Shown piece by piece: positions 1-64,000 of a DNA stretch of 64,000 bases. The DNA lies in the NCBI RefSeq assembly GCF_016807805.1, contig NZ_CP063362.1, positions 930,001 to 994,000 on the forward strand, read 5' to 3'. The notes under the pieces are model-generated. The model had not been told where the DNA came from, did no database searches, and saw nothing but the letters and a program-made list of their open reading frames with translations. The translations under genes and the position numbers were made by a program. The DNA comes from Xanthobacter dioxanivorans. GTDB lineage: Bacteria; Pseudomonadota; Alphaproteobacteria; Rhizobiales; Xanthobacteraceae. Position 1 is the first letter of the stretch; every line of letters begins with the position of its first letter.

Positions 1-71
1 ATTCGCGCCGCGGCGAGGTAGGAGTAGGGCGAGGAGAAGTCGTAATAGAAATCGAGGGGGGCGCTGGCCAT
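1..71 (-). CDS. 2-hydroxychromene-2-carboxylate isomerase-like (DsbA fold), N-terminal fragment
   Basis: Only the first 23 codons lie in the window; the gene runs off the left edge. Reading the minus strand from an ATG at 71 gives MASAPLDFYYDFSSPYSYLA, followed by AAAR. The stretch FYYDFSSPYSYLA is the typical first beta strand and loop of the DsbA-like, glutathione-transferase kappa-type family that includes 2-hydroxychromene-2-carboxylate isomerase. In that family a Ser replaces the thioredoxin Cys, as seen here (SSPYS). It is divergent from the PAP2 gene. The family call rests on this short motif alone; another DsbA-family oxidoreductase is possible. Confidence 0.6.
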   Translation of the reverse strand, partial: MASAPLDFYYDFSSPYSYLAAAR

Positions 72-169
72 GGGCTTATCCTGCCTGTACATCGCCTGCC
101 GACTGTGCGGCGGAGCGAGGGCCTTTCGCAAGAGCTCCGGATCAAGGCGGGGCGGGAGCGGGTGACACT

Positions 170-997
170 TTGAAGTGGGTGGTGTTCTTCGCGCTGGTGA
201 CCGGGGCCGCCGTGGCGATCCTGTTCACCGTCTTCCCGCAATGGGACATGGCCATCTCCAGCCTGTTCTGGGATGCCTCGCGGCGCAATTTCGCGCTCGC
301 CGCCGCGCCGTGGGCCCGGACCGCCCGCTCCCTCGCCAACTATATCCCCTGGGCCATCGCCGCCCCGGCCTTCGCCGCCATCGTGCTGAAACTGATCTTC
401 CCAGCGGGAAAAATGTTCATGCCGGCGCGGGCGGCGGTGCTGCTGGCCCTCACCATGGCGGTGGGGCCGGGCCTCATCGTCAACGGCATCCTGAAACAGG
501 AATGGGGCCGGCCGCGCCCGGTGCACGTGGACAGCTTCGGCGGCAAGGACGCGTTCAAGTCCTGGTATGAAACCGACGGCACCTGCCCCGGCAACTGCTC
601 CTTTGTCTCCGGCGAGGGCGCGCTGGGCTTCTGGCTGACGGCGCCGGCGAGCCTCGTGCCGGGGCCGGCGGGGGCGGTGGCCATGGTGGCGGCGGTGACC
701 TTCGGCGCCGTCGCCGGCGGCCTGCGCATCGCCTTTGGCGGCCACTTCTTCACCGACGTGGTGTTCTCCGCCGTCCTCGTGGTGCTGATCGTCGCCCTCA
801 CCCGCCTGTGGCTCTACGACCGCGCCCGCCCGCCGACCGACGACCAGGTGGAACGGGCCATCGGCCGCATCGGTCTCGGCCTCCACGCTTTCGTGCGCAT
901 GGCCTGGCGGTCGGCGATCCGTCTTGCCCGCCTCGTCTGGCGCGGCGGGCGCGCCGTTGCGGCGCGCTACTTGCCACGGCGCGGCGCCGGCCTATAG
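170..997 (+). CDS. PAP2-family membrane phosphatase (lipid phosphatase type)
   Basis: A 275-residue membrane protein with a TTG start; an in-frame GTG is not available because the upstream GTG at 162 reads straight into a stop. It has hydrophobic segments near residues 5-25, 60-80, 90-110 and 160-215. The three PAP2 motif blocks are recognisable: KQEWGRPRP (KxxxxxxRP), CSFVSGEGA in place of PSGH, and a C-terminal block R..FGGHFFTDV holding the catalytic His and Asp. The middle block lacks the usual His after SG (SGE), as in LpxE/LpxF-like relatives, so the substrate may be a lipid phosphate such as lipid A or undecaprenyl pyrophosphate; that is inference. The C-terminal 60 residues are basic. 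It ends 42 bases before argG. Confidence 0.8.
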   Translation: MKWVVFFALVTGAAVAILFTVFPQWDMAISSLFWDASRRNFALAAAPWARTARSLANYIPWAIAAPAFAAIVLKLIFPAGKMFMPARAAVLLALTMAVGPGLIVNGILKQEWGRPRPVHVDSFGGKDAFKSWYETDGTCPGNCSFVSGEGALGFWLTAPASLVPGPAGAVAMVAAVTFGAVAGGLRIAFGGHFFTDVVFSAVLVVLIVALTRLWLYDRARPPTDDQVERAIGRIGLGLHAFVRMAWRSAIRLARLVWRGGRAVAARYLPRRGAGL

Positions 998-1039
998 TCC
1001 GCGCCGCTTTGTTCACCTTGAAAACCCCCGAGAGACGTG

Positions 1040-2269
<1,230 letters not shown>

Positions 2270-2275
2270 GAGCGG

Positions 2276-2299
2276 GCCGAAGGCCACTTTCGGCTTTTT
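2276..2299 (+). terminator. Rho-independent terminator of argG
   Basis: GCCGAA (2276-2281), a 7-base loop, then TTCGGC (2289-2294) followed at once by TTTTT. It lies 7 bases after the argG stop and before the LodA-type gene, so the two are probably separate transcription units. Confidence 0.75.
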
Positions 2300-2356
2300 C
2301 CCGCAGGAAACTCTGCGCACACTCCGCCAAAGCTTGACCGGGGCGGGGGCGCGAGC

Positions 2357-4504
2357 ATGGATCGGCGAGACCTTCTGAAAGGGGCGGCGAGCACGACGCT
2401 GCTTGCCGCCGCGGCGGCGCTGCCCCCCCGCACGGGGGACGAGGCCCGGGGCCAGCCGGCCCCGGCCGCGCCGAAGCCGGTCTTCCGCATCCATCCCGCC
2501 ATCGGCATCGCCCGCGTCGGCAACAGCCCCGATTATTATCTGGCGCCGGAGACCGCGGCCGGCGAGCTGCCGCGCTCCGGCCCGCCGATCTGGGGCGGCC
2601 TGCCGCTCGATCCGGCGACCGACCGGCCCATCACCGCGGCCGACTTCCGCGACGCCCAGGGACGGCTGAAGCGGCAGGCCATCCGTTTTCGCATCTATGC
2701 CTATGCGAAGGGCGGCTATCCGACCGGGGAAAGCACCGAGATCCGCCAGGGATCGCTGGTGAACGGCCGGACGGTGGCCGACATCGTCTGGCAGGTCCAT
2801 GTGGCCAACAAGAAGCTCAACACTTACGCCATGATGGATACGCCGGGCCATTTCCCGGCCCTTGCCGGCTTCGAGAACGGCAAGCTGCCGCCCGTCCGCC
2901 GGCCGCAGGACGGGCCCCTCGACAATCCGGACCGGCTGCGCCGGCTGGTGATCGACCCGGGCCCGCGCGCCCTCTCGGCCCGCGCAGCCGCGGACACGGT
3001 GCTCGCGTTCGACCGGCAGACCCCGGCCAGCGGCATGGCCGAGCCCGCCGCCGCGGCGAAGGCCCCGGTGCAGGCATTGCCCCAATATCCGGTCTCCTTC
3101 CCGCAGGACCATTTCAAGCTGCACGCCCCCTCCGCGCCGCTCACGCGCCTCGGCGACATCCGCATCGAGGCCGGCTCCGGGCGCCTCATCTTCGCCCCGG
3201 GCTTCGGGGCTGCGGTCGGCATGGACGTGAACGGCGCCCTGCCGAGCGTCAGCGAATACTGGGGGGCGGAGAACACCGACTGGTTCGACGACATGAGCGA
3301 CGGGCCGGTGAACGCCCTCATCGTCTATGACGACGGCTCGACCGACACGGTGACCGGGGCCTGGGCCATGACCGGCGATCCCGGCTTCGCCCCGCAGACC
3401 CGCAACGTGGTCAGCGCCTGGGACGAGGTCTACGACACCTTCGTGCGCAAGCTCGCCCTCGCTCCCGCGCTCCATGACAACGGCGCGTTCAACCCGGACT
3501 TTACCCCCGCCTTCGAGGACGACATCCGCCCCCTGTTCCACGCGGTGACGCTGCAGCGCTGGAACACCAACCTGCCGGCCCCGGCGGTGGCCGCCCACAA
3601 CCGCATCGGCGCCATCACGCCGGCGGACGACCCGACGCAGAAGATCCCCTATTTCGACGCCCTGATCCGCAACCCTTCCGATCCGAAGACCTTCGCCACC
3701 GGCGCGCCGATGATGCCGCTGGCGCTGGGCGACACCGACCGGCCGTTCCTCACCCTCACCCACACCCAGTTCTTCCTGCTGAAGCAATGGCACCGCCACC
3801 GCTTCACGCCGGGTCCGCGCAACGCCCTGGGGGCGGGCGAGGACCTCGACCGCGTCGCCCTCGCCAACTGCCTCGGCGGGCGCTTCAGCCCCGGCATCGA
3901 AGTCTCCTTCCCGGTGCGCGACCCGAACCTCTATGTGCGGGACTGGGCGTCCGCGGGCGCCTTCCGCATCAATGCCGCCCGGCTCGACTACGCCAAGGCG
4001 CGGGCGGATGCCCCGTTCCTCTCGGTCGGCTACGTGCCGCTGCGCACCGCCCCGGCGGAGCCCGGGGATCTCACCAAGTTCATGGCGGTGCCCTGGCACA
4101 CGGACTACAACCACTGCGCCTCGCACCCCCTCGACCCCAACCCCGCCAACGACCAGGCCCTCTACTGGTCGTGGCCGGCCGAGCGGCCGGTGGTGGTCTA
4201 CCCGCAGGCCCTCGCCAGCTTCGATCCCGCCACCGGCTGGACCCCGGGGCCGCAGCTGTTCGCCATCCGCGGCACCGGCACCGCGACCCCCTATCCGGCC
4301 AATGCCGGCCGCTTCCAGGAGCAGATCACCTTCATCTCGCAATGGCACCAGGTGGGCTTCGTGGTGCAGGCGAGCCGCATCGATCCGGCCGCGCGGGCGG
4401 CCTCGGCCGACGACCCGTTCCTGGAGGTGGCCTGCGGCTTCCCCGCCGATGCCACCCAGGCGGTCGCGCCGTGGCCGACCTTCAACAGTCCGCCGGCGCC
4501 CTGA
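2357..4504 (+). CDS. LodA/GoxA-type oxidase (cysteine tryptophylquinone, Tat-exported)
   Basis: A 715-residue member of the LodA family (L-lysine epsilon-oxidase / glycine oxidase), copper-free amine oxidases whose cofactor is built from a Cys and a Trp of the protein itself. Known members oxidise an amino acid with O2, releasing ammonia and hydrogen peroxide. The family core is clear: IHPAIGIARVGNSPDYYLAPE near residue 45, the VxGAWAMTGDPGF block, and a C-terminal region with Cys505 (ANCLGG) and Trp604/Trp606 (YWSWPAERP), the likely quinone-forming pair. The N terminus DRRDLLKGAAST plus an Ala-rich stretch is a twin-arginine signal, so export in folded form is predicted. It lies 4 bases upstream of a LodB-type flavoprotein, the usual partner needed for cofactor formation. 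Substrate cannot be read from sequence. Confidence 0.87.
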   Translation: MDRRDLLKGAASTTLLAAAAALPPRTGDEARGQPAPAAPKPVFRIHPAIGIARVGNSPDYYLAPETAAGELPRSGPPIWGGLPLDPATDRPITAADFRDAQGRLKRQAIRFRIYAYAKGGYPTGESTEIRQGSLVNGRTVADIVWQVHVANKKLNTYAMMDTPGHFPALAGFENGKLPPVRRPQDGPLDNPDRLRRLVIDPGPRALSARAAADTVLAFDRQTPASGMAEPAAAAKAPVQALPQYPVSFPQDHFKLHAPSAPLTRLGDIRIEAGSGRLIFAPGFGAAVGMDVNGALPSVSEYWGAENTDWFDDMSDGPVNALIVYDDGSTDTVTGAWAMTGDPGFAPQTRNVVSAWDEVYDTFVRKLALAPALHDNGAFNPDFTPAFEDDIRPLFHAVTLQRWNTNLPAPAVAAHNRIGAITPADDPTQKIPYFDALIRNPSDPKTFATGAPMMPLALGDTDRPFLTLTHTQFFLLKQWHRHRFTPGPRNALGAGEDLDRVALANCLGGRFSPGIEVSFPVRDPNLYVRDWASAGAFRINAARLDYAKARADAPFLSVGYVPLRTAPAEPGDLTKFMAVPWHTDYNHCASHPLDPNPANDQALYWSWPAERPVVVYPQALASFDPATGWTPGPQLFAIRGTGTATPYPANAGRFQEQITFISQWHQVGFVVQASRIDPAARAASADDPFLEVACGFPADATQAVAPWPTFNSPPAP

Positions 4505-4508
4505 GGCG

Positions 4509-5750
4509 ATGGCCGACATGTCGCCCGACATCCGGCCCGACACGCCGCCGACACGGGTGGACATCGCCATCGTCGGCGCCGGTGTCGCCGGATGTTCGTG
4601 CGCCATCGCGCTGGCGCAGCGCGGCGTCGGCGGCATCGCTTTGTTCGACGCCGGCGGGCAGCCTGGCGCCATCCGCATCGGCGAGACCATCCCCGGCGCC
4701 GCCGTGCCATTGCTGCAGCGCCTGGGCGCATGGGACCGCTTCGCCGCGGCCGGGCACCTGAGCGCGACGGGCGGCACCTCGCTGTGGGGCAAGGAGCAGC
4801 CCGGCCACAACGATGCGGTCTTCCTTCCCTTCGGCGCCGGCTGGCATCTCGACCGCGCCGCCTTCGACCGGCAGATTCGCGAGCGGGCGCAAGCGCTTGG
4901 CGTTCCCGTCCTCACCCCGCTGAAGCTGCGCACCATCGTGCGCCGCGCGGCCGGCGGCTACGCCCTCGGCTTCGACGGGCCATCCGGGCCGCGAACGGTG
5001 GAGGCGGGTTTCCTGGTGGACGCCTCGGGCATCGGCGCAGTGGCGCTGCGGGGCCTGAAGGTGGCACGCAACCGGTTGGACGAGCTTGTCTTTCACTGCC
5101 TCGTCCTCCCCCTCGGCAGGCCCGGGGACGTGCCGCCCCGCACCTTCGTCGAGGCCGTCCCCGAGGGCTGGTGGTATGCGAGCCGCGTGCCCGGCGGACG
5201 CATGGTGGTCGCCCGCGCCTCCGACGCCGCGACCGCCCGCGAAACCGGGCTGCCGCAGGCCGGCGCCCTGCGCGCGGCGCTCGCCGAGACCCGCCTCGTC
5301 GGCCCCGTGCTCGCTGGCGGAAGACCCGACGAAGCCGCGACCCCGCAGGTCCGCATCGCCCCCACCGCCATCCTGAGCGCGGTGGCCGGCGCGGACTGGC
5401 TGGCGGTGGGCGATGCCGCCGCCAGCTGCGATCCGCTTCTGTCCCAGGGCATCGTCCGGGCGCTCGACGATGGCCTTGCGGCCGGCGCGGCCATCGCGGA
5501 TGCCCGCGCCGGAGTGGGACCCGCCCCGCTCCTCGCCTATCAGGCGCGCCTGTTCGCGCGCTTCACCGCCAATGTGCGCCTGCGCGCCGCCTTCTACGCG
5601 GCCGAGGGCCGCTGGCCCGACGCGCCGTTCTGGCGCGCCCGCCGCCCGACCACGCAGGAGGCTCGGTCCGCCCCGACGCCGGCGGGCGGCGGGCCATCGG
5701 CTACGCCGCGCCCTCTCCCCGCCCCGGCACCAGCACCCGCATGGCGTTGA
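4509..5750 (+). CDS. LodB-type FAD-dependent protein (maturation of the LodA-like oxidase)
   Basis: A 413-residue flavoprotein of the tryptophan-halogenase/geranylgeranyl-reductase-like group. It has an N-terminal Rossmann motif VGAGVAGCSCA near residue 21, RIGETIPGAA (the halogenase-like GE block) near residue 58, and the second FAD motif GDAAASCDPLLSQGI near residue 300. In Marinomonas the equivalent LodB is required to make the quinone cofactor of LodA. The start ATG lies 4 bases after the LodA-type stop, so the pair is one operon. There is no signal peptide, which fits a cytoplasmic maturase acting before Tat export of its partner. The Pro/Ala-rich C-terminal tail overlaps the 3' end of the convergent metal ATPase gene by 50 bases. 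Confidence 0.83.
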   Translation: MADMSPDIRPDTPPTRVDIAIVGAGVAGCSCAIALAQRGVGGIALFDAGGQPGAIRIGETIPGAAVPLLQRLGAWDRFAAAGHLSATGGTSLWGKEQPGHNDAVFLPFGAGWHLDRAAFDRQIRERAQALGVPVLTPLKLRTIVRRAAGGYALGFDGPSGPRTVEAGFLVDASGIGAVALRGLKVARNRLDELVFHCLVLPLGRPGDVPPRTFVEAVPEGWWYASRVPGGRMVVARASDAATARETGLPQAGALRAALAETRLVGPVLAGGRPDEAATPQVRIAPTAILSAVAGADWLAVGDAAASCDPLLSQGIVRALDDGLAAGAAIADARAGVGPAPLLAYQARLFARFTANVRLRAAFYAAEGRWPDAPFWRARRPTTQEARSAPTPAGGGPSATPRPLPAPAPAPAWR

Positions 5751-7662
5751 GGATGACCACCACGTCGATGGCCTCCTGCAGCAGCGCGCCCTCGACCGGC
5801 TCCAGATAGCCGAAGGCCGCCGCCAGCATGCCGGCGAGGGACAGGCCGATGCCCCAGAACACGCTCTGGCGCGCCACCGCCAGCGCGCGCCGCGCGATAG
5901 CCATGGCCTCGGCGAGCCGGTCCAGCCGGTCCACCAGCAGCACCACGTCCGCCACCTCGGCGGACGCGGCCGCGCCGCGCGCGCCCATGGCCACCCCCAC
6001 GTCGGCGGCGGCGAGGGCGGGCGCGTCGTTGACCCCGTCACCCACCATCATCACCGCCCCGGATCGCCCGGACCGCTCGCCGGCCTGACGCCGCGCCGCC
6101 TGGACGCAGGCGACCTTGTCCTGCGGCGAGAGCTCCCCCGCCCAGGCATCGAGGCCGAGACTGCCGCCGAGGGCCGCCACCGCCTCCGACCGGTCGCCCG
6201 AGGCGAGGCAGATATGCCTCACCCCGCCGGCCCGCAGCGCCGCGAGCATCTGCGACGCATCCTCCCGGATCGTGTCGGCGAGCGCGATGATGCCGGCGAG
6301 CCGGCCGTCCACCGCCACCGCGACGATCGCGCTCGCCGGCGGCAGCCCCGCGCGCAACGGCGCCGGATCCCCCGCCGACCGCGCGACAACGAAGCCGGAG
6401 CCGCCCACCACCACCTGCCGGCGGCCCACCATGCCGGAAATGCCGACGCCGCCGTCCTCCTCCACCGCCCGCGGCGGCGACAAGGCGAGGCCGCGGGCCT
6501 GCGCCGCGTCCACCAGGGCGGACGCCACCACATGGCTGGACGCCTGGTCGAGGGAGGCGGCAAGGCGCAACACCTCGTCCGCCGGAAAACCTTCCGCCGC
6601 GCGGATTTCGGCGAGCCCCGCCCGTCCGTGGGTGAGGGTGCCGGTCTTGTCGATGACGAGGGCGCCGACCCGCGCCAGCTTCTCCAGTGCCCCGCCGTTC
6701 TTCACCAGCACGCCGCGCTTGGCCGTGCGCGACAGCCCGGCCATCAGCGCCACGGGCACCGCGAGAATCAGCGGGCAAGGCGTGGCCACCACCAGCACCG
6801 CGAGGGCGCGCCGCGGATCTCCCGCCACGAGCGCCGCCCCGATGGCGAGGGCCAGCGATACCAGCAGGAAGACGAGCCCGTAGCGATCGGCGAGCCGCGC
6901 CATGGGCGCCCGGCTCGCCGCCGCGGCCTCCACCAGGCGGACGATGGCGGCATAGGTGCTTTCGCCCGCAGGCCGGACCACGTCCATCTCGAAGGCGCCG
7001 CCGGCATTGATCGCCCCCGAGGGCGCCTCCTCGCCCGCCCTCACGCGCACCGGCTGCGCCTCCCCGTTGATGGAGGACAGGTCGAGCACCGCCGCTCCGC
7101 CGCGCACGATCCCATCCGCCGGAACCGTATCGGCGTGCCGCACCAGGAGCACATCCCCCGGCGCGACGGCCTCCACCGGCACCTCGTTCAGGGCTTCGCC
7201 CTCGCGCCGGATGGCGGTGCGGGGCGCGCGCGCGGCGAGCGCGGTCATCTCCCGGCGGGCGCGGCCCTCCGCGAACCGCTCCAGCTGCTGGCCGCCGGCA
7301 TACATGAGCGCGACCACGTTGCCCGCCAGCGGCTCGCCGAAGCCGAGCGCCGTCGCCATGGAGAGGGCGGCGAGAATGTCGAGGCCGAACCGCCCCTCGC
7401 GCAGGGAGCGGGCGATGTCGAACAGCAGCACGGCGAGCACCGGCAGCGTGCCGAGGATGAAGGCGAGGTGGGCCGCCTCCGGCCGCCCGAATGCCGCGAG
7501 GCCGAGGCCGGCGGCAAGGGGCAGCACGGCGGCGGCGACCAGCAAAAAGCGGTCCCGCGCGGCGCCCGGCTGCCGCATCATGGCCGCCGCCCCCAAGCCC
7601 ACCGCCCCCAAGTCCGCCGCCCCAAGCCCGCCTCCCGATGGTGCGCGGCGATACCGTCGCAT
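5701..7662 (-). CDS. P1B-type heavy-metal-transporting ATPase
   Basis: An integral-membrane metal pump of up to 653 residues. Visible motifs are the actuator loop INGEA (TGE-like), the metal-site motif ATPCPL in the membrane segment before the phosphorylation domain, the phosphorylation site DKTGTLT, and the hinge GDGVNDAPAL. The C-terminal helix carries NAMRVL, usual in P1B pumps. It has no N-terminal metal-binding domain, and the His-Pro pair of the nucleotide domain appears as SSHVV. These features place it in the TPC subgroup rather than among classic CPC copper pumps; the metal is unknown. The first in-frame ATG is at 7662, but MMRQPG starting at 7581 is also plausible. It diverges from mbfA across an Irr-type operator. 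Confidence 0.85.
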   Translation of the reverse strand: MRRYRRAPSGGGLGAADLGAVGLGAAAMMRQPGAARDRFLLVAAAVLPLAAGLGLAAFGRPEAAHLAFILGTLPVLAVLLFDIARSLREGRFGLDILAALSMATALGFGEPLAGNVVALMYAGGQQLERFAEGRARREMTALAARAPRTAIRREGEALNEVPVEAVAPGDVLLVRHADTVPADGIVRGGAAVLDLSSINGEAQPVRVRAGEEAPSGAINAGGAFEMDVVRPAGESTYAAIVRLVEAAAASRAPMARLADRYGLVFLLVSLALAIGAALVAGDPRRALAVLVVATPCPLILAVPVALMAGLSRTAKRGVLVKNGGALEKLARVGALVIDKTGTLTHGRAGLAEIRAAEGFPADEVLRLAASLDQASSHVVASALVDAAQARGLALSPPRAVEEDGGVGISGMVGRRQVVVGGSGFVVARSAGDPAPLRAGLPPASAIVAVAVDGRLAGIIALADTIREDASQMLAALRAGGVRHICLASGDRSEAVAALGGSLGLDAWAGELSPQDKVACVQAARRQAGERSGRSGAVMMVGDGVNDAPALAAADVGVAMGARGAAASAEVADVVLLVDRLDRLAEAMAIARRALAVARQSVFWGIGLSLAGMLAAAFGYLEPVEGALLQEAIDVVVILNAMRVLVPGRGEGAA

Positions 7663-7693
7663 TGCCTTTGCGCAGGTGTGCTCTAAACTAAAT

Positions 7694-7710
7694 ATTAGAA
7701 ATATTCTAAT
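7694..7710. promoter_or_regulatory. Irr-type iron control element (ICE box)
   Basis: A perfect interrupted palindrome, ATTAGAA-ATA-TTCTAAT, sits 15 bases upstream of the mbfA ATG in the short gap between mbfA and the divergent metal ATPase. It matches the TTAGAA-N3-TTCTAA type sites bound by the iron-response regulator Irr in Rhizobiales. In Bradyrhizobium and Agrobacterium mbfA is Irr-repressed. Its position against the start codon fits repression by occlusion of mbfA; an effect on the divergent ATPase is possible. Confidence 0.82.
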
Positions 7711-7725
7711 TTGGAGTCACCCGGG

Positions 7726-8703
7726 ATGATGTCGCTTTTCCCCGGCCGCCGCCGTTTTTCCGATCTGTCGGAAATGGAGATGCTCGCCCTCGCCATCACC
7801 TCGGAGGACGACGATGCCCGCACCTATACGGATTACGCCGAGACCCTGCGAAAAGATTATCCGGATACCGCAAAGGTATTTGAAAGCATGGCAGCGCAGG
7901 AGCGCGGCCACCAGACCAACCTTACCCGCGAGTTCGAGCGCCGGTTCGGCGCCCATGTGCCGCTGATCCGCCGCGAGAGCATCGCCGGCTACTACAGCCG
8001 CCGGCCGGTCTGGTACATCTGTAACCTCGGCCTCGATCGCATCCGCCAGGAAGTTGGGCGGATGGAGGACGAATCGGCCAATTTCTACCTTCAGGCACAG
8101 AAGAAGACGGCCGATCCCGGCACCCGCAAGCTGCTGGAGGAGCTCTACAAGGTCGAGCTGCAGCACGAGGAGATCGCCGGCTCCCTCGCAGCCCGCTATC
8201 TGCCGGTGGACAAGCGCAAGGAGGAGGACGAGAAGGCCCGTCGCCAGTTCGTGCTCACCTGGGTGCAGCCGGGGCTCGCCGGGCTCATGGACGGCTCCGT
8301 CTCCACCCTCGCCCCCATCTTCGCCACCGCCTTCGCCACGCAGAACTCGCACACCACCCTGCTGGTCGGCCTTGCCGCCGCGGTGGGCGCGGGCATCTCC
8401 ATGGGCTTCACGGAAGCGGTGCACGACGACGGCGTGATCTCCGGCCGCGGCTCGCCCCTCAAGCGCGGCATCGCCTCCGGCGTCATGACCGCGGTGGGCG
8501 GGCTCGGCCATGCCCTGCCCTACCTGATCCCGCAGTTCTGGACCGCGACGATCATCGCCATCGCCGTGGTGTTCGTGGAGCTGTGGGCCATCGCCTTCAT
8601 CCAGAATCACTACATGGAGACGCCCTTCTGGCGTTCGGTGTTCCAGGTGGTGCTGGGGGGCGCGCTGGTGCTGGCGGCGGGCATCTTCATCGGCGGCAGC
8701 TGA
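7726..8703 (+). CDS. mbfA: MbfA: membrane-bound ferritin-like iron exporter (Er-VIT1 family)
   Basis: A 325-residue protein with two parts. Residues 1-165 form a ferritin-like rubrerythrin four-helix domain with the EDDDAR, QERGH and ELQHEE carboxylate/His clusters of a di-iron site. Residues 175-325 form a vacuolar-iron-transporter membrane domain (VQPGLAGLMDGSVSTLAPIFA, then several hydrophobic helices). The family exports iron and protects against iron and peroxide stress. The ATG at 7726 is chosen because GGAG at 7713-7716 is well spaced before it; an in-frame TTG at 7711 would overlap that site. The Irr box directly upstream explains its regulation. Confidence 0.93.
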   Translation: MMSLFPGRRRFSDLSEMEMLALAITSEDDDARTYTDYAETLRKDYPDTAKVFESMAAQERGHQTNLTREFERRFGAHVPLIRRESIAGYYSRRPVWYICNLGLDRIRQEVGRMEDESANFYLQAQKKTADPGTRKLLEELYKVELQHEEIAGSLAARYLPVDKRKEEDEKARRQFVLTWVQPGLAGLMDGSVSTLAPIFATAFATQNSHTTLLVGLAAAVGAGISMGFTEAVHDDGVISGRGSPLKRGIASGVMTAVGGLGHALPYLIPQFWTATIIAIAVVFVELWAIAFIQNHYMETPFWRSVFQVVLGGALVLAAGIFIGGS

Positions 8704-8783
8704 CGGCGGCATTCCCCGGGGGAGGCCATGGCGCCCCGGAGCGGACGATGCCAGTCTTCCGCAGCGAAGCGGGGAGGCCCCAC

Positions 8784-9767
8784 ATGCATGCCATGGTCCT
8801 GATGCGCGCCGGGGAACGGCTCGTCGCCGAAACACGGCCCGATCCCGTGCCCGGCCCCGGCGAGGTGGTGATCAAGGTCACCGCCTGCGGGGTGTGCCGC
8901 ACCGATCTCCACGTGGTGGACGGGGAGCTGCCGCAGACCATCCTTCCCATCGTGCCGGGGCACGAGATCGTCGGCCGGGTGGCCGGCCTCGGCGCCGGCG
9001 TGACGCATCTGCGGATGGGGGAACGGGTTGGGGTGGGATGGCTCGGGCACGCCTGCGGCACCTGTCCCTATTGCGCGGCGCACGAGGAAAACCTGTGCGA
9101 TGCCCCCGCCTTCACCGGCTGCACGCGGGATGGCGGCTTCGCCACCCACACGGTGGCGGACGCCGCCTTCGTGTACCCCCTCGGCGAGGCGGGCGAGGAT
9201 GTGGCGCTGGCGCCCCTGCTCTGCGCCGGCCTCATCGGCTGGCGGACGCTGAAGATGGCGGGCGAAGGCAAGCGCATCGGCCTCTACGGCTTCGGCGCGG
9301 CGGCCCATATCATCGCCCAGGTGGCCCGCTGGCAGGGCCGCGAGATCTACGCCTTCACCCGGCCGGGCGACACGGCGGCGCAGGATTTCGCCCGCACCCT
9401 CGGGGCGGTGTATGCCGGCCCCTCCGACACCCCTTCACCCGAGCCGCTGGACGCCGCCCTCATCTTCGCCCCGGCGGGCGAGCTCGTGCCGCAGGCGCTC
9501 CGGGCGGTGCGCAAGGGCGGGCGCGTGGTGTGCGGCGGCATCCACATGAGCGACATCCCCGGCTTCCCCTATCGCTGGCTGTGGGAGGAGCGGAAGATCC
9601 TGTCGGTCGCCAACCTGACCCGCGACGACGCCCGCGAATTCCTGGAGCTGGCGCCGAAGGCGGGCGTCGCCACCCATGTGACGCCCTACCCCCTCGCCGA
9701 GGCCGACACCGCCCTCGACGACCTGCGCCATGGCCGCCTGAAGGGCGCCGCCGTGCTGGTGCCGTGA
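8784..9767 (+). CDS. Zinc-dependent alcohol dehydrogenase
   Basis: A 327-residue medium-chain dehydrogenase. The catalytic zinc ligands are seen in CGVCRTDLHVVDGE and PGHE, and a third Cys in LLCAGLIGWR. The structural zinc lobe CGTCPYCAAHEENLC has four Cys. The nucleotide-binding turn is LYGFGAAAH, less Gly-rich than usual. It matches the group of Zn-dependent alcohol dehydrogenases active on primary alcohols or aldehydes. GGGGAGG at 8771-8777 precedes the ATG at 8784 at good spacing, favouring it over the ATG at 8748. It lies 80 bases behind mbfA; whether they are cotranscribed is not clear. Confidence 0.87.
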   Translation: MHAMVLMRAGERLVAETRPDPVPGPGEVVIKVTACGVCRTDLHVVDGELPQTILPIVPGHEIVGRVAGLGAGVTHLRMGERVGVGWLGHACGTCPYCAAHEENLCDAPAFTGCTRDGGFATHTVADAAFVYPLGEAGEDVALAPLLCAGLIGWRTLKMAGEGKRIGLYGFGAAAHIIAQVARWQGREIYAFTRPGDTAAQDFARTLGAVYAGPSDTPSPEPLDAALIFAPAGELVPQALRAVRKGGRVVCGGIHMSDIPGFPYRWLWEERKILSVANLTRDDAREFLELAPKAGVATHVTPYPLAEADTALDDLRHGRLKGAAVLVP

Positions 9768-9780
9768 GCGCTCCCGTGCT

Positions 9781-11712
9781 TCAGCGCTGCATCACATAGG
9801 TTCCCGGCGCCGGTCCCAGCACCGGATAGCCGGGCCCGCCCAGCGTGGGCAGCGCCACCTTGCCCGAGGCCCGCGCCGCCAGCCAGGATTCCCAGGCCGG
9901 CCACCACGACCCCTCCTGCGGTGCCGTCGCCTCCACCCATTCGTCGGGGCCGAGATGCAGGTCGCCGAGCTTGGTCTCGTGGATGCGGAAATGCCGGTGC
10001 TTGTGCCCCGGCTCGCTGACGATGCCGGCATTGTGCCCACCGGAGGTCAGCACGAAGGTGACGTCGGTGTCGGTGATCTGGTGGATCTTGTAGACCGACC
10101 GCCACGGCGCCACGTGGTCCCGCTCCGTCCCCACCACGAACAGGGGGACCCGCAGGTTGAGCAGCGACACGGGCCGCCCGTCCACCGAATAGCGGCCGGC
10201 GGCGAGGTCGTTGTCGAGGAACAGCCGGCGCAGATATTCCGAATGCATCTTGTAGGGCATCCGGGTGGCGTCGGCGTTCCAGGCCATCAGGTCGTTCATG
10301 GGCGCGCGCTGGCCCATCAGATACTCATGCACCAGGCGCGACCAGACGAGATCGTTGGAGCGCAGCATCTCGAAGGCGCCCGCCATCTGCCCGGCGGAGA
10401 GAAAGCCCTGGTCCCACATCATGCTCTCCAGCATGTGGAGGGCGCTCGGGTCGACGAAAAGCTGGAGCTCGCCCGGCTCCGAGAAGTCGGTCTGCGCCGC
10501 GAACAGGGTGACCGAGGCGAGGCGGTCGTCGGCGACGCGGGCCATGGCGGCGGCGGCGATGGAGAGCAGCGTCCCGCCAAGGCAATAGCCCGCCGCATGC
10601 ACTTTTCGGCCCGGCAGCACGGCGTTCACCGCATCGAGCGCCGCCATGACGCCCATGCGACGATAATCCTCGAACCCGAGGTTGCGGTCCTCCTGCGTGA
10701 CATTGCGCCAGGAGATGCAGAACACCGTGTGCCCCTTCGACACCAGGTAGTTCACCAGCGAATTGTGCGGCGAAAGGTCGAGGATGTAATACTTCATGAT
10801 CCAGGCCGGGACGATGAGGACCGGCTCGGCGTCGACCACCTCGGTGGCGCCGCGATACTGGATCAGCTCGATGAGGTGATTGCGGAAAATCACGTCACCC
10901 GGCGTCACCGCCACGGTCTCGCCGGGAACGAAGGCCTCGGCGCCCGGCGGCGGCTGGTCGGTCGCCTTGCGCGCCATGTCCTCGAGGACGTTGCGCGTCC
11001 CTTGCACGACGTTCATCCCCATGGTTTCCCGCGTCCGCCGGATCACCTCCGGATTGGCGGCGGAGTTGGACGGGGACATCATGTCGAGGAGCTGGCGCGC
11101 GGCGAAGGAGACGATCGCCTCGTTATGCGGGGCAACGCCCGGCACGCCGTGGGTGGCATTGTGCCACCATTGCTGGTTGAGCAGGAAGGCCTGGTACCAG
11201 AACCGGAACGGCCAGTCCTGCCACGCCGGGGCGCTGAACCGCTCGTCCCCGGGCAGGGGCGTGATGCAATTGGGGAAATTGCGGTCGAAGCTGGAGGCGA
11301 TGGCATAGGAGCCGAAGCGCGCCGCCTTGCGCCAGGCCTTCAGCGCCAGCTCCGCCTGCTTGCCGGGGGCGGCGGCCAGATGCATCCACCAGTCCAGGCA
11401 GGCGAGGGTCATGCTCGCCGGCGACAGGCCCGACGTCGCGCGTGCCGCCAGCGCCGCCGCCGCCCGGTCGACCGCGCGGAAGGCGTCGGGGCCGGAGCCC
11501 GCGTCGAAATCCTCGTCGTCGTGGCAGGCGAGCCGCGCCCAGACCTCCGCCATCATCCGTCCGGGATGGGGCAGCTGGGTGAAGTCCATGGGCGGGCGCG
11601 CCACCGCGGCAGCCGGAGCGTCAGCGGGCTTCGGGGCCGGCAGGGCTTCGGGGCCGGCCGGCGAGGGCGGCGCTGCGGGCACGACGGACAGGGCGCGGGG
11701 AACGAGGGGCAT
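9781..11712 (-). CDS. phaC: Class I poly(R)-hydroxyalkanoate synthase
   Basis: Polymerises (R)-3-hydroxyacyl-CoA into polyhydroxyalkanoate at the granule surface. The 643-residue protein has the N-terminal PhaC region (FDRNFPNCITPLPGDERF and WYQAFLLNQQWW), then an alpha/beta hydrolase fold with lipase-like box GYCLGGT holding nucleophile Cys377, the catalytic Asp in GTERDHVAPW and the His in SGGHNAGI. It has an extra Pro/Ala-rich N-terminal leader of about 40 residues compared with typical class I enzymes. It lies 148 bases downstream of the CHAD gene on the same strand. phaA/phaB are not adjacent, although a thiolase-like gene lies two genes upstream. Confidence 0.96.
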   Translation of the reverse strand: MPLVPRALSVVPAAPPSPAGPEALPAPKPADAPAAAVARPPMDFTQLPHPGRMMAEVWARLACHDDEDFDAGSGPDAFRAVDRAAAALAARATSGLSPASMTLACLDWWMHLAAAPGKQAELALKAWRKAARFGSYAIASSFDRNFPNCITPLPGDERFSAPAWQDWPFRFWYQAFLLNQQWWHNATHGVPGVAPHNEAIVSFAARQLLDMMSPSNSAANPEVIRRTRETMGMNVVQGTRNVLEDMARKATDQPPPGAEAFVPGETVAVTPGDVIFRNHLIELIQYRGATEVVDAEPVLIVPAWIMKYYILDLSPHNSLVNYLVSKGHTVFCISWRNVTQEDRNLGFEDYRRMGVMAALDAVNAVLPGRKVHAAGYCLGGTLLSIAAAAMARVADDRLASVTLFAAQTDFSEPGELQLFVDPSALHMLESMMWDQGFLSAGQMAGAFEMLRSNDLVWSRLVHEYLMGQRAPMNDLMAWNADATRMPYKMHSEYLRRLFLDNDLAAGRYSVDGRPVSLLNLRVPLFVVGTERDHVAPWRSVYKIHQITDTDVTFVLTSGGHNAGIVSEPGHKHRHFRIHETKLGDLHLGPDEWVEATAPQEGSWWPAWESWLAARASGKVALPTLGGPGYPVLGPAPGTYVMQR

Positions 11713-11860
11713 CGGCAGGTCTCTTCAGGATCGCTGGCGCGTCTCGGGCAGGGCGCCGTCAAGGCAATACAGCTCCTCGCCCCTTCTCGGGGCGCTTTCA
11801 AGGCGCCAGCATGCAGCGCGCCCATGGCAACGCCATGACCGGCGTCAATTCCAGCCGCGC

Positions 11861-12721
11861 CTAGAGAATATCCCGGTAGTGACGGCGAAAGTCCTCCGGC
11901 TTGCGGCGAAACAGCGCGGCGTGACGGCGCAGGGCCTTTTTCCGGAGGTGCGCCTGCGCCCGCTTCAAGGCGTGGTCGAGCCGCTCCAGCGTTCCCTCGG
12001 CCAGGGCCGGCTGCGCCCCGTGGAGCATGGGGCGTAACGTCTCCAGATCCTGGTAGGCACCGAAAAAGTCCCGCAGGCGCTGCGCCTTGCGGGCGCGCTT
12101 GGCGCCACGGCCGGCGAACGCCGTGGCAATGAAGCTCATCTGGTAGCGGTGGGCGACCACGCGCTTGCGCGCCTCGTGCATGGCCTCGGGCGTGCCGAAG
12201 TCGGCGCTCCGCGCCCGCCGGTAGGAGTGTTCCAGCTCTTCGCCCACGTCCGCCATGCCGGCTGCGGCACCGAGCGCGCCGTCGATCTGCTCCCGCGCCT
12301 CGGCCAGGAAGGCGGCGAGGGACGCGCGGTGGCGCTCGGCTTCCTCCGGCGTGGCGTCATCGCCGACGGCGGCGCGTGCATCGGCGAGGTCGCAGGGCAG
12401 CAGCAGGCCCATGGCGTCGAGCAGATCGAGCGCCTCGTGGGCGGTGGCGCGGTCGCGGGCGTGGGACATGGCGCGCGCCGCCTCGGCCGAGTGCCGCCGC
12501 GCCACGCGGGCCACGGCGTCGGGCACGAGGCGCAGCAAGGCCCGATATTCCTTCATGGCCTTGCGGGCGTCGTGGACCATCTCCACCGGATCCGGGTCGG
12601 CGGCGGCCTTTTCCAGCGCATCGAGGCTGGCCGACAGGGCGCGCACCAGCGCCGCTCCCGCATGCGAGGCGGGCGCGAGATCTTCGGGCGTGCCGGTTAT
12701 CGAGGACGGAGCATTCATCAT
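11861..12721 (-). CDS. CHAD domain protein
   Basis: A 286-residue, almost wholly helical, basic protein matching the CHAD (conserved histidine alpha-helical) domain. It has repeated His/Arg/Lys helices such as VHDARKAMKEYRALLRL near residue 50 and MHEARKRVVAHRYQ near residue 180. CHAD proteins bind polyphosphate and have been seen on polyphosphate granules in Ralstonia. It lies between a thiolase (27 bases upstream) and phaC (148 bases downstream), suggesting a role in storage-granule organisation; that is inference. No CYTH domain is fused, unlike many CHAD proteins. Confidence 0.85.
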   Translation of the reverse strand: MMNAPSSITGTPEDLAPASHAGAALVRALSASLDALEKAAADPDPVEMVHDARKAMKEYRALLRLVPDAVARVARRHSAEAARAMSHARDRATAHEALDLLDAMGLLLPCDLADARAAVGDDATPEEAERHRASLAAFLAEAREQIDGALGAAAGMADVGEELEHSYRRARSADFGTPEAMHEARKRVVAHRYQMSFIATAFAGRGAKRARKAQRLRDFFGAYQDLETLRPMLHGAQPALAEGTLERLDHALKRAQAHLRKKALRRHAALFRRKPEDFRRHYRDIL

Positions 12722-12748
12722 GGGGCAGCGGGCGAGGGGGTCACGGCT

Positions 12749-13879
12749 TCAATCCTGCCACGGGGAGCCCGGTTCCGTCTCCCCTCGGGACAGTACCATG
12801 GCACTGGCGATTCCGCCCGCCCCCGCGATGGCGAGGAGGGCGCGGCCACGCGCCGCGCGCAGCCGGTGGAAGGCGCGCACCGCGAGGATGGCACCCGAGG
12901 CGCCGATGGGATGGCCGCGGGCGAGCGCGCCGCCCCGGGCATTCACCCGCGCCGGATCGAGGCCGAGCCGGCGGATGGCAACGAGGGCCTGCACGGCATA
13001 AGCCTCCATCAGTTCCACCTGCTCCACCTCGGCGGCGCGCAGCCCGAGCCGCGCGCACAGGGCTTGCACCGCCGCAACGGGCGCGAGCGCCGGCATCATC
13101 GGATCCCCCCCGCACGCCAGGGCCCCGGCGATGCGCACGCCGCAGGTTCCGGCCGGCACGAGCAGCACCAGGGCGGCGGCATCCGCCTCCACCGCCGTGG
13201 TGGCGGCGGTGACGGCGTACGCCGCCTCCCCGGCGAGGGCCGGAAGGCGGGCAAGGAGGGCCGGCGAAAGGCGGCGGGCGAACGGGTCGGCGACAACCCC
13301 TTCCACCGGCACGATCTCCTCCGTCGGCGGCGCGGCCAGCGCGCGCCGATGGCTTTCAGCGGCGAAGGCGTCCTGCTCGGCGCGGGTGACGTGCTCCAGC
13401 CGCGCCAGCGCGGCGGCGGCGTCGGCCAGGTCCGGCTCACGCTCCGGCCAGGGCGTGAAGGCCGGCTGCCGGTAGAAGGCCGGCGCCTCGTCCTTGATGC
13501 GCGGTCGATGGGCGCGCAGCGGTGCCCGGCTGAAGCTCTCCACCCCGCCCGCCAGCACGCAGCGCGCCTCCCCCGCCGCGATCCGCGCCGCGCCGAGACG
13601 GATGGCGTCGAGGCCCGAGCAGCATTGCGTGTCGAGGGTCGATGCCGGCACGCCCGCGGGCAGGCCCGCCGCGAGCGCGGCGACGCGGGCGACGTTCCCG
13701 CCGCCGGACAGGGCATTGCCGAGGATCAGCTCGTCCACCGCCTCCGGCGCGATGCCAGCGTCCGCCAGCACCGGCCCGATGAGGGCGGCGGCGAGGGCGA
13801 AGGCCTCCACGTCGCGGAAAGCGCCGCCGCGCGGCACCACCGCCGTGCGACGGGCGGCACGGATCTCCACGGCGCTCAT
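12749..13879 (-). CDS. Thiolase-family protein (YhfS-like), atypical active site
   Basis: A 376-residue thiolase-fold protein. The nucleophile region reads DTQCCSGLDAI with Cys86 in the acyl-Cys position, and the His motif is GGALARGHPIGASGA. The C-terminal Cys of the usual CxGGG motif is absent: the equivalent stretch reads AIAGAGGIASAM. This may change the reaction or direction. Its ATG overlaps the stop of the upstream acyl-CoA ligase (ATGA), so the two are translationally coupled. The order bioY-ligase-thiolase is the same as B. subtilis yhfU-yhfT-yhfS, a biotin-regulated set of unproven chemistry. An alternative start lies 15 bases upstream. Confidence 0.8.
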   Translation of the reverse strand: MSAVEIRAARRTAVVPRGGAFRDVEAFALAAALIGPVLADAGIAPEAVDELILGNALSGGGNVARVAALAAGLPAGVPASTLDTQCCSGLDAIRLGAARIAAGEARCVLAGGVESFSRAPLRAHRPRIKDEAPAFYRQPAFTPWPEREPDLADAAAALARLEHVTRAEQDAFAAESHRRALAAPPTEEIVPVEGVVADPFARRLSPALLARLPALAGEAAYAVTAATTAVEADAAALVLLVPAGTCGVRIAGALACGGDPMMPALAPVAAVQALCARLGLRAAEVEQVELMEAYAVQALVAIRRLGLDPARVNARGGALARGHPIGASGAILAVRAFHRLRAARGRALLAIAGAGGIASAMVLSRGETEPGSPWQD

Positions 13880-15339
13880 GGCAGGAGCTCGCATCGGCCC
13901 GGCCACAGGCGGGCGACGGCGGGAAAATCGGTCTTGCCGGACGCGGTGAGGGGCCAGTCTGCGACGCTGGCATAGCGGCGCGGCACCTTGAACAGCGGTA
14001 GCTGCGGCTTCAGCCAGCGGGTCAGCTCGGCGCGGGTCGCCGCCGCCCCCTCCCTCAGGCAAAGGAAAGCCACCAGCCGCTCGCCGCGCAGGCCGTCCGG
14101 CACCCCCAGCACCGCCGCCGCCCGCACCGCGGGATGCTGCTCCAGCAGGCGCTCCACCTCTTCCGGGAACAGGTTCTTGCCCGAGGTGACGATCATCCGC
14201 TTGGAGCGGCCGACGAGGGTGAGGAAGCCGTTGGCGTCGAGCATGCCCATGTCGCCGACGCTCAGGGCCGCCCCATGGCGCAGGAGATCGGCGCTCTCGC
14301 CGGTGGCATAGCCGGAGAAGACGAAGGGACTCTCGACGAAGACCAGTCCCGTGCGCCCCGCGGGCAGGCGCCGGCCGGCCCGGTCGCGGATGGAAAGGCC
14401 GACACCGCTGAAGGCGCGCCCCACCGAGCCCTCCGGCACCTCCTCCTCGGCCTTCGCCACGGTGATGAAGGACAATTCCGAGGCGCCGTAGAACTCGGCG
14501 AAACGGGCGCCGGGCATGAGCCGCGACAGCCCCGCCTTGCGCCCCGGCGGCCATTTGGCGCCGGAGCAGAGTACGAGCCGGATGCCGTCCAGCACACGGC
14601 CCTCCCCCTCCAGCAGGTCGAGCAGCAAGGCGAGCTGGGTCGGCACGCCGTAGAGCACGCTGGCGCCATGCCGCCGGGCCAGCTCCACCACCGCGCGCGG
14701 CCGGAAGCTTCGGCACAGGACCACGTGGGCGCCGGCGTCCAGCCCGCGCGCCAGCCCGTAGAGGAAGAGCGAATGGGTGAGCGCGCCGGGGGCGAGGATC
14801 ACGTCGGCGGGGCCGATGCCGAACTCGCGCGTGTCCGCGTCGAAGCTCTCGGTCCACGACCGGTGGGTGCGCCGGTAGCCCTTGGGCACGCCGGTGGAGC
14901 CGGAGGTGAAACCGACATAGAAGGGCAGCGCGCCATCCGGCTCGGGCAGCGGCGCCGCCGCGCCGGCACCCACCGCCTCGGCGAGGCCGGCAAGGCCTTG
15001 CCCGGGTGGAAGGCGCACATCCCCGTCCGCCGCGATCGTCACCAGAAGGCCGGGCGCGATCCGCTCGCGCACATCCGCCCGCAGGGCGCGCGGCCACGCG
15101 GGATCGAGCACCTGCGCTTCGCGTCCCCCACGGGCGGCGGCGAGGAACAGCACCGCCAGCGCCGCACCGTTGGGAAGATCCAGCGCGATCCCGCCCGGCG
15201 GCGCCGCGGCGAAACGGGCGGCGCAGCGGGCCACCAGCGCATCCAGCTCCCCATAGGTGAGCTGCTCCCCCTCGCAGGTCAGCGCCGGCGCGTCGGCGCG
15301 CGTCGCGGCCTGGACGGCGAGGGAGCGGGTGATGCTCAC
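13876..15339 (-). CDS. AMP-dependent acyl-CoA synthetase/ligase (YhfT-like)
   Basis: A 487-residue adenylate-forming enzyme. It shows the P-loop-like A3 motif FTSGSTGVPKGYRRTH near residue 150, FYGASELSF (A5), GDMGMLDANGFLTLVGRSKRMI (A7/A8) and the catalytic Lys in LTASGKTD near the C terminus, so it should form an acyl-AMP and then an acyl-CoA. The GTG at 15339 starts inside the bioY stop (GTGA overlap) and its own stop overlaps the thiolase ATG. Co-location with bioMNY suggests an acid linked to biotin precursor metabolism, for example a dicarboxylate or fatty acid; the substrate is not visible in the sequence. Confidence 0.84.
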   Translation of the reverse strand: MSITRSLAVQAATRADAPALTCEGEQLTYGELDALVARCAARFAAAPPGGIALDLPNGAALAVLFLAAARGGREAQVLDPAWPRALRADVRERIAPGLLVTIAADGDVRLPPGQGLAGLAEAVGAGAAAPLPEPDGALPFYVGFTSGSTGVPKGYRRTHRSWTESFDADTREFGIGPADVILAPGALTHSLFLYGLARGLDAGAHVVLCRSFRPRAVVELARRHGASVLYGVPTQLALLLDLLEGEGRVLDGIRLVLCSGAKWPPGRKAGLSRLMPGARFAEFYGASELSFITVAKAEEEVPEGSVGRAFSGVGLSIRDRAGRRLPAGRTGLVFVESPFVFSGYATGESADLLRHGAALSVGDMGMLDANGFLTLVGRSKRMIVTSGKNLFPEEVERLLEQHPAVRAAAVLGVPDGLRGERLVAFLCLREGAAATRAELTRWLKPQLPLFKVPRRYASVADWPLTASGKTDFPAVARLWPGRCELLP

Positions 15340-15901
15340 GGGCGCGGTTGCGGCGCGGCCGACCAACTGCGCAGCACGGTGGTGGCGAGCAGGGCCGCCC
15401 CCACCGCCTTCAACACGTCCCCGGGCAGGAAGATCGCCGATCCGACCGCCGCATAGCCGAACGGGACGTGCGCGATGACTGCGCTCACCGGAATGCCGCA
15501 CAGATAGACGACGCCGATGCCGCCGGTCGCGGCGGCGAGGAAGGCCGAGAGGAGGGGCGCAAGGCGCAGGCGCTCGGCGAGGAGCCCGGTGACGAAGGCG
15601 CCGGGGATGAAGCCAAGGAAGAAGCCCGCCGGTGGCGTGGCGAGGATGCCGATGCCGCCCCGCCCCCCGACAGCATCGGCACGCCCAGCAGCACCACGAC
15701 GACGAACAGGGCCGCCGCCGCCGCGCCGGCCCGCGCCCCCAGCAGGAGCCCGGCCAGCATCACGCCCAGGCTCTGGGCGGTGATGGGCACGCCGGCGGCC
15801 ACCGGCAGATAAAGCGGCGGGACGAAGCCGAGGGCGCCGATGAGGGCGGCCACGAGGGCGACGCGCACGAGGGTCCGCGTATCGAAGGTGCGTGAATCCA
15901 T
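15336..15901 (-). pseudogene. bioY: Biotin transporter S component BioY, frameshifted
   Basis: Substrate-binding membrane component of the energy-coupling-factor biotin importer. Translation from the ATG at 15901 gives the normal BioY start (TLVRVALVAALIGALGFVPP, then PITAQSLGVMLAGLLLG) up to LGVPMLSGG. At about 15658-15668 the frame breaks in a C/G run. The expected remainder (GGIGILATPPAGFFLGFIPG, down to PFGYAAVGSAIFLPGDVLK) continues in another frame to a TGA at 15336. Restoring one base gives 188 residues, the usual length. This is therefore one missing base: a sequencing error or a recent inactivation. The stop overlaps the GTG of the downstream ligase; AAGGA precedes the ATG, 10 bases after bioN. 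Confidence 0.85.
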
Positions 15902-15911
15902 GCTTGTTCCT

Positions 15912-16523
15912 TCAGCGTTCCGGCGGCGGCGCGTCGAAGCCCCGCACTTCCAGCGCCTCCGCCACCTGGTCCGCCATGACGAGGGCACCGGAGAAGAAGG
16001 CGCCCACGAGCGCAAGGCCGGGCCGGTGGGGGCTGCGGGCCCGCCAGGCCTCCTCCCGCCCGCGCCAGCTGTCCAGCAGCACCGGCACGAAGCGCAGCAC
16101 CAGCGATACGGCCAGCGCCAGCCGCGCCGGATCGAGCCCGAACCGCGCCAGCGGCCGGAGCGGCACGGCGAGCGCGTCCATCATGTCCTGGAGACGGGTG
16201 GACAGGGTGACGAGGTCGGCGATGAGCACCATCACCGCGATGCGCAGCACGCTCGCCGCCGCCACATGGAGCGAGGCCGCCCAGGCCTGGAGCAGGAAGA
16301 TCAGCACCAGCAGCGGCAGCAGGCTGCGCCACGCGAGGATGCGCTTCAGCCCCGGCTGGCCGAAGCCGGCATAGACCGTCACCACCGCCGCCAGCGCCAT
16401 GGCCAGCACGACCGGATCGCTGACCGGCAGGATCAGCACCGAGAGCACGGCGAGCGCCACCAGCTTCACCCCCGCCGGAATGCGGTGGAGCAGGCTCCTG
16501 CCGGAGAAATAGCCGGCGATCAC
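15912..16523 (-). CDS. bioN: Energy-coupling-factor transmembrane protein BioN
   Basis: T component of the biotin ECF transporter, 203 residues with about five membrane segments. After an initial GYFSGRSLLHRIPAGVKL, typical of BioN, it shows hydrophobic helices and the Arg-containing coupling segments DLVTLSTRLQDMMDAL and VLLDSWRGREEAWRAR that contact the ATPase. The GTG start at 16523 overlaps the bioM stop (GTGA), which fixes the start far inside the longer open frame. It ends 10 bases before bioY. Confidence 0.9.
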   Translation of the reverse strand: MIAGYFSGRSLLHRIPAGVKLVALAVLSVLILPVSDPVVLAMALAAVVTVYAGFGQPGLKRILAWRSLLPLLVLIFLLQAWAASLHVAAASVLRIAVMVLIADLVTLSTRLQDMMDALAVPLRPLARFGLDPARLALAVSLVLRFVPVLLDSWRGREEAWRARSPHRPGLALVGAFFSGALVMADQVAEALEVRGFDAPPPER

Positions 16524-17305
16524 GACGCGCCACCCCAGCCGCCCGCCGGCATCGCGATGCCGGGATCCGCCGCGCGGGCACGGGCACGGGCGTCCGCCTC
16601 GTAGAGCGCAAGCACGTGTGCCGGCGGGCCGTCGGCGGCGATGCAGCCGCCTTTCAGCCACAGCACCCGGTCGAAGCCGTCGAAAAGGTGGAGGTCATGG
16701 CTCGCCATGATCACCTGGAGGTCCAGCGCGGCGAGCCGCGCGGCAAAGGCGAGGCGCGTCGCCAGATCGAGGCTGGAGAAGGGCTCGTCGAGCAGCAGGA
16801 TGCGCGGCCCCGCGGCCAGTGCCGCGAGGATGCACACAAGCTGCTTCTGGCCTTCCGAGAGGTCGGCCACCGCCCGCTCGCCCCAGCCGGCGCAGCCGTG
16901 GCGGGCGAGCAGGTGGTCGGCGGCGGCGTTCGCCTCCGCCTTGGGCATGCCCTGGGCGATGGGGCCGAAGGCGATCTCCTCCAGCACCGAGGGGAAGATG
17001 ATCTGGTGGTCCACGTTCTGGAACACGAAGCCCACGCTCGCCGGCAGCTTGCGACGATCCGCGCGCGTGTCGAGGGCGCCCACGGTGACGGTGCCGGCAT
17101 CGGGCAAAAGGAGCCCGTTGATCAGCCGCAGCAGTGTCGACTTGCCCGATCCGTTGTCGCCGACGAGGCCGATGCGGCGCTCGGCGAGGGTGAGGGTGAG
17201 GCCGGCAAAGACCGTCCGCGCGCCGCGCGTCACCTCGACCCCCGAAAGCCGGACGGGTCCGGCATCGGCTGGGGCACGCGGCACGGCGCGGCGGAAGAAG
17301 GTCAT
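16520..17305 (-). CDS. bioM: Energy-coupling-factor ATPase BioM
   Basis: ABC-type ATPase that powers biotin uptake with BioN and BioY. The 261-residue protein has Walker A GDNGSGKST, Q-loop region FVFQNVDHQI, signature LSEGQKQ, Walker B RILLLDEPFSSLD and the switch His in ASHDLHLF. The ATG at 17305 is preceded by CAGGAGA and is the first gene of the minus-strand run bioM-bioN-bioY-ligase-thiolase. No BioR-like palindrome was seen in the 160 bases upstream. Confidence 0.92.
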   Translation of the reverse strand: MTFFRRAVPRAPADAGPVRLSGVEVTRGARTVFAGLTLTLAERRIGLVGDNGSGKSTLLRLINGLLLPDAGTVTVGALDTRADRRKLPASVGFVFQNVDHQIIFPSVLEEIAFGPIAQGMPKAEANAAADHLLARHGCAGWGERAVADLSEGQKQLVCILAALAAGPRILLLDEPFSSLDLATRLAFAARLAALDLQVIMASHDLHLFDGFDRVLWLKGGCIAADGPPAHVLALYEADARARARAADPGIAMPAGGWGGAS

Positions 17306-17468
17306 CGTGTCTCCTGCTCGGTCCTTCCGATTAACCCGATTTCCGCGTTCCGCAAACCCGGCAGCGCCGGGGCGCGGCGGGACTTGCGCCGCCGCGGGAT
17401 GCGGCAGCATCCTGCACCGGGCCAGAGATCGAGCCGCCTCGCCGGATGGGGCGCAAAACGGGGGCGTC

Positions 17469-18659
17469 ATGACCGGATTCGGGGCACGCGGGTCTTTGCT
17501 GCGCGAGGCGGCGGCGCACGGGCACCACCGGGTGACGTTCGTCGAGCTGTTCTTCGACCTCGTCTTCGTCTTCGCCATCACCCAGCTCTCCCACCATTTG
17601 CTGCACGACCTCTCCCTCACCGGCCTGGCGCAGACGCTGGTGCTGTTCGTCGCGGTGTGGTGGGCGTGGATCGATACCGCCTGGGTGACGAACTGGCTGG
17701 ATCCCGACCGCAAGCCGGTGCGGCTGGCGCTGCTCGTCCTGATGCTGGTGGGCCTCGTCCTGTCGGCGACCCTGCCCAAGGCGTTCCACGACGGCGGCCT
17801 TCCCTTCGCCCTGGCCTACGCCACGTTCCAGATGGGACGCTCCGCCTTCACCATCTGGGCGGTGGCGCGCCACGATCGCGCGCAGGCGACCAACTTCACG
17901 CGCATCCTCAGCTGGCAGGCGCTGGCGTCGGCGCTGTGGATCGCCGGCGCCTTCCTGCACGATGGCGCGCGGCTCGGCGTATGGGCGCTGGCCGCGGTCA
18001 TCGACAGCATCGCCGCGGCCACCGGCTTCTTCGTTCCCGGCCTCGGCGCCTCCAAGGCGGCGGACTGGAACGTGGAAGGCGGGCATCTGTCGGAGCGCTG
18101 CGCGCTGTTCATCATCATCGCCCTCGGCGAATCCGTCCTCGTCACCGGCGCCACCGCCTCCGGGCTCGCCTGGACGGTGACGAACTTCAGCGCCTTCGTC
18201 GTCGCCTTCGTGGGCACCGTGGCCATGTGGTGGATCTATTTCGACACCGGCTCGGAGCGCGCCAGCAGCCGCATCGCCCATGCGCAGGAAAGCGGCCACA
18301 TGGCCCGGCTGGGCTACACGTATGTCCACCAGATCATCGTCCTCGGCATCATCGGCTGCGCCCTGTCCGACGAACTGATCCTCGCCCATCCCGGCGGGGA
18401 GGTGTCGCCGGCGGCGACGGCGGCCATCGTCGGCGGTCCGGCGCTCTACCTGCTGGGCTGCGGGCTGTTCAAATATCCGCTGCTGCGCCGCTTCCCGCTC
18501 TCCCATCTGGCGGGGCTGGTCCTGCTGGCGCCGCTGGCTCCCTTCGCCGGGGCCTTCAGCCCGCTCGGCCTTGCGGCGGCAGGCACGGCCGCGCTTCTGG
18601 TGGTGGCCGCGTGGGAGTCCCTCGCCCTGCGCCGGATCGCACCCCGGCCCGCCGACTGA
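17469..18659 (+). CDS. Low-temperature-requirement A (LtrA) family membrane protein
   Basis: A 396-residue polytopic membrane protein starting [22 protein letters not shown], the LtrA family signature, followed by about ten hydrophobic segments. A second conserved block is [21 protein letters not shown] near residue 215, then WWIYFD. The family takes its name from a Listeria gene needed for growth in the cold; the biochemical role is unknown. It is divergent from bioM and monocistronic as far as can be seen. Confidence 0.88.
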
Positions 18660-18703
18660 TCCGGCTTCCGCCGTCCTGCGAGGCATTCCAATCCCGATTG
18701 ATT

Positions 18704-18763
18704 TCCGGCGCGGCGGGGCGCATAAATCCCGCCGATCAAATCGATTAAAATCCGGCGCGGCGG
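18704..18763. repeat. Direct repeat in the xylD promoter region
   Basis: The 13-base word TCCGGCGCGGCGG occurs at 18704-18716 and 18751-18763, each preceded by an AT-rich GATT-type stretch (GATTGATT and GATTAAAA). The copies are 47 bases apart and end 35 bases before the xylD-type start. It could be a regulator site for the sugar-acid cluster; no known regulator can be assigned. Confidence 0.45.
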
Positions 18764-18798
18764 AACGCCGGAGACCGATAGAAGCCACGGAGGCGCGT

Positions 18799-20613
18799 AT
18801 GTCCGGTCAAGGCGAGCAGCCCGAGAAACACGGCCTGAAGCTCAGGTCGCAGCTGTGGTTCGACAACCCCGACAATCCGGGGATGACGGCCCTCTATCTC
18901 GAGCGCTACCTCAATTTCGGCCTGACCCGGGAAGAGCTGCAATCGGGCAAGCCGATCATCGGCATCGCCCAGACCGGTTCCGATTTGTCTCCCTGCAACC
19001 GCCATCACATCGAGCTCGCCTCTCGCGTGCGCGCCGGCATCGAGGCCATGGGCGGCGTGCCGTTCGAGTTCCCGGTCCATCCCATCCAGGAGACCGGCAA
19101 GCGGCCGACCGCATCCCTCGACCGCAACCTCGCCTATCTCGGGCTGGTGGAAATCCTCTACGGCTATCCGCTCGACGGCGTGGTGCTGACCACCGGCTGC
19201 GACAAGACCACGCCGGCCTGCATCATGGCGGCGGCCACCGTGAACATCCCCGCCATCGTGCTGTCCGGCGGACCCATGCTGAACGGCTGGTGGAAGGGCG
19301 AGCGCACCGGCTCCGGCACCGTGGTGTGGAAGAACCGCGAGAAGTTCGCCGCCGGCGAGATCGACTACGACACCTTCATGGACGTTGTGGCTTCGTCCGC
19401 GCCCTCGGTCGGCCACTGCAACACCATGGGCACCGCCTCCACCATGAACGCGCTGGCCGAGGCGCTGGGCATGTCCCTGCCCGGCTGCGCCGCCATTCCC
19501 GCGCCCTATCGTGAGCGCGGCCAGATCGCCTACGACACCGGCAAGCGCATCGTCGACATGGTGTGGGAGGACCTCAAGCCCTCCGACATCCTCACCCGCG
19601 CGGCGTTCGAGAACGCCATCCGCGTGAATTCCGCCATCGGCGGCTCCACCAACGCGCCCATCCACCTCAATGCCATCGCCCGCCACGTGGGCGTCCCGCT
19701 CTCGGTGGACGACTGGCAGAGCGTGGGCCACAAGATCCCGCTGCTGGTGAACATGCAGCCCGCTGGCGAGTATCTCGGCGAGGAGTTCCATCGCGCCGGC
19801 GGCGTGCCGGCGGTGGTGGCGGAGCTCATCGAGAAGGGCAAGATCCACGAGGGCGCGCGCACCGTGAACGGGCGCACCATGGGCGAGAACTGCAAGGGCA
19901 AGCTCTCCTGGGACCGCGCCGTCATCAAGGCCTATGACGCCCCCCTGAAGGAGGATGCCGGCTTCATCGTCCTGCACGGCAACCTGTTCGACAATGCGGT
20001 GATGAAGACCTCGGTGATCTCCCCCGAGTTCCGCCAGCGCTTCCTCTCCAACCCCGACGACCCCGAGGCCTTCGAGGGCCGCGCCGTGGTGTTCGAGGGA
20101 CCGGAGGACTACCACCACCGCATCGACGACCCCGCCCTCGGCATCGACGGATACACTTTGCTGTTCATCCGCGGCACCGGCCCCTTGGGCTATCCCGGCG
20201 GCGCCGAGGTGGTGAACATGCAGCCCCCCGCCGCCCTCATCAAGAAGGGCATCCATGCCCTTCCCTGCATCGGCGACGGGCGCCAGTCGGGCACGTCGGG
20301 CTCGCCCTCGATCCTCAATGCCTCGCCGGAAGCCGCGGCGGGCGGCGGCCTGGCTTTGCTGAAGACCGGCGACCGGGTGCGCATCGACCTCAACACCTGC
20401 ACCGCCGACATCCTGATCCCGCCGGAGGAACTGGCGCAGCGCCGCTCCGACCTGCAGGGCCATGGCGGCTTCAAGGTGCCGCCGAGCCAGACCCCCTGGC
20501 AGGAGATCCAGCGCTCCATGGTGGCCCAGTTCGACGAGGGCATGGTGCTGAAACCCGCGGTGAAGTACCAGCGCGTCGCCCAGACCATGGGCGTGCCCCG
20601 CGACAACCACTGA
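18799..20613 (+). CDS. xylD: D-xylonate dehydratase-type IlvD/Edd family enzyme
   Basis: Iron-sulfur sugar-acid dehydratase giving a 2-keto-3-deoxy sugar acid. The 604-residue protein follows the Caulobacter XylD pattern closely: [20 protein letters not shown] at the start, then [27 protein letters not shown] and [13 protein letters not shown], whose Cys residues bind the Fe-S cluster, and [17 protein letters not shown]. It ends VPRDNH, like XylD. CGGAGG precedes the ATG. Genes downstream encode two sugar-acid-type dehydrogenases, supporting pentonate or related acid catabolism. The exact substrate (xylonate, arabonate, fuconate) is not certain from sequence. Confidence 0.85.
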
Positions 20614-20623
20614 GCCACCCGCC

Positions 20624-21331
20624 ATGAACGAAAAGACAGCGCCGGCGATCCCCCTCGGCGCTCCGGTCGAGGGCAACCCGGCGCGGCGCCCCTGCGCCAT
20701 CACGCTGGAAGGCCGCCACGTCCGCCTCGTGCCGTTCGACGCGCTCCGGCACGCCGCCTCCCTCTACGCCCTGTCCCACGGGCCGGAGCGGGAGGCGCTC
20801 TGGGCCTATCTCTCCCCCGCGCCGTTTCCCGACGTGGCCGCCTTCGCGCGATATTACGGCGAGGCGGCGACCAAGGCCGACCCTCTCCTGTTCACCATCG
20901 AGGAGGCGGCAACGGGCCGGGCGGTGGGTCATGCCACCTATATGCGCATCGAGCCGGCGCACCGGGTGATCGAGGCGGGCAACATCCTCTACACGCCGGC
21001 GCTGCAGCGCACGCCGGGGGCGAGCGAAGCCATGTATCTCATGGCCCGCCACGCCTTCGAGGATCTCGGCTACCGGCGCTACGAATGGAAGTGCAACGCC
21101 CTCAACGCCCCCTCGCGGCGGGCGGCCGAGCGCCTCGGCTTCACCTTTGAAGGCGTCTTCCGCCAGCACATGATCGTGAAGGGGCGAAACCGCGACACCG
21201 CCTGGTTCTCCCTGCTCGACCACGAATGGCCGCGCGCCAAGGCGGCCTTCGAGGCGTGGCTCGATCCCGAGAATTTCGACGAGAACGGCCGCCAGAAACG
21301 GCGGCTGGAGGACATCCGGGCCTCGATGTGA
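20624..21331 (+). CDS. GNAT-family N-acetyltransferase (RimJ/RimL type)
   Basis: A 235-residue acetyltransferase. It has the RimL-like opening LEGRHVRLVPFDALRHAASLY, the central strand FTIEEAATGRAVGHATYMRI, the ILYTPALQRTPGASEAMYLM block in the acetyl-CoA-binding region, and the ALNAPSRRAAERLGFTFEGVFRQH motif common to RimJ/RimL relatives. It lies 10 bases after the dehydratase stop, so it is probably in the same operon. Acceptor unknown; a detoxifying or side-activity role in the sugar-acid operon would be a guess. Confidence 0.83.
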   Translation: MNEKTAPAIPLGAPVEGNPARRPCAITLEGRHVRLVPFDALRHAASLYALSHGPEREALWAYLSPAPFPDVAAFARYYGEAATKADPLLFTIEEAATGRAVGHATYMRIEPAHRVIEAGNILYTPALQRTPGASEAMYLMARHAFEDLGYRRYEWKCNALNAPSRRAAERLGFTFEGVFRQHMIVKGRNRDTAWFSLLDHEWPRAKAAFEAWLDPENFDENGRQKRRLEDIRASM

Positions 21332-21368
21332 GGCCCGGCAAACCCGAACCGGATCCAAGAGGAACGCC

Positions 21369-22115
21369 ATGGGTGGACGACTTCAGGGAAAGGCCGCGCT
21401 GGTGACGGCGGCGGGCCAGGGCATCGGGCGCGCCATCGCCGAGGCCTTCCTGCGCGAGGGGGCGAAGGTGGTGGCCACCGACCTCGACGCCAGCAAGCTC
21501 GCCGGGCTCGATGGCGCGCAGGCCCGCGCGCTGGACGTGCGCTCCACCGAGGCGGTCAACGCGCTCGCCGGTCAGATCGGGCCGGTGGACGTGCTGGTGA
21601 ACGCCGCCGGCTACGTGCACCAGGGCACCATCTTCGACACCAGCGAGACCGACTGGGACTTCTCCTTCGACCTCAACGTCAAGTCCATGCATCGCACCAT
21701 CACGGCATTCCTGCCGGGCATGCTGGAGAAGGGCCGGGGCTCCATCGTCAACATCGCCTCGGCCGCCTCGTCCATCCGCGGGGTGCCCAACCGCTATGCG
21801 TACGGCGCCACCAAGGCGGCGGTGATCGGCCTCACCAAGGCGGTGGCGGCGGACTTCGTGCTCAAGGGCGTGCGCGCCAACGCCATCTGCCCGGGCACCA
21901 TCCAGTCGCCCTCCCTCGACGAGCGCATCGCGGCCATCTCCGCCGAGACCGGCCGGCCGGTCGAGGCGGTGCGCGCCGACTTCGTCGGCCGCCAGCCCAT
22001 GGGCCGCCTCGGCACGCCCGAGGAGATCGCCGCGCTCGCCCTCTATCTCGCCTCCGACGAGAGCGCCTTCACCACCGGGCAGATCCACGTCATCGACGGC
22101 GGCTGGGCGAACTGA
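21369..22115 (+). CDS. Short-chain dehydrogenase, 2-keto-3-deoxy-L-fuconate dehydrogenase-like
   Basis: A 248-residue classical SDR: NAD-binding TAAGQGIGRAIAEAF near residue 14, NAAG near 78, catalytic Ser in NIASAASSIRG, YGATKAA (Tyr and Lys), and PGTIQSPSLDERI. The TAAGQGIG opening and PSLDERI resemble 2-keto-3-deoxy-L-fuconate dehydrogenases and DHRS6-type proteins. It lies 37 bases after the acetyltransferase. Together with the upstream dehydratase it could oxidise a 2-keto-3-deoxy acid; this is inference from gene context. Confidence 0.82.
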   Translation: MGGRLQGKAALVTAAGQGIGRAIAEAFLREGAKVVATDLDASKLAGLDGAQARALDVRSTEAVNALAGQIGPVDVLVNAAGYVHQGTIFDTSETDWDFSFDLNVKSMHRTITAFLPGMLEKGRGSIVNIASAASSIRGVPNRYAYGATKAAVIGLTKAVAADFVLKGVRANAICPGTIQSPSLDERIAAISAETGRPVEAVRADFVGRQPMGRLGTPEEIAALALYLASDESAFTTGQIHVIDGGWAN

Positions 22116-22229
22116 CGGGCGCACCCCCGTCCCCACCGCAGGGCCGGCCGCGCGGGTTCCACACGAAGCACCGCCCTGCGCCGGATCCGGACAGGGCGCC
22201 TTCCGCTTGCTCCAAGAAGCCTTGAGGAA

Positions 22230-23213
22230 ATGTCCATGTACGTTCTCGTCATCGGCGGCGCCGGAATGGTCGGCCGCAAGCTCATCGAGCGCCTCGCCCG
22301 CGACGGGCGCCTCGGCGACAAGGCCATCACCCGCCTGACCGCCCACGACGTGGTGGTGCCCCGGCCGCCGGAAGCGCCCTTCCCCATCGACACCCGTGTC
22401 TCCGACATCTCCGTGCCCGGCGAGGCCGCCGCGCTGGTGGCGGAGCGGCCGGACGTGATCTTCCATCTCGCCGCCATCGTCTCCGGCGAGGCGGAGGCCG
22501 ATTTCGAGAAGGGCAATCGCATCAATCTCGACGGCACGCGCCACCTCTTCGACGCGGTGCGCCTCGTGGAGGGATATGCGCCGCGCCTGGTCTTCACCTC
22601 GTCCATCGCGGTATTCGGCGCGCCCTTCCCGGAGGCCATTCCGGACGAGTTCTTCCACACCCCGCTCACCTCCTACGGCACGCAGAAGGCCATCGGCGAG
22701 CTGCTGCTGGCGGACTACACGCGGCGCGGCTTCTTCGACGGCATCGGCATCCGCCTGCCCACCATCTGCGTGCGCCCCGGCCTGCCCAACAAGGCGGCCT
22801 CCGGCTTCTTCTCCGGCATCATCCGCGAGCCGCTGGCGGGCCAGGAGGCGACCCTGCCCGTTTCCGAGGACGTGATGCACTGGCACGCCTCGCCCCGCGC
22901 CGCGGTGGGCTTCCTCATCCATGCCGCAACCCTCGACGGCGCGGCGGTGGGCGCGCGCCGCAACCTCACCATGCCGGGCCTCGCGGTGACGGTGGGCGAG
23001 CAGATCGAGGCGCTGCGCAAGGTGGCCGGCGCCAAGGCGGTGGCGCGCATCCGCCGCGCGCCCGATCCGGTGATCGAGAAGATCGTGTCGGGCTGGCCGC
23101 GCAAGTTCGACCCGCGCCGCGCCATCGCGCTCGGCTTCGTGGCGGAGACCTCCTTTGAGGAGATCATCCGCATCCATGTGGAGGACGAGCTCGGCGGCAG
23201 GATCGCGGACTGA
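22230..23213 (+). CDS. denD: DenD-like D-erythronate dehydrogenase (extended SDR)
   Basis: A 327-residue extended SDR of the NAD-dependent epimerase type. It starts with VIGGAGMVGRKLIERL (NAD fold). It has IFHLAAIVSGEAEADFEKG near residue 75, TSSIAVFG, and YGTQKAIGE, the catalytic Tyr-x-x-x-Lys. The HLAAIVSGEAE pattern and the RLPTICVRPGLPNKAASGFF block match D-erythronate dehydrogenases, which oxidise C4 sugar acids. It is the last gene of the sugar-acid cluster, 114 bases after the SDR, and convergent with the next gene. Sugar nucleotide epimerase activity is less likely. Confidence 0.77.
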   Translation: MSMYVLVIGGAGMVGRKLIERLARDGRLGDKAITRLTAHDVVVPRPPEAPFPIDTRVSDISVPGEAAALVAERPDVIFHLAAIVSGEAEADFEKGNRINLDGTRHLFDAVRLVEGYAPRLVFTSSIAVFGAPFPEAIPDEFFHTPLTSYGTQKAIGELLLADYTRRGFFDGIGIRLPTICVRPGLPNKAASGFFSGIIREPLAGQEATLPVSEDVMHWHASPRAAVGFLIHAATLDGAAVGARRNLTMPGLAVTVGEQIEALRKVAGAKAVARIRRAPDPVIEKIVSGWPRKFDPRRAIALGFVAETSFEEIIRIHVEDELGGRIAD

Positions 23214-23228
23214 TCGCCGCCGATTGCC

Positions 23229-23693
23229 TCAAGCCGCCGCGCCGGACAGGCGCAGCGCGATGCGCGCCTCGAGGTTGGCGATGGCGGCGCCGATCTCCGG
23301 CAGCAGGCGGCGGTAGGCGGCGCGGCGCCAGCCGGCGGCGCCGTCATGGCGCACCGCGACCGGATGCCAGGTCTCAAGGTGCAGCAGCCCCAGCAGCGGC
23401 AGGCGCCGCAAGGCGCGCCGCGCCTCGTCCCCGAAGGTCACCAGCACGTCGAGGCGCGGCGCCCCCGACAGGGCGAAGACCCCCGCCGGCTTGGCGGAAA
23501 GCCCGTCCGCCGGGATGCCGGCGGCATCGAGGCAGGCGACCAGCGCCGGATCCACAGCGCCGGGCGTGAGCGCGGCGGCGCTGAAGACGCGAAGCTCGGG
23601 ATGCTCCTTGAGCGCGACCGCCTCGGCGAGGAGGCTGAGGCCGCCATTGTCGGGACAGACGAAGAGCACGGTGGGCCGCCCGGTCATTGCCAT
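23229..23693 (-). CDS. Low-molecular-weight phosphatase-fold protein lacking the catalytic Arg
   Basis: A 154-residue protein with the LMW tyrosine phosphatase / ArsC arsenate reductase fold. It opens TVLFVCPDNGGLSLLAEAVA, where active relatives have Cys-X5-Arg-Ser followed by MAEA. The Cys is kept but the Arg is a Leu, so normal phosphatase or arsenate reductase chemistry is doubtful. A later TFGDEA block stands where relatives have the TVCD-type Asp loop. The ATG at 23693 with AAGGAG 7 bases upstream is preferred over a TTG at 23708. It faces the sugar-acid cluster tail to tail. Confidence 0.7.
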   Translation of the reverse strand: MAMTGRPTVLFVCPDNGGLSLLAEAVALKEHPELRVFSAAALTPGAVDPALVACLDAAGIPADGLSAKPAGVFALSGAPRLDVLVTFGDEARRALRRLPLLGLLHLETWHPVAVRHDGAAGWRRAAYRRLLPEIGAAIANLEARIALRLSGAAA

Positions 23694-24043
23694 AGACGCT
23701 CCTTCCAATCGGCCGCCCGCGCCCCCGCGCCGAGGCGCCGCGCGAAGCCCCGCCGGTCGAGCGGCACCCTAGCCGGTGTGGTCGACGCAGGTGTGACAGG
23801 ACTGGAATGCACCCGCGCCCGGCGAATCACTCGAGGCGCCGGGCGGCCTTTGTTACCCCAAAAGGCGGCTGAAACGGCGCGACGCCGCCGCGAGTCGGCC
23901 CCGGCGTAATTTTGTAACGTATTGGAATTTAATACTAAAATTCTGCGTTAACCATTCCGAAAAACTTACCCGTGATGCATCGGATGCTGGCGTCGTGATT
24001 CGACCAACGGTTCTGCGCCGGCGCGTTGAATCGGAGATGAGTC
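23694..24043. other. 350-base intergenic region with AT-rich promoter-like core
   Basis: Divergent gap between the phosphatase-fold gene and the histone-H1-like gene. The first 200 bases are GC-rich with no recognisable element. Bases 23905-23975 are strikingly AT-rich for this genome (TAATTTTGTAACG through TTAACCATTCCG), suitable for a strong promoter and long leader of the H1-like gene. I found no CtrA-type TTAA-N7-TTAA pair or other known operator. Confidence 0.5.
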
Positions 24044-24808
24044 ATGGCGAAGAAGCCGGAAGTGACGAGTGCAAAGGTGAGCAGCATTGCCGCGAAGGCC
24101 GTGAAGGACCCGGGCAGCCTCACCCACGACGAGATCAGGACGCTGGCCGGCTCCGCTCTCACCCAGTCTCCCGACAAGCCGAAGGCCCCGGCCAAGGCCG
24201 TGACGAAGGGCGCCGCCAAGCCCGCCGCAGCGCCGGCGCCCCAGGCTGCTCCTGCACCGGTCAAGGCTGCGCCCGCACCGGCCAAGGCGCCGAAGGCCAC
24301 CGCAGCCAAGGGCCCGGCCCCGAAGGCCGCTGCGCCCGCCAAGGCCGTGAAGGCGGCCACCCCGAAGATCGAGACGCCGAAGGCACCGGCCAAGGCCGCG
24401 AAGCCCGCGAAGGCCGTGGTCAAGCCGGCTGTGGCGAAGGCGCCTGTTGCGAAGGCCGCCCCGAAGGCAACCGCCAAGGCGGCAGCCAAGCCCGCCGCCA
24501 AGCTCACCGCCAAGCCAGCTGCCAAGGCCACCGAGGCGAAGCCCGTCGAGATGAAACCGGTGGAGGCCAAGCCGGCCAAGCTGGCGGCGAAGCCTGCGGC
24601 CAAGGCCGCCAAGGCTCCCGCTCCCAAGGTTTCGGCCCCCAAGGTTTCGGCCCCCAAGGCTCCGGCTCCCAAGGTCCCTGCGCCCAAGGTCCCCGCGCCC
24701 AAGGCTGCCGCCCGCAAGACCCCCGCTCCCAAGGCGGCAAAGGTTGCCGAGGTCAAGAAGTCCGAGGCCCCAGCCCCCAAGCCGGCGCGCGGCCGCAAGG
24801 CCTCCTGA
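24044..24808 (+). CDS. Lys/Ala/Pro-rich histone H1-like protein
   Basis: A 254-residue, very basic protein in two parts. Residues 1-45 are ordinary sequence (SSIAAKAVKDPGSLTHDEIR and LAGSALTQSPD), probably a small folded domain. Residues 46-254 are low-complexity KAPAK/AAKPA/APKV repeats, including near-identical units APKVSAPKVS and APKVPAPKVP, ending PARGRKAS. This composition matches bacterial histone H1-like and AlgP-type DNA-binding tails, so nucleoid binding or compaction is likely but not proven. The coding DNA contains matching 18-base near-repeats and could vary in length between strains. An AT-rich promoter region precedes it. Confidence 0.75.
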   Translation: MAKKPEVTSAKVSSIAAKAVKDPGSLTHDEIRTLAGSALTQSPDKPKAPAKAVTKGAAKPAAAPAPQAAPAPVKAAPAPAKAPKATAAKGPAPKAAAPAKAVKAATPKIETPKAPAKAAKPAKAVVKPAVAKAPVAKAAPKATAKAAAKPAAKLTAKPAAKATEAKPVEMKPVEAKPAKLAAKPAAKAAKAPAPKVSAPKVSAPKAPAPKVPAPKVPAPKAAARKTPAPKAAKVAEVKKSEAPAPKPARGRKAS

Positions 24809-24891
24809 CACCCCCGGCAGGCCGACCCCAAAACAGAAGCCGCCGCCGGGAGGACCCCTGCGGCGGCTGTCCCCGGCGACCGGATCGAAGC

Positions 24892-25524
24892 CTATTGCTG
24901 CGGCAGGGCGCCGGCGCGGCCGATGTTGAAGATCTGCACGCGGCGGTTGATGGCGGCGTCAGGGTGCTTCACGTCCTGAAGCGCCTCCTCGCCGAGGCCC
25001 GCGGACTGAAGCCGGCGCGGATCCACCCGGAACGTGGTGGACAGGGCGGAAACCACGGCGTCGGATCGCTCCTGGCTCAGCTTCATGTTGTACTCGCGGG
25101 TGCCGGTGGCATCCGTGTTGCCGACCACCAGGAACTTGTAGCCCAGCAGCACCGGATTGTGCATGGCGTCGGCGATGGAGCCCAGGGTGCGGTAGGAGCC
25201 CGGCTTGATCATCGCCGAGTTCAGGTCGAACTCGATCTCCACATTGATCTGCGCCAGCTGGTCGAGCTGGATCGCCAGCGGGGGCCGGCTCTCGGGCGGG
25301 CCGGAATACTGCATGTGCGCCTGGGCAAGACCGCGCAGCGCCTCGGCGGACACCGGCGGCACGTTGTCCAGCGAGCTCTGGAGCCCCTGGACGATCTCGC
25401 TGTTGGGCGTGAAGGCCTGGGCGACGGCGGGCGCGGCGCCCGGCAGCGAGACAGCGGCCAACACCGCGCCGGCGAAGAGCAAGGCGGCGCCGAGGCGCCT
25501 GTTCATGTTCGAGGTCATGGTCAT
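24892..25524 (-). CDS. OmpA-family outer membrane protein
   Basis: A 210-residue exported protein: signal peptide (MNRRLGAALLFAGAVLAAVS, ending AVAQ), a short linker, and a C-terminal OmpA-like peptidoglycan-binding domain. That domain includes INVEIEFDLNSAMIKPGSYR, VGNTDATGTREYNMKLSQER, and a final NRRVQIF with the conserved Arg residues. The ATG at 25524 follows GGAGCAGGGGGA. It lies 14 bases after a secreted Cys-rich protein gene; the two probably form an envelope operon. Confidence 0.86.
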   Translation of the reverse strand: MTMTSNMNRRLGAALLFAGAVLAAVSLPGAAPAVAQAFTPNSEIVQGLQSSLDNVPPVSAEALRGLAQAHMQYSGPPESRPPLAIQLDQLAQINVEIEFDLNSAMIKPGSYRTLGSIADAMHNPVLLGYKFLVVGNTDATGTREYNMKLSQERSDAVVSALSTTFRVDPRRLQSAGLGEEALQDVKHPDAAINRRVQIFNIGRAGALPQQ

Positions 25525-25538
25525 TCCCCCTGCTCCCT

Positions 25539-25958
25539 TCACTGCGCGTAGCCGGCATTGACGAGGGAGGCGGTGCAGGTCGCGCTCACCACCTTGGACG
25601 CCTCGAGCAGACAGGAGACGATGTTGCCGTCGCCGGCCACGAGGCCGGGGCAGAACTGCGCGCGGTCGCGGTCGCAGGCCTGGTGGACCTGGCGCTGGGC
25701 GGCAGCGCGGGCCTCGGTCATCTCGCGGATGGCCGCGTGGTTCGCGGCGCAGGCGGGGGAAAGCCGCCCGGAATTCTGCACCAGGCAGTCGTGGATGGCG
25801 TTGTTGCCGAGGTTGAGGCCCCGGCAGACCTTCATGATGTCCCCGCCGCAATGCTGCGCCAGGAGGCCGGCAGCCTGGGCGTAACTGATGGTCTGGGCGC
25901 GCGCCTCTGCGCCGGCCAGCGCCAGCAGCGCCGCCAGAACCAGTCCTGCACGTCTCAT
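25539..25958 (-). CDS. Secreted cysteine-rich repeat protein
   Basis: A 139-residue exported protein with signal peptide (GLVLAALLALAGAEARAQ). The mature part has two Cys-rich repeats of the GLG1 type: HCGGDIMKVCRGLNLGNNAI with a following CL, and CDRDRAQFCPGLVAGDGNIV with a following CL, each closed by a further C. The paired Cys suggest disulfides in the periplasm. Function unknown; it is upstream of and probably cotranscribed with the OmpA-family gene. Confidence 0.75.
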   Translation of the reverse strand: MRRAGLVLAALLALAGAEARAQTISYAQAAGLLAQHCGGDIMKVCRGLNLGNNAIHDCLVQNSGRLSPACAANHAAIREMTEARAAAQRQVHQACDRDRAQFCPGLVAGDGNIVSCLLEASKVVSATCTASLVNAGYAQ

Positions 25959-26270
25959 CTCTTCCCCCCTCCCCGCCCCCCTTGGCGAGCAGGGAACTTG
26001 ATCATCGCGGGTCGTCGCCGGTCAACCGCGATGACGCGCCGTAAGCTGAAAAGCGGATGTTGTCCCCCGCGCTCGACGCTTTCGGCGGCCACGGACCCTC
26101 CCGCCCCGGAGCACACGCAGACCGGTTTCAACGGCAGGCGGATCGGACGACGCGCACCCTGCCCGGTCCTAGAGCGTTTCCCCGTTTCATGGAATCGGGG
26201 AAACGCTCCATGTCTTTGCGTGATCGCGTTTTCTTCACGCGAACCGGTCTCCACTTCGCTCGAAAACGCT
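25959..26270. other. 312-base intergenic region with a palindromic repeat
   Basis: Gap between the secreted Cys-rich gene and the MFS gene, both minus strand. The part 25959-26168 shows nothing recognisable beyond the upstream region of the Cys-rich gene. The part from 26169 is a compound palindromic element described separately. Confidence 0.6.
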
Positions 26271-26274
26271 CTAG
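26169..26274. repeat. Compound palindromic intergenic element (MITE/REP-like)
   Basis: About 106 bases bounded by inverted ends CTAGAGCGTTT (26169-26179) and AAACGCTCTAG (26264-26274). An internal copy GGGGAAACGCTC also pairs with the left arm GAGCGTTTCCCC around a short loop, so two alternative hairpins are possible. Similar AGAGCGTTT elements are common between genes in Rhizobiales. The right end supplies the TAG stop (26271-26273) of the MFS gene, and the element may act as its transcription terminator. Confidence 0.65.
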
Positions 26275-27656
26275 CGCTCGCGCTGGACCTTGACCCCGGC
26301 TCCCGCCCCGATCTCGTCACCGGCGGCGCCCACCAGGCCGAGCGGATCGGCGGCGAGCTCAAGGTCGGTCGCCTCCACCCTGTCGTCCATCTCGGCGACC
26401 ACCGGCGGCGCGGCGGTACCGGGCGCGCGGCGTGGCGCCAGCAGCAGGTGCGCACCCGCCGCGGTGGCCGCGAACAAAGGCACGATGACCATCATCGCGG
26501 TCAGCGGCGAGGGAAAGAACACCGACAGGCACGTGCCGAGAAAGCCGCTGCCGATCTGCAGGAAGCCCATGAGGGCCGAGGCCGCCCCGGCGATGGGGCC
26601 GGCTCCCGCAAGCGCGCCCGTGGTGCAGCCGGGCAGGAGAAGGGCGACGCCGCAGGCCCAAAGCGAGATGGGCAGCATCACGCTCGCCGTGGAGAGGGGT
26701 AGAAGCAGCGGCCCAAGGCTCAGCCCCACCGCCCCGGTCGCCACGAGGCCGAGACCCGGGAGAATGAGGCTGTGCGCGTGGAAGCGCTTGAGCAGCGGCC
26801 GGGCGATGAGGGTGCCGCTCATGAACGCACCCGTCTGCATCAGCATGGCGAGACCGAACTGCGTGGGCGTGAGGCCGATCCGCTCGATCAGGATGAAGGG
26901 CAGGAGTGCCGCGAGCGTGTAGATGCCGCCCAGCGCCGCCCCGGCCGCCACCGCCGCGCGCATGAAGGCCGCGTCGGTGAGGAGGCGGGCATAGCTCGCG
27001 ATCGCGCCGGAGGGTGAGGCGAGGCGGCGATCGGGCGCGCGGTTGGTCTCCGGCACGCGGAAGGCGAGCACGGCCACCAGAACGAGCCCGTAGGCGGCCA
27101 TGGCGACGAAGATCACGTGCCAGCCGACGGTGCCGAGGAGGATGCCGCCCAGCGTCGGCGACACCGCCGGCCCGACCGCCAGCATGGTGCCGATGAGGTT
27201 CATGATCCGGGCCGACGCCTGCCCGGTATACTGGTCCCGCACCAGAGCCCGCGAGACAGCGATGCCGGCCGCGCACCCCACGCCCTGGAGGGCGCGCCCG
27301 GCGATGAACCAGGCGATGCTCGGCGCCAGCATGGCGACCAGGCTGCCGACGAGATAGATGCCGAAGAACCAGAGCGCCACCGGCCTCCGCCCGAAGGCAT
27401 CGGAGAGGGGGCCGCAGGCGAGCTGCGAGAAGGCGTAGCCGAGGAAGAAGACGGTCAGCGTCAGCTTCACCGTCGCGATGGTGGTGCCGAAGGCCTCCAC
27501 CATCGCCGGCATCGCGGGCGTGTAGAGCGACAGGCTGATGGGACCGAGCATGACCATCATGCCGCCGATCACGCACACTTCCCGCTCCGTCATCAGCGGC
27601 ACCGGCGCAGCGTAGCCGGCCGCCGCCGAGGGCCGACCTGGGCCGACGGGCTTCAT
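26271..27656 (-). CDS. MFS multidrug exporter, Bcr/CflA family
   Basis: A 461-residue major facilitator with about 12 membrane segments. The Bcr/CflA pattern is clear: LGPISLSLYTPAMPAMVEAF, LAFxxP-like start, GPLSDAFGRRPV (motif A), GRALQGVGCAAGIAVSRALV with VRDQ (motif C region), and GTVGWHVIF. The ATG at 27656 overlaps the stop of the upstream MarR regulator (ATGA), so the pair is coupled and the regulator probably controls it. The last 60 or so residues after the final helix are a hydrophilic tail, unusual for the family, ending at a palindromic repeat. Confidence 0.88.
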   Translation of the reverse strand: MKPVGPGRPSAAAGYAAPVPLMTEREVCVIGGMMVMLGPISLSLYTPAMPAMVEAFGTTIATVKLTLTVFFLGYAFSQLACGPLSDAFGRRPVALWFFGIYLVGSLVAMLAPSIAWFIAGRALQGVGCAAGIAVSRALVRDQYTGQASARIMNLIGTMLAVGPAVSPTLGGILLGTVGWHVIFVAMAAYGLVLVAVLAFRVPETNRAPDRRLASPSGAIASYARLLTDAAFMRAAVAAGAALGGIYTLAALLPFILIERIGLTPTQFGLAMLMQTGAFMSGTLIARPLLKRFHAHSLILPGLGLVATGAVGLSLGPLLLPLSTASVMLPISLWACGVALLLPGCTTGALAGAGPIAGAASALMGFLQIGSGFLGTCLSVFFPSPLTAMMVIVPLFAATAAGAHLLLAPRRAPGTAAPPVVAEMDDRVEATDLELAADPLGLVGAAGDEIGAGAGVKVQRER

Positions 27657-28102
27657 CGTTCGTCCCTGCACTTGTGCTCGCGGGCGAGATTGGCCCGCAC
27701 CCTGAGGAGGAGGTCGCGCAGCATCTGCCGCTCGCCCTCGGAAAAGCCGTCCGTCGCCTCGGCGCGCACCAGCGCCCCGGCAGCGCGGATCGCCGCGAGA
27801 TAGGGCGTGGCGGCCGGCGTCAGCGAGACGGTCTTGGCCCTGCGGTCCTTGGGATCGGCTTCCCGCTCCACGAGCCCGGCCGCCTCCAGCCGGTCGAGGA
27901 AGCCGACGAGGGTCATGGGCTCCACGTTCATCTTCTCGGCCAGCGCCATCTGCCGCAGGCCGGGATGGAAATTCACGTAGGCGAGGGTCCGCGCCTCCCC
28001 GGCCGTGAGGCCGAGGCCCGCGGCGTCGAAGGCCCGGTCGGTGCGCCCGCGGAACAGCCGCGCGGCATCCACCAGCACAAATCCAAGGGAGGGCTCATCC
28101 AT
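27653..28102 (-). CDS. MarR-family transcriptional regulator
   Basis: A 149-residue winged-helix repressor: helix-turn-helix MALAEKMNVEPMTLVGFLDRLEAAGLVEREADPKDRRAKTVSL in shortened form (recognition helix near residue 65, wing DRRAK near 92). These proteins usually repress an adjacent exporter and release on binding a phenolic or drug ligand. The ATG at 28102 starts MDEPSLGFVL; an in-frame upstream ATG at 28153 would run through the operator-like AT-rich region and is less likely. It overlaps the MFS start by 4 bases. Confidence 0.88.
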   Translation of the reverse strand: MDEPSLGFVLVDAARLFRGRTDRAFDAAGLGLTAGEARTLAYVNFHPGLRQMALAEKMNVEPMTLVGFLDRLEAAGLVEREADPKDRRAKTVSLTPAATPYLAAIRAAGALVRAEATDGFSEGERQMLRDLLLRVRANLAREHKCRDER

Positions 28103-28133
28103 AGTAAGGCAAATATATAGTAAGTCTACCTTA
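28103..28133. promoter_or_regulatory. Putative MarR operator and promoter
   Basis: An AT-rich segment directly upstream of the MarR start, unlike the surrounding GC-rich DNA. It contains TAGTAAG twice (near 28102 and 28118, 16 bases apart) and an inverted repeat TAAG-TCTAC-CTTA at 28121-28133. Position next to the regulator start suits an autorepression site; no protein can be proven from sequence. Confidence 0.5.
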
Positions 28134-28206
28134 TCATCAAGATCCAATGTCATTGCGCCGTGGGATCGAGGCGCTATGTGTGGACCACACCGTTCGGAGA
28201 TCGTTC

Positions 28207-29332
28207 ATGCCCTGGTCCCTGACCATTGGCCGCGTCGGCGGAACCGCCATCCGCATCCATGTCACCTTCCTGCTCTTCCTGGTCTGGATCTGGGCCGCCT
28301 ATTACCGTTCCGGGGGGGCAGGCGGCGTGGGAAGGCGTCGTGTTCGTGGCCCTGCTGTTCGCCTGCGTGCTGCTGCACGAGCTCGGGCACGTCTTCGCCG
28401 CGCGGCACTACGGGGTGAAGACGCCCGACGTCACCCTCTGGCCCTTCGGCGGCATCGCCAATCTCGAACGCATTCCGGAGAAGCCCTCGGAGGAGCTGGT
28501 GGTGGCCATTGCCGGGCCGCTGGTGAATGTGGTCATCGCCGCCATCCTGCTCGTCATCCTCGGCGCGAGCCTGAACGGGGCGGACCTCAAGCCCGAGGAC
28601 CTCGCCAAGGTCGAGGATCCCGGCACCTCCATGCTGGTGAAGCTCGCCGGAGCCAACATCTTCCTGGTGCTGTTCAACCTCATCCCGGCCTTCCCCATGG
28701 ATGGCGGGCGCGTGCTGCGGGCCCTGCTCGCCATGAACATGAGCCACGCCAAGGCCACCGCCACCGCCGCCTCCATCGGCCAGGGCCTCGCCATCGGCCT
28801 CGGCCTGCTCGGCATCTTCACCAACCCCATGCTGATGATCATCGGCGTGTTCGTCTTCCTCGCCGCGTCCGGCGAGGCGGGGCAGGTGCAGCTCAAGGAG
28901 GCCTCGCGCGGGCTGCTCGTCTCCGACGCCATGATCACGCATTTCGAGACGCTCGGGCCGCAAGCCACCGTGGACGACGCGGCGGATGCGCTCATCCGTT
29001 CCACCCAGAAGGAATTCCCCGTGGTGGACGGGGCCGGGCGGCTGCGCGGCGTGCTCACCCGCGACGCCATGATCCGCGCGCTGAAGGACCAGGGGCCGCA
29101 GACGCCGGTGCTGGACGTGATGCAGGCGGACGTGCCCACGGTGGAAGCCCGCTCCAAGCTCGATGTCGCGCTGAAGCTCATCACCTCCGCGCAGGCGCCG
29201 GCGGTGGGCGTGGTGGATGCGGCCGGAAAGCTGGTCGGCCTGCTGACCCCGGAGAATGTGGGCGAGCTGATGATGATCCACATCGCCCTCGGCGACCGCC
29301 CCAAGGGGAAGCACCCGGTGGTGACGGGCTGA
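28207..29332 (+). pseudogene. Site-2 protease (M50) with CBS domains, frameshifted
   Basis: Intramembrane zinc metalloprotease. The ATG at 28207 gives MPWSLTIGRVGGTAIRIHVT then a hydrophobic helix, the normal start of this family. In a run of seven G (about 28313-28319) the frame shifts, and the rest, including ALLFACVLLHELGHVFAARH (HExxH zinc motif), FPMDGGRVLRALL (second Asp motif) and two C-terminal CBS domains (residues about 240-365), is in another frame. Removing one G restores a 374-residue protein of normal structure. So this is one extra base: sequencing error, slippage site, or recent mutation. No downstream partner gene. Confidence 0.85.
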
Positions 29333-29415
29333 CGCCCGTCCCGCGCGGGGCGGGCGCGGCGACGCAGGACCAAGCGACGCGCGGCAACGTCGTGTCGCGC
29401 GTCTGACCGGCGCCG

Positions 29416-30318
29416 TCAGGCGGCGCCGATCGCTTCCGTCTTCGGCGCCTCGACCTGGCGCACCTTGTCCATGACCGCCTTCTGCACCTTCTCGAACGCG
29501 CGCACCTCGATCTGGCGCACCCGCTCGCGCGAGACGCCGAATTCGGAGGCGAGGTCCTCCAGCGTCATCGGGTCTTCCGACAGGCGCCGGGCTTCGAAGA
29601 TGCGCCGCTCGCGCTCGTTCAGCACGGACAGCGCGCCGGAGAGCGCCGAGCGCCGGTTGTCCAGCTCCTCGCTCTCGGCCAGCTGCTCCTCCTGGTCGAG
29701 GCGCTCGTCCACCAGCCAGTCCTGCCACTCCCCGCCTTCCGAATCCTCGCGGATGGGGGCGTTGAGCGAGGCGTCACCGGACAGGCGGCGGTTCATGTCC
29801 ACCACGTCCTGCTCGGTGACGCCGAGCTTGGTGGCGATCTGCTTGACCTGGTCGGGGCGCAGGTCGCCCTCTTCCAGCGCGGAAATCTGGCTCTTGGCCT
29901 TGCGCAGGTTGAAGAACAGCTTCTTCTGCGCCGCCGTGGTGCCCATCTTCACGAGGCTCCACGAGCGCAGGATGTATTCCTGGATGGAGGCGCGGATCCA
30001 CCACATGGCGTAGGTGGCGAGGCGGAAGCCCTTTTCAGGCTCGAAGCGCTTGACCGCCTGCATGAGGCCCACATTGCCCTCGGAGATCACTTCCGAAATG
30101 GGCAAGCCATAGCCGCGATAGCCCATGGCAATCTTCGCCACGAGGCGCAGATGGCTCGTCACGAGCTTGTGTGCGGCATCGCGGTCCCCATGCTCGCGCC
30201 AGCTCTTGGCAAGCATATATTCCTCCTGCGGCTCCAGCATGGGAAACCGCCGGATCTCCTCCAGATACCGCGAGAGCCCGCCTTCCGCGGAAGGAATGGG
30301 CATGGACTTCTGGGCCAT
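29416..30318 (-). CDS. rpoH: RNA polymerase sigma-32 factor
   Basis: Heat-shock sigma factor, 300 residues. Region 2 reads NVGLMQAVKRFEPEKGFRLA followed by TYAMWWIRASIQEYILRSW. The RpoH box TTAAQKKLFFNLR distinguishes it from RpoD. Region 4 has TLEDLASEFGVSRERVRQIE. It is monocistronic, with AAGGAGG shortly before the ATG inside a small self-complementary stretch. Alphaproteobacteria often carry several rpoH paralogues; which one this is cannot be told here. Confidence 0.96.
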   Translation of the reverse strand: MAQKSMPIPSAEGGLSRYLEEIRRFPMLEPQEEYMLAKSWREHGDRDAAHKLVTSHLRLVAKIAMGYRGYGLPISEVISEGNVGLMQAVKRFEPEKGFRLATYAMWWIRASIQEYILRSWSLVKMGTTAAQKKLFFNLRKAKSQISALEEGDLRPDQVKQIATKLGVTEQDVVDMNRRLSGDASLNAPIREDSEGGEWQDWLVDERLDQEEQLAESEELDNRRSALSGALSVLNERERRIFEARRLSEDPMTLEDLASEFGVSRERVRQIEVRAFEKVQKAVMDKVRQVEAPKTEAIGAA

Positions 30319-30463
30319 AAGGAAGGCCTCCTTCTACCGCGGTCCCCGTCCGGGCGGCCGCCTGTGCGGCCGCGTGACGCCGACCGCGACGCGTCATGAT
30401 ATAGATACGAACGCAACGCGGATAGGTTTCACCCTCTCACGTCGACGCGAGAGATGTTTGCGT

Positions 30464-30519
30464 GCTTGCACGATCACGCTTGCACGATCGGGCCTGCACC
30501 ATCAGGCCTGCATGATCAC
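30464..30519. repeat. Four tandem 14-base repeats between rluD-type gene and rpoH
   Basis: GCTTGCACGATCAC, GCTTGCACGATCGG, GCCTGCACCATCAG and GCCTGCATGATCAC follow one another without gaps at 30464-30519. The last unit overlaps the stop codon (30516-30518) of the pseudouridine synthase gene. They lie in the 197-base gap upstream of rpoH. Each contains or nearly contains GATC; no function can be assigned. Confidence 0.75.
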
Positions 30520-31676
30520 GAAAGCGCGGCGGCGAGCGCGGCGAGGTCCTCCGGCAGGGGGCTTTCGAACGACAGCGTCTCGCCCGTGACCGGATGGGCG
30601 AAGCCGAGGCGGGCCGCATGCAGCGCCTGGCGGCCGAGACCCGAAAGGCGCTCCCGCGCCGCATCCGGCAGCAGCGACACCTTGGTGCGAAACCCCTGGC
30701 CGTAGACCTCGTCGCCCAGGAGCGGATGGCCCACATGGGCCATGTGCACGCGGATCTGGTGGGTGCGACCGGTTTCCAGCTGGCATTCCACGAGGCTCGC
30801 AACCCCCTCCTCGGTCCTCACCTCGCCCTTCACCAGCCCCTTGTTGCGGGGACTGGCGCGGCCGTGCCCGGCATACGCCTCCACCACCTCCCAATGGGTC
30901 ACGGCCTGCCGGCCGCTGGTGCGCACCGCCATCTTCTGGCGATGGGTGGGATGCCGGTCGATGGGCGCGTCGATGGTGCCGCGCGGCTCCGGCATCCCCC
31001 AGACGAAGGCGAGGTAGGCCCGCTCCAGCGGCCCGGTGCGGCCATGGTCGGCGAACTGCGCGGCGAGCCCCTTGTGGGCGGCATCGGACTTCGCCACCAC
31101 CAGCAGGCCGGACGTATCCTTGTCGAGGCGGTGGACGATCCCCGGTCGGCGCACGCCGCCGATGCCGGACAGGGTGTCTCCGCAATGGTGGAGCAAGGCA
31201 TTGACCAGCGTCCCGCTGGAATGCCCCGGCGCCGGGTGCACCACGAGCCCGGCCGGCTTGTCGATAACGACAAGGTGCGCGTCCTCGTACACGATGACGA
31301 GCGGGATGTTCTCCGGCTCCGGCGCCGCCGGCTCGGGAGGCGGCAGGTGGATGGTATAGATGTCGCCGGCATTGACCCGGCCGGCCGCGTCCCCTACCAC
31401 ACGCCCGCCGATGGAGACCTGCCCTTCCGCAACGAGACGCTGGATGCGGGTGCGGCTGAGGTCCGGCGCCTGGGGGGCGAGCAGGCGCGCAAGCGCACGG
31501 TCGAGCCTCTCGCCCGCGTCATCCGCGCCGGCCTGGACGGTGAGGGTCTCGCCCTCGTCCAGGTCGACGGTATCGGGGTCGACGGTGTCCGGGTCCCGTG
31601 TGTTCGGGCCCACTGTGTTCGGGTCCACGGTGCCGTCGTCGAAGCCGTCCTCGGCGGGGTTCATCGTCGCGTTCAT
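30516..31676 (-). CDS. rluD: RluA/RluD-family ribosomal large subunit pseudouridine synthase
   Basis: Converts uridines of 23S rRNA to pseudouridine. The 386-residue protein has an S4 RNA-binding domain (residues about 50-115), then the catalytic domain with motif GIVHRLDKDTSGLLVVAK carrying the nucleophile Asp, and the ETGRTHQIRVHM motif near residue 295. The first 40 residues are an acidic extension made of five 5-residue repeats (TVDPN, TVGPN, TRDPD, TVDPD, TVDLD), not part of the normal family. Assignment to RluD rather than RluC is from overall pattern and context upstream of rpoH, common in Rhizobiales. Confidence 0.9.
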   Translation of the reverse strand: MNATMNPAEDGFDDGTVDPNTVGPNTRDPDTVDPDTVDLDEGETLTVQAGADDAGERLDRALARLLAPQAPDLSRTRIQRLVAEGQVSIGGRVVGDAAGRVNAGDIYTIHLPPPEPAAPEPENIPLVIVYEDAHLVVIDKPAGLVVHPAPGHSSGTLVNALLHHCGDTLSGIGGVRRPGIVHRLDKDTSGLLVVAKSDAAHKGLAAQFADHGRTGPLERAYLAFVWGMPEPRGTIDAPIDRHPTHRQKMAVRTSGRQAVTHWEVVEAYAGHGRASPRNKGLVKGEVRTEEGVASLVECQLETGRTHQIRVHMAHVGHPLLGDEVYGQGFRTKVSLLPDAARERLSGLGRQALHAARLGFAHPVTGETLSFESPLPEDLAALAAALS

Positions 31677-31708
31677 CTCCGTTTTTCGATCAGGAGCCAG
31701 GGCCCCTC

Positions 31709-32056
31709 ATGTTCCACCGCCCGCCCCCCACCGACACCCCGGAAGAGGCGCTGACGCCGGAGCAGGAACGCATCATCCGCAAGTTCCGCCGGTTCTCCAG
31801 CGCCTCCCTGCTGATCATGGTGATCGGCGTGGCGGCGGTGCTCGGCGTCATTTCCTACCGCCTGCTGCGGGCCAAGCCCCTCGCCACCGGCGAGGTGACC
31901 GCCCTGCTGCCCAAGGGGGCGAAGATCGTCTCCACCGCGGTGTCGGGCGATGTGGTGGTCCTGATCCTGGACGTGGCCGGCGCCACCGAGATCCGCACCT
32001 TCGACGCCCGGACCCTCGCGCCGGCCGGCCGGCTGCGTTTCGCCGTGGAGCCGTGA
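31709..32056 (+). CDS. Small conserved membrane protein
   Basis: A 115-residue protein of unknown function, divergent from the pseudouridine synthase gene. After a short acidic N terminus (TPEEALTPEQERIIRKFRRF) comes one membrane helix (SLLIMVIGVAAVLGVISYRLL, about residues 33-53), then a small beta-rich domain (GEVTALLPKGAKIVSTAV, VVLILDVAGATEIRTFDA). I read it as anchored in the inner membrane with the C-terminal domain outside. It is placed as in other Rhizobiales next to rluD, but I do not recognise a function. Confidence 0.75.
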   Translation: MFHRPPPTDTPEEALTPEQERIIRKFRRFSSASLLIMVIGVAAVLGVISYRLLRAKPLATGEVTALLPKGAKIVSTAVSGDVVVLILDVAGATEIRTFDARTLAPAGRLRFAVEP

Positions 32057-32096
32057 GGCGGGCCGGAGCCTTCCTTGGTACCCGTGAATTCCGGCC

Positions 32097-32768
32097 CTAT
32101 TGCAGCGAGCCGTCGCCGTCGCCGGGCATGCGGGCCAGCATCATCTGGGTGATGGCCACCAGCATGTCGGCGCGGGCCTTGAGGCTCTCCGCCTCCAGCA
32201 GCGCCTGCTTCTCCAGCGGCCCGTAGGGCGACATCACCGAAAGCGCGTTCACCAGCGTCTCGGTGCCGGCCTGGCGGATGCCGTCCCAGTCCGCCTCCAG
32301 CTTGTTGGCGTCGAGGAAAGCCGCGAGCGCGGCGAGCACCGCCTCGCGATCCACCGCCGCCTCGCCGGCCGAGGCCTGGAAGTCGGAGGCGAACGGCGAC
32401 GCATCCACCCGGAATTGCCGGTAGGGCGTGGTGACTGCGAGTTCCTCCACGATGCTGAACCGGCAGATGCCGGTCAGCGTAATGAGATACCTGCCGTCCC
32501 CCGTCTCGCTGAACTGGCTGAGGCGGCCGAGGCAGCCCACCTTGTACAGGCCGGGGCCCTGCGCGGTCTCCGGCACAGCCTCGTCGGGCTGCACCATGCC
32601 AATGAGGCGCGGACCTGCGAGCGCCGCATCCACCATGGCGAGGTAGCGCGGCTCGAAGATGTTGAGCGGCAGGTCCGCGCGCGGCAGGAGCAGCGCGCCG
32701 GCGAGCGGAAAAACCGGGATCACCGCCGGAACCTCCGCCGGTGACAGATAAGAACGGTTGGCAGCCAC
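32097..32768 (-). CDS. Lon substrate-binding (LON N-terminal) domain protein
   Basis: A 223-residue protein made of the Lon protease N-terminal domain alone, without ATPase or protease parts: IPVFPLAGALLLPRADLPLN, FEPRYLAMVDAAL, GCLGRLSQFSETGDGRYLIT, LTGICRFSI. Such stand-alone proteins are widespread; their role is thought to be substrate handling but is not established. It lies 12 bases after the thioredoxin/TPR gene in the same direction, so the two are likely an operon, and the pairing is common in alphaproteobacteria. Confidence 0.9.
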   Translation of the reverse strand: MAANRSYLSPAEVPAVIPVFPLAGALLLPRADLPLNIFEPRYLAMVDAALAGPRLIGMVQPDEAVPETAQGPGLYKVGCLGRLSQFSETGDGRYLITLTGICRFSIVEELAVTTPYRQFRVDASPFASDFQASAGEAAVDREAVLAALAAFLDANKLEADWDGIRQAGTETLVNALSVMSPYGPLEKQALLEAESLKARADMLVAITQMMLARMPGDGDGSLQ

Positions 32769-32780
32769 GAAAAAAGTCCT

Positions 32781-33698
32781 TCAGGCGAACATGATCGCCG
32801 ACAGTTTCTTACGCCCCGAAAGGGTGAGCGGATCGGTGGGACCCCAGGCCTCGAACAGCTGGACCAGCTGCTTGCGCGCCCCGTCCTCGTTCCAGGCGCG
32901 GTCGCGCTTGACGATGTCGAGCAGGTGGATGAGCGCGTCCTCGCGCCGCCCCTTGGCGTTGAACGCCAGGGCGAGCTCGAAGCGGGCCTGGTGGTCGTTG
33001 GGGTCGAGATCCACCTTCGCCTTGAGCGTCGCGAGATCGCCGAGGGAGGCCGCCTGCTCGGCCACCTCCAGCGCGGCACGGGCGGCGGCCACGGCGCTGT
33101 CGTTCTGCTTGTCGGCCGGGACCTGGGCGAGGACGGCCTTGGCCTGATCCAGCGCCCCGGCCGCGACCTGCGCGCGCACGAGGCCGGCCAGGGCCTTCAG
33201 GTTGTCCGGCTCCTCGCCGAGCACCCCGGCGAAGATCTCGGCGGCGGCGGCGAGGTCGCCCTCCGCCAGCATGGCCTCGGCGGTGGCCAGCGCTTCCTCC
33301 AGCCCGTCGGTGGCGGGACCCGTGAGGCGCTCGATGAAGGCCTTCACCTGGCCCTCGGGCAGTGCCCCCATGAAGCCGTCCACCGGCTGGCCGTTCACGA
33401 AGGCATAGACGGTGGGTACCGACTGGATGCCGAGCTTGCCCGGGATCACCGGGTGGTCGTCGATATTGAGCTTGGCGAGGCGCACCTTGCCCTTGGCCGC
33501 CTTCACTGCCTTCTCGATCACCGGCGTGAGGGTCTTGCACGGCCCGCACCAGGGCGCCCAGAAGTCCACCAGCACCGGGCGGCGCTTGGATTCCTCCATC
33601 ACGTCGGCCAAGAAGGTCTGGGTGGTGGTGTCGATGATGTCGCCGCCGGCCGCCACGTTGCCCGCGCCTTGTCCGGCGCCCGCCTGGTTCAACAGCAT
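32781..33698 (-). CDS. cnoX: Thioredoxin-TPR co-chaperone (CnoX/YbbN family)
   Basis: A 305-residue protein: thioredoxin domain at residues about 20-125 with active-site WAPWCGPCK, followed by a TPR-like helical C-terminal region (LEEALATAEAMLAEGDLAAA and later repeats). This is the CnoX/YbbN family of holdase co-chaperones acting with GroEL and DnaK; unlike E. coli YbbN, both redox Cys are present, as in Caulobacter CnoX. The ATG at 33698 (MLLNQAG) is chosen over a longer frame with Arg-rich non-family sequence. Upstream of the Lon-domain gene. Confidence 0.9.
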   Translation of the reverse strand: MLLNQAGAGQGAGNVAAGGDIIDTTTQTFLADVMEESKRRPVLVDFWAPWCGPCKTLTPVIEKAVKAAKGKVRLAKLNIDDHPVIPGKLGIQSVPTVYAFVNGQPVDGFMGALPEGQVKAFIERLTGPATDGLEEALATAEAMLAEGDLAAAAEIFAGVLGEEPDNLKALAGLVRAQVAAGALDQAKAVLAQVPADKQNDSAVAAARAALEVAEQAASLGDLATLKAKVDLDPNDHQARFELALAFNAKGRREDALIHLLDIVKRDRAWNEDGARKQLVQLFEAWGPTDPLTLSGRKKLSAIMFA

Positions 33699-34043
33699 GT
33701 GTCGCAATCCCCGAAATCCCGGCCCGCCCCGGCCGTCGCCGGAGGGGCAGCCCTTAAATGGGCGTTCGCCGCGCACGCGCAATCGGCGTTCCGCGCCGTT
33801 CTACCGCTTTCAGCGGCGGAAGGTAAGACGGCGGCCTTGATGCAACCAGGAGGCGCGCGCGAGGGCCCCGCACCCGGCCCCCGCACCCTTCCCCCTGTGG
33901 ATCGTTGCCCGGCCGAGGCTTGCGCCGCACGGCGGCGGCGGGCACGCTCGGGTTTGACCGCAACCTGGAAGGCTGGCACACCCCGCCCCGATGACCGCAT
34001 CCCCCGCCGAGCCGCGCACCACGCGCACGCCCGTCTCGCCCGA
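33699..34043. other. 345-base intergenic region before smc
   Basis: Divergent gap between the thioredoxin/TPR gene and smc. GC-rich with no convincing small gene, operator or RNA; it presumably holds both promoters. Confidence 0.5.
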
Positions 34044-37000
34044 ATGAAGTTCGACCGCCTGCGCATCGTGGGCTTCAAGACCTTCGTCGAGCCGACCGAT
34101 CTCCTGATCGAGCCCGGCCTCACCGGTGTCGTGGGGCCGAACGGGTGCGGCAAATCCAATCTCGTGGAAGCGCTGCGGTGGGTCATGGGCGAGAGCTCCC
34201 ACAAGGCCATGCGCGCCCAGGACATGGACGACGTCATCTTCTCCGGCACCACCGGGCGGCCGGCGCGCAATTCCGCCGAGGTGGTGCTCAGCCTCGACAA
34301 TTCGGACCGCACGGCCCCCGCCGCCTTCAACGAATGGGACCAGCTCGAGATCGTCCGCCGCATCGAGCGCGGATCCGGATCCAGCTACCGCATCAACGGG
34401 AAGGACGTGCGCGCCCGCGACGTGCAGCTCATCTTCGCCGACGCCTCCACCGGCGCCCGCTCGCCGGCCCTGGTGCGGCAGGGGCAGATCGGCGAGATCG
34501 TCGGCGCCAAGCCCAACGCCCGCCGCCGCATCCTGGAGGAGGCGGCCGGCGTCGCCGGCCTGCACGCCCGCCGCCATGAGGCCGAGACCCGGCTGAAGGC
34601 GGCCGAGCAGAACCTGCTGCGCCTGGAAGACGTCATCACCCAGCTCGGCAGCCAGGTGGAGAGCCTGCGCCGCCAGTCGCGCCAGACCGTGCGCTACAAG
34701 GCGCTGGCCACCGAGATCCGCCAGTGCGAGGCGACCCTGCTCTGGCTGCGCTGGGGCGAAGTGACGCGCGCCCTCGCCGAGGCCGAGCAGGCCGTGGAGG
34801 CCGCCGGCCGCGACGGCGCCGAGCATACGCGCCTGCAGGCCGAGGCCTCGCGGCTCCAGGCGCTGGCCGCCCACGCGCTCCCGCCCTTGCGGCAGAAGGA
34901 GGCGGAAGCCGCCGCCAGCCTGCAGCGGCTGACCCATGCGCGCACCGAGCTCGACGCCGAGGAGGCGCGGCTTTCCGCCCGCAAGGACGAGCTGGAGCGC
35001 CGCCTCGTCCAGCTCGCCCAGGACACCGCCCGGGAAGAAGCCCTCTCCGCCGACGCCGAAGGGGTTCTGGAGCGCCTCGCCGCCGAGGCCGAGACCCTGC
35101 GTTTCGACCAGGAGGAGGCGGCCGAGCAGGAAGCTGTCGCCGCCGAGCGCCTGGACGAGGCCGCGGCCCATCTGGAGGACGCCGAGCGGGCGCTGGAGGA
35201 AAAGACCGCCCATTTCGCCGACCTTGGCGCACGCCGCGCCAGCCTGGAACAGGCGATCCGCGAAATCCGCGACCGGCTCGGGCGCAATGCCGCCGAGCGC
35301 GCCTCGGTGGAGGCCGAGGAAGCCCGCCTGAAACAGCAGGCGGGCACCGACGCGCTGGAAACCATCCGCCTCGACGCGGAGGCCGCCCGCGATGCCCTGG
35401 CCGAGGCCGAGGAGGCGAGCCTGGACGCGGAGGCCGCCCACGCGGCCGCCCGCCGCGCCGTGGAGGAGCTGCGCCCGGCCCTGTCCGAAGCCCAGTCCCG
35501 CTTCGGCCGGCTCGACACCGAGGCCCGCACCCTTACCAAGCTGCTGCAATCCTCCGACCGGCGCTTTCCGCCGGTGGCGGATCTCGTGACCGTCGCCAAG
35601 GGTTACGAGACGGCGCTGGGCGCGGCCTTGGGCGACGATCTCGACCTGCCGGTGGACGCCGCCGCCCCGGCGCGCTGGGCGGGCGCGGCGGCCGATTCGG
35701 CCGACCCCGCCCTGCCGGCCGGGATCGAGCCCCTCGCCCGCTTCGTATCCGGCGCGCCCGCCCTGGCCAGACGCCTGGCGCAGGTGGGCATCGTGACGCG
35801 CGGGCAGGGCCCCGGCCTCTCAGCCCAGCTCAAGGTCGGCCAGCGCCTCGTCTCCATCGAGGGCGACCTGTGGCGCTGGGACGGCGTCGTCGCCGCCGCC
35901 GATGCTCCCACCGCCGCCGCCCGCCGCCTCGCCGAGCGCAACCGGCTCGCCGACATCGAGGCGGAGGCAGCCATCGCCGCCGCCCATCTGGAGGAGGTCC
36001 GCGCCACCCTCGCCGGACGTGACGGCACGCTGCGGCACGCCGCGGAGGCGGAGCATGCGGCCCGCGAGGCGCGCCGCGCCGCCCAGCGTGCCGCCGAGGC
36101 AAGCCGCATGGCGCTGGAAGCGGCCGAGCGCCGCGCCGCCCAGCACCTCGCCCGCCTCTCGGCCCTCGCGGAGGCGCGGACCCGCCTCACCGCCGTGCGG
36201 GAAGAGGGGAACACGCGCCTGGACGAGGCGCAGGGCCAGCTTCTCGCCCTCGACGCGCCGCAGGTGCTCGAAACCGAGCTCGCCCGCGCCCGCGCCGAGA
36301 CCAGCGAGCGCCGCGCGGCGCTGACCGAGGCCCGCGCCCGCGTCGATACGCTGCGCCGCGACGGCACGCAGCGGCTGCGGCGCCTGGAAGCCGTCGCCGC
36401 CGAGGAGCGCTCGTGGCGCCAGCGCGCCGGCGGCACCGCCGATCGCCTCGCCGCCGTGGCCGCCCGCGAACGCGAGGCGAAGGCCGAGCTCGCGACGCTG
36501 GAGGACGCCCCGGCCGAGTTCATCCGCCGCCGCCGGGCGCTCATGACCGCTCTGGAGGCGGCCGAAGCCGCCCGCCGCGCGGCCGCCGATCGCCTGGCGG
36601 AAGGAGAAGCGGCGCTCGCCGCCGCGGACCGCGCCGCCCGCGAGGCGCTGGAAGCCATGTCCGGCACGCGGGCCGAGGCCGCCCGCGCCGATGCCCGGCT
36701 GGAGGCCGCCCGCCAGCGTCGCGACGACCTCCTGCGCGAGATTTCCGACGCGCTCGATGGCCCGCCGGAGCTCGCCCGCGAGCAGGCCGGCCTTTCCGCC
36801 GACGGGCCGGCCCCCAACGTCTCCGCCATCGAGGCGACACTGGAGCGGGCCAAGCGCGACCGTGACCGCCTCGGCGCCGTGAACCTGCGCGCCGACGTGG
36901 AGCTGGGGGAAACCGAGGGACAGCACGACAAGCTGGTGGCCGAGCGCGACGACCTCATCGAGGCTATCAAGCGCCTGCGCGGCGCCATCCAGAGCCTCAA

Positions 37001-37496
37001 CCGCGAGGCCCGCGAGCGCCTTCAGGCCTCGTTCGTGGTGGTGGACGGGCACTTCCGCAAGCTGTTCGACACGCTGTTCGGCGGCGGCGAGGCCCAGCTC
37101 GTGCTCACCGAGGCGGACGACCCGCTGGAAGCCGGCCTCGACATCATCGCCAAGCCCCCGGGCAAGAAGCCGCAGACCCTCTCGCTGCTGTCCGGCGGCG
37201 AGCAGGCGCTCACCGCCATGGCGCTCATCTTCGCCGTGTTCCTCACCAATCCGGCGCCCATCTGTGTGCTCGACGAGGTGGACGCGCCGCTGGACGACGC
37301 CAACGTGGAGCGCTTCTGCACCCTGCTCGAGGAGATGACCCGCCTCACCGACACGCGCTTCCTCACCATCACCCACAACCCCATCACCATGGCCCACCAG
37401 AATCGCCTGTTCGGCGTCACCATGGCCGAGCGCGGCATCTCACGGCTGGTGTCCGTGGACCTCCAGAGCGCCGAGCAGCTGCGCGAGGCGGTGTAG
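34044..37496 (+). CDS. smc: Chromosome segregation protein SMC
   Basis: Condensin ATPase that organises and segregates the chromosome. The 1150-residue protein starts MKFDRLRIVGFKTFVEPTDL, with Walker A GPNGCGKSN near residue 35. Two long coiled coils flank a hinge near residues 500-640 (the non-coiled VADLVTVAKGYETALGAALG region). The C-terminal head has signature LSLLSGGEQAL and Walker B ICVLDEVDAPLDDAN. The ATG at 34044 matches the usual alphaproteobacterial start. Partner scpA/scpB genes are not in the window. Confidence 0.97.
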   Translation: MKFDRLRIVGFKTFVEPTDLLIEPGLTGVVGPNGCGKSNLVEALRWVMGESSHKAMRAQDMDDVIFSGTTGRPARNSAEVVLSLDNSDRTAPAAFNEWDQLEIVRRIERGSGSSYRINGKDVRARDVQLIFADASTGARSPALVRQGQIGEIVGAKPNARRRILEEAAGVAGLHARRHEAETRLKAAEQNLLRLEDVITQLGSQVESLRRQSRQTVRYKALATEIRQCEATLLWLRWGEVTRALAEAEQAVEAAGRDGAEHTRLQAEASRLQALAAHALPPLRQKEAEAAASLQRLTHARTELDAEEARLSARKDELERRLVQLAQDTAREEALSADAEGVLERLAAEAETLRFDQEEAAEQEAVAAERLDEAAAHLEDAERALEEKTAHFADLGARRASLEQAIREIRDRLGRNAAERASVEAEEARLKQQAGTDALETIRLDAEAARDALAEAEEASLDAEAAHAAARRAVEELRPALSEAQSRFGRLDTEARTLTKLLQSSDRRFPPVADLVTVAKGYETALGAALGDDLDLPVDAAAPARWAGAAADSADPALPAGIEPLARFVSGAPALARRLAQVGIVTRGQGPGLSAQLKVGQRLVSIEGDLWRWDGVVAAADAPTAAARRLAERNRLADIEAEAAIAAAHLEEVRATLAGRDGTLRHAAEAEHAAREARRAAQRAAEASRMALEAAERRAAQHLARLSALAEARTRLTAVREEGNTRLDEAQGQLLALDAPQVLETELARARAETSERRAALTEARARVDTLRRDGTQRLRRLEAVAAEERSWRQRAGGTADRLAAVAAREREAKAELATLEDAPAEFIRRRRALMTALEAAEAARRAAADRLAEGEAALAAADRAAREALEAMSGTRAEAARADARLEAARQRRDDLLREISDALDGPPELAREQAGLSADGPAPNVSAIEATLERAKRDRDRLGAVNLRADVELGETEGQHDKLVAERDDLIEAIKRLRGAIQSLNREARERLQASFVVVDGHFRKLFDTLFGGGEAQLVLTEADDPLEAGLDIIAKPPGKKPQTLSLLSGGEQALTAMALIFAVFLTNPAPICVLDEVDAPLDDANVERFCTLLEEMTRLTDTRFLTITHNPITMAHQNRLFGVTMAERGISRLVSVDLQSAEQLREAV

Positions 37497-37575
37497 GCCT
37501 GCCCCATCCCGGCACCGGCACGGCGCCCGCAGCGGCGAAGGCCGGAACGTCCAAACGGAAGGTGGCCCGGGACAC

Positions 37576-37616
37576 CTGCGAAACACGATGTCGCAGCCAC
37601 AATTTTCTTCTTTTTT
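37576..37616 (+). terminator. Possible smc terminator
   Basis: CTGCGA (37576-37581), 9-base loop, TCGCAG (37591-37596), followed after 5 bases by a T-rich tract (AATTTTCTTCTTTTTT). Stem is short, so efficiency is uncertain; it lies 80 bases after smc. Confidence 0.45.
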
Positions 37617-37646
37617 ATCAATTAGTTGATATCAGTGCGGCGTGCC

Positions 37647-37675
37647 TTGACACCCAATTTTGACACAACTATGGT
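37647..37675 (+). promoter_or_regulatory. Sigma-70 promoter of the atp (F0) operon
   Basis: TTGACA at 37647-37652, 17-base spacer, TATGGT at 37670-37675, 58 bases before atpI. A second TTGACA lies inside the spacer (37660-37665). A perfect inverted repeat TATCAA-TTAG-TTGATA (37616-37631) sits just upstream of the -35 and could bind a regulator. The -35 match to consensus is exact. Confidence 0.7.
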
Positions 37676-37732
37676 GCGCCGCGGTTTCCAGGGGGAAGGC
37701 CACCGCCTTTCACCTGTGCCGGGATTTGCGCC

Positions 37733-38119
37733 ATGTCCGGACCTGAAGATGCCTCCCAAGGGGGGAACCGAGGACCGGACGGGGCGGAAGGTTCCCGGCC
37801 GAGCGAGACCGAGCTTTCCGCAAGGCTCGAGCGGCTCAACACCTCGTTGGGCCAGGTGCGCGCGAAGGCTGGGACGCCTGCCGCCGACAAGGCGCGGGAT
37901 ACCTCGTCCCCCTCGGGTGTCGCCCTTGCCTTCCGGCTGGGTGCGGAATTCGTGTCGGGCGTTCTGGTGGGCTCGCTCATCGGCTACGGCATCGACAGGC
38001 TCTTTTCGATCACGCCATTCGGCCTGATCGTCTTCACGCTGGTCGGTTTTGCCGCCGGGGTGCTGAACATGCTGCGCGCGTCGGGCGAAGGCGGGCGCCG
38101 CGGCAAGACCGGGTCCTGA
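37733..38119 (+). CDS. atpI: ATP synthase protein I (AtpI)
   Basis: Small membrane protein that helps assemble the c-ring of F-type ATP synthase. The 128-residue product has a hydrophilic N-terminal half and two membrane helices: ALAFRLGAEFVSGVLVGSLI (about residues 63-85) and FGLIVFTLVGFAAGVLNMLR (about 92-115), as in alphaproteobacterial AtpI. First gene of atpI-B-E-F'-F. Confidence 0.9.
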   Translation: MSGPEDASQGGNRGPDGAEGSRPSETELSARLERLNTSLGQVRAKAGTPAADKARDTSSPSGVALAFRLGAEFVSGVLVGSLIGYGIDRLFSITPFGLIVFTLVGFAAGVLNMLRASGEGGRRGKTGS

Positions 38120-38267
38120 CGGGCGCCCCTTTCTGGGGGCGCGGCGGGATCGGAAAAGGTGTTTGCGGCATGACGCCGCCTGATTTTTCGCGGCTGATGC
38201 TGTGCGAGCAGCCTTTGCCGGATATTCATTTGGCGGCTTGCGCCGCACTGCAGGGGGGCGCGTTCGG

Positions 38268-39020
38268 ATGGTCGTCGATCCGATCCACCAGTTCGAGATC
38301 AAGCGCTACGTGGACCTGCTGAACTTCAGCAACGTTCAGTTCTCGTTCACGAACGCGGCCGTCTTCATGTTCGCCATCGTGGCGATCATCTTCTTCTTCC
38401 TCACCTACGCCACCCGCGGCCGGACCCTGGTTCCGGGCCGGGCGCAGTCGGCGGCGGAGATGAGCTACGAATTCATCGCCAAGATGGTGCGCGATTCGGC
38501 CGGCGGCGAAGGCATGGTCTTCTTCCCGCTGGTGTTCTCGCTGTTCATGTTCGTGCTGGTGGCGAACGTGGTGGGCCTCATCCCCTACACCTTCACCGTC
38601 ACCGCGCACCTCATCGTGACCGCGGCGCTGGCGCTGCTGGTGATCAGCACGGTCATCATCTACGGCTTCGTCCGCCACGGCACCCACTTCCTGCACCTGT
38701 TCGTGCCGTCGGGCGTGCCGGGCTTCCTGCTGCCGTTCCTGGTGGTGATCGAGGTGGTCTCGTTCCTCTCCCGCCCCATCAGCCTGTCGCTGCGTCTTTT
38801 CGCCAACATGCTGGCCGGCCACATCGCGCTGAAGGTGTTCGCCTTCTTCGTCGTCGGCCTGGCCACCCAGGGCGTGCTCGGCTGGTTCGGCGCCACCCTG
38901 CCTTTCTTCATGATCGTCGCGCTGACGGCGCTCGAGCTTCTGGTGGCGGTGCTGCAGGCGTACGTCTTCGCGGTGCTCACCTCCATCTACCTCAACGACG
39001 CGATCCATCCCGGCCACTGA
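38268..39020 (+). CDS. atpB: ATP synthase F0 subunit a
   Basis: Proton-channel subunit of the F0 motor, 250 residues with five or six membrane helices. The conserved Arg lies in [14 protein letters not shown] near residue 180, and [12 protein letters not shown] and [11 protein letters not shown] are typical of the alphaproteobacterial subunit. The ATG at 38268 gives [14 protein letters not shown], the usual start. 148 bases after atpI. Confidence 0.97.
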
Positions 39021-39077
39021 GGCCGGGGCGGCGCATCGGAAGATCCCACAATCAACGTATTCTCAAGGAGCAGTCCC

Positions 39078-39305
39078 ATGGATCCCGCAGCTGGTAAGTA
39101 CATTGGTGCCGGTCTCGCCTCCCTCGGCATGGGTCTCGCCGCCATCGGCGTCGGCAACATCTTCGGCAACTTCCTGTCGGGCGCCCTGCGCAACCCGTCG
39201 GCGGCCGATGGCCAGTTCGCCCGCGCGTTCATCGGCGCGGCGCTCGCGGAAGGTCTCGGCATCTTCGCGCTGGTCGTTGCCCTCGTCCTCCTGTTCGTGG
39301 CCTGA
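39078..39305 (+). CDS. atpE: ATP synthase F0 subunit c
   Basis: The 75-residue two-helix proteolipid that forms the rotor ring. The proton-carrying carboxylate is Glu58 ([10 protein letters not shown]); the loop between helices holds RNPSA. AAGGAG shortly precedes the ATG. A strong hairpin follows directly, which may stabilise this segment of the mRNA for high expression. Confidence 0.98.
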
Positions 39306-39306
39306 G

Positions 39307-39333
39307 CGCCCGGACCAACGAGGTCCCCGGGCG
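39307..39333 (+). other. Intercistronic hairpin after atpE
   Basis: CGCCCGGACC, loop AACGA, then GGT, a two-base bulge and CCGGGCG form a strong stem starting 2 bases after the atpE stop. No T tract follows, so it is more likely an RNA-stability or processing element than a full terminator. Confidence 0.5.
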
Positions 39334-39380
39334 TCAGCGCCCGGGCATGAAGCAAGATCTGGTGCGAAAGCGGGCGAGCC

Positions 39381-40100
39381 ATGATGAAGTCGTGGAAAAT
39401 GACTGTCGCGCTGGCGATGACGGGTGCGGTCCTTCTGGCGGCTCCCCTCTCGGCGGCGAGCGATCCCGCCGCGCCGGCGACCCTGGTCGCGCAGGCGGCC
39501 CAGGGTGATCACGCCCAGCCGAGCCATGGCCAGGGCACCCATGAGGGTGCACCGGGCGCGGCGGCGGGCCATGCCGAGGAAGGCCACGGGAAGAAAAGCC
39601 ACTTCCCGCCCTTCGACGGCACCACCTTCGCCTCCCAGCTCCTGTGGCTCGTCCTGAGCTTCGGTCTGCTCTACCTCCTGATGAGCCGCATCGCGCTGCC
39701 GCGCATCGGCCGCATCCTGGAAGAGCGGCACGACCGCATCGCCGACGACCTCGAGGAAGCGGCGAAGCACAAGGCTGAGAGCGAGGCCGCGCAGGCCTCC
39801 TACGAGAAGGCGCTCGCCGAGGCGCGCGCCAAGGCCAATTCCATTGCCGGCGAGACCCGGAACCGCCTCGCCGCCGATTCCGATGCCAACCGCAAGGCTC
39901 TCGAGGCCGAGCTCGCCGACAAGCTGGCGGCGGCGGAGCAGCGGATCGCCTCCACCAAGACCGAGGCTCTCACCCATGTGAAGGGCATCGCGGTGGATGC
40001 CACCAATACCATCGTCAACACCCTCATCGGCACCACCCCGGCCACCGCCGATGTGGAGCAGGCCGTGGACGGGGCGCTGGCCAGGAAGGACGCGGCCTGA
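39381..40100 (+). CDS. atpF': ATP synthase F0 subunit b'
   Basis: Second peripheral stalk subunit, as found in alphaproteobacteria and cyanobacteria. The 239-residue protein has an N-terminal hydrophobic leader (WKMTVALAMTGAVLLAAPLS), a His/Gly-rich linker (residues 40-75), a membrane helix LLWLVLSFGLLYLLMSRIAL, and a long charged coiled coil. The leader plus linker is longer than in many relatives. Between atpE and atpF. The ATG at 39381 begins MMKSW. Confidence 0.94.
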   Translation: MMKSWKMTVALAMTGAVLLAAPLSAASDPAAPATLVAQAAQGDHAQPSHGQGTHEGAPGAAAGHAEEGHGKKSHFPPFDGTTFASQLLWLVLSFGLLYLLMSRIALPRIGRILEERHDRIADDLEEAAKHKAESEAAQASYEKALAEARAKANSIAGETRNRLAADSDANRKALEAELADKLAAAEQRIASTKTEALTHVKGIAVDATNTIVNTLIGTTPATADVEQAVDGALARKDAA

Positions 40101-40383
40101 GCGGGTCGCGGCGCGAAGGTGCCGGTTCGGAACGCGGCGGATCGGGGCGAGCCCCGTCGACCGCCGTCACCATCGGGACGGCATGTTCGAGGACGACGGG
40201 TGCAGGATGGCGGGTAAGCGCGCGCCGGCCGGGCCCGTTGGGCCAGGGGCGCGCGAAGACCGAGTGGGCACACCCGGTTAGCGTGCCGAGTTGGCGTACA
40301 AAGTTGGCGTACAAAGTTGGCACAAGGGGCGACAGCCTCGAGGATGCGGCAGTCGCGCCGCCGACGGATCTGAGGACCCTGTG
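40101..40383 (+). other. 283-base gap inside the atp operon with a tandem repeat
   Basis: Unusually long spacer between the b' and b genes. At 40290-40325 the 13-base unit GTTGGCGTACAAA occurs twice in tandem, followed by a partial third copy GTTGGCACAA. The rest is GC-rich with no recognisable gene; one open frame through the repeat merely extends atpF upstream. Confidence 0.6.
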
Positions 40384-40875
40384 ATGAACGAGATGAGTCT
40401 GGCCGAACTGTGGGTCGCCGTCGCCTTCGTGGTCTTCGTCGGCCTGCTCGCTTACATGGGCGCCCACAAGGCCATCGCGTCGGCCCTCGACACCCGCGGC
40501 CACCGCATCGCCGCCGAGCTCGAAGAGGCCCGCCGCCTCAAGGAGGAGGCGCAGAAGCTGGTGGCCGAGTTCAAGCGCAAGCAGCGCGAGGCCGAGGCAG
40601 AAGCCGAATCCATCGTCACCGCCGCCAAGGCGGAGGCCGAGCGCCTCGCCGCCGAGGCCAAGACCAAGATCGAGGATTTCATTTCCCGCCGCACCAGGAT
40701 GGCGCAGGAAAAGATCGCCCTCGCCGAGCATCAGGCGGTGGCGGACGTGAAGGCCATTGCCGCCGACGCCGCGGCCAAGGCGGCCGAGACCCTTTTGGCT
40801 GCCGGTGCGCGCGGCGAGGTGGCCGAGCGCCTCGTGTCCGGCGCCATCTCCGAGCTGAAGTCCAAGCTGAACTGA
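40384..40875 (+). CDS. atpF: ATP synthase F0 subunit b
   Basis: Peripheral stalk subunit, 163 residues: one N-terminal membrane helix (LWVAVAFVVFVGLLAYMGAH, residues 8-27), then a charged coiled coil (ELEEARRLKEEAQKLVAEF onward), ending SELKSKLN. The ATG at 40384 gives MNEMSLAELWVAVAF, the family start; longer in-frame starts upstream read repeat DNA. Last gene of the F0 operon; F1 genes are not in the window. Confidence 0.96.
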   Translation: MNEMSLAELWVAVAFVVFVGLLAYMGAHKAIASALDTRGHRIAAELEEARRLKEEAQKLVAEFKRKQREAEAEAESIVTAAKAEAERLAAEAKTKIEDFISRRTRMAQEKIALAEHQAVADVKAIAADAAAKAAETLLAAGARGEVAERLVSGAISELKSKLN

Positions 40876-40908
40876 TCTCCTTCCGCTCGCGAGCGGCCGC
40901 AATTCCCG

Positions 40909-40937
40909 AAGGGTCGCCCATCCGGCGGCCCTTTTTC
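40909..40937 (+). terminator. Rho-independent terminator of the atp operon
   Basis: GGGTCGCC (40911-40918), loop CATCC, GGCGGCCC (40924-40931) with one T-G wobble, followed by TTTTT. It lies 35 bases after atpF. Confidence 0.75.
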
Positions 40938-41267
40938 GTTGGGGGAACACCCGGCCAAGGCGCCGCACCGCCGCCCCAAAACCACAAAGGCCGGCGTCAC
41001 GATCGCCGGCCAGCCGAAATGCGGACCCGCCCGCAAGCCGGGACCTGTGGCACGCGCAGCGGCGAAGCCTCCTCACTTGCGGAATGCCACCCCGTTGCTC
41101 CTGGCCCCGCGGCCTGGAACCGGCGCGCACCCGGAGCCCTGTCGATCCGATGTCGGGAACGGAGCGACGTGCGTCCAAGCCCGCATGCCCGAATGATCGC
41201 GCGGCGATCCGCCGGCCGCAAATGCGCCGGCCTTGAAACTGCCGCCCCGCTGGTCCATTGCTTGAGC
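40938..41267. other. 330-base intergenic region after the atp terminator
   Basis: GC-rich DNA between the atp terminator and the SGNH hydrolase gene. No gene, repeat or RNA could be recognised. Confidence 0.5.
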
Positions 41268-42563
41268 ATGTGGCGCAAGGACATCCCCGCGGCCCCCTTG
41301 GCCGCGCCCCCGGCCTCCGGCGTGCGCACGCTCGCGCGGCGGCTACGGGCGGGCCTGTCCCTCGCCGGCCTATCCCTGGACGACCTATCCCTGGCCGGAC
41401 TCCTGCCGCGTGCCGCAGCGTGCCTCCTTGCCCTTCTCGTCGCCGGGTTGGGCCTTGCCATGGATGCACGCCATCCGGCGCAGGCGCAGGCCGACCTCTT
41501 CTTCTTCCTGCGGCCGCCCGCCGATGTCCCGCGCGCCGCGCCACGCCCGCAGCGGCCGAGCCACACCAATGGCTGGTGGCCCTTCCAGCCCCAGCCCGAC
41601 ATGCCCGTGCAGCCCCCGCAGGCGACCAAGCCCAAGCCGCCGCCGGAGCCCGAGGGCGTCGTCTATTCCTCGGCGGACGCCGCCATCCAGGGCAAGCGCC
41701 AGCCGCCCAGCCAGTTCGTCCTCGTTCTCGGCGACCGCCTCGCGAATCAGCTCGCCCAGGGTCTCGCCGACATCTATGTGCCGGACCGGGCGCGGATTGC
41801 CGTCGTCGAAAGCACGGTGGAGGAGAGCGGCTTCCTCCCGCAGCCGGTGGACTGGCTGGCGCGCGCGACGGAGGCGATTGCCGCCGGCCGCCCGTCGGTG
41901 ACGGTGGTGGCCCTCGGCTCGGACGACCTCCAGCCGATCAAGGACGGCGACGCCTTCGCCCAGCCCCTCACCGAACGCTGGCTCGAACTTTATTCCAAGC
42001 GGGTGGACGAGGTGCTCGCCTTCCTGCGCGACAAGGCGGGCCGCGTGATCGTCGTGGGCCTCGCCCCGGTCGCGAATGGCGGCCTCTCGGAGGAATATGC
42101 CCGCCTCAACGAGGTGCTCAAGGCCCGCGCCGCCCGGGCCGGCCTGCCCTTCGCCAATGTGTGGGACGGCTTCGTCGACGAAGAAGGCAAGTACATGGCC
42201 AACGGCCCAGCGGTGGATGGCCAGCGCCGCCGGCTGCGCTTCAACGACGGCGTCCGCTTCACCCGTGCCGGCGGACGCAAGCTCGCCTTCTTCGTCCAGA
42301 AGGACATCAACCGCATGCTTGAGGAACCGGGCAAGGCGCCGTCTGCGCCCGATGCCGGTCCCTCCTCCGCCCGCGCCATCTCCCTGGCCGGGCCGCCGAA
42401 CCCGCCGAAGGCGAGCGACGCGCCCTTGGCGACCGCGGCAAGCGCCAAGGCGTCCGCCCGCGTGCTGAAGGACGGCGTCGCGCCCCACCCGGTGCGCGGT
42501 CGCGCCGACGACTTTTCCTGGCCCCCGCCCGGCGCCACGGATACCGGCGCCAGCGCCCGATAG
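41268..42563 (+). CDS. DUF459-type SGNH/GDSL hydrolase, exported
   Basis: A 431-residue envelope protein. Residues 1-60 hold repeats LSLAGLSLDDLSLAGLL and one membrane or signal segment (AAACLLALLVAGLGLAMDAR). Then a Pro-rich linker (QPQPDMPVQPPQ), and a SGNH-fold domain: FVLVLGDRLANQLAQGL, VVALGSDDLQP, VIVVGLAPVANG, and a final GVRFTRAGGRKLAFFV. The GDS Ser is replaced (GDR), as in several DUF459 members, so hydrolase activity is uncertain. The Ala/Pro-rich tail is disordered. Related proteins often act on polysaccharides or cell-wall acyl groups; here it stands alone. Confidence 0.75.
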   Translation: MWRKDIPAAPLAAPPASGVRTLARRLRAGLSLAGLSLDDLSLAGLLPRAAACLLALLVAGLGLAMDARHPAQAQADLFFFLRPPADVPRAAPRPQRPSHTNGWWPFQPQPDMPVQPPQATKPKPPPEPEGVVYSSADAAIQGKRQPPSQFVLVLGDRLANQLAQGLADIYVPDRARIAVVESTVEESGFLPQPVDWLARATEAIAAGRPSVTVVALGSDDLQPIKDGDAFAQPLTERWLELYSKRVDEVLAFLRDKAGRVIVVGLAPVANGGLSEEYARLNEVLKARAARAGLPFANVWDGFVDEEGKYMANGPAVDGQRRRLRFNDGVRFTRAGGRKLAFFVQKDINRMLEEPGKAPSAPDAGPSSARAISLAGPPNPPKASDAPLATAASAKASARVLKDGVAPHPVRGRADDFSWPPPGATDTGASAR

Positions 42564-42772
42564 GCCGTCGGCGTGCTCCGCCTGCGGGCCATCCCGGGGC
42601 ATCCCCGCGTGCCGCGGCGGCAAAACCACCCCTCATCCGCACTGCGCCGCAGCAAGGCCCCTTTTCAAAGCGCGGGCGGGGCTTTACCGATTCCAGTCAG
42701 AGAAGATGATCGCCGGAGCGACCGCATCGCTTCGCGCATCCCGAGCTGCCTCATTTGCCGAAGGGAGTCCTC

Positions 42773-43651
42773 ATGACCATTCGTCCGCGCCGCAGCGTCC
42801 TCTACATGCCCGGCTCCAATGCCCGTGCGCTCGAAAAGGCGCGCACGCTGCCCGCGGACGGCGTGATCCTCGACCTCGAGGATGCGGTGGCGCCCGATGC
42901 CAAGGCCGAGGCAAGGGCCCGCATCGTGGAAACCGTGACGGCCGGCGGCTTCGGCGCGCGGGAGGTGGTCATCCGCATCAACGGCCTCGACACGCCGTGG
43001 GGCTCGGATGACCTGGAGGCGGCCGCGCGGGCCGCGCCGGATGCCATCCTGGTGCCCAAGGTGCAGACCGTGGAGCAGCTCGTCACCGTCGGCCGGCGGC
43101 TCGATGCGCTGGGCGTGCCGGCGACCACGCGGGTCTGGGCCATGATCGAGACGCCGCTCGCCATCCTCGACATCAAGGCCATCGCCCAGGCGGCGCGGGA
43201 TCCGCTCACCCGGCTTTCGGTCTTCGTGCTGGGCACCAACGACCTTGCCAAGGAGACCCGCGCCGCCCTGGTGCCGGGCCGCGCCCCCATGGTGGGCTGG
43301 CTCGCCCTCGTGGTGGCCGCCGCCCGCGTCTATGGCGTCGACGTGCTCGACGGGGTGTGGAACCAGTTCCAGGACCTCGACGGCTTCAAGGCCGAATGCG
43401 CCCAGGGCGTCGAATTCGGCATGGATGGCAAGACGCTGATCCATCCGAGCCAGATCGAGCCCTGCAACATCGCCTACAGCCCGCCCGAGGCGGAGGTGGC
43501 GCGCGCCCGCGCCATCATCGCCGCCTTCGCCCTGCCGGAGAACGCGGGCAAGGGCGTCATCACCCTCGACGGGCGCATGGTGGAGCTGCTCCATGCCGAA
43601 ATGGCCAAGCGCACCGTGGCGCTCGCCGACGCCATCGCCGCCCGTGGCTGA
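42773..43651 (+). CDS. HpcH/HpaI-family CoA ester lyase, (3S)-malyl-CoA thioesterase-like
   Basis: A 292-residue CitE-like protein. The pattern RSVLYMPGSNARALEKARTL, VILDLEDAVAPDAK, AMIETPLAILD, GTNDLAKETR and GMDGKTLIHPSQIEPCN closely follows Rhodobacter Mcl2, which hydrolyses (3S)-malyl-CoA to malate in the ethylmalonyl-CoA pathway. Plain malyl/citramalyl-CoA lyase activity is the alternative. The ATG at 42773 follows AAGGGAG. It overlaps the downstream DJ-1 gene by 8 bases, and mesaconyl-CoA hydratase, another enzyme of the same pathway, is 2 kb away. Confidence 0.85.
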   Translation: MTIRPRRSVLYMPGSNARALEKARTLPADGVILDLEDAVAPDAKAEARARIVETVTAGGFGAREVVIRINGLDTPWGSDDLEAAARAAPDAILVPKVQTVEQLVTVGRRLDALGVPATTRVWAMIETPLAILDIKAIAQAARDPLTRLSVFVLGTNDLAKETRAALVPGRAPMVGWLALVVAAARVYGVDVLDGVWNQFQDLDGFKAECAQGVEFGMDGKTLIHPSQIEPCNIAYSPPEAEVARARAIIAAFALPENAGKGVITLDGRMVELLHAEMAKRTVALADAIAARG

Positions 43652-44360
43652 CGCCGCGGCGGCCGCTGCCGCCGAACCCCTGCGCATCGTCATGCTCGCA
43701 TTCGCGCGCATGACCCAGCTCGACCTCACCGGCCCGTTCGAGGTGTTCGCGCGGCTGCCCGCGGCGAAGATCGAGATCGTCGCCAAGAGCCGGCGCAACC
43801 CGGTGGAGGATGCGGCGGGCCTGAGCATCGTCGCCACCGCCAGCTACAACGAGATCGCCGGCTGCCACGTCCTGTTCGTGCCCGGCGGCCCCGGCCAGCT
43901 GGAGCTGATGGAGGACGGGCCCACCCTCGACTTCCTGCGCCGCATGGCGGTGGAGGCGCGCTACATCACCTCGGTATGCACCGGCTCGCTGGTGCTCGGG
44001 GCGGCTGGCCTGCTCAAGGGCTACCGGGCCACCAGCCACTGGCTGTCCCTGCCCCAGCTGGCCCTACTGGGCGCCGAGCCGGTGGAGGAACGGGTGGTGG
44101 TGGACCGCAACCGCTTCACCGGGGCCGGGGTTTCCTCGGGCATCGACCTCGCCTTGCGCCTCGCCACCGAGATCGCGGGGGAGGACGAGGCCCGCCGCAT
44201 CGCGCTTGCCATCGAGTACCAGCCCGCCCCCGCCTTCCCGTCCCGCGACCGCGAGGATGCGCGCCTCGTGGCCGAGGTGCGGGCCCGGACCGCCGCCTTC
44301 CAAGACAAGCGCGAGGCGGCCGCCCGGCGCGCCGGCGCGCGCCTGCCCTCCGAACCGTGA
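43644..44360 (+). CDS. DJ-1/PfpI-family protein (isonitrile hydratase-like)
   Basis: A 238-residue glutamine-amidotransferase-fold protein with a GTG start that overlaps the upstream lyase stop. RIVMLAFARMTQLDLTGPFE opens the fold; the nucleophile elbow is SVCTGSLVLGAAGLL with its Cys, followed by ATSHWLSL, as in isonitrile hydratases and transcription-regulator-like DJ-1 proteins lacking the AraC domain. The Asp/Glu of the active site is in TQLDLTGPFE. Substrate unknown; coupling to the CoA lyase is seen but unexplained. Confidence 0.82.
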   Translation: MADAAAAAAAEPLRIVMLAFARMTQLDLTGPFEVFARLPAAKIEIVAKSRRNPVEDAAGLSIVATASYNEIAGCHVLFVPGGPGQLELMEDGPTLDFLRRMAVEARYITSVCTGSLVLGAAGLLKGYRATSHWLSLPQLALLGAEPVEERVVVDRNRFTGAGVSSGIDLALRLATEIAGEDEARRIALAIEYQPAPAFPSRDREDARLVAEVRARTAAFQDKREAAARRAGARLPSEP

Positions 44361-44394
44361 CCTTCACGTCCCCGCCAGAGACCCAGGCTCCGTC

Positions 44395-44598
44395 ATGAAG
44401 CTCTACCGCTATCTCACCGGCCCCGACGACGCGGCCTTCTGCAAGCGCGTCTCCGCCGCCCTGAACCGGGGCTGGCAGCTGCACGGCGCGCCCACCCTCA
44501 CCTTCGATTCCGTCCAGGGTCGCGTCATCTGCGGCCAGGCCATCGTGAAGGAGGTGGAGGGCGAGTGGTCCGACGACGTGGTGCTCTCCGAGCACTGA
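44395..44598 (+). CDS. DUF1737-family small protein
   Basis: A 67-residue protein: MKLYRYLTGPDDAAFCKRVS, NRGWQLHGAPTLTFDS, then a short C terminus. This matches the DUF1737 pattern (tryptophan-x-leucine-x-glycine centre). Function unknown. It is 34 bases after the DJ-1 gene and convergent with the CDF-type gene. Confidence 0.8.
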   Translation: MKLYRYLTGPDDAAFCKRVSAALNRGWQLHGAPTLTFDSVQGRVICGQAIVKEVEGEWSDDVVLSEH

Positions 44599-44619
44599 GG
44601 CGAAACCGCCCGAGCTGCC

Positions 44620-45549
44620 TCAGGCGTTCGCGGGCGCGGCCTCCGCCGGCGCATGGTCGGGGATGAGGACGACGGAGACATCCACCTCGTCCCCGGCCTC
44701 GCGGAATTCGCGCTTCACCGCCTCGGTGAGCTTGCCGACGACCGCTCGTGTCTTCGCCATCGTCCAGTCGGGCTCGAAGCCCAGGTGGAGCTCGACGAAC
44801 ATCTTGCCGCCGAACTGGCGGGTGCGGATGTCTCCCAGCTCGTCGAAATCGTCGAAATGTGAGGTGAGCACCCGCAGGATCCGCAGCTGCCCCGCCTCGT
44901 CGATGGCCTGGTCGAGCAGCGAGGCGACCGAGTTCGAGAGCATGGCGAAGATGTTGTAGATCATGAACCCGATCACCATGAACGAGGCGACCGGGTCGAG
45001 GTAGAACATCCAGTACACGTCGTGGAAGATGGACAGGATCACGGTGACGGTGAACACCGATCCCGAGGAGATGGCCGAGACGAGGTGCACGCGCGCCTGC
45101 GCGGCGAGCACCGGGGAGCGCGTCTCGTGGGCGAGGCGGGTGGCCTTGCGATTGAGGACCACGTTGCCGATCACCGCCGCGGCGGTGACGAAGAGGCCGA
45201 GCTCCGCCCCGCTCACTCCCTCCGGGTGGATGATGCGCATGATGGCGTTGGAGCTGGCGATGAACACCAGCAACGTCTGCAGGATGGCGATCATCAGCTC
45301 GGCGAGGTTCTCCAGCTTGCCGAGGCCGTAGGCATACTTGCCCGTATGGGCCTTGTGGGCGAGGCGCAGCACCAGCCAGCACGCCGTCAGCGCCGTCAGG
45401 TCGAAGGACGTGGCGAGGAGGTCGGTGAGGATCGCCGCGGAATTGGTGAGCGTGGCGGCGAGGATGTAGAAGGGAAACAGGCAGGCCGTGAAGATCATGG
45501 CCTGGAACGACAGTTTCTGGCTCGCGGAACCCGACACCCCTACCCCCAT
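44620..45549 (-). CDS. Cation diffusion facilitator-like membrane protein, atypical metal site
   Basis: A 309-residue protein with six membrane helices and a C-terminal cytoplasmic domain (GGKMFVELHLGFEPDW). It follows the CDF family: second helix ILTDLLATSFDLTALTACWL, the GKYAYGLGKLENLAEL loop, fifth helix VHLVSAISSGSVFTVTVI. Compared with YiiP-type DxxxD and HxxxD pairs, this has AxxxD and HxxxA: two of four metal ligands appear missing, so transport of zinc or iron is uncertain. Start chosen at MGVGVSGSASQKLSF; an ATG at 45588 is possible. Divergent from the mesaconyl-CoA hydratase gene. Confidence 0.75.
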   Translation of the reverse strand: MGVGVSGSASQKLSFQAMIFTACLFPFYILAATLTNSAAILTDLLATSFDLTALTACWLVLRLAHKAHTGKYAYGLGKLENLAELMIAILQTLLVFIASSNAIMRIIHPEGVSGAELGLFVTAAAVIGNVVLNRKATRLAHETRSPVLAAQARVHLVSAISSGSVFTVTVILSIFHDVYWMFYLDPVASFMVIGFMIYNIFAMLSNSVASLLDQAIDEAGQLRILRVLTSHFDDFDELGDIRTRQFGGKMFVELHLGFEPDWTMAKTRAVVGKLTEAVKREFREAGDEVDVSVVLIPDHAPAEAAPANA

Positions 45550-45686
45550 TGTCGCTTGGCGGCGCCGTCCGCCCCACCTTGCCCCCATGAGGACCATGCG
45601 GCCCCGCCGCGTCAAGCCGCCGGAGGCGGCTGTTGCGTCGCACGCGCGCGCTCTGCAACATGCACCGGCAGATCTGGGGGAGAGTG

Positions 45687-46736
45687 ATGAGCAAGACCAA
45701 CCGGGGCAACTTCTTCGAGGACTTCGCCGTCGGCCAGGTGATCCGGCACGCGACGCCGCGCACGATCACGGTCGGCGACGTGAGCCTCTACAGCGCCCTC
45801 TATGGAACGCGCTTCGCGGTGCAGTCGGCGGACAGCTTCGCGCAGGACATCGGCTATCCCCGCGCGCCGGTGGACGACCTGCTGGTCTTCCACGTGGTGT
45901 TCGGCAAGACCGTGCCGGACATTTCCCTGAATGCCGTGGCCAATCTCGGCTATGCCGGCGGGCGCTTCCTGGCGCCGGTCTATCCCGGCGACACCCTCAC
46001 CGCCGTTTCCGAGGTCATCGGCCTCAGGGAAAATTCCAACGGCCAGAGCGGCGTGGTCTACGTGCGCTCCACCGGCTTCAACCAGGACGGCGTGGAAGTG
46101 CTGGACTATGTGCGCTGGGTGATGGTCCGCAAGGCCGACACCTCCCTGCCCGCGCCGGACCCGGTGATTCCCACCCTGCCCGCCGCCCTCGCCCCCGACA
46201 CCCTGGGCGGCGCCGTGCCAATCCTCGACACCGACGCCTGGCGCACCGACCTTTCCGGGTCCAGCGCCCGCTTCGCCGACTACCAGGTGGGCGAGCGCAT
46301 CGACCATGTGGACGGCATGACGGTGGAGGAGGCCGAGCACATGATCGCCACCCGCCTCTACCAGAACACGGCGAAGGTGCACTTCAACCAGTTCACCGAG
46401 GGCCAGGGCCGATTCGGCCGGCGGCTGATCTATGGCGGGCACGTGATCTCCATCGCCCGCGCCTTGTCGTTCAATGGCCTCGCCAATGCCTTCCACGTGG
46501 CCGCCATCAATGGCGGACGGCATGTGGCGCCGCTTTTCGCCGGGCTCACCGTGCACGCCTTCAGCGAGGTGCTCGACGCCCAGGAGTTGCCCGGACGCGA
46601 GGACGTGGGCGCCCTGCGCCTGCGAACCGTGGCCACCAAGGACCGGCCGACGGCCGACTTCCCCTACAAGAGCGGCGACGACTACGACCCGAGCGTCATC
46701 CTCGACTTGGACTATTGGGCGCTGATCCCGCGCTGA
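45687..46736 (+). CDS. mch: Mesaconyl-CoA hydratase (2-methylfumaryl-CoA hydratase)
   Basis: Ethylmalonyl-CoA pathway enzyme that hydrates mesaconyl-C1-CoA to beta-methylmalyl-CoA. The 349-residue protein has two MaoC hot-dog domains. It starts GNFFEDFAVGQVIRHATPRT and contains SLYSALYGTRFAVQSADSFA and FNQFTEGQGRFGRRLIYGGH, typical of Mch and distinct from single-domain MaoC proteins. GGGGGAGAG precedes the ATG at 45687. Its presence implies acetyl-CoA assimilation through ethylmalonyl-CoA rather than (or besides) the glyoxylate shunt. Confidence 0.92.
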   Translation: MSKTNRGNFFEDFAVGQVIRHATPRTITVGDVSLYSALYGTRFAVQSADSFAQDIGYPRAPVDDLLVFHVVFGKTVPDISLNAVANLGYAGGRFLAPVYPGDTLTAVSEVIGLRENSNGQSGVVYVRSTGFNQDGVEVLDYVRWVMVRKADTSLPAPDPVIPTLPAALAPDTLGGAVPILDTDAWRTDLSGSSARFADYQVGERIDHVDGMTVEEAEHMIATRLYQNTAKVHFNQFTEGQGRFGRRLIYGGHVISIARALSFNGLANAFHVAAINGGRHVAPLFAGLTVHAFSEVLDAQELPGREDVGALRLRTVATKDRPTADFPYKSGDDYDPSVILDLDYWALIPR

Positions 46737-47838
46737 TCCGCCGTCGCCGGGCGGGCGGCGGCGCCGGCCCGGCCGGTGCGCAGCGGCGAGGGCGGGGGCA
46801 GCGGCACGGCCGCCGGCAGCGCCCGCGCCGGGGCCCCATAGGCGGAGACGAAGCGCCACACCTCCTCGCCGGCATCGATGTCGCGGCTGCGCAGCCCGAG
46901 AAACGGCGTGGCGAGATCGGGCTTCGTGTCCACCCGCGCGGGGACTGGTGCCCGCCGCGCTCGATGCTGATGAGCTCCACCGCCGCCCCGTCCCGGCAGT
47001 CGTCCCAGCGGCGCAGGACCGCCGTGGTGCCGTCCGCGGCATCCAAATCGGGCAGCTCGCGCTCGATGGCGGGGCCGCAAGCATCGATCCGGGCATAAAG
47101 GCGGGCGCTGTCGGGCGCCGAGAGCGTCGCCCCCACCGGCGTCCAGAAGCCGGCATAGGCGATGACCGAATCCGCGGTGCCGTGGATGAACTGGATGGGG
47201 ATCGCCCGGTCGGGCTGGCACTCGTCCTTGTAGTTGGCCGGCGCCGTGGACATGATCGCCGAATAGGCGGCGAACAGGCCCGTATGCTCGCAGGCCATGC
47301 GCTGGACCATGAATCCGCCGTTGGAGATGCCGGTGAGGTAGATGCGGCCGGGATCGGCGATCCCATCCGCCGCCAGCTTGCGCGTGAGGGCGACGAGGAA
47401 GGCCACGTCGTCGCCAGGGCGCAGCACCATCTTCAGCCGCATGGCCGCCGGCCGCCCGTCATTCCACACCCGGCCCTCGCCCTCCGGATAGACCGCCACG
47501 AAGCCGTGCGCCGCCGCTGCGGCGTCCAGCCCGAAATAGGCGCGAAAGCTCTCCGGCGTCTGCGCCGCCCCGTGCAGCGCGACGACCACCGGCGCCGGCC
47601 CCGTCACGCCGTCCGGCACCACCATCACATAGCGGCGATTCTCCCCGTTCACGGCGAGCCGGAGGTCGCGCACCGAATCCGCTTGCGCGGGCGTCGCCGA
47701 AAAAAGGCAGAAAAGCGCGACCGCGGGCAGGATTGCCGCTACGGCATGGCGCAACCACCGCGGGCGCGATTGCCGCAGGACGAAAGTCGAAAGACCACGC
47801 GCCGGACGGCGCCACACAACCTCGAACGAACCGCGCAT
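46712..47838 (-). pseudogene. PHB depolymerase/LpqC-type secreted esterase, frameshifted
   Basis: Exported alpha/beta hydrolase of the polyhydroxybutyrate depolymerase-like (LpqC) group. Signal segment LRHAVAAILPAVALFCLFSA, oxyanion VALHGAAQTPESF, nucleophile motif GISNGGFMVQRMA and the His in ERGGHQSP. Just after this His (about 46938-46941) the frame breaks: the expected C terminus VDTKPDLATPFLGLRSRDID then EVWRF continues in another frame to a TGA at 46712. Adding one base restores 375 residues. Either a sequencing error or a recent inactivation; the active-site residues are all before the break. The start at 47838 is uncertain. Confidence 0.75.
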
Positions 47839-47982
47839 ACGAAGGGAAGTCCTTCACCAGAAAGCGAAATTCGAGACGGCGCCGGACCTGCCCCGCATCC
47901 CGCACCCTTGGCGGAGGAATGCGGCGAGGCGGCGGCAGGTCTGTGGCTCGGGCGCCACACTTCGCCCGCCACCGACCTGAAA

Positions 47983-47996
47983 TTGACATAAATCAA
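47983..47996. promoter_or_regulatory. FNR/FixK-type binding site upstream of ompW
   Basis: TTGAC-ATAA-ATCAA, one mismatch from the FNR/FixK consensus TTGAT-N4-ATCAA, centred about 78 bases upstream of the ompW ATG. ompW is FNR-controlled in enterobacteria, which supports oxygen-dependent regulation here too. Confidence 0.6.
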
Positions 47997-48067
47997 ACTT
48001 CCCGCGCCCCCACGGCGCGAAGTGTTGACGTATGGTTTTCTCTACGAACGTTCGCGGGAGCGGGGCA

Positions 48068-48754
48068 ATGAAGAAGTTCGGTCTGGGTGTCATTCTCGCG
48101 GCGGGCATGGCCGCTCTGACGGCCGGCAGCGCGGTTGCAGCCGATCTGTCGACGCCCGTCTACAAGGCCCCGGTGGTCGAAGAAGCCCAGAGCCCCTGGC
48201 AGATCCGCGTGCGCGCCCTTTACGTGATGCCGGAAGACGGCGGCAGCGTGAACGGCATCTGGGGGTCGGACCTCACTTATTCCAACGCCGTGGTGCCCGA
48301 ACTCGACATCACCTATTACTTCACCAAGAATATCGCGGCCGAGCTTATCCTCGGCGTGACGCCGCACGATATCAACGGTGCGGGCTCCATTTCCGGCCTC
48401 GGCCAGGTGGGCAAGGTGTGGCTGCTGCCCCCGACCCTGACCCTGCAGTATCACTTCACCGATTTCGGCCCGTTCAAGCCCTACCTCGGTGCCGGCGTGA
48501 ACTACACCGCCTTCTTCAGCCAGGAGGCCACTAACCCCGCCTTCGCCGAGGTCAAGGTGAAGGACAGCTGGGGCCTCGCCCTGCAGGCCGGCTTCGACTG
48601 GATGATCGACAAGCATTGGGGCTTCAACGTCGACGTGAAGAAGATCTTCCTGCAGCCCGACTTCACGCTGCAGACCGTCGGCGGCGCCTATATCACCGGC
48701 ACCGCCGACCTCAATCCCTGGATCTTCGGCACCGGCGTCACCTACCGCTTCTGA
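48068..48754 (+). CDS. ompW: OmpW-family outer membrane protein
   Basis: An eight-stranded outer membrane beta barrel for small hydrophobic molecules. The 228-residue protein has a signal peptide (KKFGLGVILAAGMAALTAGS, cut after AVAA), WQIRVRALYVMPEDGGS, then LDITYYFTKNIAAELILGV, LPPTLTLQYHF, and the C-terminal Phe (GVTYRF) of barrel proteins. The ATG at 48068 is preferred over 48032 because it starts the signal peptide directly and GGGAGCGGGG lies before it. A strong terminator follows. Confidence 0.93.
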   Translation: MKKFGLGVILAAGMAALTAGSAVAADLSTPVYKAPVVEEAQSPWQIRVRALYVMPEDGGSVNGIWGSDLTYSNAVVPELDITYYFTKNIAAELILGVTPHDINGAGSISGLGQVGKVWLLPPTLTLQYHFTDFGPFKPYLGAGVNYTAFFSQEATNPAFAEVKVKDSWGLALQAGFDWMIDKHWGFNVDVKKIFLQPDFTLQTVGGAYITGTADLNPWIFGTGVTYRF

Positions 48755-48782
48755 CGATCGCGCACGGTTCGCGCATCTTTCG

Positions 48783-48810
48783 ACAGCGCCGGCTCGCCGG
48801 CGCTGTTTTT
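48783..48810 (+). terminator. Rho-independent terminator of ompW
   Basis: Perfect 11-base stem ACAGCGCCGGC / GCCGGCGCTGT with a TC loop, followed by TTTTT (48806-48810) and more T-rich sequence. 28 bases after the ompW stop. Confidence 0.9.
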
Positions 48811-49013
48811 ATTTTGCCCGCAGGTCAGGCCGCCCTTTGCGCCCCGAACGTTGGCAATGCAACAATTCTCCGGCCGGCGACGGCCGCATGCAACATTCAT
48901 CCAATTGCCGGCGACCGCGTATCGGGATTTAAAGCCCGCCAAGGTGCTTTGGAATCGTTGCGAAGAGGCGACGATTGAGATACCTGATCGGTCGATTTTT
49001 TGGAGGAGGCCCC

Positions 49014-49415
49014 ATGGCCGACAGCCCTCAGCGCGTTCATCGCCCGCTTTCGCCCCACCTACAGATCTACCGCCCGCTGTTCACGATGGTGATGTCCATT
49101 GTGCATCGCATCACGGGCGTCGGCCTCTATTTCGGGACGGCGATCCTGGTCTGGTGGCTGCTGGCGGCGGCGACCTCCCCTTCGGCGTTCGAGACCTTCC
49201 GCTCCGTGGCGGGCTCGCCCATCGGGCTCCTCGTCCTGTTCGGCTACACCTGGGCCCTGCTGCACCATGCGCTGGGCGGCGTGCGCCATTTCATCTGGGA
49301 TTTCATCCACGGCTTCGGCCCCAAGGAGCGCGTGCTCCTGGCCCAGGCCAGCCTGGCCGCTTCCGTGGCGCTGACCGTGATCCTCTGGGTCGTCGGCCTC
49401 GCGGTGAAGGGCTGA
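49014..49415 (+). CDS. sdhC: Succinate dehydrogenase cytochrome b556 subunit
   Basis: Membrane anchor that binds heme and ubiquinone in complex II. 133 residues, three helices; RPLSPHLQIYRPLFTMVMSI followed by HRITG is the quinone-site signature and the LLHHALGGVRHFIWD block holds the heme His. GGAGGAGG precedes the ATG at 49014. First gene of sdhCDAB; the 200 bases upstream back to the ompW terminator hold its promoter, which I could not define. Confidence 0.95.
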   Translation: MADSPQRVHRPLSPHLQIYRPLFTMVMSIVHRITGVGLYFGTAILVWWLLAAATSPSAFETFRSVAGSPIGLLVLFGYTWALLHHALGGVRHFIWDFIHGFGPKERVLLAQASLAASVALTVILWVVGLAVKG

Positions 49416-49425
49416 GGAGGACCAC

Positions 49426-49833
49426 ATGAGCACTCCGCATTCTTCCGGCCACGCCCCGATGCGCACCCCGCTCGGCCGCGTGCGCGGCCTCGGCTCCGCC
49501 CACTCCGGCACCGACCATTTCTTCAAGCAGCGGGTCACCGGCCTTGCCAACCTGATTCTGATGATCGCCTTCATCGCGATCGTCATCTGCCTGGCCGGCC
49601 AGGGCTATGCGCAGACCCGGGCGACCCTCGGCAATCCCTTCGTGGCGGTGATCATCCTGCTGACGCTGCTCTCCGTAACCACGCATATGCGCATCGGCAT
49701 GCAGGTGGTGATCGAGGACTATGTCCACACCGAAAGCATGAAGGTGCTGCTCATCGTGGCCAACACCTTCTTCAGCATCGCCGTTGCCCTCGCCGGCGCC
49801 TTCGCCGTGCTCAAGATCAGCCTGGGAGGCTGA
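49426..49833 (+). CDS. sdhD: Succinate dehydrogenase hydrophobic anchor subunit
   Basis: Second membrane anchor, 135 residues. After the N-terminal [20 protein letters not shown] typical of alphaproteobacterial SdhD come three membrane helices, with [16 protein letters not shown] containing the heme/quinone-side His. 10 bases after sdhC and directly abutting sdhA. Confidence 0.94.
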
Positions 49834-49834
49834 G

Positions 49835-51670
49835 ATGGCCGACACCGCAACCAACGGGACCGCAGCGCCCGCCTATAACGGCGGCGCCTACCCCATCGAG
49901 GATCACACCTACGACGTGCTCGTGGTAGGTGCCGGCGGCGCGGGACTGCGCGCCGTGGTGGGCTGCTCCGAGGCGGGCCTGCGCACCGCCTGCATTACCA
50001 AGGTGTTCCCCACCCGCTCCCACACGGTGGCCGCCCAGGGCGGCGTCGCCGCCTCCCTCGCCAACATGGGCGAGGACAAGTGGGAATGGCACATGTACGA
50101 CACCGTCAAGGGGTCGGACTGGCTGGGTGACCAGGACGCCATCGAATATCTGGTGCGCAACGCGCCGGCGGCGGTGTACGAGCTTGAGCACTGGGGCGTG
50201 CCCTTCTCCCGCACCGAGGACGGCAAGATCTACCAGCGCCCGTTCGGCGGCATGACCACGCATTTCGGCAAGGGCACCGCCCAGCGCACCTGCGCCGCGG
50301 CGGACCGCACCGGCCACGCCATGCTGCATACCCTCTACGGCGCGGCGCTGAAGCACCAGGCGGAATTCTTCGTCGAATACTTCGCCATCGACCTCATCAT
50401 GGATGAAGACGGCCGCTGCCGCGGCGTCATCGCCATCAAGCTCGACGACGGCACCATCCACCGCTTCCGCGCGCACCTCACCGTGCTTGCCACCGGCGGA
50501 TACGGCCGCGCCTACTTCTCCGCCACCTCGGCCCATACCTGCACTGGCGACGGCGGCGGCATGGTGCTGCGCGCCGGCCTGCCGCTGCAGGACATGGAAT
50601 TCGTGCAGTTCCACCCCACCGGCATCTACGGCTCGGGCTGCCTCATCACCGAGGGCGCCCGCGGCGAGGGCGGCTACCTCACCAATTCCGAGGGCGAGCG
50701 CTTCATGGAGCGCTATGCCCCCTCGGCCAAGGACCTCGCCTCGCGCGACGTGGTGTCCCGTTCCATCACCATGGAGATCCGCGAAGGCCGCGGCGTGGGC
50801 AAGAACAAGGACCACGCCTTCCTGCACCTCGACCACCTGGACCCGGCGATCCTGCACGAGCGCCTGCCCGGCATCTCCGAGAGCGCCAAGATCTTCGCCG
50901 GCGTGGACGTGACCCGCGAGCCGATCCCGATCATCCCCACCGTGCACTACAACATGGGCGGCATCCCCACGAACTATTACGGGGAGGTGCTGGACAAGCG
51001 CCAGGGCGATCCGGATACCGTGGTGCCCGGCCTCATGGCCATCGGCGAGGCCGCCTGCGTGTCGGTGCACGGCGCCAACCGCCTCGGCTCCAACTCGCTC
51101 ATCGACCTCGTGGTGTTCGGCCGCGCCGCCGGCCTGCGCGCCGCCGAGCTGGTGAAGCCCGGCGAGAAGCACCGCGAGCTGCCGGCCGGCAGCGCCGACC
51201 TCGCCCTCTCGCGCCTCGACCACTTCCGCAACGCCTCCGGCGGCACGCCCACCGCCGAGCTGCGCCTTTCCATGCAGAAGGTGATGCAGAACAACTGCGC
51301 CGTCTTCCGCACCGGTGAGGTGCTGGAAGAGGGCAAGACCCTGATCCACGAGGTGTACAAGGGCGCGGGCGACATCGGCGTCACCGACCGCTCGCTGGTG
51401 TGGAACTCGGACCTGGTGGAGACGCTGGAGTTCGATAACCTCATCGCCCAGGCCATCGTCACCATGGAGAGCGCGGCCAACCGCCAGGAAAGCCGCGGCG
51501 CCCATGCGCGCGAGGACTATCCGGACCGCGACGACCACAACTGGATGAAGCACACGCTGTCGTATTTCGACACGGCATCCGGCAACGTGCGCCTCGATGA
51601 CCGGCCGGTGCACACCTATACGCTGTCCAACGACATCCAGTACATCGAGCCCAAGAAGCGCGTGTACTGA
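49835..51670 (+). CDS. sdhA: Succinate dehydrogenase flavoprotein subunit
   Basis: Oxidises succinate to fumarate in complex II. 611 residues: FAD-binding [17 protein letters not shown], the flavinylated His in [11 protein letters not shown], active site [13 protein letters not shown] with [19 protein letters not shown], and [17 protein letters not shown]. The ATG overlaps the end of sdhD within one base of its stop. Normal length. Confidence 0.98.
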
Positions 51671-51775
51671 TGATATCCCCTCGACCGCGCGCGGTAAGGG
51701 CCAAAGCGCCCGCCGCGCGCGGGCATGGCCAGAATTCCTGCGGGCGGTCACCGCTCCAGCGTTCCAGGACGTCCC

Positions 51776-52561
51776 ATGGTTGAGCTCACGCTTCCGAAGA
51801 ATTCGCAGATCACGCCCGGCAAGGTCTGGCCGAAGCCGGCGAGCGCCAAGAAGCTGACCGAGTTCCGCATCTATCGCTGGAACCCGGACGATGGCCGAAA
51901 CCCGCGCATCGACACCTACTACGTGGACCGCGAGGATTGCGGACCGATGGTGCTGGACGGCCTGATCTGGATCAAGAACAAGGTCGACCCCACCCTCACC
52001 TTCCGCCGCTCCTGCCGCGAGGGCGTGTGCGGGTCCTGTGCCATGAACATCGGCGGCACCAACACGCTGGCCTGCACCAAGGGCATGGACGAGGTGCTGG
52101 TGAAGGGCGTGGTCAACGTCTACCCGCTGCCGCACATGGAAGTGGTGAAGGACCTCGTTCCCGACCTCACCAATTTCTATGCGCAGCACGCCTCCATCGA
52201 GCCCTGGCTGCAGACGGACACGGCCGCCCCCGAGAAGGAGTGGCGCCAGTCGAAGGAGGACCGCGAGAAGCTCGACGGCCTCTACGAATGCATCCTGTGC
52301 GCCTGCTGCTCCACCTCCTGCCCGAGCTACTGGTGGAACGGCGATCGCTATCTCGGCCCGGCCGCCCTGCTCCAGGCCACCCGCTGGCTCAAGGACAGCC
52401 GTGACGAGCGCACCGGCCCCCGGCTCGATTACCTGGAAGACCCCTTCCGGCTCTATCGCTGCCACACCATCATGAACTGCGCCCAGGCCTGCCCGAAGAG
52501 CCTGAACCCGGCCAAGGCCATCGCCGAGATCAAGAAAATGATGGTCGAGCGCCAGATCTGA
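51776..52561 (+). CDS. sdhB: Succinate dehydrogenase iron-sulfur subunit
   Basis: Electron-transfer subunit with three Fe-S clusters, 261 residues. 2Fe-2S ligands in [22 protein letters not shown], shown here with cysteines at residues about 80-100; 4Fe-4S in [16 protein letters not shown]; 3Fe-4S in [17 protein letters not shown]. The ATG at 51776 (MVELTLPKN) lies 105 bases after sdhA. A perfect terminator hairpin follows. Confidence 0.97.
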
Positions 52562-52588
52562 CCCCGGCCGAGGATCCGTTGCGTCACG

Positions 52589-52625
52589 CCCCCCCGGCCG
52601 GGAGGCCGGGGGGTCGCTTTCGTTG
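52589..52625 (+). terminator. Rho-independent terminator of sdhCDAB
   Basis: Perfect 10-base stem CCCCCCGGCC (52590-52599) / GGCCGGGGGG (52604-52613) with a GGGA loop, followed by TCGCTTTCGTT. 28 bases after sdhB. Confidence 0.8.
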
Positions 52626-52708
52626 TCGGCCACGGCTTTTCAACGTGTGGTTTCTCGTGTTAGGCTAAAGAGAGCTTAACATTGGTGTGGGTTGCCGGAG
52701 GAGGCGAC

Positions 52709-52960
52709 ATGTCTATCATTCGCGTTCTGGTCCCGGCCCTACTGGCCGTCGCCTTCTTGTTCGCCGCGGTCACCCATCCGATCGAGACTTTCCACGTTAT
52801 CGGCAGCATCGTGCTGACCCTCTCCACGGCGAGCAGCATCGTGTTCTTCGCGTTCGTGCTCATCTCGGCCACCATCGGGCTGGAGCGCCACAGCGGCCGG
52901 CACCTCGCCCCCGCCGCCGCCGTGCATGTGCACCGCTCCCTGCGCGACGACGTGGTCTGA
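52709..52960 (+). CDS. Small two-helix membrane protein
   Basis: An 83-residue protein of unknown function with GGAGGAGG before its ATG at 52709. Two hydrophobic helices: RVLVPALLAVAFLFAAVTHP (residues 5-24) and IGSIVLTLSTASSIVFFAFV (about 31-52), then a His/Ala-rich hydrophilic tail ending LRDDVV. Lies behind the sdh terminator, so it is probably transcribed on its own. Confidence 0.6.
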   Translation: MSIIRVLVPALLAVAFLFAAVTHPIETFHVIGSIVLTLSTASSIVFFAFVLISATIGLERHSGRHLAPAAAVHVHRSLRDDVV

Positions 52961-53033
52961 ACGACGAGGTCTGAACGACGTGGCCTGACGTCGGCAGGCT
53001 GCGGGGCCGAGCCCCCGGTTCAGCGACGGCATA

Positions 53034-53498
53034 TCACCGCCGGCATGTCACCGACGGCCACGGGCTCTTGTGATAAAACGGCTTGAGCTCGATAACGCCG
53101 ATCCCCTGCCAGAGCGTGCTCCCCGGCTGCGGGCACAATTGCAGCATGGCCGAGGTGGGATTGCCCCGCCAGTTCTCCGGAATGTTCACCACCACCGAGA
53201 AGGCTCCGGCGTCAAACACCGGGTCGCGCGCCCACCAGCCCGCCGGCAGGCGCTGGCGCAGATAGGTGCGCAGGGAAAGGAATGGATCGAAGGGGTAGGG
53301 GTCCACATCCGGATCGATGAATGGACGCCCCGGCAGGTCGCCAAGACTTTGCATGGGAGCCTGACCCAGAGCCGGCCCGATGAGCCACCCCACGCACGCC
53401 GCCACGACGACTCCCGCCCGCCACAAGTGAGCCGCCCGCGCCGGAGCGCGCGCGCGCCGTTGTGGGCGTCCCTTGCATGATGCGGTACCTGTGATCAT
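53034..53498 (-). CDS. Hypothetical exported protein
   Basis: A 154-residue protein with an Arg-rich N terminus and a hydrophobic signal segment (AGVVVAACVGWLIGPALGQ). The mature part (DLPGRPFIDPDVDPYPFDPF, WWARDPVFDAGAFSVVVNIP, LKPFYHKSPWPSVTC) looks like a real folded secreted protein, but no family was recognised. Convergent with the small membrane protein. Confidence 0.6.
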   Translation of the reverse strand: MITGTASCKGRPQRRARAPARAAHLWRAGVVVAACVGWLIGPALGQAPMQSLGDLPGRPFIDPDVDPYPFDPFLSLRTYLRQRLPAGWWARDPVFDAGAFSVVVNIPENWRGNPTSAMLQLCPQPGSTLWQGIGVIELKPFYHKSPWPSVTCRR

Positions 53499-53841
53499 CC
53501 GCCGACGCCCTCAAGTCGCCGCGCCACACCTCACGGGAGAGCGGGAGCATCGGCGGCGGGCGCAAAATGCGCCATCCCCCGCCCAGCGGCTTCCCTCCGC
53601 GACGCGCGCGCACTAATGCTCCCTCATAGAGCCGGACGGTGCTTTGGGGAATCACCCCCGCCGGGCGGGAGGCCCATTATGGGCCATGGGCAGGCGGGAC
53701 GGGGCGGTGACGCCCTTGCGGGGGGATCGGCGTGCGGACGACAGGCGACACCTGCGCGGAAGACGAAGCCGGCGCTGAGCCGACGCAGGTGCCACGCCCT
53801 GACCTGGCGCCCGCCTTCCTCCGGCGGCGATCGGCACGCCC
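53499..53841. other. 343-base intergenic region
   Basis: Divergent gap between the hypothetical exported protein and the flippase gene. GC-rich, containing a GGGCCAT/ATGGGCC-type palindrome near 53670-53690 but no recognisable gene or operator. Confidence 0.45.
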
Positions 53842-55137
53842 GTGAGCGATACGCTGCCCCGCTCCCTGGCGAGCCTCATCAATACCTATGGCGGCTACGT
53901 CGCCGCCATGATGGCGCGCGGCCTGGAACTCGTGGGCAAGCTCGGGCTCTACATCGTGAGCGCGCGCATCCTCGGCGTGCATGAGTCCGGCTATTTCTTC
54001 CTGTGCCTCACCTGGATCGGCGTCCTCGCCACGGTTTCACGGGGTGGCTTCGAGCGGGCGGTGGTGCGCCATGTGGCGGCCGAACTCGCCGTGGGCAAGG
54101 GCCGCGCCGCAGGACACGCCTTCCTGGCCGGCGCCCTGGCGGTGCTCATGCTCGGCCTCGTCGTGTCCATCGCCACCGGCGCGCTCTCGGCGCCGATCGC
54201 CACCTACCTGTTCCGTGACCCGGAGGCGGCCCGGCCGCTTTTCCTCGCGGCCTTCGTCATCCTGCCGCAGGCCCTGTGCTATTTCGTCGGCAACGCCCTG
54301 ATGGGCCTGCACAAGAGCGCATGGGGACAGCTGGTCCAGAACGGCCTGTGGCCCCTCTTCACGCTCGCGGCCCTCTTCGCCGGAGTGCACTCGCTCGACG
54401 GCATCCTCTGCGCCCTCGCCGCCGCCAACGCGGCCGCAACAGCCATCGGCGCCGCGCTGGTCTTCCGGGAGCGCCACCGCTTCGTCGACGCCCCGTCGGA
54501 GACGGCGAACGCGGAGCGGCTGCCCGCGCTCTGGCGCACCGCCATGCCGCTGGCTGTGGTGGAGACCGTGCAGATCCTCCTGCCCGCCCTGCCGGTGCTG
54601 CTGCTGGCCAGCTTCGGGCTTCCCGCCCAGGTCGGTGCGTTCAGCGTGGCCAGCCGCATCTCCATGCTCACCTGGGTGGTCAGCGCCTCCATCGGCAGCG
54701 TGGCCGCCCCCTCCTTCGCCGCACGACACCGGCAGGGCCGGTGGGACGAGCTGCGCCAGTTGAACCGCAAGGTCCGCCTCGCGGTCGCTCTCTTCAGCGC
54801 GCCGCTGCTCGCCGGCATGTTCTTTTTCCCGGCAACACTTCTGCACCTGGTGGGCCCGGGCTTCGAGATCGCGTCCACCGCCCTCGTCATCCTCGCGGTC
54901 GGCCAGCTGGTTTACGCGCTCCTGCCCTGCCAGGAGATCGTGCTGGCCATGGCCGGCCACGGCGGCATCCTGCGCTGGCTCACGGTAGCGCAGACGGTGG
55001 TCTGCCTCGTCCTGTGCGTGCTGCTCATTCCACCGTTCGGCATGATCGGCGCGGCCATCGCCACCGCCGTATTCGCGGCCCAGCTCGCCATCGGCTCGGC
55101 CGTCGCCGTGCGCCGCCTGATGCCCCGCGCCTTCTAG
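53842..55137 (+). CDS. Polysaccharide/lipid-linked oligosaccharide flippase (MOP superfamily)
   Basis: A 431-residue membrane protein with about 12 helices and a GTG start. The YVAAMMARGLELVGKLGLYI opening, GYFFLCLTWIGVLATVSRGG and the C-terminal IPPFGMIGAAIATAVFAAQL resemble Wzx/RfbX-type flippases of the MATE-related MOP group that move O-antigen or exopolysaccharide units. No glycosyltransferases are adjacent in the window, so the polymer cannot be named. It is the last gene before the composition change at 55.14 kb. Confidence 0.8.
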   Translation: MSDTLPRSLASLINTYGGYVAAMMARGLELVGKLGLYIVSARILGVHESGYFFLCLTWIGVLATVSRGGFERAVVRHVAAELAVGKGRAAGHAFLAGALAVLMLGLVVSIATGALSAPIATYLFRDPEAARPLFLAAFVILPQALCYFVGNALMGLHKSAWGQLVQNGLWPLFTLAALFAGVHSLDGILCALAAANAAATAIGAALVFRERHRFVDAPSETANAERLPALWRTAMPLAVVETVQILLPALPVLLLASFGLPAQVGAFSVASRISMLTWVVSASIGSVAAPSFAARHRQGRWDELRQLNRKVRLAVALFSAPLLAGMFFFPATLLHLVGPGFEIASTALVILAVGQLVYALLPCQEIVLAMAGHGGILRWLTVAQTVVCLVLCVLLIPPFGMIGAAIATAVFAAQLAIGSAVAVRRLMPRAF

Positions 55138-55619
55138 GAACGATCGACCTTCAGTGTCCGCGTCGTCCACCGTCATGCCCCGGCAGGTTTTGACCGAGAT
55201 CGACACTTGCTCTTCGCGGAGATTTGAAATGCGTGGAAGCTGGGCCGGCAGCGCGATCATTGAGCCATCGGGGCCGACGTTCTCATGCTCAAATTGGAGG
55301 AGGCTCGCTCGGGAGGGCCCGCTCCTGACCGATTCCGGTCTCTCACTACAGTTGCATTTTCAGGGTTTGTGAATCGATGGGCGACCATGATTCGGGATCT
55401 GATGGTTGGTGGTGCGTCGGTTGAGGATGTGAATCAGCGCCCGGGTCCCCCGGCTCAGATCGCTTCAACTCATTGAAATAGCTTCAAGATGCTCGTGTCA
55501 CCTGGGGTCCCTATCGGCACCGATCGGAACTCCGGCTACCTTCGGGATTTATGAAAGGTCTTAAGGGGTTTAGGCCATTTCTAACCAGCGTCCCGTCTCC
55601 GCACTTATGCACATGCCTT
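55138..55619. other. 482-base gene-free junction region
   Basis: AT-richer than everything to its left. It contains short broken open frames on both strands but nothing I can identify as a gene or a transposase. Its position, between the GC-rich core block and a block with different composition, fits an island boundary. Confidence 0.5.
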
Positions 55620-56633
55620 CTACGGCGCAGGCTGCGCCTCCGGCATCTTCCACTCTCCGTTCAGGATCTCGGCCCGAGGGCGGTAGAGCCGAAACGTGTA
55701 ATTCCAACCTTTCGTGATCGGCAGGCAGTTCGCGATTTTGCCGTCACAGCCGCCGAACTGGATGTCGATCGCGCCATCGGCGCTCTTCGTGCCGGTGATG
55801 CTGTTGACCGAATAGGCATCGTAATCGTTCTTCTGGAAGAAGCCCTTGTCGTTATAGACGCTGATCGACCAGAACGCGTCGACAGGGACCTTCTTTACCC
55901 TGAGCTTGTAAACCGTGTTGCCGTCGTTCTTGGCCGGGGTCACTGAGGGGTAGGAGGCGTCCTTGTCGGGGTTGCCGCCCCAGCCGGCGGCTGTCCCGAT
56001 CAGGTGCTTGACCGGATCGACCTCTCCCTTCGGGCCGAAAGCGTTGGCGAAGCTGCCGGATGCCTGAGCCAGCGCTTCGAGTGCCGCGCGGATATTCTTC
56101 TGTTGAGCCAAGTCCCAGTTCGGGGCCTCGAACGTGCCAACTGACGTCTGCTCCACCTTCAGCGCATCCTGCAGGGCGTGAACCTGCGCGAGGTCCTTGG
56201 TGTCGTTGGGGTCGACGAGGATACGCACCGCAACGAACACATAGCGGGTGCCAACCTCATCCTTGGTGAGCGTCGTGCGGCCCGGCTCGTAGACCACCAT
56301 CGGGGTGTAATGGTCTTGGTTGATGACCTGCATCGAGATGAAGCGCTTGCCCGCATCGGGAAGGGTGATGGTCACCGGGCCGGCATCGAGGTCGAAGAGC
56401 GCCTGGGAATAGAGCGTATCCCGGTTCATCCGGACCACGGGCTGGTTGTCGATCGGCGTCGGCGTCCGGTTATGGACGAACTTCCCGAGCCCGCCGGCCT
56501 CGGCCGTCTTGCCCATGTAGAAATCGGTCTCGGCGCGCTTGAAGTTGTCGACATTGACAGGAACCGGCTGCGACGACGCCGCGCATGGCGCGAGAACCAG
56601 GAAACTCAGGCTGTAGACCAAGGTCATTCGCAT
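55620..56633 (-). CDS. DUF1254/DUF1214 exported protein
   Basis: A 337-residue exported protein. Signal peptide (MRMTLVYSLSFLVLAPCAAS), then a DUF1254 part (NFKRAETDFYMGKTAEAGGL, RDTLYSQALFDLDAGPVTIT, MQVINQDHYTP) and a DUF1214 part (VPVDAFWSISVYNDKGFF, then NCLPITKGWNYTFRLYRPR). These domains are usually found together in periplasmic or outer membrane proteins of unknown function. The ATG at 56633 begins the signal peptide and follows GAGG; upstream in-frame ATGs exist (56648, 56672). Same strand as the acid phosphatase 106 bases upstream. Confidence 0.85.
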   Translation of the reverse strand: MRMTLVYSLSFLVLAPCAASSQPVPVNVDNFKRAETDFYMGKTAEAGGLGKFVHNRTPTPIDNQPVVRMNRDTLYSQALFDLDAGPVTITLPDAGKRFISMQVINQDHYTPMVVYEPGRTTLTKDEVGTRYVFVAVRILVDPNDTKDLAQVHALQDALKVEQTSVGTFEAPNWDLAQQKNIRAALEALAQASGSFANAFGPKGEVDPVKHLIGTAAGWGGNPDKDASYPSVTPAKNDGNTVYKLRVKKVPVDAFWSISVYNDKGFFQKNDYDAYSVNSITGTKSADGAIDIQFGGCDGKIANCLPITKGWNYTFRLYRPRAEILNGEWKMPEAQPAP

Positions 56634-56739
56634 TGAACGGTACCTCATTGGCGCTTTGATTGATTTGCTCATCGGGGCAAGTCCGAAGGGCACCGCGTCC
56701 GTGTTTTAGGCTGATCGCCGGCGAAGGGCGGTCGATCGG

Positions 56740-57573
56740 CTACTGCGCGGACAGCGCGGCAGCCTCCACAGCGCATTCGGCCGCCGAGGGCACCGACTTC
56801 GCCTTCGCGTCCTTCACTTCCGCTTTTGCGGCTTCGAGGTCGGCGAGGAAAGTCAGGTCGGTTTGCAGCCGCGCGACCGTCGCCGCGCCCATGATCCGCC
56901 CGGCATCGACGTCGCTCTGCCAGTGCGCGTTGCAGATCACGCGGCTCTGCCCGAATTCGAGGCCGCGCTTCAGCAGGGCATCCGCGCGCTCGGGATTGAT
57001 CTGCGCGAACACGAGAGCCCAGCCCCAGCCGGCCGCGGTGTGGCCGGACGGGTAGGAGCCGTCGTCTCGCAGAATGGCCTCCTGATCCGCCCGGCAGGTC
57101 GCTTCGTTGTGAACCACAAAGGGACGGGTCCGGTTGTACTTGTTCTTCACGCCATAGGTGGAGAGGCCGAAATCCGACAGCATCTTCAGCATCATCGCGT
57201 AAAGGCGAGGGGTCTGCTCGCTGTCGATGCGAACTCCCATTGCGCAGGAAAAATTGTCGGCGGCCTGCGGAAAGGCGAGATCGGCGTCGTTATGGGCGAG
57301 CTTCCAGCGCTCGGTATTTCGCGCGGGGATCGTCGCCTTGCGCGCTTCCTCGTCCCGGGCCAGCGCGGCCGAGTTCGCCTCGGGCGGCGGGCCGAGCAGG
57401 ACCAGGCTGTTCGGCAGGTCGGAACGCTTGAGATAGCCCGGCGCGATCTTGAAATGCGGGTCGGTGACAGCGGGCGGCGCTTCGCCTGCCTGCGCCAGGG
57501 CCTGTCCACAAAGCGCGAGCAGCGCCAGCAGGGAAACACGGGTGGCCCGCAGTGTGGTTCCGGTCATCGACAT
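56740..57573 (-). CDS. phoN: Class A non-specific acid phosphatase (PhoN type)
   Basis: Periplasmic PAP2-fold phosphatase that releases phosphate from organic esters. 277 residues: signal peptide (RVSLLALLALCGQALAQAG), motif 1 KNKYNRTRPF, motif 2 GSYPSGHTAAGW, motif 3 SRVICNAHWQSDVDAGR, the full class A set with catalytic His residues. AAAGGA lies 6 bases before the ATG at 57573; other in-frame ATGs lie upstream. It follows the beta-barrel gene by 41 bases and is probably in the same operon. Confidence 0.92.
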   Translation of the reverse strand: MSMTGTTLRATRVSLLALLALCGQALAQAGEAPPAVTDPHFKIAPGYLKRSDLPNSLVLLGPPPEANSAALARDEEARKATIPARNTERWKLAHNDADLAFPQAADNFSCAMGVRIDSEQTPRLYAMMLKMLSDFGLSTYGVKNKYNRTRPFVVHNEATCRADQEAILRDDGSYPSGHTAAGWGWALVFAQINPERADALLKRGLEFGQSRVICNAHWQSDVDAGRIMGAATVARLQTDLTFLADLEAAKAEVKDAKAKSVPSAAECAVEAAALSAQ

Positions 57574-57614
57574 TACTATTCCTTTGGACATGGCCGAACT
57601 CATCCAGGCCCCGG

Positions 57615-58412
57615 TCAGAACTGGTACGTTGCCGCGACGGCGGGGCCGTGCTGCGTCACGTCATAAAGGAAGCCGCCGTCGCGATAATCGATATGGAGCG
57701 CCCGGTAGCCGACTTTCAGCGTCAGGCTTTCGCTCCAGGCATAGTTGACGCTGCCCAGACCCTGCCAGGTCAAGCGCGAGCCGGCGCCGAAACCGCCGAT
57801 GTCGCCCGCCACCGTCAGGCTCCATGGACCATCGAGCTCCACACCAAGGCGAGCGCCGACGATCGGGTCGGCCCACATCTGCGTTTCGCTGTGATCGATG
57901 CGGAGACTGGTAAGCCCGGAAGCGATCTCGAGCTTGGTGTTGAGGTTCCAGAACCGGACGCCGCCGCCGACATCGAGCGCGAAAACGTCGTCCTCATGGA
58001 CGCGATAGAAGGCCGAGCCCTGCAGGGTCAGGCTCTGGGAGCGCAGCTTCAGCCTGGCGGAGAACGGGCCGGGCAGAGTACCGCCGGTCGTCAGCTGCGA
58101 GAACTGTCCGTCGACCAGGAAGCTCCAGCGGTCGATGCGCATCTCGGCAGATGCCATGAAAGCGCCGTTCAGTTCCTTGAGCACGTCGCGAAAGCGCAGG
58201 CTGATATCTGCCGCCGGCAGCGGCGGCAGCGTCGCGCTCGTGCCGTCGATCGCGGTTGCCCAGACATAGCCGGTGACCGAGAAGCTGGGAGCGGACGCCA
58301 GGACGGGAGCCGGCCGCGTGGCGGACTCCGGGAGATCGGATGCCCAAGCCGACCCGCACAAGGAAACCGACATCAAGCCTATGGCGAAATCGCGCGCCGT
58401 TGCGCTTGACAT
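57615..58412 (-). CDS. Outer membrane beta-barrel protein
   Basis: A 265-residue exported protein: signal peptide (ARDFAIGLMSVSLCGSAWAS), then alternating short strands (FSVTGYVWATAIDGTSATLP, DVGGGVRFWNLNTKLEIA, LGSVNYAWSESLTLKVGYRA) and a terminal Phe (AATYQF), as expected for a barrel. No specific family was recognised. First gene of a probable three-gene set with the acid phosphatase and the DUF1254 protein. Confidence 0.75.
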   Translation of the reverse strand: MSSATARDFAIGLMSVSLCGSAWASDLPESATRPAPVLASAPSFSVTGYVWATAIDGTSATLPPLPAADISLRFRDVLKELNGAFMASAEMRIDRWSFLVDGQFSQLTTGGTLPGPFSARLKLRSQSLTLQGSAFYRVHEDDVFALDVGGGVRFWNLNTKLEIASGLTSLRIDHSETQMWADPIVGARLGVELDGPWSLTVAGDIGGFGAGSRLTWQGLGSVNYAWSESLTLKVGYRALHIDYRDGGFLYDVTQHGPAVAATYQF

Positions 58413-58757
58413 TGCTGGGTGTCCTCTGCCCTGCCGGTCCTACCGGCATGCGCGAGCGCTCCGGCTCGCTGCCGCACGCGATCGCAGCCCGATCGGCCGA
58501 CGGATGTCGTTGTAGGCATTTCGCGCATGGCCAGCCTGCCCGTCTTGCCATTTCGCGCCAATCGCGCGCCGCTATTCTCCCCCGCCGGTAGCGAACCCCC
58601 CGAGATTCGGCGTTGTAAAAAGCGTCAGCGGCGATCGCGGCGAGGCGCCGGGTTGCGCAGCAGCCTGGTGACGGATTTCCGGGACTCACGGGCGACATAC
58701 GAATTTTTTGCTCGAGCGCGTTTTGATCGAGCGACAAGCCGCCACCATGAGAGGCGC
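58413..58757. other. 345-base intergenic region
   Basis: Between the beta-barrel gene and the GGDEF/EAL gene, both minus strand. Mixed composition; no gene or operator recognised. Presumably holds the beta-barrel gene promoter. Confidence 0.45.
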
Positions 58758-60545
58758 CTAAACTTCAGGCCGCCGTATTCGGCAATCAGGCATGGCACTG
58801 AGAAGCGAGGGCAAGCGTTCGGCTGCGCAAGCCTTACCGAAATACCAACCCTGCAGCATGTCACAGCCCAGATCGGTCAGAAGTTCGACCTGCTCGACGG
58901 TCTCGACTCCTTCAGCGGTAACGACCGCACCCAGGCCATGGGCAATATCGATCACCCCGCGGACGATGGCCTGATCCTCGTTTGACAAGACCATGTTGGC
59001 GACAAAGCTGCGGTCGATTTTCAAGCGATCGATCGGAAGCTGGCGTAGATGCGTGAGCGAGGCAAAGCCCGTTCCGAAATCATCGAGGGCGATTTCGACT
59101 CCGGCTTCATGGAGACGGTGAAGGCCCCACTCGACACGCTTCTGATTCGCTCCCAGAAACATTCCTTCGGTCACCTCGGCGCAGAAACTGGACAGCGGAA
59201 TGCCGGTTCCTGCGCTGAGGTTGAAAAAATGATCCAGAAAAGCATCCGATTGGAAGTCGGAGCTAGTCAAGTTGAGCGCGACGCGGCCGATCGTGAGCCC
59301 GTACGTCTGGAATGCAGCAACGTCGCCGAATACCTTCTTCAGCATGTACGTGCCGAAGGCGGTGCGAACCTGTTGGTCGGCGAAGCCCTCCAGGAAGCCG
59401 GCGGGCGACAGCAGGCCTTGTTGCGGGTGGCGCCAGCGCATCAACGCTTCGAGCGAAACCGGATTGTGCTCCGCGACCGGAACGATGGGTTGATAGTGGA
59501 ATTCGAAGGCGCCCTGCCGAAGGCCGCCTTCAACCTCGGCCAAAAGCAACGCTCTCCTTTCGGCGACATCTCGGAACTGCGGCTGGAAGCTCTCGATACA
59601 GTCCCGGCCATTCATCTTGGCGTGATGGAGAGCCAGGCCCGCGGCCTTGAGCAGGTCGGCGCCATCCTCGGCGTGCATCGGGAAAGTCGCGAAGCCAAGG
59701 CTCGCCGAATAGCGTCGCGACGTGCCGGCGATCAGCATGGGCTGGCGGATCACCTCTAATGCCGCCTCTAAGACAGCATTCGCCTGTTCACTCGAACAGG
59801 CCGTCAAGATCAGCCCGAATTCATCTCCGCCCAGGCGGGAAATGAGCAGGTGCTCGTCAGCGATCGCGCGCAGGCGTGTCGCTACCATTTTGAGAAGATC
59901 GTCTCCGGCCGGATGACCAAAGGTATTGTGGGCCTCCTTGAACCTGTCGACGTCGAGAAGCGCGAGGTGAAATTCGCGCTTTGTGCGCGGATACTCATGG
60001 ACCAGCGAACTGATGTGTTCTTGGAACCGCCTGCGGTTCTCCAGATTCGTCAGGGGATCAATGCTGGCGAGTCGCTCGAGGTCCTCCTTACTCGCGCGCA
60101 GCTCCTCCTCCAGCAGCTTACGCGCCGCGATATCGAACCAGATTGAGGTGTAGCCGTTGATCTTCCCGCGCTCGCAGATATGCGGAACGATGCTTGCGTA
60201 GACCCAGTAGAGCGACCCGTCCTTATGGCGATTGCAAATCTCCCCGTGCCAGATTCTGCCGCGTACGATCTGACGGTACATGCCCCGCAAGAACGCCGTG
60301 TCGTGCTCGCCGGACTTGAGAAGCCGATGATTGGAGCCGATCAATTCCTCTTCGGAATATCCACTCATCTCGCAAAATTTACGACTGACGCAGGTTATTA
60401 TTCCGCTTACATCTGTTGATATTACGATTATAGTACTATCGATTGCATCGCGAATGAAATGATCGTCCGATTTTATTTGAGAGATCGAGCGCTTCTTGGC
60501 CGAAATGTCTTCTAGCATATGCTCAAGATGCGGCATGACAACCAT
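58758..60545 (-). CDS. PAS-GGDEF-EAL cyclic-di-GMP protein
   Basis: A 595-residue cytoplasmic signalling protein. PAS/PAC sensor at residues about 30-150 (IIVISTDVSGIITCVSRKF, WYxx-type core HGEICNRHKDGSLYWVYASI), GGDEF at about 155-320 with intact RLGGDEFG (near 238), EAL at about 335-585 with SLEALMRWRHP, ALNLTSS, LDDFGTGFASL and TAEGVET. Both catalytic domains look intact, so it may make and break c-di-GMP; the net activity is unknown. No membrane helix is seen. The ATG at 60545 has alternatives at 60536 and 60518. Confidence 0.93.
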   Translation of the reverse strand: MVVMPHLEHMLEDISAKKRSISQIKSDDHFIRDAIDSTIIVISTDVSGIITCVSRKFCEMSGYSEEELIGSNHRLLKSGEHDTAFLRGMYRQIVRGRIWHGEICNRHKDGSLYWVYASIVPHICERGKINGYTSIWFDIAARKLLEEELRASKEDLERLASIDPLTNLENRRRFQEHISSLVHEYPRTKREFHLALLDVDRFKEAHNTFGHPAGDDLLKMVATRLRAIADEHLLISRLGGDEFGLILTACSSEQANAVLEAALEVIRQPMLIAGTSRRYSASLGFATFPMHAEDGADLLKAAGLALHHAKMNGRDCIESFQPQFRDVAERRALLLAEVEGGLRQGAFEFHYQPIVPVAEHNPVSLEALMRWRHPQQGLLSPAGFLEGFADQQVRTAFGTYMLKKVFGDVAAFQTYGLTIGRVALNLTSSDFQSDAFLDHFFNLSAGTGIPLSSFCAEVTEGMFLGANQKRVEWGLHRLHEAGVEIALDDFGTGFASLTHLRQLPIDRLKIDRSFVANMVLSNEDQAIVRGVIDIAHGLGAVVTAEGVETVEQVELLTDLGCDMLQGWYFGKACAAERLPSLLSAMPDCRIRRPEV

Positions 60546-60891
60546 CTCTGGTCGATATTAGACCGATTTTCGTGGAGGATCTTCTACCGGCTGGATCACG
60601 ATATCACGTCTGGCCTGGAAGCTAGAGGAGAAGGTCCGAGATTTGGTACTCGCGAGACAGTCGAGCCGTTTTCATCATTTCAACTGCCACGCCTCCGTTT
60701 GGCCGGAGCCAGCGGCGTCGAAGGTGCAGCGGCAAAAGCAACTCGTCTCATCATCACGTTCCTTTCGTGATTCAGCCGCGGCTTCCGCCGGGATGGCCTC
60801 CTCACTGCTCCGAAGAGTGAAGTTTCCGCGCTGTCGGAATCCCGAAAGGAGGCGGCGAAGATCGTGCTCGCCGTCTCCGGGTGGTCGGCGC
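60546..60891. other. 346-base intergenic region
   Basis: Between the GGDEF/EAL gene and the sulfatase gene, both minus strand. The part next to the GGDEF/EAL start (60546-60600) is AT-rich and promoter-like. Nothing else was recognised. Confidence 0.45.
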
Positions 60892-63282
60892 TCAATCCAG
60901 ATACTCGACCTTCAGGCGCTGGATCTTGCCATTGAACACGAATGGCTTACGGTCAAAATAGGCAAGCGAGACGGGTGAATAGCTGTCCCGGCCAACGTCG
61001 AAGGCATCGTTGGCGGTGAACCCGATCGCGGTCGAGCGCGAGACGCGGCCTTTGGCTACCTCCTTGCCGTCCACGCGGACAACGATGTCGAGAGGCGCGG
61101 GGCGTACCCCGTTGGCCTTGCGAGTTTCGACCTCGATCTTGACCTTCCCAGTCGGGAGGGGGGATGAGCTTTCCAGCCGCGTCCGCTCGACCTCGAAGAG
61201 GTTGTACTCGTAGCTGAGCTTGCCGTTCTCAACCCACAACGCGACGCCGCCCGAGACGGCGCCAAGCGCGTAAAGCACCCCCTTCGAGTTCGCCTGCAGA
61301 TCGGCATCGATGATGACGAGGTTGCTACGCGATCCGAGCTGCGGCGCGGTGAATTCCGGGACCGCAATGACCTCTTGGGTGAACTCGAACACCTTGGCAG
61401 GATTGGATGGTGCGTCTTCCGGGTGAAAGACAGCCGACCACAGTCCTCCGCCGATGGGATAGGCCTTGTTGGCTTTCGCGCTCACCTCGAACGCCTTTTT
61501 CAGCTCATCGAGCTTGCCGGGATTGGTAGCGGCCAAGTCCTTCGCCTGCGAAAAATCCTTCTTGAGATCGTAAAGCTCCCAGACGTCGTTCTTGGGCGTC
61601 CATGTCATGATTGAAGGATCGACACCTGCTTGCCAAGGCACTCTCGGCCCGAAGGCGGACGCGATCCAGCCGTCCTTGTAGTAGGCGCGGCTGCCCATGA
61701 CCTCGAAATACTGTTCCTTCTTGTGGTCCGGCTCCATCGGGGATGTGAAGGAATAGGTCATGCTGGTGCCGTCGAGCGGATCCTGGGTGACCCCGTCGAC
61801 AAGCTTGGGCGGCTTGATGTGCAGGACGTCGTAGATCGTCGGCAGGATATCGTTGACGTGATGGAACTGCGGACGCGGTGTCTTGTCGGGCTTGATCCGG
61901 CTTGGCCAGGACACGGCGAGCGGCGTGCGCGTTCCGCCGAAATGCGCCGCGATCAGCTTCGTCGAGCGATACGGAGTGGAGCCCGCCCAAGCCCAGCCGG
62001 CATGGTACATGTTGTCGACCTTGGGCGAGCCGAGCACGTCCAGACCGCCGAGCTCGTTCATGGTGCGAATGTGATCCTTCACGTCGGAAGGAATGCCGTT
62101 CTGCGCCAGGAGTTCGCTGATCGTGCCGTTCTGACCTTCGGCGCTCGAGCCGTTGTCGCCCCAGATGTAGAAGACCAGCGTGTTGTCGCGGATGCCGAGC
62201 TCGTCCAGGGCATCGATCAACCGGCCGGCCTGCGCATCGGCGTGCTCGGTGTATCCGGCGAACACTTCCATGAGCCGACGCTGGAACGGCTTTTCGTCCT
62301 CGGGAATATCGGCCCACGCGGCAAGCGTCTTCGGTCGCGGCGTCAGCTCGGTGTCTTTCGGGATCCAGCCGAGTTCCTTCTGGCGGGCGAAGACGCGCTC
62401 GCGCATGACGTCCCAGCCCTCGTCGAACTTGCCCTCATATTTGTTCGCCCACTCCTTGAAAATGTGATGCGGGCCATGAGAGGCCCCCGGCGCCCAATAC
62501 ATGAAGAAGGGCCGATCCGGCGTCAGCGCATGGATCTGCTTCATCCATGAAACCGCCTTGTCGGTCATGTCCTCGGTGAAGTGGTATTCCTTCTTCCCTT
62601 CGGAGGGATTCACGCGAACCGTATTCTCGACGACCGCAGGCTCCCATTGCGAGGATTCTCCGGCAAGAAAGCCGTAGAAGTAGTCGAAGCCGATCCCCTG
62701 GCCCGCCGGCCAGTTCGTATAGGGGCCGACGGCCGTGGTCTCGTTGGCCGGCGTGTTGTGCCATTTTCCGAAGGCGCTCGTCGCGTAGCCATAATAGCCG
62801 AGGACCTTCGCCGCGGTCGCCGATGTGCGCGGGATCCGGCCGGAATAGCCGTCCCAGTCGTTTGCCAGTTCGGCGATCTGGCCGTAGCCGACGCGATGGT
62901 GATTGCGCCCGGTCAGCAGCGCCGCGCGAGTGGGCGAGCACATGGCGGCATTGTGGAAGCGGTTATAGGTGATCCCGTCACCGGCGACGCGGCTCAACGT
63001 GCGTGTATCGATCACGCCGCCGAAGGTGCTCGGCAGCGCCGGGCCGACGTCGTCGAGCATGATGACGACGATGTTGGGTGCATTGGCGGGCAAGTGCGAC
63101 TTCACCGGCAAGGGGCTGTAGGTCGACTCCGCGATCGTCGGACCAGCCTTGCTCCCCGAGGGCGTCAGCGGGAACGGCAGCGATTCCTGGGCCGGGGCCG
63201 CTGCTGGCGCTCCCAACATCAGCAGCGTCGTGCTCACGCCCAACCAGCGCGCTCGAAATGGGTGACTAGGAGACCGTTTCAT
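60892..63282 (-). CDS. Formylglycine-dependent arylsulfatase
   Basis: A 796-residue exported sulfatase that should hydrolyse a sulfate ester. Signal peptide (WLGVSTTLLMLGAPAAAPAQ), metal-binding NIVVIMLDDVGPALPSTFGG, the modification signature CSPTRAALLTGRNHH with Cys115 to become formylglycine, then GYATSAFGKWHN and HADAQAGRLIDALDELGI. It has a C-terminal extra beta domain after residue 600, as in the large arylsulfatase/choline-sulfatase-like group A proteins; the natural substrate is unknown. The start overlaps the 3' end of the FGE gene by 17 bases, so they are coupled. Confidence 0.95.
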   Translation of the reverse strand: MKRSPSHPFRARWLGVSTTLLMLGAPAAAPAQESLPFPLTPSGSKAGPTIAESTYSPLPVKSHLPANAPNIVVIMLDDVGPALPSTFGGVIDTRTLSRVAGDGITYNRFHNAAMCSPTRAALLTGRNHHRVGYGQIAELANDWDGYSGRIPRTSATAAKVLGYYGYATSAFGKWHNTPANETTAVGPYTNWPAGQGIGFDYFYGFLAGESSQWEPAVVENTVRVNPSEGKKEYHFTEDMTDKAVSWMKQIHALTPDRPFFMYWAPGASHGPHHIFKEWANKYEGKFDEGWDVMRERVFARQKELGWIPKDTELTPRPKTLAAWADIPEDEKPFQRRLMEVFAGYTEHADAQAGRLIDALDELGIRDNTLVFYIWGDNGSSAEGQNGTISELLAQNGIPSDVKDHIRTMNELGGLDVLGSPKVDNMYHAGWAWAGSTPYRSTKLIAAHFGGTRTPLAVSWPSRIKPDKTPRPQFHHVNDILPTIYDVLHIKPPKLVDGVTQDPLDGTSMTYSFTSPMEPDHKKEQYFEVMGSRAYYKDGWIASAFGPRVPWQAGVDPSIMTWTPKNDVWELYDLKKDFSQAKDLAATNPGKLDELKKAFEVSAKANKAYPIGGGLWSAVFHPEDAPSNPAKVFEFTQEVIAVPEFTAPQLGSRSNLVIIDADLQANSKGVLYALGAVSGGVALWVENGKLSYEYNLFEVERTRLESSSPLPTGKVKIEVETRKANGVRPAPLDIVVRVDGKEVAKGRVSRSTAIGFTANDAFDVGRDSYSPVSLAYFDRKPFVFNGKIQRLKVEYLD

Positions 63283-64000
63283 TCATTTCTCCATTTCGAA
63301 CAACACACCTGAACCCGACATGGCTCGTTGACGTATCGATCGCCTCCGCATGGCGCGCTGCGGGTCGGTAGCGGCGGCAGTAGTTCGGAGCGCACAGATG
63401 CGACCCGCCCTTCAAGACCTTCCGCGGAATTTTGATCTGGGGGAGACACGGGTCGTAGCTGGCGGCCTCAGGCCCCCCGCGCGGGTTTTTGGGGATGCAG
63501 CAGGCTTTCGTCGCGTCCGCTTCGTGTTTCGGGGCGAACCAGTCGGACGTCCACTCCCAGACGTTCCCGATCATGTCGTAGAGACCGTATCCGTTGGGCG
63601 GAAAGGCCTTTACGGGCGAAGTGCGGGCGTATCCGTCGAGCTTGCGATTGACCTTCGGAAACGATCCTTGCCAAGTATTGGCCATGTAGCGGCCATCGGG
63701 GCTCAGTTCCGATCCCCAGGCATATTCCGCCCGGTCGAGCCCCCCGCGGGCGGCGAACTCCCATTCGGCTTCCGTCGGCAGATCCTTGCCCTTCCATCGA
63801 GCATAGGCCCGTGCGTCGTGGTAGGTGACGTGGACAACGGGATGATCGTCCAGTCCGGCCAGGCCGCTGTGCGGCCCATGGGGCTGGCGCCAATTGGCGT
63901 CCTTGAGAAAAGTCCACCATTGCGACCAGTCGTGGAGATCGACCCGCCCGGCAGGCTCCCGGAAGACGAGCGACCCCGCATACAGCATCTCCGGCAAGAT
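63266..64000 (-). CDS. Formylglycine-generating enzyme (SUMF1 family), partial
   Basis: Converts the sulfatase Cys to formylglycine. About 245 residues lie in the window; the N terminus runs off the right edge. Family blocks are present: HPVVHVTYHDARAYARWKGK, LPTEAEWEFAARGG, NGYGLYDMIGNVWEWTSDWF, and near the C terminus KGGSHLCAPNYCRRYR with the Cys pair (two Cys five residues apart) that binds copper in active enzymes. The stop at 63266 lies 17 bases inside the sulfatase gene, coupling maker and substrate. Signal peptide cannot be checked because the start is missing. Confidence 0.93.
   Translation of the reverse strand: MLPEMLYAGSLVFREPAGRVDLHDWSQWWTFLKDANWRQPHGPHSGLAGLDDHPVVHVTYHDARAYARWKGKDLPTEAEWEFAARGGLDRAEYAWGSELSPDGRYMANTWQGSFPKVNRKLDGYARTSPVKAFPPNGYGLYDMIGNVWEWTSDWFAPKHEADATKACCIPKNPRGGPEAASYDPCLPQIKIPRKVLKGGSHLCAPNYCRRYRPAARHAEAIDTSTSHVGFRCVVRNGEMNETVS

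Follow-up and report, generated by a model that had tools for sequence, protein, structure and literature searches.

A lodAB-type operon of a Xanthobacter species encodes a LodA-family oxidase with a probable Tat export signal and a putative cytoplasmic maturase

Introduction

The LodA/GoxA family consists of oxidases that depend on cysteine tryptophylquinone (CTQ). In LodA the cofactor residues are C516 and W581 (PMC4417212), and Asp678 of GoxA is discussed in PMC7876137. LodA is secreted, and LodB is intracellular (PMC2855505). GoxA has a twin-arginine signal predicted by TatP, which was tied to its presence in supernatants (PMC3948610). The split between a signal-bearing oxidase and a flavoprotein without a signal, which the original prediction for the present locus found striking, is therefore already documented for the family by these reports. 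The family has been studied for its antimicrobial H2O2 producers (PMC4699246) and used in a glycine biosensor (PMC12605379).

One subdivision, group IB, is represented in PMC4417212 by Caulobacter crescentus, one copy from Oceanospirillum beijerinckii and one copy from Xanthobacter sp. 126. Table 2 of that paper gives the last strain one group IB copy and one unplaced copy. PMC4417212 describes oxidase activity as unreported for this group as of 2015, and cultures of such strains showed no detected lysine oxidase activity. The same paper gives the C. crescentus member a role in forming H2O2 while biofilms develop.

Here we describe a locus from a window of 64,000 nucleotides (contig C1, positions 930001–994000) in a genome of 6.65 Mb. 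The module is a lodAB-type operon of a Xanthobacter species. We consider it likely that the quinone of the oxidase is built in the cytoplasm with the LodB-type partner, that Tat then exports the folded enzyme, and that the Tat signal was gained in the clade to which the oxidase belongs.

The operon and its two proteins

The two genes (Table 1) are separated by four bases between the stop of the first and the start of the second. The lodA-like gene is present in a single copy, as each of three genome searches returned one match. The gene order is PAP2, argG, lodA, lodB, a convergent P-type ATPase, a rubrerythrin/VIT protein and an alcohol dehydrogenase. The same order from PAP2 to alcohol dehydrogenase is found in three (G001, G003 and G010) of 13 same-genus genomes (G001–G013). 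A full-length relative of the window oxidase (71–74% identity) occurs in these three genomes and in none of the other ten. Over the aligned parts, identity to the three genomes is 70–73% for LodA and 57–60% for LodB, compared with 96% for ArgG. The nearest named protein among the matches listed (best 120 of 478) is from Xanthobacter autotrophicus DSM 431, with 82% identity. We also examined 79 related loci, the best 79 of 547 confirmed stretches in titled genome records. A LodB relative is present in 75 of them and lies at most 1.2 kb after the lodA-like gene in 70.

Table 1. Features of the lodAB-type operon; coordinates are positions in the window
Feature	Coordinates	Strand	Basis
lodA-like gene, LodA/GoxA-family CTQ-dependent oxidase precursor, 715 aa	2357..4504 (stop included)	+	PF17990 and PF18417
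Tat signal peptide region MDRRDLLKGAASTTLLAAAAALPPRTGDEARGQP (predicted)	2357..2458 (end approximate)	+	sequence; conserved in Xanthobacter-like clade
Cys505, earlier cofactor candidate, aligns with LodA C442	3869..3871	+	Cys in 332/361
Asp583 (= LodA D512 / P. luteoviolacea GoxA D678)	4103..4105	+	alignment; invariant 361/361
Cys587, predicted cofactor cysteine (= LodA C516)	4115..4117	+	alignment with LodA; invariant 361/361
Trp606, predicted cofactor tryptophan (= LodA W581)	4172..4174	+	LodA column; invariant 361/361
lodB-like gene, FAD-dependent CTQ maturase relative, 413 aa	4509..5750	+	NCBIfam matches
FAD dinucleotide-binding motif GAGVAG, residues 23–28 of LodB-like protein	4575..4592	+	

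That the locus encodes a LodA-type oxidase and a LodB-type partner, as originally proposed, was confirmed by the Pfam domains, the LodA fold and the NCBIfam matches. PF17990 (LodA_N) covers residues 46–338 (E 2.2e-44, 152.4 bits, cut-off 26.3), and PF18417 (LodA_C) covers residues 457–604 (E 1.5e-36, 125.8 bits, cut-off 25). The model of the window oxidase is matched best by LodA structures. These data support its membership of the LodA/GoxA family of CTQ-dependent oxidases. It lies outside both equivalogs, scoring 221.2 bits against the LodA lysine 6-oxidase profile NF038172 (cut-off 600) and 144.8 bits against the GoxA glycine oxidase profile NF038173 (cut-off 750). When the NCBIfam LodA profile was run on 398 genomes of the phylum, 12 genomes gave a match and none exceeded the cut-off. 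The window oxidase may plausibly belong to the published group IB, to judge by where related proteins fall. In a tree of 65 rows, the O. beijerinckii protein L034 falls within the window's clade of 34 rows, and the Caulobacter vibrioides protein L051 falls in a wider clade that may hold other groups.

The lodB-like protein is a relative, not an equivalog, of LodB and GoxB. Its NCBIfam scores are 199.8 bits for GoxB, 194 for LodB and 163.9 for QhpG, with cut-offs of 400 for the two equivalogs (NF038171 and NF038174) and 240 for QhpG. Among the 16 solved relatives listed, CmlS (3i3l) comes first and peptidyl tryptophan dihydroxylase (7ctq) third. The partner flavoprotein had been predicted to carry no signal, and indeed no signal peptide was seen in its sequence; the GAGVAG motif begins at residue 23 and so leaves little room for one.

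The cofactor site

The cofactor residues were located by alignment with LodA. LodA C516 is the Cys of PWQADFFNC (3weu chain, the numbering of which agrees) and corresponds to window Cys587 in PWHTDYNHC. In the LodA stretch YWWPPQSP, W581 is the second of the two Trp residues, and it corresponds to window Trp606 in YWSWPAERP. The W581 column was taken from LodA 573–655 aligned with the LodA-like protein of L018, and L124 gave the same column. Conservation was read from an alignment of 364 rows (P0001, 360 listed matches and three locus proteins; 361 P rows). By these alignments Cys587 and Trp606 occupy the predicted CTQ positions of the window oxidase.

The original prediction had placed the cofactor at Cys505 and Trp604/606, about 100 residues apart, and had taken this spacing as a ground for a different subgroup. 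Its own test was the alignment of Cys505 with a known cofactor position. Cys505 aligns with LodA C442 and is Cys in only 332 of the 361 rows, so it was rejected, and the proper cysteine is present as Cys587. Of the two tryptophans, Trp606 stands on LodA W581; Trp604 was rejected, the residue being Phe in 120/120 of the third protein set. The actual pair is only 19 residues apart, compared with 65 in LodA, so the spacing gives no ground for a new subgroup. By its profile scores the window oxidase does lie outside the LodA and GoxA equivalogs, and in the 120-row tree it sits in a branch apart from GoxA.

Trp663 was also considered as the cofactor tryptophan and rejected, LodA numbering placing W581 at Trp606. 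Because Trp663 is not the cofactor residue, its absence from P0072 and P0087 does not indicate loss of the cofactor in these two proteins. The AlphaFold model of the window oxidase has a middling mean pLDDT of 70.2 and is weak at residues 587–613. A contact between Cys587 and Trp606 therefore draws no structural support from it.

An N-terminal twin-arginine signal

The N-terminus of the oxidase, MDRRDLLKGAASTTLLAAAAALPP, has a twin-arginine motif (residues 3 and 4, codons 2363–2368) followed by a mildly hydrophobic stretch. The arrangement in MDRRDLLKGAASTTLLAAAAAL, twin Arg before a mildly hydrophobic stretch, is that of a Tat substrate, and TatC is encoded in the genome (206.9 bits). Of the 13 best full-length proteins (P0001 and P0003–P0014), 12 retain the motif DRR[DAE]LLK, all except P0011. 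The DNA of five further genomes (L002–L004, L138 and L139) carries it as well; some of these encode proteins already among those 13. The linker that follows varies in length and sequence among relatives. The Tat-type signal originally proposed for the oxidase is thus upheld by a twin-arginine motif conserved in both the proteins and the DNA of relatives, and we conclude from the sequences that the window oxidase is probably exported via Tat. P0011 was read as signal-less from its annotated protein.

Tat signals were then called across three protein sets by a script that scored motif and hydrophobicity; at least three evident Tat signals (P0123, P0127 and P0128) escaped it. The LodB protein P0002 was left out; P0015–P0017 (fragments) and P0262 have no anchor. 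Among the first set together with the window oxidase (n=121, best of 478), 14 have a Tat signal, 104 have fewer than 18 residues before the domain and three are fragments. In the set near GoxA (best 120 of 569) the script found Tat in 113/120, and the three missed proteins (RRRDFLAG) were added by eye. The four non-Tat proteins left after these corrections are P0154, P0174 and two others, which have no extension. The third set (best 120 of 821) contains 97 with Tat, 15 with a hydrophobic stretch without RR, four with an extension without a signal, three with none and one with no anchor. Ten of those 15 carry the single-Arg form TR[AG][ED]FLRAS, and the other five look like truncated starts. 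The LodA equivalog L124 (666.1 bits, above 600) also has a Tat signal. Among the best 79 of 547 loci, Tat was found only in L030, a Xanthobacter; L057, with a broken frame, was left out. The script also flagged RR motifs in upstream frames of L042, L043, L065, L067, L070, L073 and L093. These were discounted on visual inspection, since each either precedes the probable start codon or has no hydrophobic stretch.

Trees were built on chosen subsets of 65, 120 and 37 rows. Two changes account for the 14 Tat rows in the 65-row tree, against a mean of 12.8 when shuffled. Twelve of these rows form a Xanthobacter-like clade (SH-aLRT 99), whose sister, P0011, has no signal. The other two, P0072 and P0087, have the motif SRRSFIQG and are placed apart among signal-less rows. 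A single clade of all 14 Tat rows was rejected (p-AU 0.00033; 37-row tree, mixture model). The 120-row tree of the wider family has six Tat changes. This distribution suggests a gain of the Tat signal in the Xanthobacter-like clade, whose relatives mostly have none.

Discussion

Tat transports folded proteins, and the following route is modelled on that property and on what is reported for LodA and GoxA. The lodA-like gene would give an oxidase precursor with a Tat signal. This precursor would fold in the cytoplasm, where Trp606 would be hydroxylated and cross-linked to Cys587 with the LodB-type flavoprotein to form cysteine tryptophylquinone. The folded oxidase, carrying its cofactor, would be exported by Tat. 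Outside the cytoplasm it would be expected, as in the family, to convert an amine or amino acid and O2 into an aldehyde or keto product, ammonia and H2O2. Maturation before export fits the published locations of LodA, LodB and GoxA.

It would be quite improbable, in our judgement, for the oxidase to leave the cell interior immature and form its quinone outside, with the LodB-like protein limited to an early step or serving some other target. There is precedent for such an order in the TTQ of methylamine dehydrogenase, which forms once the protein has been translocated to the periplasm, and the final tryptophylquinone oxidation may come late (both PMC7876137). Against it, the LodB-like protein of the operon has no signal, Tat carries proteins that are already folded, LodB is reported to be intracellular (PMC2855505) and the reactions of QhpG are reported in the cytoplasm (PMC7876137). 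We regard as very improbable a further reading, by which the N-terminus is a membrane anchor or a start-codon artefact and not a cleaved Tat signal. A clear cleavage site is not apparent by eye; yet annotated proteins and the DNA of five further genomes retain the motif while the linker varies. Cytoplasmic maturation followed by Tat export remains our preferred reading.

The history of the signal is a separate matter. Tat could be ancestral to the whole family, kept in the window clade and lost many times in its signal-less relatives. Its near-universality in the GoxA sample (113/120 by script and three more by eye), its frequency in the third branch (97/120) and its presence in the LodA equivalog L124 are all consistent with this. 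Since Tat is common outside the subfamily, the tree alone is insufficient to prove a gain. We nevertheless think ancestral Tat unlikely: signal-less clades surround the Tat clades, the collapsed 120-row tree needs just two gains but about nine losses if loss alone is assumed, the two Tat sequences are unlike each other (DRRDLLKG and SRRSFIQG) and the one-clade constraint was rejected. More broadly, we tentatively suggest, with slightly more to be said against it than for it, that Tat was gained independently at least twice among signal-less LodA relatives and that the signals of the family are Tat and not plain Sec, which may be evidence that LodB-type quinone maturation must finish in the cytoplasm, on an enzyme already folded. 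That Sec is never used is a tendency and not a proof, because 10/120 third-branch proteins carry the single-Arg variant.

A Tat export signal as such is already known in LodA/GoxA relatives; the modest new point is its apparent independent gain in this branch. With this operon, a family of oxidases that make their own quinone gains a branch that is uncharacterised and probably exported. If there really were several gains of Tat and none of Sec, the family would be a natural test of the rule that maturation precedes export, and the repeated choice of Tat would make the export route a read-out of the site where the cofactor is built.

Relation to LodA/LodB, GoxA/GoxB and QhpG

The L-lysine epsilon-oxidase LodA of Marinomonas mediterranea (PDB 2ymw and 3weu) has the same fold as the window oxidase and both Pfam domains. 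The cofactor Cys and Trp, the neighbouring Asp and the downstream lodB are likewise common to the two systems. In LodA/LodB the oxidase is exported and the flavoprotein is intracellular (PMC2855505), and the same layout is predicted for the window. The two oxidases share 25% identity over the structural alignment. They differ at the N-terminus: the alignment of the LodA chain (726 residues) begins with its first residues, leaving no such N-terminal extension, whereas the window oxidase has a Tat signal. The relatives in the first protein set are mostly without a signal peptide, in contrast to the Xanthobacter branch with its Tat signal.

GoxA/GoxB of M. mediterranea and of group II (glycine oxidase) resembles the window module in that the oxidase carries a Tat signal (PMC3948610, PMC4417212). 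A flavoprotein gene lies downstream in both, and both have a short Cys-Trp spacing. In the P. luteoviolacea GoxA chain the aligned positions, 682 and 697, are 15 residues apart, and we take Trp697 to be the cofactor residue. GoxA occupies another branch of the 120-row tree, and window Ser511 is replaced by His in 120/120 of the GoxA set (best 120 of 569).

QhpG, the flavoprotein of the CTQ-bearing quinohemoprotein amine dehydrogenase, is an FAD enzyme that modifies Trp for CTQ in the cytoplasm before export (PMC7876137). It differs from the LodB-like protein of the window in its substrate protein and in the export route of that protein.

Distribution and gene neighborhood

Full-length relatives of the window's LodA-family oxidase precursor were found in three of the 13 same-genus genomes compared (G001–G013), and the lodA–lodB module is thus patchy across these genomes. 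A P-type ATPase gene lies next to lodB both in the window and at each of the three Xanthobacter loci used for comparison. In the window, the last 50 bases of lodB (5701–5750) also belong to the ATPase frame.

An additional LodA/GoxA-family protein is encoded in each of three same-genus genomes (loci L009 in G010, L010 in G003, and L011 in G001), in open frames of 890–894 residues with a clear Tat signal as read from the sequence. L009, the one scored of the three, reached 401.5 bits with the GoxA equivalog model (cut-off 750) and contains a ScyE-like match at 683–781. Searches of the window's own genome for LodA-like genes revealed no second protein of this type.

Coordinates of genes and open frames in the window and related loci
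Feature	Position	Strand or placement	Remark
Window, P-type ATPase frame	5701–7662	minus	convergent to lodB
L018, putative tyrosinase-like gene	34–1473	directly upstream of LodA-like gene	judged by eye
L124, LodA-family gene	259–2445	minus	Tat signal SRREFLGLLAG

Sequence variation among relatives

The related proteins were taken from the best 120 of 478, 569, and 821 matches. Ten members of the third set (P0327, P0332, P0335, P0336, P0338, P0340, P0342, P0343, P0349, and P0356) carry the single-arginine variant TR[AG][ED]FLRAS, in the position occupied by TTRREFLRAS in related proteins such as P0330. In several of the ten, a lipobox-like Gly-Cys or similar follows. These proteins could be degenerate Tat or Sec lipoproteins.

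The alignment shows that P0012 and P0014 retain the Tat signal and that both carry a Gly where the window's protein has Cys505. They also read NPGLQYPF where most others have SPGI. Because of these two changes, their active site may differ.

With its putative tyrosinase-like gene, the L018 gene order resembles the group ID arrangement outlined in PMC4417212. Of the LodA-family pair L124 and L140, an equivalog score is given for L124, which lies above the NCBI LodA cut-off (666.1 versus 600 bits). The alignment of the M. mediterranea LodA chain starts at its first residues, whereas L124 and L140 (SRRDFLGLMSG) carry Tat signals instead.
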